Shown: in pieces, positions 1 to 36,122 of the stretch | How positions within the stretch are numbered: position 1 is the first letter of the stretch | Layout: each line of letters begins with the position of its first letter | Source: Methanospirillaceae archaeon | Lineage (GTDB): Archaea > Halobacteriota > Methanomicrobia > Methanomicrobiales > Methanospirillaceae | DNA length: 36,122 nucleotides | Assembly: GCA_016926505.1 (NCBI GenBank) | Contig: JAFGOM010000030.1 | Location: 1 to 36,122, forward strand | Direction: 5' to 3' | Notes under the pieces: generated by a model | The model's input: the letters and a program-made list of their open reading frames with translations, nothing else | Database searches by the model: none | What the model was told of the DNA's origin: nothing | Translations under genes and position numbers: made by a program

Positions 1-87
1 GGATTATGAATACCTGGATTATGAATACCTGGATTATGAATACCTGGATTATGAATACCTGGATTATGAATACCTGGATTATGAATA
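1..87. repeat. 15-bp tandem repeat, about 5.8 copies, open at the window edge
   Basis: The unit GGATTATGAATACCT is repeated without error from base 1 to 75, with a partial sixth copy to base 87. The array starts at the window edge, so its true length is unknown. Copies are identical and have no spacers, so this is not a CRISPR. The unit is a multiple of three, but no gene runs through it. It lies downstream of the minus-strand methyltransferase gene. Confidence 0.95.
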
Positions 88-579
88 AAAATCAATAATA
101 CACCATTCATTTTGAATCTCACAAGTTGTTTATGTGATTTTATGCAATAGTCCCTGCATTCGGGTATTTGCATCGGAATACATGCTTTGCGTAAAAGAAA
201 TGGTTTGAATTAACACAGAAACATTGAAATTTCTACACCAAACTACTTGTAATGCAAATCACAATGCAAGATGAAATCAATGTCTAAATTGGAAATTCAG
301 GATCTCAGGATCCAGAAAAAGATCCTACATCGCAACGAGTCATAGTACCAGAAACCTCCAGTGGAAACAAAGGGGTTGGGGTATTTGTCCTCACTCCTGA
401 CTCATCTCTCTTATACAGGATCTCATACATGCAGATTATTACTGGTATTTTTAAGCGTCAGATTACGTTCTTTTCAATTGTACTCGTTCTCTTCTCATCT
501 TTTTCTATCTGAAACCAGGTAAAACATTTAAAATAAAACCAGGCATCAGGATAAAACCGAATCAGGATATAGACACTGC
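88..579. other. Intergenic stretch without recognised gene
   Basis: About 490 bp of AT-rich sequence between the 15-bp array and the stop codon of the minus-strand methyltransferase. I see no open frame with coding character, no tRNA-like fold and no clear inverted repeat. Confidence 0.5.
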
Positions 580-1254
580 TTATGAGAGGTATACCAACAG
601 CTCTTCTCTGAGATAAATTTCACCCTTTATCTTCATCTGCCAGGCATGTTCCTTTATTCTGACATGAAAATCTTCTCTCAATAACAGATCGATTTCATGT
701 TTAGTATAATAATGAGTAATTATTCCGTTCCCTCGCTGGAACGTGTTATTCTCTATCTCTTCTCCTTTTTTATACCGCATATCGCGGGTACTAAAAACGC
801 TCATAAATATTGTCCCCCCTGGTATCAGGATCCGTTTTATTTCTTTTACAAAGGATCGTCTCATTGGTTCTGTCAGATGATCACAGAGATGAACACCGAC
901 AATTGTATCAAACGATAAATTTTTAAAAGGAAGATCGCAGGCATCTGCCTGGACAATATCAAGTTTCCGATAGAGACTGGTATTTGCACGTGTTACCAGT
1001 AGAGCTGATCGTGCAATATCTAGTACGGTTATCCGGGTGAGATCCGGTGAATAGACCTGGATATTTTTTCCATTCCCAACACCCAGTTCGAGGATCCTTC
1101 CATGGGGAGAGACTGGAAAAGTATGTGCCGGATACTGCTTCCAGATACGACCCTTCTTCTGGTATTCCCATTCCCATGCAGTATATTGATCGATTGATCC
1201 CGATCGGGATGGTTGTTCACTGGATTTTTTCCGGTTTTCTTCTTCTCCGGACAT
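580..1254 (-). CDS. Class I SAM-dependent methyltransferase (substrate unknown)
   Basis: A 224-residue protein of the Methyltransf_11/25 type. Motif I is ILELGVGNGKN at about residues 54-64 and binds SAM. The acidic loop VLDIA follows, then QADACDLPF (motif II-like region) and a post-motif LIPGGTIFMSVF. It has no signal peptide or membrane segment and should be cytoplasmic. An ATG at 1254-1252 is preferred; a TTG one codon upstream is the only nearby alternative, and no clear Shine-Dalgarno is seen, as is common for archaeal single genes. The gene stands alone with tandem repeats on both sides. The substrate cannot be read from sequence; small-molecule and protein methyltransferases share this fold. 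Confidence 0.85.
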   Translation of the reverse strand: MSGEEENRKKSSEQPSRSGSIDQYTAWEWEYQKKGRIWKQYPAHTFPVSPHGRILELGVGNGKNIQVYSPDLTRITVLDIARSALLVTRANTSLYRKLDIVQADACDLPFKNLSFDTIVGVHLCDHLTEPMRRSFVKEIKRILIPGGTIFMSVFSTRDMRYKKGEEIENNTFQRGNGIITHYYTKHEIDLLLREDFHVRIKEHAWQMKIKGEIYLREELLVYLS

Positions 1255-1634
1255 CAATGGTATTTTATTCGTATCATTCTGTTAGCATGTTCATGATTAT
1301 TAGAGAGAATTGCTTTTTCTGGATTGTATATATTGATATAAACAATAAATTCTCTAGTTCCTTCATTTTATAACCCCTATGACACAACCCCTATGACACA
1401 ACCCCTATGACACAACCCCTATGACACAACCCCTATGACACAACTCCAATAATACAACCCCAACGAGAAGTTCCTTCTTTCCACGGAAAGTATGGGTATC
1501 TGTTACTGGTATTTCTGAACATTCTGTTTTATTATCATATTATATCAGTTGACACCATCCGATCGTTCTCAAAACAGGTTCTGATTTTCGATGCGACAAC
1601 CAGTTTAAGGAGCAGGTCACACCTTATACCAGCG
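1255..1634. other. Intergenic region between methyltransferase and ycaO, with a possible promoter
   Basis: The 380-bp gap is the divergent promoter region for the methyltransferase (minus) and ycaO (plus). It contains the 14-bp tandem array at 1372-1455. A TATA-like stretch, ATCATATTATATCAG, sits near 1535-1550, about 90 bp before the ycaO start. No gene was seen. Confidence 0.4.
1372..1455. repeat. 14-bp tandem repeat, five exact copies plus one degenerate
   Basis: The unit AACCCCTATGACAC occurs five times exactly (1372-1441). A decayed sixth copy is at 1442-1455 (AACTCCAATAATAC) and a fragment begins at 1456. There are no spacers. Its unit differs in length and sequence from the 15-bp array at 1-87. 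Decay is at the ycaO-proximal end only. It lies upstream of the methyltransferase ATG and about 180 bp before ycaO, so copy-number change could alter promoter spacing. Confidence 0.95.
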
Positions 1635-2855
1635 ATGTTACTCTCCCCCTGCAGGAAATTATACAAAAAAGAGACTCACCGGGCAGTATCCCCGGAAGAG
1701 ACACTTAATCGTGTAGAATCTTTTGCCCCGGTCTGTGGAATTACCCGTGTCGCAGATATCACTGATCTCGATCGGATAGGTATCCCGGTCTTCTCCTGTA
1801 TCAGACCATCGGCAGCCAGAGGAGCAATATCAGTCTATAATGGGAAAGGGGTTACCGAGATTACTGCCCGGGTATCTGCTATCATGGAAGGAATCGAACG
1901 GTTCTCTGCAGAACCGGACGGTCATGAGATCCTGCTTGATTCATTCAGTTCACTCTCCAAAAACGAGAATGCCCTGGCCCCCCGGGATCTTATCATTCCG
2001 AGGGGGACAAATCATGATGACCTCTATCCCTGGATGAGAGGGTATGATATCATGAACAATGAACCGATCTGGGTTCCTGCTCATGCAGTCAGTCACCCGG
2101 TTCCCGAGGATTACACCCCCCTGTTTAAAACCAATACGAACGGTCTTGCCTCGGGAAATACCATTGAGGAGGCAATATACCATGCCCTGTGTGAGATAAT
2201 TGAACGTGATGCCTGGTCACTTGTTGAAGCATCCCATAATGCCGGTCCGGTTATCCAGGATATCGAAGATCCGACTGCTCTTGATCTGCTCTCACGGTTT
2301 GAGGATGCTGGAGTTCGTGTTCTTCTTCGCGATATCACCAGTGATATCGGTATCCCGACGGTTGCTGCAGTAGCCGATGATCTGCAATTAAGAGATCCAG
2401 CACTGCTCACTATCGGGATGGGGACGCACAGTTGTCCTGAAGTAGCGATATTTCGTGCCCTGACTGAGGTCGCCCAGAGCAGGGCAACGCAGATCCACGG
2501 AGCACGGGAGGATACCACAGAGGGATTGTTAAAGGCAAAGATTGGATATGAACGGACAAAACGGATCAACCGGAAATGGTTCTCTGAAACCGAGACGGTT
2601 CAGTACCGTGATATCTCCCGGTACGAGAGCGATGATTTTCTTCATGAGATTTTGTATATCACCGAAAAGCTCGCCGCTGTCGGATGCAGCCGGGTCATTG
2701 TCTCTGATTTAACCCTGCCGGACATTGGTGTTCCCGTGGTACGGGTCATTGTTCCGGGACTTGAGATGTATGCCGTAGATTCCGCACGAATGGGAGACCG
2801 ATGCAGATATGCCAGCCGTCGTAGTCTATCTGGGGCCAAGTCTGTCGGTTCATGA
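1635..2855 (+). CDS. ycaO: YcaO-type McrA-glycine thioamidation protein
   Basis: A 406-residue YcaO cyclodehydratase-like protein. YcaO enzymes activate a peptide amide with ATP; in methanogens the YcaO-TfuA pair is needed to form the thioglycine in the alpha subunit of methyl-coenzyme M reductase. Family signatures visible are GVTEITARVSAIMEGIERF (about residues 72-90), NTIEEAIYHALCEIIERDA (about 175-193) and the CPEVAIFRALTEVAQSRA region, whose Glu residues normally bind ATP-Mg. The C-terminal proline-rich tail of azoline-forming YcaOs is absent, as expected for a thioamide enzyme. Its last 47 bp overlap tfuA, so the two are translationally coupled. The start is an ATG after a long upstream gap. 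The assignment to McrA rests on family and context. Confidence 0.93.
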   Translation: MLLSPCRKLYKKETHRAVSPEETLNRVESFAPVCGITRVADITDLDRIGIPVFSCIRPSAARGAISVYNGKGVTEITARVSAIMEGIERFSAEPDGHEILLDSFSSLSKNENALAPRDLIIPRGTNHDDLYPWMRGYDIMNNEPIWVPAHAVSHPVPEDYTPLFKTNTNGLASGNTIEEAIYHALCEIIERDAWSLVEASHNAGPVIQDIEDPTALDLLSRFEDAGVRVLLRDITSDIGIPTVAAVADDLQLRDPALLTIGMGTHSCPEVAIFRALTEVAQSRATQIHGAREDTTEGLLKAKIGYERTKRINRKWFSETETVQYRDISRYESDDFLHEILYITEKLAAVGCSRVIVSDLTLPDIGVPVVRVIVPGLEMYAVDSARMGDRCRYASRRSLSGAKSVGS

Positions 2856-3465
2856 GGCAGAAGAGATACTTCCCTCTGCCGATTATCTCCCCCCGGTAAA
2901 AAGAGGAGATTTAGGGGCACTATCTGCCAGGAATCCTGATATTGTCGGTATCATTGATGGAGTCTTCTTCCAGGATGCAGCGGTCGGCCACCGTGAGATC
3001 CTCTCACTGCTCGAAGCTGGTGTTACGGTTATCGGTGCATCCAGCATGGGAGCACTTCGTGCCGTTGAACTCCTGCCGTTCGGGATGATCGGAATCGGAA
3101 AGGTCTTTTGCATGTACCGGGATGGGATTGTGATTTCTGATGACGAGGTGGCTCTCATCTGTGATCCGATCTCACATACACCTCTTTCAGAGGCCCTTGT
3201 TAATATCAGGGTGACACTTGATGACGCAGCAGAAAAAGGGATTTTTTCGTCTGATGATGCAGGTCTCATCTTAAAGACTGCTCAACAGATCTATTATCCC
3301 GAGAGGACCTATGAGACGATCCTTTCCCGGTGCCGGGGAGAGCTTCGGTCGGTATCGGTGGATGATGCCCTCGTATGGCTGCAGCATAACCGGATAGACC
3401 AGAAGAGGGCAGATGCAATCGAAGCGATTACCTCTATCAGGGATCAGTTCTTCAGTGGTACCTGA
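2809..3465 (+). CDS. tfuA: TfuA-like partner of YcaO
   Basis: A 218-residue TfuA-domain protein. The hallmark GASSMGALRAVEL lies at about residues 77-89, after an N-terminal VVVYLGPSLS. TfuA proteins work with YcaO in ribosomal thioamide formation and are proposed to deliver sulfide or recruit sulfur. The ATG lies inside ycaO with a GGGAG-type ribosome site just upstream, so the reading frames overlap by 47 bp. This overlap and order match known methanogen ycaO-tfuA loci. It is cytoplasmic, with no membrane segment. It is followed after 65 bp by a ThiS/MoaD-like sulfur carrier, which may or may not belong to the same pathway. Confidence 0.92.
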   Translation: MPAVVVYLGPSLSVHEAEEILPSADYLPPVKRGDLGALSARNPDIVGIIDGVFFQDAAVGHREILSLLEAGVTVIGASSMGALRAVELLPFGMIGIGKVFCMYRDGIVISDDEVALICDPISHTPLSEALVNIRVTLDDAAEKGIFSSDDAGLILKTAQQIYYPERTYETILSRCRGELRSVSVDDALVWLQHNRIDQKRADAIEAITSIRDQFFSGT

Positions 3466-3530
3466 TATATCTGGTATCAAACAGAAATGAGTTCATTATT
3501 GAGAGGCACGCAAAAAGAGTGAGGATAGAG

Positions 3531-3809
3531 ATGAAAGTTACGATTCGTGCATTCGCACGCTTTAAGGATATTTTCGGGGAGATAAACGAGATTACTCTTC
3601 CGGAGTCAGCATCACTCTCTGATGCACTCTCCGACTTTGCTACAGGGTTTCCCGATGGATCAGGAGCCCTCTTCTCAGAGGACGGAGCAGTTCATCCTTA
3701 CATTTTTGTCATGGTTAACCGGGTCCGGATTCCAGAGAAGGATATCTCATCACAGGTTTTGTCAGAGGGTGATGAGGTTGTTATCTATCCCCCGGTATCA
3801 GGAGGATAA
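3531..3809 (+). CDS. moaD: MoaD/ThiS-family ubiquitin-like sulfur carrier
   Basis: A 92-residue beta-grasp protein ending in the diagnostic Gly-Gly tail (PPVSGG), the site of adenylation and thiocarboxylation in MoaD and ThiS. The start MKVTIRAFARFKDIFG is typical of MoaD. An upstream in-frame GTG at 3519 would add four residues, but the purine-rich GAGGATAGAG directly before the ATG at 3531 acts better as ribosome site. The stop is followed after one base by moaE, whose ribosome site overlaps the Gly-Gly codons. As MoaD it is the small subunit of molybdopterin synthase. Its nearness to ycaO-tfuA makes a second role as sulfur donor worth testing. Confidence 0.9.
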   Translation: MKVTIRAFARFKDIFGEINEITLPESASLSDALSDFATGFPDGSGALFSEDGAVHPYIFVMVNRVRIPEKDISSQVLSEGDEVVIYPPVSGG

Positions 3810-3810
3810 G

Positions 3811-4200
3811 ATGATTGCGATAACCCCTGATACCATTAATATAGCAGAGATGATTTCTGCTGCCATTCGTCCCGAAGCCGGTGGGATGGTCATATTTCTC
3901 GGGACGGTCAGGGATGACGGTATCGAGGCCCTTGACTGCGAGTCCTTTCACGAGGTTGCTCTTGCCGATCTTAATTCCCTTGCCGCAGAGGCACAGGAAC
4001 GGTTTTCTCTCTGTTCGGTCGACATCGTGCACCGGATTGGAAGGCTTGCCATTACTGAGCCGATTGTTCTCATCATCGTGACAGCTTCCCATCGTGACGA
4101 GGCATACGAGGGATCGCGGTATATCCTTGATAAGATCAAGGAGTATGTTCCGATTTGGAAGAGAGAGATTACCGGCGGGAGTGAGCGGTGGATTCACTGA
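3811..4200 (+). CDS. moaE: Molybdopterin synthase catalytic subunit
   Basis: A 129-residue MoaE. The conserved FLGTVRDDG appears at about residues 27-35, an ESFHEVA segment stands where MoaE carries its YE.Y..MA motif, and the C-terminal KEYVPIWKRE carries the lysines that form the active site with the MoaD tail. It converts cyclic pyranopterin monophosphate to molybdopterin. The start ATG at 3811 has GGAGGAT 3-9 bases upstream, inside the last codons of moaD. A longer open frame begins at 3622 but runs through moaD and is not used. Methanogens need this cofactor for formylmethanofuran dehydrogenase and formate dehydrogenase. Confidence 0.93.
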   Translation: MIAITPDTINIAEMISAAIRPEAGGMVIFLGTVRDDGIEALDCESFHEVALADLNSLAAEAQERFSLCSVDIVHRIGRLAITEPIVLIIVTASHRDEAYEGSRYILDKIKEYVPIWKREITGGSERWIH

Positions 4201-4300
4201 CTGTATGAAAAGTGGGTGAACAGCTTCGTTGGGTTATACCTTCCATAATTATTGGAAAAGTCATTCGAATGAGTTGTGAGATTGAGAAAAAAACCCATTT

Positions 4301-4418
4301 GAGGTGGTTGCGAGAATACCATTTTTCGATACAATAAGGAAAATCTACTGTGCGAATGACGAACATACACTCTAAATTAACCCAATAATACGAATAAAAT
4401 CATTTATGCACCAGCCTC
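4301..4418. mobile_element. Diverged copy of the palindromic MITE found at 9988-10107
   Basis: The left end reads GAGGTGGTTGC and the right end GCACCAGCCTC, an imperfect terminal inverted repeat. The left half contains TCGATACAATAAGG, identical to the reverse complement of bases in the right half of the element at 9988-10107. The right half, read in reverse complement, gives GCATAAATGATTTTATTCGT, close to that element's left half. Length is 118 bp against 120 bp. No target duplication is clear, so this is an older, decayed insertion in inverted orientation. It lies about 100 bp after moaE. Confidence 0.7.
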
Positions 4419-4920
4419 ATAACAGCCTCTATGTTCAATGCTCTTTCGAAAAGGAATAATTTTTTATTTTCCTCTTGATTTTTTCTCTTTTATTTCGTCT
4501 GTATCCGGCACGGTTTTTGTGGATTTGCTGCTTCGAGTTACATCCCGGGTTTATTATCTGCATCATCATCTGCATCTGGGAATGGCAATTACAGGTTATA
4601 ATAGATATGATGATGAACATGTCGGGTTTACCCATTTTTCTGTCCTCTTGTTTTCTTGCCTGAACAGGTTCTCTTTATCGTTTCAATGGCCTTTGGCAGA
4701 TCTGAATGCCTGGCACAATCAGACGATGAAATAAGTAAGCAATGGATTTTCAGATCAATCACTCCCAACTCAGTCATCAGAATAATCTGTAGACAAAAGA
4801 TGATTATGATGCAGTATACTTCCGATATCGATTGTGTATCCCATCTGTGATAACCGTTCTTTATGTTTCTCTGTTTCAAAGGCTACCATTATTACTGGAA
4901 AAACTCCATACTCAGGAGGT
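4419..4920. other. AT-rich intergenic region before the serine hydrolase
   Basis: About 500 bp with no convincing gene. Some open frames cross it but lack coding character. A 52-codon frame on the minus strand (4928 to 4770) reads PVIMVAFETEKHKERL, faintly like the middle of a receiver domain, and could be debris; I do not call it a gene. A partial IS-end-like ACAGCCTC at 4422-4429 follows the MITE copy directly. Confidence 0.35.
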
Positions 4921-6909
4921 ATGTGCATTTTCCAACGAGGATCTCTGAAAACCGGGAGGTTTCTGAGACATCTCTCTTGTATACTCCTATTTCTCCTGGC
5001 TTTTTTTTGTCTCTGCTCTCCCGGTTATGCAGAAGAATCTGAACATGATTTTAGAACAGATGCAATAATTACGTCTGAAATAGAACATTTCTTTGATTTC
5101 GCCGTACCGGCAGGATTAGCACGATATAATATTCCCGGAGCCACGGTTTCCTTTGTACAGGATGGTGAGATGATCTTTGCCAGGGGATATGGTTATTCAG
5201 ATATCGAAAACAAAACCCCCGTGATCCCTGAAAAGACTCTCTTCCCCATCGGATCGATTACGAAGCTCTTTACCTGGACAGCGGTTATGCAGCTGGTAGA
5301 AGAAGAAAAAATAGACCTTGATATCGATATAAATACCTATCTTACCGACTTTTCTCTCCCTGCCACCTATCCAAAAAACCCTATCACCATGAGAGACCTG
5401 ATGACTCATTCGGCAGGATTTGAGGAACAGGAGAAACATATGGCGGTCAGGGCCGTAGATGATCTCTATTCATTCAGAACATACTGCAGAGAGAGTATAC
5501 CTGCCCGGGTATATCCTCCCGGAACTATTACATCATATTCAAATTACGGAACTACCCTTGCAGCAGTCGTCATCGAAGATATCACCGGCATACCTTATGA
5601 CCGGTACCTGCATGAACAGATACTCGTGCCACTTGCAATGAACCGTACCTGGTATTCCTACACCCTTCCACCTGATACAGCGAAAAACCTCTCGTCTGGT
5701 TTCCATTATGAGGGAGGGAAAAATGTACCTGTCCCTGACTCGGTATATGTTATCGGACCGGCAGGGATCATTAGTTCCACAGCAACCGATATGGCACATT
5801 TCCTTTCTGCTCACATGGAAAACGGGACTTTTCACAATACTGCTATCCTCTCAGAAAATACCACAAAACTCATGCATGCCCCGGCTTTTTCGAATGATCC
5901 CCGGGTCAGCAGTATGTGTCTCGGGTTTTACGAGATGTACCTGAATGGAGAGAGGATACTTACCCATGGCGGAGATACCGATACTTTCCATTCCCTTCTT
6001 GTGCTTCTGCCTGACCGGAAGACAGGATTTTTTGTATCATATAATAGTCCGGGCGGGAATGAAGCACGAAACGAGCTGGTGACTGAATTCATGGATACCT
6101 TCTATCAGGCAGAGAACACGATGCCCGAAACCATTCCGGATACTATCTCCCACCAATCAAAATATGCAGGAGCATATCAGTCTACCCGGCATAATTACCA
6201 GGCATTTGAGTATTATCTGATGCCGCCGCAACAGGTCAGGATCGAGGACGGGGGAGAAGGGAGGCTGGTGATTAAGAGAGAAGGGAAACCTTCTTCAACA
6301 TATACTGAGATTTCTCCGGGGATTTTCACCCAGTCATCCGATAAACCAGAATATACAGGTAATATGATCTTTCGCGAGGATGAAACAGGCACGGTGAATT
6401 TCCTTTGTATTGAGAATGTTCCAATCTTTGCATTCGAACGAGTACCATGGTACGGGACCATTTTGTTTACCGATTGGATGAAAAATATCGGAATTATCAT
6501 TCTCCTGACCATGTTTATATGGCCGGTATCAGCATTATTCCGGAGAGTGTATGGTATTTCAGATACTGAAGAGAAACCGGCAGCGACATATGCCAGGCTT
6601 ATGGCAGGAGCTGCAGCAATCCTCTTTCTCTTCTTTGTCTTGTTTCTCCTTCCGGCGGTAACAGGTGATGTATCCCTTATTAAGAGATATATGGAGGAAC
6701 AAGCGGTTCCCCTGATCATACAACTGGTCATGACCCTCCCGGTGATTGCCGTTGTTTTAACCGTCATTGCTTCAGTTTTCATGATTCTTATATGGAAAGA
6801 GAACTGCTGGACGATATGGTCCAGGCTCCATTATACTCTCATTGTTCTCGGGCTGTATATGATGACATGGTGGGTGAATTTCTGGAATCTCTTTGTATTC
6901 AGACTATAG
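4921..6909 (+). CDS. Membrane-anchored serine hydrolase, beta-lactamase/PBP (class C-like) fold
   Basis: A 662-residue protein with an N-terminal signal segment (about residues 17-37, ending GYAEE) followed by a serine beta-lactamase-fold domain. The catalytic triad motifs are SITK (Ser112, Lys115), YSN (206-208) and HGG (349-351). After about residue 420 comes a linker and lipocalin-like region, then four predicted membrane helices near the C-terminus (about 520-660). It therefore acts outside the cell, tethered at both ends. Members of this fold hydrolyse peptides, esters or D-amino-acid bonds; methanogens lack murein, so a peptidase or esterase role is more likely than antibiotic resistance. 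AGGAGG lies only one base before the ATG, so the start is not certain; the frame is open back to 4834. Confidence 0.88.
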   Translation: MCIFQRGSLKTGRFLRHLSCILLFLLAFFCLCSPGYAEESEHDFRTDAIITSEIEHFFDFAVPAGLARYNIPGATVSFVQDGEMIFARGYGYSDIENKTPVIPEKTLFPIGSITKLFTWTAVMQLVEEEKIDLDIDINTYLTDFSLPATYPKNPITMRDLMTHSAGFEEQEKHMAVRAVDDLYSFRTYCRESIPARVYPPGTITSYSNYGTTLAAVVIEDITGIPYDRYLHEQILVPLAMNRTWYSYTLPPDTAKNLSSGFHYEGGKNVPVPDSVYVIGPAGIISSTATDMAHFLSAHMENGTFHNTAILSENTTKLMHAPAFSNDPRVSSMCLGFYEMYLNGERILTHGGDTDTFHSLLVLLPDRKTGFFVSYNSPGGNEARNELVTEFMDTFYQAENTMPETIPDTISHQSKYAGAYQSTRHNYQAFEYYLMPPQQVRIEDGGEGRLVIKREGKPSSTYTEISPGIFTQSSDKPEYTGNMIFREDETGTVNFLCIENVPIFAFERVPWYGTILFTDWMKNIGIIILLTMFIWPVSALFRRVYGISDTEEKPAATYARLMAGAAAILFLFFVLFLLPAVTGDVSLIKRYMEEQAVPLIIQLVMTLPVIAVVLTVIASVFMILIWKENCWTIWSRLHYTLIVLGLYMMTWWVNFWNLFVFRL

Positions 6910-6927
6910 AGAGATAAGACAGGTCTG

Positions 6928-6941
6928 TTTTTTCTTTTTTT
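6928..6941 (+). terminator. T-tract terminator after the serine hydrolase gene
   Basis: Two runs of six or more T separated by a single C begin 19 bases after the stop codon. Oligo-T tracts without a strong hairpin are the usual archaeal termination signal. Confidence 0.55.
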
Positions 6942-7195
6942 CATTTGTGTTGTTCTCTGGTGCAATTCATCGGGTATTGTGTCTGTTGCATAAAGGAAAT
7001 ATAAATTAAAATACTCTTATAATAATAAACCACAGAGCAAGTCTCACCATTTATTACTGTAATACGCTTTCAAAGGATGTTAATATTCTTCAATAACTTC
7101 ATTTTATGCTTGAATATATTTGCGATTCGTTGATATATCACATTTTAACCATTAAATGTATAACCTTTATCTGTACAATTTAAATGTACATGTAC

Positions 7196-7630
7196 TTAAC
7201 TATATAGAGAATGACGCAAATATATATGTATAATTCTAACGAATCCAGACATGTCGGATCTGTGAATCAACAAACCCTCATTCCAATAGATACGATGTAT
7301 TTGTGAAGTAAGTTTTTTATTTTCCTGTTTAAGGTGCTCATTTTGAGATTTGAGAGAAGAGGATTGAGAGATGAGGTCTTCGTTTTCTGCTTTTAGTAAA
7401 CGAAGTTCGGCTTCATAATTCTCAATGCAAATTTCAAGGGTGGTAAGAGTTGTTTTCAATGCTTGGTTTTCTGATTGAATGGTATGGATCTCGTCTTGTA
7501 ACTGTGCAATGATCTGCTCTTGTTCAACAAGTTGACGATAAAGATTACAATGATAATTGATGACCTCAGGAGAGATGGCCGATGTTTGTCGGTTATCCAA
7601 TTCAAAATGACTGATGAGGGAATTCATCAT
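7196..7630 (-). CDS. Small coiled-coil protein, unknown function
   Basis: A 144-residue AT-rich open frame. Residues about 35-115 form a leucine-zipper-like coiled coil rich in E, Q, L and N (for example LRLLKAENEDLISQ). There is no signal peptide or known catalytic motif. N-terminal segments of some transposases and small partner proteins look like this, but no transposase domain follows. The ATG pair at the start is preceded by AT-rich sequence. It is isolated, between an IS-end remnant region and the serine hydrolase gene, and may be a real orphan gene or a remnant. Confidence 0.45.
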   Translation of the reverse strand: MMNSLISHFELDNRQTSAISPEVINYHCNLYRQLVEQEQIIAQLQDEIHTIQSENQALKTTLTTLEICIENYEAELRLLKAENEDLISQSSSLKSQNEHLKQENKKLTSQIHRIYWNEGLLIHRSDMSGFVRIIHIYLRHSLYS

Positions 7631-7966
7631 TTGTTAATTACATATTTGTACTCATTATATAAGGATCTTGCCATTATGGGGTTTAATTTTGAATTAAGAA
7701 GAATTATGAGTAGATATGGTGTGATGTGTGTAATGAGAAAAATTAGGAGGCTGAATAGGTAAAAAAAACACTAATGAAACGAATTACAGGCAAATTCATG
7801 AAAATAAATCTCTCCTTTTTTCAAATTTCAGATGCATTTTTATGAGTAATCTTTCCCCACATAAGATTTACTTGATCGTTTTCATTCGTCGGGTTTGAGG
7901 CTTTGCCCCTCATCGAATTTTGTCACATTCTTTCTAGAATTCTCATATTTTTGGGATTTTTTATTT

Positions 7967-7979
7967 GTGCAACAGCCTC
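7967..7979. repeat. Solo IS/MITE terminal repeat end
   Basis: TGTGCAACAGCCTC matches the right terminal inverted repeat of the MITE at 9988-10107 at nearly every position, in the same orientation. Sequence to its left (TTTTTGGGATTTTTTATT) does not match the MITE body, so this is more likely the remaining end of a related full-length insertion sequence. Confidence 0.45.
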
Positions 7980-8043
7980 TAATATTGTAGTTATACGAAA
8001 AATATACGAAAAATTCAATCTGCTCGTGAGTGATGTGGTCTGA

Positions 8044-8241
8044 AAGGATCCAGCAGATCTGATTGGTTCTAAAAATTCAGCTGAATGCAAGCGGCTTCAC
8101 GTAACAAGAGCAAAAATTGGTGATTTACGAAATATCAACACGAAGAATAAATGTGTTGTTGGGAGGGAATATCCTGACAAACGTGAGAGAATACGAAAAC
8201 AGAAAATCAGAGCGATTGTAGATTTTTTGCTTTCATTCTGA
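8044..8241 (+). pseudogene. Startless 65-codon open frame, possible gene remnant
   Basis: Between an in-frame TGA at 8041 and TGA at 8239 the frame is open and reads a basic peptide including HVTRAKIGDLRNINTKNK and PDKRERIRKQK. It has no ATG, GTG or TTG near its beginning. Position next to a solo IS end suggests the tail of a lost transposase or of a gene broken by one, but I do not recognise the family. Confidence 0.25.
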
Positions 8242-8253
8242 ATTGTTGCATCT

Positions 8254-8268
8254 AAAATATATATATTA
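8254..8268 (+). promoter_or_regulatory. TATA-box-like element upstream of the first pstS
   Basis: AAAATATATATATTATT lies about 105 bp before the pstS ATG. About 12 bp downstream is AAACTCTATAGTTT, an imperfect palindrome (6 of 7 positions paired) that could be a regulator site. Inferred by inspection only. Confidence 0.35.
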
Positions 8269-8372
8269 TTAAGCAAAACTCTATAGTTTATGATAAAACA
8301 TTTCTGACAGATATTCTATCGATAACCTGTATATTCTCTACAGCCTGATTCCATAGCGGTGAAAACCGAGTT

Positions 8373-9236
8373 ATGAAGAGAAACATGATGCGATCAAGTC
8401 ACTCCAGAATGCTGGTTTTGATTTTTGTTGCGATATTTCTTTGTGTGTGTCCTGGAACTCCTATCCAGGTACAGGCAGATAATACCGGGAGCCTGGAGAG
8501 TCTCAAAATCTCTGGATCCACGACCGTGCTGCCGGTAGCAGCAAGTGCTGCTGAATTCTTTATGGATATGCATCCTGATACTGACATTCAGGTCAGTGCC
8601 GGTGGATCCAGTGTTGGTGTCCAGTCAGTTGGAGAAGGAACTGCAGATATTGGCATGTCTTCCCGTGATCTTAAGGATGTTGAGAAAGAAAAGTACCCGG
8701 ATCTCGTTCCCCTCGTGATGGCACGAGATGGGATAGCCCTTATTGTTCATCCTTCAAACGTAGTTGACTCCCTGACAATTGATCAGGTTAAGGCGATTTA
8801 CAAGGGTGAAATTATTAACTGGAAAGATGTTGGCGGTGAAGAGAAAGAGATAGTAGTTATCGGACGGGACAGTGCATCAGGAACCAGAGAGTTTTTCCAC
8901 GAGTTTGTGATGGATAAAGAAGATTTTGTGCAGACACAACTGGAAAAAAATTCAAACGGGGCGGTTCAGTCAACCGTAGCCCAGACTCCGGGGAGTATCG
9001 GGTATGTCGGACTCGGGTATGTCGATGAGACCATAAAGCCATTATCCATTGATGACGGGACTAACACGGTTGAACCAACGGTTGAGAACGTGTTAGAAGG
9101 GCTTTACCCGGTATCCCGGTCTCTTTACATGATAACAAACGGTGAACCCGAAGGTCTTGCTGCACAATTCCTTGACTTTATTATAAGTCAGGAAGGACAG
9201 AATTTAGTCTCTGAAGAAGGATTCGTCCCTGTCTAA
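8373..9236 (+). CDS. pstS: Phosphate ABC transporter substrate-binding protein, paralogue 1
   Basis: A 287-residue PstS-type phosphate-binding protein. A signal segment covers about residues 12-35 and ends QVQADN; there is no clear lipobox with a following mature Cys, unlike its neighbour. Phosphate-contact motifs are SGSTTVLPVA (about 45-54), SAGGSSVG (about 74-81) and GRDSASGTREFF (about 163-174). The protein would sit outside the membrane and feed phosphate to the PstCA-PstB transporter encoded at 12380-15071. It is followed by a secreted Ig-like protein and a second pstS at 10183. The two pstS genes share stretches of identical DNA, including 43 bases at 8977-9019, indicating recent duplication or gene conversion. 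Confidence 0.93.
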   Translation: MKRNMMRSSHSRMLVLIFVAIFLCVCPGTPIQVQADNTGSLESLKISGSTTVLPVAASAAEFFMDMHPDTDIQVSAGGSSVGVQSVGEGTADIGMSSRDLKDVEKEKYPDLVPLVMARDGIALIVHPSNVVDSLTIDQVKAIYKGEIINWKDVGGEEKEIVVIGRDSASGTREFFHEFVMDKEDFVQTQLEKNSNGAVQSTVAQTPGSIGYVGLGYVDETIKPLSIDDGTNTVEPTVENVLEGLYPVSRSLYMITNGEPEGLAAQFLDFIISQEGQNLVSEEGFVPV

Positions 9237-9267
9237 TCAGGTGCAAAAGTAATTATTCAGGTGCAAA

Positions 9268-9813
9268 ATGAAAATTTTACTATTTATTCTGGTTGTTATC
9301 GGTATCATTCTCGTATCAGGTCAGAGCGTGGTTGCAGAAATGAGCGAGAGTCAGATTAATGGATGCAATAATCTGAAATTATCAAAACTCAGCATGGATT
9401 CTGAAGTTACTGCAGGAGATGAACTATCCTGCTCCTTTACCGTAGAAAACATGGGGGAAATGGTATCTTTAGAGACACCGATCCAGGTTACCTTCCGAAA
9501 CAAAGGGATAGTTGAGTTGTCTGATACGGTTCCTCCCATAAACCCCGGTAAAAGTTCAACCGTTACAATTGATGTTCCGATCCCGGAAGATATTTCCGGC
9601 CTTGGATCTTTCGAAGTGATTGTTGGTTCTTCTGATGTATCTCCAGAATGTTATGGATCAAGAGACACCATTGGAAATATCCTGCGTGTTTTACCTGCTG
9701 GTATGTCAGTGAAGGATTACGATAAGAAAACGACAACCAAGGTAACCAAGGTTAAAGCCACAAGTAAACAAGGGATAAAATGGAATAAAAAACCCAGCAA
9801 TAAAAAGCATTGA
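9268..9813 (+). CDS. Secreted protein with an Ig-like (CARDB-type) beta-sandwich domain
   Basis: A 181-residue protein with a signal peptide (residues 1-23, ending VVAEM). Residues about 40-140 have the alternating pattern of a CARDB or related Ig-like fold: AGDELSCSFTVENMG followed by INPGKSSTVTIDVPIP. The C-terminal 35 residues are very rich in Lys and Thr, suggesting contact with an acidic surface or S-layer glycans. Four Cys may form disulfides. The gene begins 31 bp after pstS; a short direct repeat TCAGGTGCAAAA at 9237 and 9257 provides the GGTG ribosome site. Co-transcription with pstS suggests an accessory extracellular role, but the function is unknown. Confidence 0.75.
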   Translation: MKILLFILVVIGIILVSGQSVVAEMSESQINGCNNLKLSKLSMDSEVTAGDELSCSFTVENMGEMVSLETPIQVTFRNKGIVELSDTVPPINPGKSSTVTIDVPIPEDISGLGSFEVIVGSSDVSPECYGSRDTIGNILRVLPAGMSVKDYDKKTTTKVTKVKATSKQGIKWNKKPSNKKH

Positions 9814-9987
9814 GATCGTAACACCTCAACAGGAAGCTCGATAAAAAAACCCAGATACTATCCCGATCTATAGGTGCATAATCCTGGAACCCAATTCTTC
9901 ATTTATAATTTTCATCCTATCGGTAGTACAATAGTTCTAATTAATTGTAATACCTTCCGGAAATTATTATGATTTATGGGAACCTCT

Positions 9988-10107
9988 GAGGCTGTTGCAC
10001 AAATGATTTTCATTAGTCTTATAAGGCTAATTCACAGTGTGATATCTAATATTCACACTGTTAATTTGCCTTATTGTATCGACGAATTGTATTTATGCAA
10101 CAGCCTC
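9988..10107. mobile_element. 120-bp palindromic MITE
   Basis: The ends are a perfect 12-bp inverted repeat, GAGGCTGTTGCA and TGCAACAGCCTC. The similarity between the two halves continues inward: ATAAGGCTAATTCACAGTGTGA on the left pairs with the reverse complement of TCACACTGTTAATTTGCCTTAT on the right, so nearly the whole element is one imperfect palindrome able to fold as a hairpin. CTCT stands directly outside both ends (9984-9987 and 10108-10111), a likely 4-bp target duplication; alternatively CCTCTGAG (9983-9990 and 10107-10114) is an 8-bp one. It encodes no protein and would need a transposase in trans. It sits 75 bp before the second pstS. Confidence 0.85.
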
Positions 10108-10182
10108 CTCTGAGTAACTAATAACTCTATGGAACATGGGTATGTGACCACGGTAAATGATAAAAAAGTGAGACTGAACTAT

Positions 10183-11055
10183 ATGAAGAGACAGATGATA
10201 AAAACCGGTTTTGCCGGATTGATTATAGTCTTATGTATTGCAGTACTTCTCTCTGGATGTACAGGAACTCCCGGAGAGGGAGATGTTACAAAGGCCGAGA
10301 GAACAGGGACCATCGAGAGTCTGAAGATTTCGGGTTCTACGACCGTGCTTCCGGTAGCCGCGAATGCTGCTGAAATCTTCATGGATATGCATCCGAATGC
10401 TGATATCCAGGTCAGTGCCGGGGGATCCAGTGTCGGAGTCCAGGCGGTAGGAGAAGGGACTGCTGATATCGGGATGGCTTCCCGGGATTTAAAAGACGTC
10501 GAGATAGAGAAGTACCCGGATCTCGTTCCCCGGATGATTGCACGTGACGGGATAGCCGTTATCGTTCATCCATCCAACACGGTAGACAGCTTGACTATTG
10601 ATCAGGTTAAAGCAATATACAGGGGAGAGGTAACCAACTGGAAGGATCTTGGCGGTTCTGATACCCAGATCGTAGTCATCGGACGGGACAGTGCATCAGG
10701 AACCCGGGAGTTCTTCCACGAGTTTGTGATGAAAAAAGAAGACTTTGTACAGACACAGCTTGAGAAGAACTCAAACGGAGCAGTTAAATCAACGATAGCC
10801 CAGACTCCGGGGAGTATCGGGTATGTCGGACTCGGGTACATCGATGAGACAATAAAACCGGTTTCTATCGATAACGGAACAACCACGATAGAGCCCACGG
10901 TAGAGAATGTCATATCAGGAGAGTACCCGGTTTCCCGATCTCTCTACATGATAACCAAAGGCGAGCCGACCGGACTTGCTGCTCAATTCCTTGCGTATAT
11001 CATGAGTCAGGAAGGGCAGGAACTGGTATCTGAAGAAGGTTTTGTTCCTGCGTGA
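10183..11055 (+). CDS. pstS: Phosphate ABC transporter substrate-binding lipoprotein, paralogue 2
   Basis: A 290-residue PstS. The N-terminus MKRQMIKTGFAGL leads into a hydrophobic stretch and a lipobox LLSGC, so the mature protein is predicted to be lipid-anchored. SGSTTVLPVA, SAGGSSVG and GRDSASGTREFF are the phosphate-binding loops. An in-frame ATG at 10129 would add 18 residues before the signal peptide, which is implausible; 10183 is chosen. It is very similar to the first PstS across the whole mature domain. The MITE at 9988-10107 lies immediately upstream, so the promoter is either inside the element or has been altered by it. A T-rich terminator follows. Confidence 0.93.
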   Translation: MKRQMIKTGFAGLIIVLCIAVLLSGCTGTPGEGDVTKAERTGTIESLKISGSTTVLPVAANAAEIFMDMHPNADIQVSAGGSSVGVQAVGEGTADIGMASRDLKDVEIEKYPDLVPRMIARDGIAVIVHPSNTVDSLTIDQVKAIYRGEVTNWKDLGGSDTQIVVIGRDSASGTREFFHEFVMKKEDFVQTQLEKNSNGAVKSTIAQTPGSIGYVGLGYIDETIKPVSIDNGTTTIEPTVENVISGEYPVSRSLYMITKGEPTGLAAQFLAYIMSQEGQELVSEEGFVPA

Positions 11056-11066
11056 AGAGACTCTCC

Positions 11067-11078
11067 TTTTTTCTTTTT
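11067..11078 (+). terminator. T-tract terminator after the second pstS
   Basis: TTTTTTCTTTTT begins 12 bases after the stop codon, an archaeal-type terminator placed between convergent pstS and the AbrB-PhoU gene. Confidence 0.5.
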
Positions 11079-11115
11079 GGTGTATCGGGCCCCGTTTCGG
11101 TAGTTTTTCCTGTGT

Positions 11116-12132
11116 TTATGGTGAATCATCAGAGAACATGATAGCGTAGTTGATCACGATCTCTGCAATATCTGTTGAATACTCTCCGAATCGCCTGATA
11201 CTATCTGATATTTTGCGAATCGGGAGAGCGACTTCGGTAGGCAGATGCCGTATCTCGTGGTTGATATCTGAGTACTGCTCTTCCAGGTTATGTATCAACT
11301 CGATGGTTCTGTTTGCCATCTGTGCATCATTCACAAAGAAAGATTCCAGACTTTTTTCAAATAACTTCAGTGATGATATACCTGCATTCTGGATCATCTG
11401 TAACAGGTCTTCTCCTGCCTCCTCCTTTGAGATCAGTTTACTATTCCAGGCAATCCTGACTGCATGATCTCCGACACGCTCCAGAATCCGGCTTATCAGG
11501 TAATGAGGCATTACATGCGATATGGTGGTATCCATCTTTCGTGCAAGATAGATATTGTTCATGATCATGTTATTCTGCCTGCTGATGAGCCAGAACAGCC
11601 GGTCTATGTCATTATCACGGGCAATTACATCATCTGCCGTGTCATGGTTCCCGGTAATGAGTGCTTCCATGGAATCCTTGTGCATCTCTTTTACCAGAAC
11701 AAACATGCGTTTGAGTGAGTTTTTAAATGGTAATTCAAGGGGATTGAGAAGGTCTTTTAGGAGTATCATTGTTTCAGTCTCTTCAATCACCTCAGGACCG
11801 ATTACCATCGAGGTGAATTCCCTGATCTTTACTTTAAGTTTTAAGGGAATACCATCCTCCCCTCGGATAATTATGGTACTAAATCCTGCAATATATGTCC
11901 CGATTAGCATCCGCAAAAAGTAGGTGGGATCAGTCGTCTCCTTAATCTTAATGGTTTTTATCCGTTCGATCTTCTCTTCCGAGATATTTTTTGTAATAAT
12001 AAGGGTACCGTTCTGTTCTTCTACAATACCCAGGGGATCATTCTTCCTGATACCAAGAGATTCTATCCATGATTTGGGAAGGGTCAGAACATATGATGAC
12101 CCTCCTGTCATCTGTATTCGTCTGATATCCAT
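11116..12132 (-). CDS. AbrB/SpoVT-PhoU fusion, phosphate uptake regulator
   Basis: A 338-residue protein. Residues 1-50 form a swapped-hairpin AbrB/SpoVT DNA-binding domain (MDIRRIQMTGGSSYVLTLPK, then a beta hairpin ending LIITKN). Residues about 115-330 are helical with PhoU features, including RDNDIDRLFWLI and ISRILERVGDHAVRIAWN. Such fusions in archaea are considered regulators of phosphate uptake genes; PhoU domains bind metals and sense the state of Pst. It is transcribed away from pstCA-pstB-phoU and towards pstS, sharing its upstream region with the permease gene. Two nearby palindromes (12146-12157 and 12166-12175) just before its ATG are candidate sites for its own AbrB domain. Confidence 0.9.
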   Translation of the reverse strand: MDIRRIQMTGGSSYVLTLPKSWIESLGIRKNDPLGIVEEQNGTLIITKNISEEKIERIKTIKIKETTDPTYFLRMLIGTYIAGFSTIIIRGEDGIPLKLKVKIREFTSMVIGPEVIEETETMILLKDLLNPLELPFKNSLKRMFVLVKEMHKDSMEALITGNHDTADDVIARDNDIDRLFWLISRQNNMIMNNIYLARKMDTTISHVMPHYLISRILERVGDHAVRIAWNSKLISKEEAGEDLLQMIQNAGISSLKLFEKSLESFFVNDAQMANRTIELIHNLEEQYSDINHEIRHLPTEVALPIRKISDSIRRFGEYSTDIAEIVINYAIMFSDDSP

Positions 12133-12145
12133 GTTATCATTCCAC

Positions 12146-12175
12146 TCTCTATAGAGAATGTACTAATCTATAGAT
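12146..12175. promoter_or_regulatory. Paired palindromes, candidate operator in the phoU-pstCA divergent region
   Basis: TCTCTATAGAGA (12146-12157) is a perfect 12-bp palindrome and ATCTATAGAT (12166-12175) a perfect 10-bp palindrome. Both share the core CTATAG and their centres are 19 bp apart, two helical turns. They begin 14 bp upstream of the minus-strand AbrB-PhoU ATG, where a regulator could block its own promoter and affect pstCA. Confidence 0.4.
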
Positions 12176-12294
12176 AGATGAGAATTCTATTTAAAATATA
12201 GCATCTCTTCTTTTTCTATTGAAAAATACTATCCCTTCCCTTGGCATACACCTCTGGAATAGCAGCGTTTGTAGATCGAGGTACTAATGCATAC

Positions 12295-12304
12295 TTTTAT
12301 ATAC
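12295..12304 (+). promoter_or_regulatory. TATA-box-like element for the pstCA-pstB-phoU operon
   Basis: TTTTATATAC lies about 76 bp before the pstCA ATG at 12380, in an otherwise less AT-rich stretch. It resembles the archaeal TATA consensus. Confidence 0.35.
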
Positions 12305-12379
12305 TATGATGAATGTTGTAGGTATAATCGGAATGAATTGCACTGATCTTTGATCCCCGTATACCATGGAAATTGTATC

Positions 12380-14308
12380 ATGAAACACCAGACTTTTTTG
12401 CAGGTAAAAGATGCTGGTATCACAAAGATCTGGTTTTTGTGTGCCTTATTCTCTGTTGTTGCGATCTTTTTTATTCTTGGGTTCCTGTTGTATGATGCCG
12501 CTCCGGCCTTTTTCGATATCGGTCTTTTAGCAATTCTTACCGGAATGAAATGGGATCCGACTGCTTTTATCCCGAAATATGGTACTTTCCCCCTCATTAT
12601 CGGAACATTACTCGTAACACTCGGATCCATGGTCATTGCCATCCCCCTCGGAATCGGTAGTGCGGTGTATATCTCTGAACTTGCATCCCCCCGGTTAAAG
12701 AAGATCTTAAAACCGGCTGTTGAACTGCTTGCCGGAGTTCCTTCTGTTGTATATGGATTTTTTGGTCTTGTTGTCCTTGTGCAATGGATCCAGGTCAGTT
12801 TTGATGTCGTCAGCGGAGAGACAGTCCTTGCCGGGTCGATACTCCTCGGGATCATGGCCCTTCCGACGATTATCAGTGTTTCAGAGGATGCAATCAGTTC
12901 AGTTCCCCGGTTTTACAAGGAGGGTTCTTTAGCCCTTGGTGCCACCCACTGGCAGACGATATCGCGCATCCTTGTTCCTTCAGCGTTATCAGGGATTACC
13001 GCCGCAATAATCCTCGGAATTGGCCGGGCGGTCGGAGAGACGATGGCAGTGATGATGGTTACCGGTAACGCAGCAGTTATTCCTGATCCCATCTGGAACA
13101 TTCTCTCACCGGTACGAACTCTCACCGGAACGTTAGGGATAGAGATGGGGGAGGTGGCAATCGGATCACTTCATTACCATGCACTCTTTGCCGTTGCCGT
13201 GATCTTACTTGCGATAACCCTTCTCATCAATATCACTGCAACGGTTATCCTTGCACGAATCAAGGAGAAGCAGATGGGAGCTGGTTCTGCACGAAACCGG
13301 GGATTGATGCTGGTCGTATTGAGCAGTTCTATCGAGCGGATTCGACCCTATCTCTGGCTGATTCCGGTTCTCCTGTTCATTTTATTCTTTTACGCGGTTT
13401 TTGGATGGGTGGGCCTCTTTTACAGCTCGGTCCTGCTGCTCCTGTACTTCAACAGCACCCGTATTCTCTCCCAACAATGGGTTCAGCGAATCGTTTTTTC
13501 CCTGCTGTTGCTTGTTATGGTGACGGTTATCGGGATATTAGGAGTAATTCTCTATGATATCTTCTCAAACGGCCTGCCTTACGTCACCATTTCGTTTCTG
13601 ACAGAATATCCGGTCTCACTTGGCAGGGGGGGCGGGATATATCCTGCCATCATCGGAACCATTTACCTTGTCGCGGGAGCGATCCTCATTGCTCTTCCCC
13701 TGGGTGTCGGATCCGCGATATACCTTACCGAGTACACGAAGGAGAATGCACTCTCTAAATTAATCCGAACAGCAACCGATCTGTTAAACGGGACACCTTC
13801 GATTGTTTTCGGTCTTTTCGGGTTTACATTTCTTGTTCTCTATCTCAACTGGGGAGTCTGTATGCTCGCAGGCCAGGTAACCCTTGCACTGATGGTCCTT
13901 CCCACCCTTATCAGGACAACCGAGGAGGCACTGCGTTCTGTTCCTTCTGCTCTCCGTGAGGGATCCTTAGCCCTCGGTGCCACGAAATGGCAGACCATCT
14001 ACCGGGTTGTACTTCCCCTGTCAGTTCCCGGTATCATCACCGGTTCGATCCTCTCAATCGGGCGGGCCGCAGGAGAGACTGCCCCCATCATGTTTACCGC
14101 AGTTGTATTCAGCAGGCGGTATCTACCGGATTCTGTTTTTGATCCGGTGATGGCTCTTCCCTATCATCTCTTTGTCCTGGCTACCAATGTTCCGGGAGCG
14201 ACCCATAATCAATATGCAACGGCAGTCGTGCTGCTTCTCCTCGTTATCCTCATCTATGCAGTCGCGATTCTTATCAGGAATCACTTTACATCAACCATAC
14301 GGTGGTAA
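12380..14308 (+). CDS. pstCA: Fused phosphate permease PstC-PstA
   Basis: A 642-residue membrane protein formed by the two Pst permease subunits in one chain. The first half (residues about 1-310) is PstC-like, with MetI-type helices and the EAA coupling motif [14 protein letters not shown]. The second half (about 320-642) is PstA-like with a matching [14 protein letters not shown]. Extra helices in the linker around 320-390 allow both halves to keep the correct topology. It forms the phosphate channel and contacts PstB through the two EAA loops. A TTG ten codons upstream is possible, but the ATG at 12380 begins a more natural cytoplasmic N-terminus. The stop is one base before the pstB ATG. 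In most genomes pstC and pstA are separate genes. Confidence 0.92.
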
Positions 14309-14309
14309 C

Positions 14310-15071
14310 ATGTTGTCTGATCCAATTCTCATTACAAAAAACCTGAACCTCTGGTACGGGACAAACCATGCATTAAAGGATATTACGATGGAATTGCCTG
14401 ATAAAAAGACCACAGCATTTATCGGTCCTTCCGGATGCGGGAAATCAACCCTTATCCGCTGTTTTAACCGGATGAACGATCTCGTGGATCCCTGCAATAT
14501 TACCGGCTCTATCTCCTACCACGGGCGTGAACTGTATGGACCTGACTGTGATCCGGTTGAGATCAGGATGAAGATCGGGATGGTTTTTCAGAAACCAAAC
14601 CCGTTTCCCAAATCTATCTATGAAAATGTTGCCTTCGGACCGCGTGTCCATGGCATTAAGGATAAATGTACCCTCGATCAAATCGTGAAAGAGTCCCTCA
14701 CGAAGGCAGCCCTCTGGGATGAGGTCTGTGACCGGCTTTCTGATTCAGCACTCGGATTGTCAGGCGGGCAACAGCAGAGGCTCTGTATCGCCCGAACCCT
14801 GGCAGTCAATCCTGAGATCATCTTAATGGATGAACCATGCAGTGCCCTTGATCCAATAGCAACCGCAAAGATAGAAGATTTAATTGACGTTTTAAAACAG
14901 GATTACTGTGTCATTATCGTAACCCACAGTATGTCACAGGCATCACGGGTGAGTGATTATACTGCCTTTATGTACTTAGGAGAGCTGATTGAGTATGGAG
15001 AGACCAGTCAGATATTTGAGAATCCCACCGTGGAACTGACTGAAAATTACATCACGGGACGATTTGGATAA
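14310..15071 (+). CDS. pstB: Phosphate ABC transporter ATP-binding protein
   Basis: A 253-residue PstB. Walker [10 protein letters not shown] is at 39-47, the Q-loop is [10 protein letters not shown] (91-100), the signature LSGGQQQR is at 150-157, Walker B ILMDEP at 171-176 and the switch His in IIVTHS. The [13 protein letters not shown] segment is characteristic of PstB rather than other ABC ATPases. It hydrolyses ATP to drive the PstCA channel from the cytoplasmic face. The ATG at 14310 follows the pstCA stop by one base, with GGTGGT as ribosome site; an open frame from 14172 inside pstCA is not used. Confidence 0.96.
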
Positions 15072-15083
15072 GGGGGAATATAC

Positions 15084-15734
15084 ATGCATGACAAAATGCG
15101 GACTGAGATGGCAGCGATTCACTCGTCTGTTTCAGAGATGGGTGAATATGCACTGGTGATGCTGACTGAGTCACTGGAGGCCCTGGAAAAGAATGATAAA
15201 CAGATGGCTCTTTCTGTTATCCAGAAGAATCCATCATTAACGACCCAGTACCAGGCACTTGAGGAGGAGATGTTCCGGTTTATTGCTATTTACCAGCCGG
15301 TAGCAAAGGATATGCGAAAAATGGTCTGCTCTATCCGTTTGATCTATAATTTTGAACGGATTGGCAGGATGGGAAAGGATATTGCCAGGATGATCATCAA
15401 CTTCCCTGACGTGGATCACCGGTCACACGAAAAGAGTATCAGGAAAATGGGAGAAGTGGTTACGAACATGATCGCTGACTGCACTGTTGCATACCAGAAG
15501 GAGGAGTGTGATCTTATCCTGGAGATGTATAAAAGGGATGATATCGTGGACTCATTGTATGAGATTGTCGTTGAAGAGACTATCAGGTGGATGGTAAAGG
15601 AACGGGAGATGATCCCGGTGGGTGCTTCGTATCTTATTATTGCACGGTTACTCGAGCGGTGCGGTGATCAGGCCTGCAATATTGCAGAGATGGTCAGGTA
15701 CATGATATCAGGGCAGCGGCCTCTGGTTACTTAA
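15084..15734 (+). CDS. phoU: Phosphate transport system regulator PhoU
   Basis: A 216-residue PhoU made of two three-helix repeats. Metal-binding and family patterns include YNFERIGRMGKDIARM (about residues 90-105) and LLERCGDQACNIAEMVRY (about 188-205). It is last in the pstCA-pstB-phoU operon, 12 bp after pstB, with AAGGGGG as ribosome site. PhoU restrains Pst activity when phosphate is plentiful and, in bacteria, links Pst to a PhoR kinase; no PhoR/PhoB pair is visible here, so signalling may instead run through the AbrB-PhoU protein at 11116-12132. Confidence 0.93.
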   Translation: MHDKMRTEMAAIHSSVSEMGEYALVMLTESLEALEKNDKQMALSVIQKNPSLTTQYQALEEEMFRFIAIYQPVAKDMRKMVCSIRLIYNFERIGRMGKDIARMIINFPDVDHRSHEKSIRKMGEVVTNMIADCTVAYQKEECDLILEMYKRDDIVDSLYEIVVEETIRWMVKEREMIPVGASYLIIARLLERCGDQACNIAEMVRYMISGQRPLVT

Positions 15735-15955
15735 AACCAGTATCCCTCTTATATCCCTAAAATACCAACGGCCTCTAATGAATGTGTGATATCATTAATC
15801 TCAATTGTTGTGCTCTCAAGGAACGTTCATCGTAACAGACCGGGTTTTTAATATGCTCATTGGAATAATCTTTTTTCAAACAACCTGATAATGAGTGAGT
15901 AACAATCTTTGCGTACCGTTATACCATATTGGTCCCCTCGAGCGGAAGAAAATTT

Positions 15956-17362
15956 TCAGCTCATATCTGTATTATTATCAGAGGGATCGGTGCAGATCGA
16001 GAGGGATCCCTGATTATTCGCTATCCCGTAGTTTTCACGCCACAATCCGCTGGGAATTGTTATCTCAAATCGTGCTCCTTTATTCTCTACCCCTGTCTCC
16101 TGTATTCCTATACCGGTTACTGAGAGGATCTCACGTATGAAATACAAACCAAGTCCGCTCGAAGATCCATATCCTCTCTGAAAGATTTTTTCTTTCCGTT
16201 CTGTCCTGATCCCGATACCGTCATCTTCAATTATCCAGGAACAGGTATCGCCCTCATTTCGGTAATATGTCCGTATTATGGTTAAATTTTTTTCGTATCT
16301 CAATGCATTATCACATAGGTTGTATATGACCTTCTCAAGTAATGGATCCCCGTATATCTCGAGTGGAGAGAGATGGATCTGAAAGTCAATCTTTTTATCC
16401 CTGATTGAAGAGATGGCTTTCTTAAAAAGATCTTCGGCCTCGTACCATGCAGGCATATTCATCCCAAGTGATTCATAATCTTTCATGAAATCAATCTGGT
16501 GATGGATATCCAGGGATTGCTTCTCTATTCTCCTGATAATCTCAATAATCGTAGCATCTTCTGTCTCATCCTCTAAAATTGAGCAGTATCCGAGGAGGAT
16601 CTGCAGGCTGTTCTTCATATCATGCATGGTAATCGATGAGAGGAGTTGTTGTTTTACAGAGAGGATCTTTTGTATCTCTTCCTTTGCTACCTGATCTGAT
16701 ATATCCCGGGCAATGATTGATATATCTGGAGGATGGTTGTTCTGGCTTGGTAAGATACTTGCAGTCAGGGAGAGATAGATCTGCTCACCATCCTTTCTAA
16801 AAAAAGGTCGTATCAGGTGGTGTACTGATTCACCTCTCTGGACCATGCCAATAATTTCAGTGATTGGATCTTTTGTATCAGATAGTAACGGGGTATCAAC
16901 ATGATACTGTGCAATTTCAGCAGCGCTCATCCCGAATATTTTTTCGGCACTGCAATTCCATGAAATGACAGTTCCTGTACTATCAATGGAGAGGATTGCA
17001 TCATTACTTGACTCAATAATCGAAGCCAGGTGTTTTATGGCATTATCTGCCTTCTGTCTGGATTGATTCACCTGAGAGAGGAGATCATTGTGCCTTCGCA
17101 AAATAAAAGCGGTTAATATTGTAACTAACAGAACGGTAACGGCAATCGTAATAAGATGTGACTCCCACTTGCTAATCGTAGGGAGCAGAAGTTCTTTTAT
17201 CGACTCGTAAAGAGTCATCCCGATGAGTGTTCCCCCGGAGATAAAGATGAGAAGTGCTTTTACCGGTATCATGTCCCGCGAGGGATCACCGGATCGTGTT
17301 GCCATGCTACTGGTATAGAATTTGTGTTGTGAAGGTATTATACTGAACTCTTCGAGGGTCAT
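15956..17362 (-). CDS. Membrane PAS histidine kinase
   Basis: A 468-residue sensor kinase. Two membrane helices (about residues 33-53 and 69-88) enclose a very short outer loop, so sensing is probably cytoplasmic or in the membrane. A PAS domain spans about 105-225. The phosphoacceptor is His247 in TMHDMKNSLQIL, the N-box is YNLCDNALRY, the G1 box EDDGIGI and the G2 region GYGSSSGLGLYFIREIL. The HDMKN form is common in methanogen kinases. No receiver domain is attached and no response regulator is next to it on its own strand. An alternative start at Met20 (17305) is possible. Its kinase core resembles that of the protein at 18657-20312. Confidence 0.9.
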   Translation of the reverse strand: MTLEEFSIIPSQHKFYTSSMATRSGDPSRDMIPVKALLIFISGGTLIGMTLYESIKELLLPTISKWESHLITIAVTVLLVTILTAFILRRHNDLLSQVNQSRQKADNAIKHLASIIESSNDAILSIDSTGTVISWNCSAEKIFGMSAAEIAQYHVDTPLLSDTKDPITEIIGMVQRGESVHHLIRPFFRKDGEQIYLSLTASILPSQNNHPPDISIIARDISDQVAKEEIQKILSVKQQLLSSITMHDMKNSLQILLGYCSILEDETEDATIIEIIRRIEKQSLDIHHQIDFMKDYESLGMNMPAWYEAEDLFKKAISSIRDKKIDFQIHLSPLEIYGDPLLEKVIYNLCDNALRYEKNLTIIRTYYRNEGDTCSWIIEDDGIGIRTERKEKIFQRGYGSSSGLGLYFIREILSVTGIGIQETGVENKGARFEITIPSGLWRENYGIANNQGSLSICTDPSDNNTDMS

Positions 17363-17474
17363 TCAGAGAATGAATGAATCGTTGATTCGTTTTTTGATGG
17401 TACAGACCTCTCCGCGGTTTTACCCGTATCGTGCATGCGGGTATTTTCTTATTTCTATGTATTACTATGGCGTC

Positions 17475-17504
17475 ACTATATATTATAGTCTAAATCACTA
17501 TAGT
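17475..17504. promoter_or_regulatory. Paired inverted repeats upstream of the sensor operon
   Basis: ACTATATATTATAGT (17475-17489, 6-bp arms, 3-bp loop) and ACTATAGT (17497-17504) lie in the divergent region between the histidine kinase and the Cache-HAMP gene. Their centres are 18-19 bp apart, much like the pair at 12146-12175. They may be operators or overlapping TATA boxes. Confidence 0.35.
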
Positions 17505-17587
17505 TTTTACCTACCATGTACGTACCAGGAGGATCTTAGGGTTTGCTCATTATTAATTAAGCATTCCCGATGTGAGATTTACGTGTA

Positions 17588-18400
17588 ATGACCAGCATAA
17601 CAAACTCGATTATGACAAAACTTACGGTTGGATTTCTTATTCTTGTTCTTTTAATAACAGGATTAACATTTCTTTTCACTGTCGGGGCATCAACAGAGAA
17701 GATACAGGAATCAACACAACAGGAACTCCTTGCGATTGCTTCTATTACGGCATCAGACTTAAACGGAGACGAGATTGCGAAACTGAGGCCAGGCATGGAA
17801 AAAGAGATCCTGTATCTGGTAAATGTCGAACAGTTAGCCACTATGGCACAGGCAGACAACGAGATCGTAAAGATATTTACTGCAAAAAAGACAGGGACCG
17901 GAATGGAGTATGTCATTGACAGCGGTTACAACATCGGAGAACGGGATGTAAAGATTGGAACAGAGATACAGAATCCTTCAAGAGCCATGGTAATGGCATA
18001 CGACAGCTCACAGGTTGAGGATTCCTTTGTTACCCGACCATGGGGAACGGTCTTTTCTGCATATGCGCCTATAAAGAATGCGACCGGGGAGGTTATCGGG
18101 ATCGTCGGAGTTGATATGGATGCAGCAGTGGTTCAGGATCGCATGGATTTTGTCGGCCAGACCATCTACCTGGTCTTTATCATTGGTATTACCTGTACAG
18201 CAATTATTATAGCCGTCTTTTCCCGGATCATGATTCGTGACATCCATATTCTTATCAATTCAGCAGACCGGATAAGCCATGGTGATACCAATGTGGTGAT
18301 CTCGATTGACCGCAAAGATGAGATTGGAGAACTGGCGGTCTCGTTTAAACGAATGATTACCAGCCTGAAGATTCTCATGCACAAGGATTACCAGCCTTAA
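17588..18400 (+). CDS. Cache-HAMP membrane sensor without output domain
   Basis: A 270-residue protein. TM1 is at about residues 9-32, an extracellular domain of about 160 residues follows, then TM2 at about 193-215 and a HAMP domain to the end. The outer domain has the double-Cache features of bacterial chemoreceptors, with YVIDSGYNIGERD and a second-lobe GEVIGIVGVDMD. It has the input half of a chemoreceptor or sensor kinase but stops after HAMP, with no kinase, MCP or cyclase. The next three plus-strand genes supply these parts as separate proteins. An alternative start is Met9 (17612). It probably binds a small ligand outside the cell and passes the signal to a partner through HAMP. Confidence 0.85.
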   Translation: MTSITNSIMTKLTVGFLILVLLITGLTFLFTVGASTEKIQESTQQELLAIASITASDLNGDEIAKLRPGMEKEILYLVNVEQLATMAQADNEIVKIFTAKKTGTGMEYVIDSGYNIGERDVKIGTEIQNPSRAMVMAYDSSQVEDSFVTRPWGTVFSAYAPIKNATGEVIGIVGVDMDAAVVQDRMDFVGQTIYLVFIIGITCTAIIIAVFSRIMIRDIHILINSADRISHGDTNVVISIDRKDEIGELAVSFKRMITSLKILMHKDYQP

Positions 18401-18420
18401 GTAATCTTTTGGTTGTGAGG

Positions 18421-18660
18421 ATGAAAATGAGTATCATCTCTGATAAAATACTGGAGATATCAATGGAATACCTGGGACCTGCGGCAATAACGCTCCTTGA
18501 ACGGCAGACGAAGTTCCATTTAAACGGCCTCGTGTTTACCGATCTGCAATCTTCTCATTGTGAAGAGCTTGCAAAATGGGTTGCCCTCGCCTCGGCTATG
18601 TTTATTGAGCAGGATATGGCATTAGAACTTGCAGAAAAGATACGAGGGCTGGCACGATGA
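18421..18660 (+). CDS. Small helical protein in the signalling operon
   Basis: About 79 residues if started at the ATG 18421 (a second ATG is at 18427, a GTG at 18409). It has no membrane segment. Phrases such as YLGPAAITLLERQTKFHLNG and LAKWVALASAMFIEQD suggest a compact helical domain. I recognise it only as a type of small protein that recurs in methanogen signalling clusters, not as a named family. Its stop overlaps the start of the REC-kinase gene (ATGA at 18657), so it is translated with it. It could be an adaptor between sensor and kinase. Confidence 0.7.
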   Translation: MKMSIISDKILEISMEYLGPAAITLLERQTKFHLNGLVFTDLQSSHCEELAKWVALASAMFIEQDMALELAEKIRGLAR

Positions 18661-20312
18661 GACAGATTTTGCAGGCAGAGTGTTCATCTGAACCTATCCG
18701 GGTTGTTCATGTTGATGATGATCCCTTTATTGGGGGCCTGACAAAGATATACCTTGAGCGTTCAGGTCAGATTACGGTTTATTCGTGTCTGGAAGCAGAC
18801 CAGGCATTTGATTATCTCACCCAGAACCCGGTTGATGTTTTCATCTCTGATTACGAGATGCCCGGGCTGAACGGGATTGAATTCCTCAAAAAATTACGGG
18901 AACAGAACTGTGATCTTCCCTTTATTCTTTTTACCGGAAGGGGAAGGGAGGATGTGGTCGTCGATGCCTACTCAAACGGTGCAACCTCGTATATCCAGAA
19001 AGGAGGTGAACCAAAGTCTCAGTATGCAGAACTGTTACACAAGGTAATTTATACCCACAGACAGTATAAGAGTCAGCAGAAGGTTAGCCATCTTTCAAGA
19101 ATTTTCAGGTCATTACGGGTAATCTCTCATACCCTTCATGAAGATGAGGATATCGATTCAAAATTAAACCGGGTTTGCCACCAGATAATCTCTGAAACAG
19201 GATACCGGGATGTGAGATTACTGCTTTTTAAGCCCGATGGGGGGATCGGACAAATGTATCATGCAGGCAGCACCGGTACTGTCGATTCGTCTCTCTCACA
19301 GATCCAGGAAAAAGCACTGACTTCCTGTATGGAAAAAGCTCTTCTGACTCCTAATGGGCCAATAATTTGTTCTTCCGGTTCTAATTGCGTCTCCTGTCCG
19401 CTATTACCGGATCATTTCGGATTTAAAACCCTGACAATGCGGCTTTTTTACGGCGGTAAGACGTACGGTCTTATCTCAGTATCACTGGATCAGGAATATG
19501 CCCGTGATCCGGATGAACAGGCCCTGCTTGTTGAGCTGTCACGGGAGATAGCATCTGCAATTTATCAGTCTTTTCAGAAGGAAGAGCACAGCGCCATGGA
19601 AACACTGATACAGGCCAATACAAAACTGGATATTCTCAATTCCCTGACCCGGCATGATATAAAGAATGAACTTACGATCACTATCTTTCATATGGAGAAT
19701 CTCCTCGAACTGTCAGAAGAGATCGGAGTGATCCGAGAGGATATCTCTCGTCTCCATGACTCCTTAAATAACATCCAGGAACATCTTATGTTCTCTGATG
19801 TATACCAGAAAATCGGGATGAAAAAAGCCAAATGGCTCTCTCTATCGAGTATCCTTGAGAATATCCGTCTTACCCATAATTTCGGTTCAGTTTCCATTAT
19901 TCATTCCACCGGTACCCTTGAGGTCTATACCGATCCCATGTTCGGGAAAATAATTGTAAACCTTGTCGAGAATGCCCTGATGCACGGGTGCCGGGTTACT
20001 ACGCTACAGGTAGGGTTCATCGAGCAGGTTGACAGCGGCATCCTCTTTATCGAGGATGATGGTATGGGAATACCTGATGAGAAAAAATCCCGGATTTTTG
20101 AGCGGGGGGTGGGTAAGAATACCGGTCTGGGGTTGTATTATACCCGTGAAATCCTTGGCCTCACCGGGATGAGCATCACCGAGACCGGAACGTATGGTAC
20201 GGGAGCACGGTTTGAGATTCGCATTCCGAGGAGCTGTTACCGGTGGTATCGTGGGGAGGATGTCGGGGCTCATACTGGCATGGTAACAGGGAAGGAGGGA
20301 CGGTTCAGATGA
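18657..20312 (+). CDS. Hybrid REC-GAF-histidine kinase
   Basis: A 551-residue soluble protein. The receiver domain (about 14-130) has the acidic pocket DDD at 20-22, phosphoacceptor Asp65 in ISDYEMPG, Thr93 and Lys115. A GAF-like region (about 150-310) contains a Cys cluster, CSSGSNCVSC, that could bind a metal or sense redox. The kinase follows, with His333 in TRHDIKNELTI, N-box VNLVENALMHG, G1 EDDGMGIP and G2 GVGKNTGLGLYYTREIL. REC at the N-terminus means it can take phosphate from another kinase as well as autophosphorylate. It overlaps both neighbours by an ATGA, so sensor, helper, kinase and MCP are made together. Confidence 0.9.
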   Translation: MRQILQAECSSEPIRVVHVDDDPFIGGLTKIYLERSGQITVYSCLEADQAFDYLTQNPVDVFISDYEMPGLNGIEFLKKLREQNCDLPFILFTGRGREDVVVDAYSNGATSYIQKGGEPKSQYAELLHKVIYTHRQYKSQQKVSHLSRIFRSLRVISHTLHEDEDIDSKLNRVCHQIISETGYRDVRLLLFKPDGGIGQMYHAGSTGTVDSSLSQIQEKALTSCMEKALLTPNGPIICSSGSNCVSCPLLPDHFGFKTLTMRLFYGGKTYGLISVSLDQEYARDPDEQALLVELSREIASAIYQSFQKEEHSAMETLIQANTKLDILNSLTRHDIKNELTITIFHMENLLELSEEIGVIREDISRLHDSLNNIQEHLMFSDVYQKIGMKKAKWLSLSSILENIRLTHNFGSVSIIHSTGTLEVYTDPMFGKIIVNLVENALMHGCRVTTLQVGFIEQVDSGILFIEDDGMGIPDEKKSRIFERGVGKNTGLGLYYTREILGLTGMSITETGTYGTGARFEIRIPRSCYRWYRGEDVGAHTGMVTGKEGRFR

Positions 20313-22717
20313 GAACCGGTACAACGACAGTAAGTATTTCTGAAAGGTTTATCAAAACACCAGAAAAACCCGAATTTATCGGATCATTTCCGAAGGAGTG
20401 GCAGGATGATCCGGACTCCCTACCGGTACCGGTAATCATCTGTGATCAGACGCTCACTATCACGGGGGCAAACCTGGCTTTTTTTGAGTGTTCAGGGTTT
20501 GATCCGGAGACTTTTAAAAATACCCATTTCCGGGATCTTGCAATTTCCCTGGTTTCAGGCGAATCTGTATGGGATACTGCAATAACCGGGCATGAGACTG
20601 TTGGTATCGCTGAAGTCCGATTTCCGAAATGTTCTTGTTTTTATCAGGTTTATACGATTCCTGTTTGCAATGAGAACCAGATGGGATCGAAGATCTTTAT
20701 CTTTTTCTCTTCTTCAGAGGATAATCCATCCGTTCCCACTTACGATACTATCAGGGAGTCATTATCCGGTTCCGTTGAGATTCTCGCTGAACAAGACGGA
20801 ACTATCCTTTCCCTCTCTTCGGCAGCAGTTACAACCGACCTTATGACAGGAGATCTGCAAACAGAAAGAAACATCTGGAACTGGGGGATATTACATGGAA
20901 TAACCGATTTTTCAAGGATTATCTCAGGCAACTTTAAGAATAAAACAATTAGTCAAGCAGTTCACTCTGGTGAGAGGGATTATCTGGTAACGGTGCGGGT
21001 GCATGATGTTGTTCTCCTGAAACGAAGCGTGCTCCATATCACCATCGATACCATCCCGCAGGAGTATCATCAGAAAGATACGGCAAAAGATATGGCATTG
21101 GTTTTAGGGATACGAGGTCTCGCATCTGCTGCCTCTCAGGGTAATTTCTCATACCGGATGAGTCAGGAAGGGGTGAATGATGCCAGTATTTGCGTGATTG
21201 AGTCTCTCAATGCTATGATGGAGCAGTGTGAGATTCATTATTCTGCACTGGGAGAAGGCATTGCCCAGATGAAGTCTGGATGGATCCCTTCCTCGATTCA
21301 TTGTTCAGAAGAGGGACCCTTTTCGGAAATTTTTCAGAATATAAACGAAGCACTAAATTCTCTTCAGCAGATGATGGCAACAGTGGAGTCCTTTACTATG
21401 TCGGTTTCCGAGGGTAATCTTACTATCAGGGGAGATACCAGTGGTCTTTCCGGCTATTATCTGGCTCTCATATCAGGAATGAACCAGATGCTTTCCCGCT
21501 TACATACACCGATCCTTGAGGTGCAGCGGGTTGCCGGGGAGTATGCTTCCTGCAGGTTTTCGAATTCAATGGATGATGCAATTGCGTACCCGGGTGATTT
21601 TGCCATGCTGAAGGAGTCCATGGATGCCATCGGGATATGGTGTTCTGCAGTGGTCGGAGAGATTGACCGGGTAAGCAGCCGGTATGCAGCCGGTGATTTT
21701 ACTGCCCACATGAGTCCACGCCTTGAGGTAACCGGGGATTTTATCACTATCCGTGATTCCCTTGACAATATTGGTGTACAGGTTTCAGAGAGCATCGGTT
21801 CACTTCGTCGTGCTACAGAAGTACTCAGGCATGAAGCTGACGGGATAAAGAATGAGATAGCAAAAATTTCAGGAGATACTGAGATTCTTGCCTCCTATAC
21901 ATCCACGGTATCAGATCGGACAAAGTCTGTCCAGGATGAGGTGAGCCAGATGATCCAGAGTTCTGATGCGGCAATACAGGCCCTTTGTGAGATGAATGGG
22001 AAAATCAAGGCTGTTGCTCAGACTTCGGCAGAGACACATACGCTTTCTGCAAAGGGGGTAACACTCGCCACTCAGAGCAGGGAGGGTATCGATGCGATAT
22101 CTGATGCAGCAGGCATGGTTGATTCCGGTATTACCCGGATCCACGAGGAACTGATACGGATCGAGAAGATTATCAGGGTAGTAACCGATAATGCAAACCA
22201 GACGAATTTTCTCGCGATTAATGCTGCAATAGAGGCAGCACATGCAGGAAGTTATGGAAGAGGATTTGGTGCCATTGCAGGTGAAGTGAAACAACTTGCA
22301 GTGCGGTCTAAGGAGTCGACTACTGATATTTCAGAGACCCTGGAGGCATTAAACGATGCATTCAGGCAGGTAAAGGAAACCGTTTCCCAGGTACAGGAGG
22401 AGATCCATTCAAGAAGCACGGGTATATGTGAGATGGTAAGTCTCTTTGAGGAGATGATCAAAGAGGTTGAGATAATTGCAAGAATGAGCAGGGAGACCGG
22501 GGTTCTTACCGGAGACCAGGAGAGCCGGATATCCGATCTCCATGCACGTTCTCTCGTCATTGGAGATCTCATGGATCTGACTGCCCGTGATGCAGAGACA
22601 ACAGCAAAAACCTGTTCTTCTTCGTGCAGTTCTGTTGAACAGATTTCAGGTCATATTGAGACCGTTGCAACATATGCTGATGAGATTAATACCCGGATAA
22701 GCCGGTTTACCGTGTAA
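20309..22717 (+). CDS. Soluble PAS / poly-HAMP methyl-accepting chemotaxis protein
   Basis: An 802-residue protein without signal peptide or membrane helix. A PAS domain (about 30-140) and a second PAS-like segment (about 150-265) are followed by repeated HAMP-like units (about 275-530), each with a phrase of the type ASQGNFSYRM, VSEGNLTIRG or YAAGDFTAHM. Residues about 545-800 form an MCP signalling coiled coil; the hairpin tip is AINAAIEAAHAGSYGRGF and EVKQLAVRSKEST, which docks CheA and CheW. The ATG at 20309 overlaps the stop of the kinase gene. A longer open frame begins at 20243 inside the kinase gene. No CheA or CheW is in the window, so the target array is elsewhere. Confidence 0.9.
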   Translation: MRTGTTTVSISERFIKTPEKPEFIGSFPKEWQDDPDSLPVPVIICDQTLTITGANLAFFECSGFDPETFKNTHFRDLAISLVSGESVWDTAITGHETVGIAEVRFPKCSCFYQVYTIPVCNENQMGSKIFIFFSSSEDNPSVPTYDTIRESLSGSVEILAEQDGTILSLSSAAVTTDLMTGDLQTERNIWNWGILHGITDFSRIISGNFKNKTISQAVHSGERDYLVTVRVHDVVLLKRSVLHITIDTIPQEYHQKDTAKDMALVLGIRGLASAASQGNFSYRMSQEGVNDASICVIESLNAMMEQCEIHYSALGEGIAQMKSGWIPSSIHCSEEGPFSEIFQNINEALNSLQQMMATVESFTMSVSEGNLTIRGDTSGLSGYYLALISGMNQMLSRLHTPILEVQRVAGEYASCRFSNSMDDAIAYPGDFAMLKESMDAIGIWCSAVVGEIDRVSSRYAAGDFTAHMSPRLEVTGDFITIRDSLDNIGVQVSESIGSLRRATEVLRHEADGIKNEIAKISGDTEILASYTSTVSDRTKSVQDEVSQMIQSSDAAIQALCEMNGKIKAVAQTSAETHTLSAKGVTLATQSREGIDAISDAAGMVDSGITRIHEELIRIEKIIRVVTDNANQTNFLAINAAIEAAHAGSYGRGFGAIAGEVKQLAVRSKESTTDISETLEALNDAFRQVKETVSQVQEEIHSRSTGICEMVSLFEEMIKEVEIIARMSRETGVLTGDQESRISDLHARSLVIGDLMDLTARDAETTAKTCSSSCSSVEQISGHIETVATYADEINTRISRFTV

Positions 22718-22960
22718 ATTAAAACGAATCGGAAATGCATGGGAATTGATTCTTCTCGGGTATTCGCTGAAACGGTATAAAAACCTGATAATATGAATTA
22801 TCCCCATTATGGCAAAGGGATCTTAAATATCCGTTATATGTCTCATTACTGCAAAAAGAGATTATTTAAAGAGATTCCGGGATGGTTGGTTACCCGGTGG
22901 ATACGATACTATGTGTGGATGGTAATAATACCTTATCGTACGATATGCAGGTGTGGTTTT

Positions 22961-23404
22961 ATGGAAAAAATCAATGAGAATGATCTGAAAAACGTTTTGT
23001 TTATCTGTAAACACAATTCTGCCCGATCACAGATGGCAGAGGGATACATGCAATCACGATATGGTGATCGGTTCATGGCCTATAGTGCCGGAACAGAGAT
23101 AACCAGGATTAATCCGGTTGCGGTTCGAGTAATGAAGGAGATTGACATCGATATCTCCCACCAGTACTCAAAGGCCCTGATAGATTTTATCGGGAAAAAG
23201 ATTGATGTTGTTATTACCGTATGTGACGGGGCAGATAGTACCTGTCCTTTCTTTCCAAATGCAGAAACGGTAATACACCAGAGTTTTTCCGACCCATCAC
23301 AAATTACAGGTAATGAAGAAGAGATTCGGGCTGCGTTTCGATCGACGAGGGATGAGATAATAGCCTTTATTGATGCTTTTGCTGCAACTGATACGATGGG
23401 CTGA
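22961..23404 (+). CDS. arsC: Arsenate reductase, low-molecular-weight phosphatase fold
   Basis: A 147-residue ArsC of the thioredoxin-coupled type. The P-loop is CKHNSARS (Cys16, Arg22), and the redox pair Cys88 and Cys95 lies in VCDGADSTCPFFP, matching the intramolecular disulfide cascade of this family. It reduces arsenate to arsenite. The ATG at 22961 has GCAGGTG upstream; an in-frame extension to 22793 lacks family similarity. No arsenite pump or ArsR is next to it. Arsenate enters through phosphate transporters, so its presence 7 kb from pst is sensible but not proof of co-regulation. Confidence 0.9.
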   Translation: MEKINENDLKNVLFICKHNSARSQMAEGYMQSRYGDRFMAYSAGTEITRINPVAVRVMKEIDIDISHQYSKALIDFIGKKIDVVITVCDGADSTCPFFPNAETVIHQSFSDPSQITGNEEEIRAAFRSTRDEIIAFIDAFAATDTMG

Positions 23405-23681
23405 AAACTATTGCTGCAGTTCATTCAATAGCCAATGTGTGTCCACCATTTTCACTCCCTTACCGGTAAACCCTGACTTCAGAGAACTTGAAAATGTATG
23501 CATATGAATACACAACGATACCTCTGTTCAATTCTGATACCAGATCGTAAGAGAGAGATCATTTTATGAAGATATATAGGGAACATAATGAAGGTAATGT
23601 GACGATCCCTATAGAAATTTGACGCTAAAAGAGAAGAAAATTGATTATCCAAATGTCATTTTGTCAAAAAACTGGAGAGGA
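23405..23681. other. Intergenic, no gene seen
   Basis: This 277-bp AT-rich spacer follows arsC. No terminator hairpin, tRNA or open frame of note was seen. Confidence 0.4.
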
Positions 23682-24100
23682 TTAAAAATTATCCACTGTT
23701 AACCAGTCCAGCCATTAAGTTGACCGAAGTTCTCGTGCCGTAGCCTCATTGACACCATAGACATTTTGATATAGAGCAAGTGCCCGTTCTCCCACATTGA
23801 TATGTATAACCGATCCGGATATGCAGCCTTTGCAATAACCGTCGCTTCAACCGGGTATGTAAGACGCTTTACCCAGGTAAAAAGTGTCCACTGGGGGTAT
23901 AGACCTTATAACTCTTCACTGCAGTCAGTTCGTAAAGATTCTGATAATAAGGTGCAGAATAAAGTTCACTTGCCGGGTGATATCTCTGTGTAGTTGGGAG
24001 GACAATTACATCGGGATCAAGCGAGAGGATCCTATCAGTTGAGATAACAACAAAGGCACCGGTCTCCTCGTCTGCTTTTTCGCATTCGCGATATCTTCGA
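23682..24100 (-). pseudogene. Degraded substrate-binding protein gene (FecB/BtuF type), C-terminal part
   Basis: Reading the minus strand in shifting frames gives pieces that align with the C-terminal third of the intact binding protein at 27036-28229: EDIANAKK, then RILSLDPDVIVLPTTQRYHP, ASELYSAPYYQNLYEL, VKRLTYPVEATVIAKAAYPD and finally ARELRST-stop-WLDWL. At least three frameshifts and one in-frame stop separate them. The N-terminal two thirds are missing; similarity ends near 24100. It is oriented opposite to the adjacent transporter operon, so it was probably part of a divergent second system that has decayed. Confidence 0.8.
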
Positions 24101-24288
24101 TAAATTAAGCCTATCAGCAGTTATTATGAATCTTTATTTGTTATTCCTCTTTTATTTATATTATTGACAAAATTGTAACACTTTTAAAGAATTATCCCCT
24201 ATATAGATAGACCAATAATTTGCAAATTTAATATTCATAATATTGAATAAAATAATTGTATATTTATTAATAACAGGTGAGGGTCTCA
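24101..24288 (+). promoter_or_regulatory. AT-rich promoter region of the FecCD operon with an inverted repeat
   Basis: Very AT-rich sequence ahead of the permease gene. TATTCA-TAATAT-TGAATA (24232-24249) is a 6-bp perfect inverted repeat with a 6-bp loop, about 40 bp before the ATG. Such a site could bind a metal-dependent repressor, but this is only a shape-based suggestion. Confidence 0.3.
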
Positions 24289-25341
24289 ATGGAACATCCC
24301 AAAAGTTATAAAACAGCAAGCAAAACTCAAAAAAAACTTGTAATGTGGTTCCTTTTTTGTACCCTTATTGTATTATCATTACTATCAATAACACTTGGAA
24401 CGTACGAGATATCTGTTTTTGATATCTATTTCACACTGGGCAAACACCTGACCCCTTTTTACACAGATGTACCCATAAATAAACTGTATGAAACTATTAT
24501 CTGGAAATTACGATTCCCTCGGATTATCCTTGCAATAGTCGTTGGAATGTCACTGGCTATTGCCGGTGCGGTTTACCAGTCAGTTTTTCGCAACCCCCTT
24601 GTTGAGCCATATATTCTTGGAGTCTCTTCGGGTGCAGCATTTGGTGCAGCACTTGCAATTGTATTTTCAGGCTTATTTCTGGGAGTTCAGGTAATGGCAT
24701 TTCTTTTTGGCGGACTGGCAGTTATGGCAGCATATTACCTGGCTTCCCAGCGGGGGGAGACACCGGTTATCATGCTCGTTTTATCAGGTGTTATTATCTC
24801 GTCATTGTTCATGGCATTTGTTTCAATTTTAAAATATACCGCTGATACGAGTGCGCTCCGGGAGATTGTCTTCTGGATGATGGGTGGATTTTATTATGCA
24901 ACATGGGAAGACGTTGTTTATATTATCCCTATTCTTGCGTTCTCATTTGCAATCCTCTGGTATAACAGCTGGAAGCTCAATGTCCTCTCAATGGGAGATG
25001 AAGAAGCAAAATCTCTTGGAGTAAACCCTGAAAAGACAAAGTTTATCGCGGTAGCCCTGGCCACGCTTGTTACCGCTTTTTCAGTCTCTCTTGTTGGTAT
25101 CGTTGCATGGATCGGTCTTATGATGCCTCATGCAGCACGAATGCTCCTTGGGCCTGATAACCGGTATGTCATTCCCACGGCAGCCCTCATGGGGGGAACA
25201 TACCTGATTATCTGTGATACCATCGCACGAACATTTGCCACTCATGAGATTCCCATTGGAATTATCACCTCAATTATCGGTGCTCCATACCTCTGTTATC
25301 TCATAAAGGCAAAAGGAAAAGTCCTATTTGGAGGTGCCTGA
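24289..25341 (+). CDS. FecCD-family ABC transporter permease (metal chelate or corrinoid)
   Basis: A 350-residue permease of the BtuC/FecCD family with about ten membrane helices. Family hallmarks are RFPRIILAIVVGMSLAIAGAV near residue 75, FRNPLVEPYILGVSSGAAFGA and GIVAWIGLMMPHAARMLLGPD. It forms the membrane channel of an importer for iron-siderophore, haem, corrinoid or another metal chelate. The ATG at 24289 is preferred to a GTG four codons upstream because GGTGAGG fits as its ribosome site. The stop overlaps the start of the ATPase gene (TGATG), so the two are coupled. Confidence 0.93.
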   Translation: MEHPKSYKTASKTQKKLVMWFLFCTLIVLSLLSITLGTYEISVFDIYFTLGKHLTPFYTDVPINKLYETIIWKLRFPRIILAIVVGMSLAIAGAVYQSVFRNPLVEPYILGVSSGAAFGAALAIVFSGLFLGVQVMAFLFGGLAVMAAYYLASQRGETPVIMLVLSGVIISSLFMAFVSILKYTADTSALREIVFWMMGGFYYATWEDVVYIIPILAFSFAILWYNSWKLNVLSMGDEEAKSLGVNPEKTKFIAVALATLVTAFSVSLVGIVAWIGLMMPHAARMLLGPDNRYVIPTAALMGGTYLIICDTIARTFATHEIPIGIITSIIGAPYLCYLIKAKGKVLFGGA

Positions 25342-26144
25342 TGCTAACGGTTTCTGATCTCTCATTTTCGTATGGTCATACTCGTGTTCTCTCAAATATT
25401 TCTATGCACGTTGAAAAAGGAGCTTTATGTGGTCTTTTCGGACCAAATGGCTCAGGAAAAACCACCTTGTTTAAATGCTGTCTGCAACTCCTGCGGCACT
25501 ACCAGGGAGCGATTCGGATTGAAGGCAGGGATATATCACAACTCAGGGTCGAGGAGGTAGCAAAAGTTATCTCGTATGTTCCGCAGGAACACCGCCCACC
25601 CTTTCCCTACCTTGCATCTGAAGTTGTGCTTATGGGAAGAAGTCCTTATCTTGGCGGAATTTTCGGTCTTTCTAAAAAGGATGAATATATAGCCTCAGAT
25701 GCCATGAATCTTATCGGGATTAGTGAACTGGCAGATATTCCCTACACCACGCTTTCTGGTGGACAGAGACAGATGGTTCTCATAGCACGGGCTTTGGCAC
25801 AAAAGACCCAGGCAATTTTTCTTGATGAACCGACAGCAGCACTTGATTACCAGAATCAGCATCTTGTCTGGAAAGTAATCCGCGATATTGCAGAAGATGG
25901 AATGACCGTTCTTGCATGCACCCATAACCCAAATCATGTCTCCTGGTATTGTGACCATGCTGTTGTCCTTGGCAGAAATGGTATCATTGGAACAGGAGAT
26001 CCAAAAACCGTTATGTCCCAGGATATGTTAAACCAGTTATACTGTGGCTCGTGTGCAATCAGGAATCTTGAAGGGATTCCGCTTATCCTGCCACAGGATG
26101 TCATCTGCAGGAGTGGAATGGTGAAAAATGGTGATATAATGTGA
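25341..26144 (+). CDS. ATPase subunit of the FecCD-type importer
   Basis: A 267-residue ABC ATPase of the FepC/BtuD group. Walker A GPNGSGKTT (34-42), Q-loop YVPQEH (79-84), signature LSGGQRQ (138-144), Walker B AIFLDEP (158-164) and switch His in ACTHNPNH are present. It drives the permease encoded directly upstream, with which its start codon overlaps by one base. The C-terminal tail has CGSCAIRN and the last 30 residues extend past the usual core. The operon continues after 61 bp with a methyltransferase. Confidence 0.94.
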   Translation: MLTVSDLSFSYGHTRVLSNISMHVEKGALCGLFGPNGSGKTTLFKCCLQLLRHYQGAIRIEGRDISQLRVEEVAKVISYVPQEHRPPFPYLASEVVLMGRSPYLGGIFGLSKKDEYIASDAMNLIGISELADIPYTTLSGGQRQMVLIARALAQKTQAIFLDEPTAALDYQNQHLVWKVIRDIAEDGMTVLACTHNPNHVSWYCDHAVVLGRNGIIGTGDPKTVMSQDMLNQLYCGSCAIRNLEGIPLILPQDVICRSGMVKNGDIM

Positions 26145-26205
26145 GATTTTGCATTCTACGGTTACTTGTGTGTTGTATGGTAATAAATAAAGGAGAAAAT
26201 GTTGC

Positions 26206-27039
26206 ATGATGAGTATTGATTGGAATGAAGTCTGGAAAACCCAGCTGACTCAATCTACCATGCCCAAACCCGATGCCTATTCTAACTGGTGGGAGAGTGT
26301 TGAGTCTGCCCGGCGGTATCTGAAAGATTATGGGAACGGGAATGGTACAGGGCCGGATCGTGTTGCATGGACCATTGAACAACTCAACCTTACTCAGCAG
26401 AGCCGGGTGCTTGAGATTGGTTGCGGACCCGGGGTTTTATCGGTACCGATTGCACAGATTGCAAAAGAAGTGACAGTGGTAGAACCATCAGCCGGGATGC
26501 TTCAGGTTCTTTGCGAATACGCTGAGTCAAAAAAAGTTACCAATATCAATTGTATTAAGAAAAGATGGGAAGAAGTAACTGATGATGATATCTCGTCCCA
26601 ATATGACGTTGTTTTAGCCTCGATGTCTCTTGCAATGCCGGAGATCAGGGCAGCCATTGAGAAGATGAATCATTATTGTTCAGGTTCTGTCATGCTTATC
26701 TGGTTTGCAGAAGAGCCCGGGTTTGAGAAAATTTACCGGTATCTGCTCCCGGAACTTACCGGAAAAGAGTTCAGACCAAGTCCAAGGGCTGATATTTTAT
26801 TCAATCTTGCGTATTCAATGGGACTTTATCCTGAGGTCGGCTATAAAAAATTCTCGTTTATGCAACAGTTTTCTCATGAACAGGAGATTTATGATTTTTT
26901 CCAGTACCAGCATCACATTGTGTATCAGAAAGAATCAGAGGCATTCAAAAATTATCTGAATGATCATCTGAAAAAGACAGATAAGGGCTTTGAACACGAA
27001 GAAGACTATCATTGTATGATATTACGGTGGAATGTATGA
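26206..27039 (+). CDS. SAM-dependent methyltransferase inside the importer operon
   Basis: A 277-residue class I methyltransferase. Motif I is VLEIGCGPGVLSVP (about residues 68-81), followed by VTVVEPSAGML. The remainder carries a lid-like helical section and has no export signal. AAAGGAGAAAATG lies upstream of the ATG pair at 26206-26211. Its stop overlaps the ATG of the binding-protein gene (ATGA at 27036), so the operon makes it in step with the importer. A methyltransferase in a FecCD operon suggests that the imported ligand, or the chelator itself, is methylated, but the substrate is unknown. Confidence 0.87.
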   Translation: MMSIDWNEVWKTQLTQSTMPKPDAYSNWWESVESARRYLKDYGNGNGTGPDRVAWTIEQLNLTQQSRVLEIGCGPGVLSVPIAQIAKEVTVVEPSAGMLQVLCEYAESKKVTNINCIKKRWEEVTDDDISSQYDVVLASMSLAMPEIRAAIEKMNHYCSGSVMLIWFAEEPGFEKIYRYLLPELTGKEFRPSPRADILFNLAYSMGLYPEVGYKKFSFMQQFSHEQEIYDFFQYQHHIVYQKESEAFKNYLNDHLKKTDKGFEHEEDYHCMILRWNV

Positions 27040-28229
27040 AACCAATCAATTTAGGACTAATATGTATTATTGCAGTGTGCATGGTAATCTCCCCGGTTAT
27101 TGCTGATGGGGGAATGAGGACGGTAACTGATGGAAGGGGAATTTCAATGGAGGTTCCTGAGACTATCCAGCGTGTGGTGTGTATTGATGACGGCCTGGCT
27201 GAACAGGTGATGTACAGTCTTAGCGTTGATTCAGCGCTTGTCGGAGTAGGATCAACATGTCTTCAACAGGACTGGTTTGTCAACATTCCCAAGGTGGATG
27301 GTTCAAACATTACCATGTCCGGAGGTATGAATACCTTCTCCCACCTGCGACCTGATATCAAGCAGTTACCTCTTGTTGCCCAGTATAATGCTCCACCAAA
27401 TTTTGAGATGATTGCTGATCTCACACCGGATGTCGTTATTATCAGGCCAAGTGACTGTACTTTTTATACTGATGAATCGACCATGAAGCAGACGATAGAT
27501 ACCATTGAATCACTTGGGATTCCTGTTTTTGTCACATACGGTCCAAATTCACAATATGGATGTACTGATTGTGCTGATATCTCAACGATTGATGCTGAGG
27601 TTCGTTTGTTGGGATCCTTGTTTGGGGAGGAGGAGAAAGCAGATGCTCTGGCAGATTTCCTCCAAAAAGAGAGAGATATCATTCAGGAACGAACAAGTGC
27701 CGTCCCTGATGATGAGAAACCATCAGTCCTGATCTTAGGTCTTTCACCCCAGACCAGGGGTGCGGGATCAGCAGCAGATGTCTGGGGGACTAATACCATA
27801 GAAGGTGTTTTCCTCGAAGATATTGTCAATGCAAAGAATGCATACCAGCAGCAGGGATACTTTGTCAAGCTGAATACCGAACAGATCCTGTCAATGGAAC
27901 CTGATGTGATACTGCTGGCTACCGATTTTGGCTATCATCCGGTAGAAGAGCTCTATTCTGCGCCTTATTATCAGGATCTTGCTGAGAATATGGATGCAAT
28001 AAAGAATAAAAGGGTGTATTCTCTCCCATGGCTTCCCTGTAACTGTGATAAAAGGGTAGAATATCCGATTGAACTGATGGTAATGGCAAAGGCAGCGTAT
28101 CCTGATCGATTCTCTGATATAAACCTCTATGACTGGCTGATCTCATTTTACGAGACGGTGTACCATGTTGACGGGACGACTGCAGATGAGCTTATCTCAG
28201 CCCAGTGGATGGACTGGGTGAGACAGTAA
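27036..28229 (+). CDS. Periplasmic-type metal-chelate binding protein
   Basis: A 397-residue type III (FecB/BtuF-fold) binding protein. It has a signal peptide (residues 1-25, ending PVIADGG), the start GRGISMEVPETIQRVVCIDD and the paired lobes with EPDVILLATDFG. An internal Cys pair (TDCADIST region) and CNCDKRVEYP near the C-terminus are uncommon in this family. The ATG at 27036 overlaps the methyltransferase stop; an in-frame ATG at 27012 lies inside that gene and is rejected. It would deliver the ligand to the permease at 24289. The degraded gene at 23682-24100 is a paralogue. Confidence 0.9.
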   Translation: MKPINLGLICIIAVCMVISPVIADGGMRTVTDGRGISMEVPETIQRVVCIDDGLAEQVMYSLSVDSALVGVGSTCLQQDWFVNIPKVDGSNITMSGGMNTFSHLRPDIKQLPLVAQYNAPPNFEMIADLTPDVVIIRPSDCTFYTDESTMKQTIDTIESLGIPVFVTYGPNSQYGCTDCADISTIDAEVRLLGSLFGEEEKADALADFLQKERDIIQERTSAVPDDEKPSVLILGLSPQTRGAGSAADVWGTNTIEGVFLEDIVNAKNAYQQQGYFVKLNTEQILSMEPDVILLATDFGYHPVEELYSAPYYQDLAENMDAIKNKRVYSLPWLPCNCDKRVEYPIELMVMAKAAYPDRFSDINLYDWLISFYETVYHVDGTTADELISAQWMDWVRQ

Positions 28230-28230
28230 C

Positions 28231-28237
28231 TTTTTTT
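28231..28237 (+). terminator. T-tract terminator after the importer operon
   Basis: Seven T residues start two bases after the stop of the binding-protein gene, with no hairpin; a typical archaeal end. Confidence 0.45.
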
Positions 28238-28526
28238 AGATTTATAGCAGCATTGGCTGATTGCCATAAGAGACCTGATTTTCCTTTCTTTTCATCCCCT
28301 GAACATGTGTTGTCACTGCGTGTTCTCTTTTTACATAAAACTTCGAGTAATCAGGCATGTGAACAAACGAAATTCGAAAAATAATCTTCTTTTTTGATCA
28401 CAGGCGGAGTTACACAATTGGTCTTATTTACAGGGGTATCAGTTCTATAGCAGCCACTATTCAGGCCGAAAACACTGAGTATTCTGGATTTCAGAGCGGG
28501 GGATCAGTTCTTCTGAAATCCCAACC

Positions 28527-29402
28527 CTATCCGAGCCGGTAATGAACGGTCCACTGGGTATAGCGGATGAACTGCACGTGCCGCAATACCCTTAACCATA
28601 AGAATCTCCCCTGATACGAGTCAAGGTACGACCAGTCGTCAAGGAATCGGATCCGCAAATCCCACTCCTCCATCTCGTTGGAATGGGCAAGACCGGATTG
28701 GTAGGTGACATCGAGTCCGAGGTGGAGTTCCCTTTGTAACTTAAACTCGACGATACGCCGGTAGATCCCGGACAGCCACTTTTTGTTCACCACTTCGCAA
28801 ACCAGTTCTGACCCGGGAAACATCTGCGTAAGTCTCCTTACGAGATCTCGAACATCGTTTTCCGGCAGGTACATGAACACCCCCTCTGCGAGGAAGAGGA
28901 ACGGTCCATGGTGCCCGGATATGGCATTAATCCAAGAAAACTCAAGAATCGAAGAGGCAATCGAATGGTAGCGATCGGAGTCGGTGAAGAACCGGCTCCT
29001 GATCGCCATGATTTCGGGAAGGTCGAGATCGTAATACTGTACCAAGCCGTTGTCGATCCGCACAAACCGGGAGTCAAAGCCGCAGCCGATGTTTACGACC
29101 ACGCCGTGTGGGAAAGTACCGAGGAATTCCTGAACGTACTCATCATACTTTTTCGCTCTCATCGCGATATGGGTCACGATATCGGACCTGATCCGCCGGG
29201 AGCGGATGTTTTGGGCCAGTGTATCAACAGAATCGGCAAGCATCCCGTCAAATGCGGCTGCAATCTCTATGGATTTTGTATCGTGAAGGATCGGGTGTTT
29301 AGATTCTGCGTCCATTGCATGGCAGTAGAGCGTGAGAAACGAGGTGAAGGCAACCCCGCCGGGGGGCAGGATTGCGTCTTCGTCCGGATGAGAAGTAGTC
29401 AT
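28527..29402 (-). CDS. Leucine carboxyl methyltransferase (PPM1/LCM)-family methyltransferase
   Basis: A 291-residue protein of the LCM/PPM1/TcmP family. Signatures are VVNIGCGFDSRFVRI (about residues 101-115), then DLDLPEIMAIRSRFF and the acidic FLAEGVFMYLPENDV. In eukaryotes the family methylates the C-terminus of protein phosphatase 2A; archaeal and bacterial members have small-molecule substrates and are mostly uncharacterised. The gene is GC-richer than its neighbours and is convergent with the FecCD operon, so co-regulation is not implied. Its start, ATG at 29402-29400, has no strong Shine-Dalgarno. Confidence 0.85.
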   Translation of the reverse strand: MTTSHPDEDAILPPGGVAFTSFLTLYCHAMDAESKHPILHDTKSIEIAAAFDGMLADSVDTLAQNIRSRRIRSDIVTHIAMRAKKYDEYVQEFLGTFPHGVVVNIGCGFDSRFVRIDNGLVQYYDLDLPEIMAIRSRFFTDSDRYHSIASSILEFSWINAISGHHGPFLFLAEGVFMYLPENDVRDLVRRLTQMFPGSELVCEVVNKKWLSGIYRRIVEFKLQRELHLGLDVTYQSGLAHSNEMEEWDLRIRFLDDWSYLDSYQGRFLWLRVLRHVQFIRYTQWTVHYRLG

Positions 29403-29606
29403 ACTCTGGTCATTTTAAGGAATTAGCGGGATTTTCGTGAGGATGAAATAACGGTAGGATATCAGGATACAGGTATTGGAACCGGAAGCATCTGCTGGAG
29501 AATATATCCCGTCGTCCCGGTGACGGCTGTCTTCGTAATCGTCAGTGCAGAAACGACAGGAGGAGATACCGGTCTTGTGGTTTCTTCCCATCCTGGCACA
29601 GTTTGG

Positions 29607-29744
29607 TTATTTTGTGTGTGGCCGGAACAAGCGTGCCGGGCACCGTTCGCTGTCACGGTCAGGAGGGACATTCCCGAGGACTTTGCATTCTCCGGTGTCA
29701 GCAGTTTTTGTGGTGTAGTTTATGCAGTCTTTGCAGGTTGGCAT
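29607..29744 (-). CDS. Small four-Cys protein resembling glycyl-radical-enzyme Fe-S subunits
   Basis: A 45-residue protein beginning MPTCKDCINY. Four Cys (4, 7, 20, 32) in the pattern CxxC...GEC...CPARLFRP look like the small HiPIP-like subunits that bind a 4Fe-4S cluster in benzylsuccinate synthase and hydroxyphenylacetate decarboxylase. GAGGAAAACC directly before the ATG is a good ribosome site. A longer open frame to 29900 is AT-rich and less like coding sequence. No glycyl radical enzyme is nearby, so the partner is unknown and the role is inference. Confidence 0.55.
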   Translation of the reverse strand: MPTCKDCINYTTKTADTGECKVLGNVPPDRDSERCPARLFRPHTK

Positions 29745-29939
29745 GGTTTTCCTCTTGTTTGTTTCCTTTACAGTTTTTATGTTGCAGGTTACCCTGTTAT
29801 TGTCGGTAGAGGCCTTAAAATATTCGGAATAGATGGGGATATAATGATGGAGATATGAAGTCTTCATTACAAAAAGTTGCTGACTAACCGGATAGATCAT
29901 TATTCGGCGTTCAGACTTTACACGGGGCCGCCGGAATTA

Positions 29940-30104
29940 TCAGTCAAAAAAACGCTCGTAATCCATGGACTGAAATTTGTGGATAAATGATTTTTCATTG
30001 TATATCTCATCGATAAGCCAGAGGGTACCATGATATTCATCGTATGTGAATATCCCATTTTCAGGTGGGACTTTTAACCTGATCCAGAAGTGAGTCAGAT
30101 TCAT
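29940..30104 (-). CDS. Small hypothetical protein, 54 residues
   Basis: An open frame from an ATG at 30104-30102 to TGA at 29942-29940. It starts MNLTHFWIRLKVPPENG and is rich in aromatics, with WLIDEIYNEKSFIHKF near the middle. The purine-rich AGGTAGAG precedes the ATG. No family was recognised. It could be a real short gene or a remnant in this accessory region. Confidence 0.35.
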   Translation of the reverse strand: MNLTHFWIRLKVPPENGIFTYDEYHGTLWLIDEIYNEKSFIHKFQSMDYERFFD

Positions 30105-30236
30105 CTCTACCTGTAGAGCGATGACAAAATTTTGAAGTAATACGATAATAAAAACATAAAGTAATTCATCTATTTTAATTTTTGATTAATTATTAGCTAA
30201 TCTCTTGTACTAAAAAATATTGATGCATTCAAATAA
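30105..30236. other. AT-rich spacer
   Basis: Strongly AT-rich, with a 10-bp perfect palindrome ATTAGCTAAT at 30192-30201. No gene is seen. It separates the small minus-strand ORF from the BrxA-like fragment. Confidence 0.35.
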
Positions 30237-30752
30237 GAACGGTTATCCTCATTTAAGGGAAATATAACATACAAACATCGGAGTACTAGTATTATTCAAA
30301 CCAACACGGTCTTCCAATATCGTAATGAATCGCTATATTGTGCCCTAAATCAGATTGGTGCCCTTGTTCATGAGTGCAGTCTGGTTTTTTCATCGATAGC
30401 TCATGGCGAATCATTCTCTGATATTCGAAAGAAAGTGTTGGACGGAAAATTATTTACTCAAAAAGCCCGGTCATCCAGAGATCGTTTCTGGTCTGTTATC
30501 AATTACCGGTACTTAAGCAGATCCCAGTGGATTATTTCAGATATCTGCGATTCTTTATGTCAGGGAGAGAGGTCTCCTGATTTTCTTTCCCTGCTTCTCC
30601 ATGATGAAGGACTTGCAGGTGAAGCGATAGGTACTGATTCAACCTGGAGGATATCTACGTTTTCCCCTGAAGATGTTTCTCATCACCTTAACCTTTTTTC
30701 ACAGCAGCGATGGTGCCGGGAAGGGAAACTGCCGAAATGCGGGTGGTGGTGA
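30237..30752 (+). pseudogene. BrxA-like (DUF1819) fragment without a start codon
   Basis: The frame is open from just after a TAA at 30234 to 30752. Reading it gives YCALNQIGALVHEC, VLDGKLFTQKARSSRDRFW and INYRYLSRSQWIISDI, which follow the pattern of BrxA/DUF1819, a helix-turn-helix protein of BREX phage-defence systems. There is no ATG, GTG or TTG in the first 66 codons; the first is a GTG at 30435, inside the domain. The usual second half of the family is also shortened. I read it as the remnant of a brxA gene. Similarity is judged by eye and is modest. Confidence 0.4.
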
Positions 30753-30759
30753 GAAAGAA

Positions 30760-31194
30760 ATGAAAGTATATCTGGATGTCTGCTGTCTATGCAGACCTTT
30801 TGACGATCAATCCGTTTATCGAATAAGACAAGAAACAGATGCGATAAAAGAGATTCTATCCCGCTGCGACAACGGATGGGAACTGGCTATAAGTGAGATG
30901 ACCATTGAAGAAATTTCACAAATCCCTGATCCTATCAGAAGAGATCGGGTTCAGCCTTTCCTGTCTCTCGCCAGCACAAAAATTAAAATTGATGAGTCAA
31001 TTATCAATCGCATGTATGAAATCCGATCAATGGGAATAAAAACCGCTGATGCATTTCATATCGCCTGTGCAGAACAGGTTCATGCGACATTAATAACCAC
31101 TGATGATAGATTAGTACAGGTATATAATCAGGATACCACTCAATTTGTTATTAGAATACAAAATCCGGTTCACTTGTTAGAGGAGGATTACTGA
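30760..31194 (+). CDS. PIN-domain protein, probable toxin ribonuclease
   Basis: A 144-residue PIN-domain protein. Acidic residues of the metal-dependent nuclease site are seen in YLDVCCL (Asp6), SEMTIEEI, KTADAFHIA and TTDDRLV. PIN proteins cleave RNA and are commonly toxins of type II modules. Its ATG at 30760 is preceded by GGTGGTGAG; longer frames to 30673 read into the upstream fragment. The neighbouring gene starts one base after its stop and is the likely antitoxin. The N-terminal VYLDVCCLCRPFDDQS is typical of a widespread subfamily. Confidence 0.8.
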   Translation: MKVYLDVCCLCRPFDDQSVYRIRQETDAIKEILSRCDNGWELAISEMTIEEISQIPDPIRRDRVQPFLSLASTKIKIDESIINRMYEIRSMGIKTADAFHIACAEQVHATLITTDDRLVQVYNQDTTQFVIRIQNPVHLLEEDY

Positions 31195-31195
31195 A

Positions 31196-31399
31196 ATGAG
31201 TGTAAAACCTTTAGTACAGATACAACATGAAGGATGGAACGCCCTCGTAGAAAAACTCGGACCCGTTGATGCATCCCGATTTCTCCAGATATATGATCCG
31301 GGATCCGGAGATTACACCAATGAGCGACATAGCTGGTTATCTGATGATCCTGATGAGATCATCGCCTCTGTTATGAAGCGAAGAAAAGAATCAGAATAA
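31196..31399 (+). CDS. Small partner of the PIN protein, probable antitoxin
   Basis: A 67-residue protein with HEGWNALVEKLGPVDASRFL at about residues 11-30 and DPGSGDYTNERHSWL. Proteins of this kind recur next to PIN genes in bacteria and archaea. There is no classical DNA-binding motif. AGGAGG at 31181-31186 serves as ribosome site, nine bases before the ATG. The antitoxin role is inferred from tight linkage with the PIN gene. Confidence 0.7.
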   Translation: MSVKPLVQIQHEGWNALVEKLGPVDASRFLQIYDPGSGDYTNERHSWLSDDPDEIIASVMKRRKESE

Positions 31400-31431
31400 C
31401 GAATAGATACATATCTGCCCTGGAGACGAAC

Positions 31432-31671
31432 ATGAATTGCTTTATCTGTAAACATGGAAAAACCAGACCCGGCAAAATGACAGTTACCCTTGAGCGGGGT
31501 GAAACAACGGTTGTCATCAGGAATGTACCCGCTGATGTCTGTTCCAATTGTGGAGAAGAATACCTGGATGAACAGACCACCGAAGAGATCTTAGCAATCG
31601 CCCAAAGAGATGTCTGCGCAGGGGTTCGGGTTGATATCCGGGAATATCAGGCGATGTGTGCAGAGACATGA
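31432..31671 (+). CDS. YgiT/MqsA-type zinc-finger protein
   Basis: A 79-residue protein with two CxxC pairs (CFIC near the start, CSNC near residue 37) that bind zinc, as in the N-terminal domain of MqsA. In most genomes such a protein is the antitoxin of a DUF4258 toxin gene immediately upstream. No DUF4258-like gene is seen here, and the gene upstream belongs to the PIN pair 32 bp away. It may be an orphan, or form a three-gene unit. Confidence 0.75.
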   Translation: MNCFICKHGKTRPGKMTVTLERGETTVVIRNVPADVCSNCGEEYLDEQTTEEILAIAQRDVCAGVRVDIREYQAMCAET

Positions 31672-31848
31672 GGTGGATCACCTGGTGTTATTATGTGGAA
31701 AATTCCTACAAGGCCTATTCTCAAAGGGTTTTTCAACCAAATAAGTGCATATAAAGATAGAAAGCTCCAAATCCTCTGAATAAGTTAAAGATAATACCCG
31801 CCAGTCCACGACCGGTACCCTCTTATCCTGTCAGAGAAATACACCGCC

Positions 31849-32283
31849 ATGGATGTGAATTTTTGCGTGCATTACGAGGGGGACGGATATCCTCCCACGA
31901 ACCGGTTCTGCCGGAACTGCCCGCATTCTCACATCGCGTGTGACGCCCTCTGGCAGCTGGTCATTGACCTGTCACGCTCAAAGGGCGGTGACGCCGTACC
32001 GCTGCCCGGGACACGGGCGGTGATGTTTCCAAACAGTCAAACCAAAAACAGTGTCCGCCTCGAGATAAACTGCCGGTGGTATGTAAACCGGGAGGATTTC
32101 CTGTACTGTATTGCGACAGGCCATGCCAGTATGGGCCGGAGAGGAGACCGGCAGGAACGGACCGTATCTCCGAGCCTGACACGACAGGAACCCTATGTCC
32201 AGTCCATTCTATCGGCTCTCGGTGGAGATGGACGGGAAGAGGTCCGGGCTGTATGCCAGGTACAGGCAGGTAGTCAACAATGA
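31849..32283 (+). CDS. Hypothetical Cys-rich protein
   Basis: A 144-residue open frame with consistent GC-rich codon use. Cys residues cluster near the N-terminus (NFCVHY, RFCRNCPHSHIACD), which could bind zinc or iron-sulfur. The frame continues to 32283, but after about residue 115 a better-looking reading starts in the next frame (32195-32314). I do not recognise the family; it may be real with an uncertain end. Confidence 0.45.
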   Translation: MDVNFCVHYEGDGYPPTNRFCRNCPHSHIACDALWQLVIDLSRSKGGDAVPLPGTRAVMFPNSQTKNSVRLEINCRWYVNREDFLYCIATGHASMGRRGDRQERTVSPSLTRQEPYVQSILSALGGDGREEVRAVCQVQAGSQQ

Positions 32284-32314
32284 CTGGTGTGTAATGTTTG
32301 GATCGGAAAGATAA
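32195..32314 (+). CDS. Possible small overlapping protein, 39 residues
   Basis: The frame starts with ATG at 32195 and reads MSSPFYRLSVEMDGKR followed by LYARYRQVVNNDWCVMF to a TAA at 32312. It overlaps the end of the previous ORF in another frame. Its residue pattern looks more protein-like than that tail, so either it is a separate short gene or the previous gene has a frameshift. Confidence 0.35.
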   Translation: MSSPFYRLSVEMDGKRSGLYARYRQVVNNDWCVMFGSER

Positions 32315-32469
32315 TCATGTGCTAATTCATACATATGCATGACTCTGTTCCTCTTTTACAATTCTAACATGGTACAGAGCCTTAAAAATTTACATGAAAT
32401 TACGGATACTATCGATTATCTGAAGAACATAGTTTTTTTATCCCCCCTCCCGATATCCAATGTAAGATT

Positions 32470-33675
32470 ATGGAGATACCTCCTTCGGGCAACCGCATAC
32501 TGATGTATTATCTCTCCCTAATCGGGCTTTTTGCCATCTTCTCGACAACGGTCTCGAAAAATCCGGTGCTTCCGCTGTACGTTCAGGCACTCGGTGCCGG
32601 TGATTCGGTGCTGGGCCTGATCGCTGCCATCTCTCCTCTTGCTGGTATCCTTTTCTCATTCCCGGTCGGGGTCCTCTCAGATCATCTTGGAAGGCGACAC
32701 CTGCTTATCGCATCGGGTGTAATATTCCTTCTTGCGCCGGTGTTCTACCTTTTCATTATCGATCCGTTGTGGCTGATCCCGGTTCGGTTCTTCCATGGCA
32801 CGGCAACCGCAATCCTCGGTCCCGTAGTCTTAGCCATCATCGCCGATCGGTTTCCTGTAACGAAAGGTGAGGCGCTGGGTACGTACTCCTCTGCAACCCT
32901 TGTCGGGCGCAGCCTGGCTCCGTTCATTGGCGGGATCATCATCACTTACTTTGCCTTGATTCCCGGTCTTTTCCAGTACCAAATGGTGTATGTCGCTGCC
33001 GCACTTGCGGCAATTCCGGTTTTTATCCTGGTTCTCCGGTACCGCGAGGAGCATCCCGGCTCCATGACCGTGCCGGGGCTCGCCATATTCAGGGACAGCC
33101 TTGCAACATTCCTCCGGAACAGGAGGCTGCGGGCAACCGCCTTTGCTGAAATGGCAACGTACTTTGCCTTTGGAGCATTCGAAACATTTCTTCCCGTGTA
33201 CCTGTCCGCACACCACTTCGAGGCGTACCAGATCGGGATCATCTTTGCGATCCAGGTACTGGTTATCGCCTTGACAAAACCCTTCTTCGGCCGTATCGCC
33301 GATCGCATCGACAAGCGACTCCAGATAGCGGCCGGGATGCTCATAACCGGTTGTTCGATTGCCCTGGTACCCCTTGCCGGAACTTACATCATAATCCTGA
33401 TAGTGAGCGCAATCTTCGGAATAGGCATATCACTCTCTACCGTCGCGACCGGGGCCTATGTTGCAGATCTGGCAAGAAGTGAGCAGATTGGTGCGTCGAT
33501 GGGGGCTCTCTCATCAATCATGGATATCGGGCACTCTACTGGTCCGCTTGTTACCGGGATTATCATCACAATAGCCGGATATTCATACGGATTTTATGCC
33601 GGTTGTGTTCTTGCTGTAGTGGTAACCGCAGTTTTTGTCATCTCGGTGCAGGATCCAAATGCACCTACAGGATAA
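32470..33675 (+). CDS. Major facilitator superfamily transporter
   Basis: A 401-residue protein with about 12 hydrophobic helices. The MFS motif A is DHLGRRHLLIASG between helices 2 and 3, and a related RIADRIDKRL lies between helices 8 and 9. The drug:proton antiporter type is the closest in style, but the substrate cannot be told. It is GC-richer than flanking genes, suggesting separate ancestry within the accessory region. Start at ATG 32470, with weak ribosome site; it is a single gene. Confidence 0.88.
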   Translation: MEIPPSGNRILMYYLSLIGLFAIFSTTVSKNPVLPLYVQALGAGDSVLGLIAAISPLAGILFSFPVGVLSDHLGRRHLLIASGVIFLLAPVFYLFIIDPLWLIPVRFFHGTATAILGPVVLAIIADRFPVTKGEALGTYSSATLVGRSLAPFIGGIIITYFALIPGLFQYQMVYVAAALAAIPVFILVLRYREEHPGSMTVPGLAIFRDSLATFLRNRRLRATAFAEMATYFAFGAFETFLPVYLSAHHFEAYQIGIIFAIQVLVIALTKPFFGRIADRIDKRLQIAAGMLITGCSIALVPLAGTYIIILIVSAIFGIGISLSTVATGAYVADLARSEQIGASMGALSSIMDIGHSTGPLVTGIIITIAGYSYGFYAGCVLAVVVTAVFVISVQDPNAPTG

Positions 33676-34042
33676 AATTGAAAGGTTGCATAACTGAGAA
33701 GAGAATCAGAATCCTGCCCGGTCAAAATGAGTTCGGCTTCAGTTTTTGTACTCTTAAACGGGAAATATCAGTTCTTTGGGCCCTGTCCTCAATTGCATTA
33801 TTGACTTCGAGGACAATATCGTCATTTCATAATAACGAACGGAATGTTGTCTCATCCTGAATATGATGGGACGGATCTCACCCTGAGGGACAACCTCATG
33901 ATCTACATCAACAGGTAACAATCGGGCAGTTTAATTTAGTAATATTTTTTTATATTCTAATTCTCTAATCATTAATCTCTACGGCAGAAAATAAGATTGC
34001 TCCCAGCAATACTCAAATATTCAGTTATACAAATCATATCAA
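33676..34042. other. Intergenic with weak minus-strand gene debris
   Basis: On the minus strand, 33826-33722 is open and reads DDIVLEVNNAIEDRAQRTD before a stop; further upstream an in-frame stop breaks it. It may be the tail of a dead gene. The remainder is AT-rich and precedes the QueG-like gene. Confidence 0.3.
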
Positions 34043-34771
34043 ATGATTCCGGATCTTGATGCAGAGCTCCGTTCCCTCTCAGAGGATGCTGATTACTTCG
34101 GGATTGCTGATCTTACCCCTGCCCGTGACTTTATTCTCGCACAGGGCGGAGAACAGGTCGCTCAATACCCCCGGGGAGTTGTCATCGGCATAAGACTCCT
34201 GGATAGTCTTGTCGACTCCCTGCCGACAAGGGACCCGGCAGCCGCCATCCTGTACCGGCACAACGCGTACGACGTGGTAAATGCAGCTCTCGATCAAATC
34301 GGGCTTCGGATAGCGAACACCATTCAAAGGGCCGGATTTTCAGCATTTCCCGTTCCCTCATCGAAACGGACGAATGATGCAGGTATCTGCAGCATCTTCT
34401 CCCAGAAACTCGCAGCCCACCTCGCAGGTCTCGGCTGGATCGGGAAGAGTTGTCTTCTTATCACCCCGGATTACGGACCAAGGGTCAGGTGGGTTACCAT
34501 TCTAACCGATGCACCGCTTTCTCCGACCGGCGATGCGATGGAACAACGTTGCGGGAAATGCACGGCATGTGTCGATATCTGTCCTGTTCAGGCGTTTACG
34601 GGACGGCCGTTCTCCCCTGACGAATCCCGGGAGGTCCGGTTCGATGCGGCTGCCTGCGACCAGTACTTCCGGGGAATGGAGAAAGACGGAGGGGTTGGAG
34701 TATGCGGGCTCTGCCTGTATGTCTGTCCGTACGGGAGGAAGAAAAAATCAAACGTCCATAAACGAGAATGA
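34043..34771 (+). CDS. QueG-like double 4Fe-4S protein
   Basis: A 242-residue protein related to epoxyqueuosine reductase (QueG) and archaeal reductive-dehalogenase-like iron-sulfur proteins. [19 protein letters not shown] is a signature of the family. Two ferredoxin-type motifs at the C-terminus, CGKCTACVDICP and CGLCLYVCPYG, bind two 4Fe-4S clusters. It is shorter than bacterial QueG (about 350-380 residues), and the N-terminal cobalamin-binding part is reduced, so the reaction is uncertain. Part of the gene is duplicated at 35831-36122. Start: ATG 34043, ahead of the DLDAELRSL helix. Confidence 0.8.
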   Translation: MIPDLDAELRSLSEDADYFGIADLTPARDFILAQGGEQVAQYPRGVVIGIRLLDSLVDSLPTRDPAAAILYRHNAYDVVNAALDQIGLRIANTIQRAGFSAFPVPSSKRTNDAGICSIFSQKLAAHLAGLGWIGKSCLLITPDYGPRVRWVTILTDAPLSPTGDAMEQRCGKCTACVDICPVQAFTGRPFSPDESREVRFDAAACDQYFRGMEKDGGVGVCGLCLYVCPYGRKKKSNVHKRE

Positions 34772-34983
34772 TTTTTGATAATCAGTATAATGCGGGCAAG
34801 GGAGCTCCAGCCAAAGGTTCAATGCGGTTGTTATGTGGTTCTTTAAACAAAAGAAAAGCGAATAATCGAGATGATAACAATCCTCGTTTTCGCATGATAA
34901 TGTCACCACGCTCTCTCATCAACTGATCGCCTGGTCTCTTCTATCCGGAACCTATTATACCTCCTCCTCTCATTAATTATTAG

Positions 34984-35190
34984 ATGAATCTGAAAGTCGT
35001 CCTCGAAGAAGACAACGAAGATGGTGGTTATATTGTCAGTTGCCCTGCTCTTCCAGGCTGTCACTCCGAGGGTGAGACGGTAGAAGAAGCCCTCGTCAAT
35101 ATCAAGGATGCCATTCAGGGATGCCTCGCCGTTCTCAATGAACGGGCACAACAGACTCAGAGTGCCCGAGTCATGGAGATCACCGTTTAG
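34984..35190 (+). CDS. hicB: HicB-family antitoxin
   Basis: A 68-residue HicB partial RNase H-fold protein. The family hallmarks are GGYIVSCPALPGCHSEGETVEEAL and IKDAIQGCL. It neutralises HicA, encoded directly downstream. The C-terminal DNA-binding domain of longer HicB proteins is lacking, so autoregulation would need another factor. Start: ATG 34984; no strong ribosome site is present. Confidence 0.9.
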   Translation: MNLKVVLEEDNEDGGYIVSCPALPGCHSEGETVEEALVNIKDAIQGCLAVLNERAQQTQSARVMEITV

Positions 35191-35412
35191 ATAAGTAAGC
35201 TTCCCGTCATATCAGGGTTGGCTGCCGTCAAAGCTTTTTCCCGACATGGGTTTATAAAAGCCAGACAAACCGGTAGCCATGTCATCATGGTCAAACATGG
35301 CATGGATGTCACCCTCTCTGTCCCCCTTCATGATCCGATGAAACGGGGTACCTTGCGGAAACTCATTACTGATGCCGGTTTATCAGTCGAAGAATTTTGT
35401 CAGCTCCTATAG
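35191..35412 (+). CDS. hicA: HicA-family mRNA interferase toxin with a non-standard start
   Basis: The double-stranded RNA-binding-like HicA fold, with GSHVIMVKHG carrying the catalytic His. The family normally begins MSKLPVISG; in this sequence that reading is intact from base 35191 but the initiator codon is ATA, directly after the hicB stop. The first accepted start codon is a TTG at 35218, which would remove nine residues including the first strand. So the toxin may be expressed weakly, started at ATA, or be inactive. HicA cleaves mRNA and is held in check by HicB. Confidence 0.8.
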   Translation: MSKLPVISGLAAVKAFSRHGFIKARQTGSHVIMVKHGMDVTLSVPLHDPMKRGTLRKLITDAGLSVEEFCQLL

Positions 35413-35487
35413 AGATATACCTCCTACTATCTTCTTTTTGTTTGTCATATTTACCTTTGGGATTTAAGGTCAAACCTGGGTTTGATA

Positions 35488-35592
35488 TCAATATCCTGCT
35501 AATAATGAATTGATAATATGATTTTCTGCTTTTCTGATATGTTCCGCAACGGTAGGTTTAGATAATCCAGTAATTTGAGATAGATTGTCAAG
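35488..35592 (-). pseudogene. C-terminal remnant of an HTH_10-type (Bat-like) regulator
   Basis: On the minus strand the reading LSQITGLSKPTVAEHIRKAE followed by NHIINSLLAGY-stop is a textbook HTH_10 end, as in archaeal Bat-type regulators. The frame can be followed upstream only to about 35592, where it runs into the start of a plus-strand wHTH gene and loses similarity. Only about 35 codons remain. Confidence 0.5.
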
Positions 35593-35599
35593 ACAAACG

Positions 35600-35971
35600 A
35601 TGAACCAGATGCGGCAGATGATGATTATTGAGTTCACTCATACCCACGGTTCGATAAAGAGCGGAGATATTATGAATCTCTATGGCATTTCCCGACAGGT
35701 AGCAGGCAAGGAGCTCGCCAAATTGGTTGAGCAAAACCTGATTCGGACCAATGGAAAAGGAAGTACGACGCGGTACGTGATGGTGTTATCAGGTTGTCGT
35801 TTTGGTTGTCGATATCCTGCAGGATTCGCTCCGGCAGCCATCATCCTGTACCGGCACAATGCGTACGACGTGGTAAATGCTGCTCTCGACCAAATTTCGC
35901 TTAAGGTCGCGAACATTATCAAGAGGGCGGATTTTCCGCGTTTCCCGTCCGGCATCGAAGCGGACGAATGA
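35600..35971 (+). CDS. Winged-helix protein fused to a frameshifted QueG-like copy
   Basis: Residues about 1-62 form a winged helix-turn-helix ([20 protein letters not shown], then a wing [10 protein letters not shown]) of the kind found at the C-terminus of Fic-like proteins. From about base 35831 the frame enters a duplicate of the QueG-like gene ([18 protein letters not shown]) and stops after a frameshift. The start can be ATG 35600 or TTG 35585. The product is a chimera, probably not the ancestral gene. Confidence 0.45.
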
Positions 35972-36122
35972 TGCAGGTATCAGCTGCATCTTCTCCCAGA
36001 AACTCGCAACCCACCTCGTAGGTCTCGGCTGGATCGGGAAGAGTTGTCTTCTTATCACCCCGGACCACGGACCCCGGGTCAGGTGGGTTACCATTCTAAC
36101 CGATGCACCGCTTTCTCCGACC
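35831..36122 (+). pseudogene. Partial, frameshifted duplicate of the QueG-like gene, cut by window end
   Basis: This stretch matches 34235-34528 with many scattered substitutions and two single-base deletions, one in the GCCGGATTTTC region and one in the CCGTTCCCTCATCG region, so the frame is lost. It includes the LGWIGKS signature region. The window ends before its ferredoxin motifs, so how far it goes on is not known. Confidence 0.85.

Follow-up and report, generated by a model that had tools for sequence, protein, structure and literature searches.

Eighteen new archaeal MITEs were reported by Kamoun et al. in 2013 (PMC3852290), and the sections of that report considered here contain the counterparts with which the present element is compared. 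Table 4 of the report lists a MITE of M. hungatei that is 136 bp in length, is present in 6 copies with an inverted repeat of 15 and a direct repeat of 4, and carries the family entry '?'; it is attributed there to ISMhu1 (printed ISHmu1), a name for which nothing was found in the literature searched. The same sections include an IS1182-associated MITE with a direct repeat of 4 in M. acetivorans and state that MITEs and their insertion sequences (ISs) often have only their ends in common, as is also the case here. The M. hungatei MITE is likewise short and likewise flanked by 4-bp direct repeats, and its host would be a related one if the relative designated G023 (3,544,738 bp) is M. hungatei. 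Compared by description and not by sequence, it differs from the present element in length (136 vs 120 bp) and in its inverted repeats (15 vs 12-bp perfect ends). Since MITEs of such kind were already reported in these sections, the present element is regarded as an ordinary MITE.

The DNA analysed (the window) is a 36,122-nucleotide stretch from a Methanospirillaceae archaeon, corresponding to contig C31 of a 2.94-Mb genome in 121 contigs (G000). The near-palindromic 120-bp MITE copy occupies positions 9988-10107 (plus strand) and was delimited from its sequence, its fold, an inverted-repeat finder, and its occurrence in multiple copies in G000. A reading of this DNA made from the letters alone (the sequence-only reading) had described 12-bp perfect terminal inverted repeats flanked on both sides by CTCT, and these were confirmed: GAGGCTGTTGCA at 9988-9999 (plus strand) and its exact reverse complement at 10096-10107 (minus strand) were read from the sequence and recovered by an end-pattern search, and the left and right copies of the 4-bp target-site duplication were located at 9984-9987 and 10108-10111 by flank comparison. 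Its statement that the halves pair nearly end to end is a fair description, as the inverted-repeat finder returned one pair of 55-nt arms (9988-10042 and 10053-10107) that are 75% complementary around a 10-nt loop and pair less well at arm positions 19-33; with G-U pairs admitted, 45 of the 56 mirrored positions are paired. The folding energy was -50.2 kcal/mol, compared with -20.0 kcal/mol in shuffled sequences (z -10.0; 0 of 200 shuffles as good), and both strands fold strongly (z -10.0 and -10.7). When up to 2 mismatches are tolerated, the window contains 7 occurrences of the 12-bp end, where 2.0 are expected, and none of 100 shuffles reached this number. The element is not overlapped by any ORF of at least 100 aa, and 120 bp is too short for a transposase. 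The element is a MITE: it is shorter than about 500 bp with inverted ends, has no transposase gene, occurs in dispersed copies, and is flanked by a target-site duplication.

A nucleotide search of G000 with the element gave matches at 11 distinct places at E<=0.001, which appeared as 17 search rows because a palindromic element also matches the same places in reverse orientation, and the end-pattern search added one copy at C65:44419-44538. The ends of contigs C99 and C41, both of which lie inside the element and have outer flanks TGAA/TGAA, are probably the two halves of one copy, and the total for G000 is about 11 copies or fragments. Among the nine copies that are intact and have both flanks, exact 4-bp duplications were found in six (CTCT, AAAA, ATAG, AATG, TTTA, and ATAT), the chance rate computed from these flanks being 0.58% for each copy; three had none (window 4301, C96:123, and C65). 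The first of these three is a second, diverged copy in the window itself, 118 bp in length at 4301-4418 (minus strand), recognized by nucleotide search and flank comparison. A second partial end, TAACAGCCTC, lies within a few bases after this copy (window 4407-4430). On contig C115 a copy is truncated and interrupted by the apparent end of another element, and C91 starts with a similar end beside TGCAACAGCCTC; TGCAAC flanks the possible insertion on each side, and the interrupting element may be IS21-like.

Among 41 genomes (relatives, including G000), matches to the window MITE were confined to G000 and G023, and in an evenly drawn set of 150 genomes of the order the matches were in G000 and in G142, those in G142 covering 37-39 bp of the query. 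Related copies of 117-139 bp were found in G023, G209, G212, and G142, all of the same order. Copies of the 120-bp class in G023 and G209 carry an exact 4-bp repeat in one case out of six, and another of the six (L016) has a 5-bp TTTAA flank match by eye. A class of about 130 bp, present in G023 and G212, has the same 12-bp ends and, equally far from the end, a box, TACAATGAGG, but differs from the window MITE in length and in the rest of its interior; exact 4-bp duplications flank 8 of its 15 copies in G023. The relatives in G142 are 139 bp in length, and one of three has exact repeats. The sequence-only reading had called the element a MITE and proposed that further copies in this genome and in related genomes would bear this out; the call is upheld by the copies in G000 and in these four relatives, by the 4-bp target duplications, and by the existence of ISs with the same ends. 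No match to the element was obtained in a plasmid search or among viral contigs searched with one pattern.

The internal box TACAATAAGG is located at 10069-10078 (minus strand), 17 bp inside the right terminal repeat, where it was identified by a pattern match at 10069-10107 on the minus strand, and it is common to the class of about 130 bp. A search of 232 genomes of the order for GAGGCTGTTGCA followed by 17 to 27 bases and TACAATRAGG gave 17 places in three genomes (G000, G023, and G212), with a spacing of 17 bp in every case and none with the reversed-pattern control. Two MITE length classes (120 bp and about 130 bp) therefore have the box at an invariant 17 bp from the end. In the two IS1182-like ISs described below, the outermost 150 bp at each end contained only one weak match to TACAATRAGG (position 117) when up to 2 mismatches were allowed. 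A speculative and rather improbable reading is that both length classes form one old lineage of the order which outlived or changed its partner ISs while keeping the ends and the box 17 bp inside them; the box could then be a second transposase-binding site or a host-factor site, and a MITE-specific architecture would be kept apart from any IS.

The sequence-only reading had held that the terminal sequence points to a parent IS, which might be found by its transposase, and ISs with the same ends were present in a relative. A 1760-bp IS1182-like IS of G023 has the left end GAGGCTGTTGCACAAA, identical over 16 bp to that of the window MITE, and a second IS of this kind in the same genome is 1742 bp in length; the ends of these ISs are the same as those of the MITE or differ by one base, and each encodes a transposase frame of about 540-560 aa. 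End pairs 1760 bp apart in G023 numbered at least 15, counted by hand among the matches listed, plus one more (L089), and exact 4-bp duplications, the same length as at the MITE, were present in four of the four ISs examined. Beyond the 12-16-bp ends, no sequence shared by the MITE and the examined ISs was evident. The transposases of the 1760-bp and 1742-bp ISs scored 251.5 and 260.7 bits with NF033551 (IS1182 family), below its curated cut-off of 270 bits, and the ISs are therefore named IS1182-like only.

In G000 itself, an IS with similar ends was seen solely at contig edges. Comparison of the G023 IS transposase with G000 gave only decayed fragments, on C52 at 25-33% identity, and PF01609 transposases were found in three places in G000, all of them outside paired GAGGCTGTTGCA ends. 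The ends of contigs C89 and C117 are flanked CATA/CATA and C81 and C94 ATAA/ATAA, next to the ends GAGGCTGTTGCATAAAGG and GAGTCGGTTGCACGAATG, and between the two pairs the left ends are identical over 85/85 bp and the right ends over 84/84 bp. Judging from these contig edges, the arrangement agrees with two recent copies of a single IS with an unassembled interior, and since an IS with similar ends is present only in this form, its transposase in G000 is unreadable. The case illustrates that a draft assembly may break at palindromes of this sort and at their ISs, so that the very transposase that is sought is hidden. A 1001-bp stretch of the window at 6979-7979 matches this contig-break IS at both ends in diverged form (79-88%), has flanks TATT/TAAT with no exact duplication, and is probably a decayed or internally deleted IS copy. 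Inside this stretch lies an ORF for a 144-aa coiled-coil protein (7196-7630, minus strand), for which no clear relatives were found in 150 genomes of the order; it was considered as a clue to the parent IS and dropped, as it gave weak matches only, one of them to what we take to be an IS66-like ORF.

The element is very probably a non-autonomous MITE moved in trans by a DDE-type transposase, most likely an IS1182-like one, and inserted with a 4-bp duplication. A DDE-type transposase of an IS1182-like IS with GAGGCTGTTGCA ends, supplied in trans, would cut at the inverted ends; the element would then be inserted with duplication of 4 bp of target, and its insertion between genes, 75 bp ahead of where the second pstS probably starts, would have duplicated CTCT. 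We infer that such a transposase moves the window MITE and is or was present in G000; as judged by sequence comparison, an IS1182-like IS is the best candidate kind of helper, as seen in the relative and not in G000. Against this explanation count the failure to find a clean empty site, the scores below 270 bits, the restriction of G000 to decayed fragments, the lack of a shared interior, and the absence of the box from the IS ends apart from the one weak match, together with the missing duplication at three of nine G000 copies and its presence at only one of six copies in G023 and G209. A helper from a different IS family (e.g., IS5-type) that shares the ends by chance is a possible but less favoured source of mobility, and the absence of the helper interior from the G000 assembly is consistent with it. 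In its favour also, exact 12-bp ends 84-112 bp apart (108-136-bp elements) occur in 20 stretches of the genome_contigs collection, 19 of which come from records without an archaeal label and have mostly unrelated interiors, and 6 of the 20 have exact 4-bp duplications; given these unrelated interiors, the ends alone do not define one lineage. The remaining stretch belongs to a Methanomicrobiales MAG, and its element matches the class of about 130 bp. The sole complete ISs seen with GAGGCTGTTGCA-type ends are the IS1182-like ones of G023, which argues against a helper of another family.

The element is placed between two pstS-like genes, as the sequence-only reading stated: one at 8373-9236 (plus strand, PBP_like_2 domain match) and one at 10183-11055 (plus strand), the start of which was set at 10183 by inspection (a signal-peptide-like start), with the ORF caller giving 10129. 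The two proteins are 77% identical and the genes 1.8 kb apart, with an ORF for a 181-aa CARDB-domain protein (9268-9813) also between them; the MITE sits in the 369-bp gap from this ORF to the second pstS. This location is all that speaks for an outward promoter supplied by the element to the second pstS, as the sequence-only reading had suggested, and that role is highly unlikely: the TATA-like pattern YTTAWATA gave no match in 9814-10183 with up to 1 mismatch (2.1 in shuffles), and a bacterial-type promoter scan gave one hit, outside the element, against 2.6 in shuffles, both scans covering archaeal promoters poorly. A place 75 bp before the probable start of pstS, together with the strong fold on both strands, would also suit an element co-opted by the second pstS as a leader RNA or regulatory hairpin, but such a role is very improbable for several reasons. 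Copies elsewhere fold similarly strongly, the hairpin decays in diverged copies, and four of these fold little above shuffles (z -1.6 to -2.6). In an alignment of 13 copies, pairs changed on both sides numbered 9 against 10.9 in shuffles, and 73.0% of cells were paired against 72.8%; by its compensatory changes, the element does not qualify as a conserved structured RNA. Slid controls pair less (35-43% vs 73%), as descent of the copies from a common palindromic ancestor would explain. No Rfam match up to E=1 was found in 3500-11100, and among 20 pstS loci from a longer homologue list, paired ends within 500 bp upstream were found only at the window's own, at none of the 19 others. A single copy conserved in place across species, which had been named as the finding that would point to a regulatory RNA, is thereby excluded, the element being multi-copy. 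The hairpin is accordingly regarded as a side effect of the palindromic structure and not as a conserved regulatory RNA. For annotation, a repeated hairpin beside a phosphate-uptake gene is cleanly described as a mobile element, which guards against its being read as a riboswitch or terminator.

An empty CTCT site in a relative, which the sequence-only reading had named as confirmation, was not found. The pstS paralogue was tried as the empty site and rejected, since the upstream regions, with the element and one CTCT left out, were dissimilar (score 22; highest score among shuffles 30). The genes flanking the best 120-bp copy of G023 have separate locations in G211, and G212 has one of the two, in both genomes without paired ends beside them; as the flanking genes are never joined, this represents absence and not an empty site. 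Downstream of the pstS pair, phoU-like and pst transporter genes are present. In other genomes the best pstS pairs lie apart; of the two matches in G019, which are separated by 3.3 kb, one is weak. In G212 and G142 (L130/L179 and L148) related MITEs adjoin similar ATPase-like ORFs, on the downstream side in one genome and on the upstream side in the other, which may be coincidence. Contig C83 of G000 holds another short inverted-repeat stretch (L153, 1164-1289), with ends GAGGCTGTCCGA and TCGGACAGCCTC beside a transposase-like ORF, which is probably a second, different MITE-like element or an IS end.

Follow-up and report, generated by a model that had tools for sequence, protein, structure and literature searches.

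The four co-directional genes called at positions 17588-22717 (+) of the window, which is the whole 36,122-nucleotide stretch of Methanospirillaceae archaeon DNA analysed here, encode a membrane sensor, a small STAC protein, a soluble histidine kinase and a soluble chemoreceptor. We put the probability at about 0.5 that this locus specifies a phosphate-linked split receptor, built on a receptor-STAC core of the Af1503/Af1502 type, that feeds a two-component and a chemotaxis pathway via STAC. It appears to be new that, in a single clade of such pairs, a REC-GAF histidine kinase and a PAS/HAMP chemoreceptor, both soluble, have been added, and the link of a receptor-STAC pair to phosphate appears to be new as well. 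No description of the four-gene extension or of its Pst linkage was found in the literature searched, the main STAC paper (J Mol Biol 2015) aside. The genes of the unit and their overlaps are as follows.

17588..18400, + strand: membrane sensor, 270 aa; TM, Cache-like domain, TM and HAMP; Af1503-like, without output domain
18424..18660, + strand: stand-alone STAC protein, 78 aa, helical; LGPxA motif as LGPAA
18657..18660, + strand: ATGA stop-start overlap of the STAC and kinase genes; kept as NTGA at 8/8 orthologous loci
18657..20312, + strand: soluble REC-GAF-histidine kinase, 551 aa
20309..20312, + strand: ATGA stop-start overlap of the kinase and MCP genes; kept as a 4-11 nt overlap at 7/8 loci
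20309..22717, + strand: soluble chemoreceptor (MCP), 802 aa; PAS, HAMP array (at least two HAMP_2) and MCP signalling domain, without TM

A preliminary description of this DNA had claimed these four genes with their order, domains and ATGA overlaps, and the open reading frames and domain searches bear this out, with the gene order kept in 8 genomes. The sensor and STAC genes lie in different reading frames and are separated by a gap of 23 nt. Hydropathy analysis predicted two transmembrane helices in the sensor (residues 4-37 and 188-217) and none in the STAC, kinase or MCP proteins of the window. The sensor gave weak sCache_3 matches, its HAMP domain (E 7e-12) occupies residues 211-260 of 270, and no output domain was found, in agreement with the earlier view of a ligand domain and HAMP lacking an output. 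When the sensor profile was compared with the PDB, the HAMP domain of Af1503 was the top match (E 5e-9).

The small protein had been thought to belong to no named family. Indeed, it matched no Pfam or NCBIfam family model, yet it is a member of the published STAC family. Korycinski, Hartmann and Lupas described archaeal Af1503-like receptors with HAMP as the sole cytosolic part, genomically coupled to Af1502-like proteins of 60-90 residues with an LGPx(x)A motif, which they named STAC for its association with solute transport, and proposed that the domain regulates solute transport; a stand-alone example was named from Methanofollis liminatans (PMC4834066). The window protein carries LGPAA at residues 17-21, and LGPxA is present in all 20 homologues, with L-G-P invariant. 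The AlphaFold2 (AF2) model is an all-helical, compact bundle (pLDDT 97.6), for which DSSP lists three helices, the first two being merged. In a Foldseek search with this model, Af1502 (5a1q) was the best PDB match by both probability (0.89) and TM score (0.60/0.66), with an E-value of only 1.2, which taken alone is modest support. PDB searches by phmmer and by profile, divergent members included, did not match STAC to 5a1q, and Af1502 is itself a singleton in sequence searches according to its own authors (PMC4834066). Based on the length of 78 residues, the LGPAA motif, the fold match to Af1502 and the match of the sensor profile to the Af1503 HAMP domain, the small protein is a stand-alone STAC protein and the first two genes are an Af1503/Af1502-type receptor-STAC pair, already known for archaea (PMC4834066; PDB 5A1Q). 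The earlier statement that no description of such a unit exists therefore fails for the sensor and small protein.

In the kinase, the domain search found the claimed receiver (REC, 5e-20), HATPase_c (8e-12) and a GAF domain, whose E-value of 9e-4 is marginal in Pfam, just under its cut-off. Residues D65, H333, N439, D467/G469 and G490-G492 are invariant in 8 orthologues, and His333 and Asp65 stand where the preliminary description had placed them. The protein thus has the phospho-His, the N and G boxes and the receiver Asp of a histidine kinase / receiver hybrid. Four cysteines in the GAF region (C224, C238, C244 and C247; C-x5-C-x2-CP) are likewise invariant in all 8 orthologues and could possibly form a metal or Fe-S cluster site. 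The chemoreceptor matched MCPsignal (2e-25, 90 bits), HAMP_2 in two stretches (2e-12) and, at its N-terminus, PAS_4 (4e-5). Its multiple HAMP domains, signalling tip and lack of a membrane part had been recognised before, the PAS domain had been overlooked. The tip is conserved, with the hairpin QTNFLAINAAIEAAHAG of the type that couples to CheA/CheW, and each of the 8 genomes with the four genes encodes CheW.

The pairing of STAC with its sensor was followed through 199 genomes of the order, 17 of which contain a total of 21 STAC genes. All except one (20/21) lie directly 3' of a sensor paralogue, and the exception (L049) is an N-terminally truncated STAC remnant behind a glutaredoxin/thioredoxin-reductase gene; in a locus of the same genus (L040) the same kind of gene precedes an intact pair. 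Conversely, the same genomes hold 20 close full-length relatives of the sensor, defined as profile matches above 390 bits, and every one has an adjoining STAC gene. One further pair (L100) was found in another family of the phylum, and two divergent STACs (L101 and L102) likewise follow HAMP-ended receptors. The co-occurrence of the small protein with HAMP-ended sensors, which had been suggested as a check, is therefore well borne out. As to the wider surroundings of such genes, the divergent pair L101 (G064) is located directly downstream of a PBP_like_2 (PstS-like) gene. In L102 (G117:C87), the receptor is of another sensor type and the pair adjoins a convergent gene for a soluble PAS-HAMP-MCP, so that STAC pairs may have become linked to cytosolic MCPs a second time, independently. 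In another family of the phylum, soluble or membrane proteins of ~300-365 aa also end in a STAC-like domain (L103, L104 and L105; G269 and G220), a fusion context of which we know of no description. Finally, a sensor-STAC pair with 49% identity to that of the methanogen was found in two fen MAGs labelled Chloroflexi (L130 and L131; GC 0.63), reflecting either gene transfer or mis-binning.

Kinase orthologues (at least 44% identity) are present in 8 genomes from three genera (that of the window, g8 and g12), and MCP orthologues in the same 8. In all of them the kinase and MCP genes follow the pair in the same order, so that the four genes do stay together, as the preliminary description had asked of a genuine unit. 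The only departure from adjacent kinase and MCP genes is an extra MCP copy in Methanospirillum stamsii (G146:C40), a member of g12, the group that includes Methanospirillum; its genome (G146) also carries the four-gene unit. The next kinase relatives are 32-35% identical and come from genomes in which no STAC was detected. In the trees, a branch supported at 100/100 sets the sensors and STACs of the four-gene units apart from the others. Their stems are long, at 1.38 (sensor) and 1.03 (STAC) changes per site, and the main groupings agree between the kinase and sensor trees. Together with residues specific to the clade (MFIEQD in STAC, KILMHxDY in the HAMP tail), the supported branch and long stems fit one origin of the four-gene unit with adaptation to new partners, as far as this can be read from sequences. 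Because the eight loci are one lineage, the co-occurrence counts are not independent.

The remaining 13 loci contain the pair only. No constant transporter and no adjacent kinase or MCP gene was present among the neighbours examined, which are unrelated housekeeping or unknown genes, indicating that the pair can work without dedicated partners. One such locus (L030; G000:C22:36466-37528) is a second sensor-STAC pair in the genome of the window itself. It is oriented divergently to a putative ABC transporter, and CheW (domain match) and a CheR-like gene (by eye) lie ~6 kb away. The pair-only loci count against a split receptor, and so do the input domains that the kinase (GAF, REC) and the MCP (PAS) have of their own. 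Both observations would be accounted for if the targets of the sensor-STAC pair are encoded elsewhere, while the kinase and MCP sense independently and merely share its operon. However, such co-expression would not lead one to expect genes that co-occur exclusively and keep a fixed order in 8 genomes, the start-stop overlaps, or the long branch common to sensor and STAC ahead of the four-gene clade, and we consider it unlikely.

The best clue to the input of the proposed split receptor is the pst/phoU neighbourhood of the unit, which the preliminary description had overlooked. In the window, it consists of the following genes.

8373..9236, + strand: PstS-family phosphate-binding protein 1 (TIGR02136, 269.8 bits versus a cut-off of 206.6)
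10129..11055, + strand: PstS-family phosphate-binding protein 2 (TIGR02136)
11116..12132, - strand: PhoU-like regulator with a probable AbrB/MazE-type N-terminus (weak TIGR02135 match; the homologue at L037 has MazE_antitoxin and PhoU domains)
12350..14308, + strand: fused PstC-PstA phosphate permease (TIGR02138 and TIGR00974)
14313..15071, + strand: PstB ATPase (TIGR00972)
15084..15734, + strand: PhoU (TIGR02135)
15956..17362, - strand: divergent membrane PAS-histidine kinase between phoU and the unit (domain search)

The best match of this PAS-histidine kinase lies just downstream of the MCP gene in L033 and L034. At the far end of the window, 34043-34771 and 35789-36094 share coding sequence; it appears that an iron-sulfur protein gene has been partly duplicated.

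A pstS gene (TIGR02136 above cut-off in those tested) is found 0.27-6.6 kb from the unit at 8/8 four-gene loci. Since the genomes concerned have only 1-4 PBP_like_2 matches each, a pstS gene this near is expected at about 0.5-2% of random places per genome. None of the 13 pair-only loci had pstS in the fetched stretches, some of which have short flanks. The difference of 8/8 versus 0/13 corresponds to a Fisher p of 5e-6, which is nominal given the common descent of the eight and the short flanks of some stretches. The arrangement differs between loci: pstSCAB-phoU is upstream of the unit in the window, and also in L037, with MazE-PhoU genes on both sides; pstS is divergent in L031-L034, and on both sides in L035-L036. 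Pst adjacency kept across four arrangements is as expected if it is selected.

The pst genes beside all 8 units would also suit a pair that gates Pst uptake, with the kinase and MCP reporting transport activity. STAC was named for its association with solute transport and docks under the transporter in CbrA. On the other hand, recognisable PstCA was not found at 6/8 four-gene loci, which had pstS only within the fetched 10-16 kb, and a constant transporter is lacking at the pair-only loci, making regulation of a neighbouring transporter decidedly improbable. Another reading is that the split receptor is real and responds to something other than phosphate (for instance a redox signal, formate or another carboxylate), with shared inheritance explaining the Pst neighbours. 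The model of the sensor domain has a Cache/PDC-like fold, nearest to sensor domains of the WalK, CitA and formate-chemoreceptor types. This predicted fold does not identify the ligand, and as none of its nearest folds is a known phosphate binder, it would argue against phosphate as input. A different ligand would agree with the resemblance to CitA and formate-chemoreceptor domains, with the GAF cysteine quartet if this binds a metal or Fe-S cluster, and with the common ancestry of the eight loci, but it leaves the persistence of Pst adjacency in four different arrangements unaccounted for, and we do not think it probable.

For the phosphate-linked split receptor, we infer the following contacts, ligand and direction of signalling. 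A dimeric Cache-TM-HAMP sensor would monitor the phosphate status on the outer side of the membrane, its likeliest ligand being phosphate-loaded PstS or phosphate itself. Such indirect sensing has a precedent, since chemoreceptor CtpL of Pseudomonas aeruginosa is stimulated by phosphate-loaded PstS (PMC4926252). The terminal HAMP domain would pass a conformational change to STAC. In CbrA, STAC is docked beneath the SLC5 transporter, ahead of the kinase domains (PMC13022988); by analogy, STAC may dock under the sensor HAMP and touch the kinase, the MCP or both, handing the signal to these two soluble outputs of the same operon. The kinase would act on gene regulation and receive a second input through its own Asp65; the cytosolic PAS/HAMP chemoreceptor would act on CheA/CheW and the archaellum.

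Af1503 is the source of HAMP structures that are widely used models of transmembrane signalling. To our knowledge, Af1503-type receptors have no recognised effector module and no known output, and the role of STAC is unsettled. The operon names two concrete candidate outputs beside such a pair, as well as a likely input (phosphate through Pst), and the partners of HAMP-only receptors thereby become testable in the cultured genus Methanospirillum. If true, this is one sensor divided into parts so that it supplies a two-component and a chemotaxis pathway simultaneously. A broader proposal, which we regard as tentative and somewhat unlikely, is that STAC is a general connector between output-less HAMP receptors and the separate soluble kinases and chemoreceptors that they drive, and that the four-protein receptor reads phosphate-loaded PstS, so that a single membrane sensor steers both gene expression and swimming.

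The unit shares features with several known systems. Like Af1503/Af1502 of Archaeoglobus fulgidus (PDB 5A1Q; CASP11 T0816), it begins with an output-less sensor-TM-HAMP receptor followed by a helical LGPx(x)A protein of 60-90 aa, and has transport genes nearby. However, Af1502 is part of an Af1505-Af1502 operon with an MgtE-type transporter, whereas in the window the pair is followed by a dedicated soluble kinase and MCP and has pst genes as neighbours. In the SLC5-STAC histidine kinases CbrA, CrbS and RpuS, STAC likewise has a membrane input on one side and a histidine kinase on the other, but in one polypeptide with a transporter as input, whereas the window has four proteins, a Cache-HAMP input and an additional chemoreceptor. 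No transporter is fused to the sensor, STAC or kinase of the window, which are separate genes, and the locus thus does not encode a CbrA-type SLC5-STAC kinase. The candidate logic is that of CtpL-PstS of P. aeruginosa, in which transporter-bound phosphate is read by a receptor feeding chemotaxis, although CtpL is an ordinary single-chain transmembrane MCP without STAC or a separate kinase. Finally, the window MCP resembles FrzCD, a soluble di-HAMP chemoreceptor, and other cytosolic MCPs in being soluble with several HAMP domains, but unlike these it is encoded together with an output-less membrane receptor and STAC.
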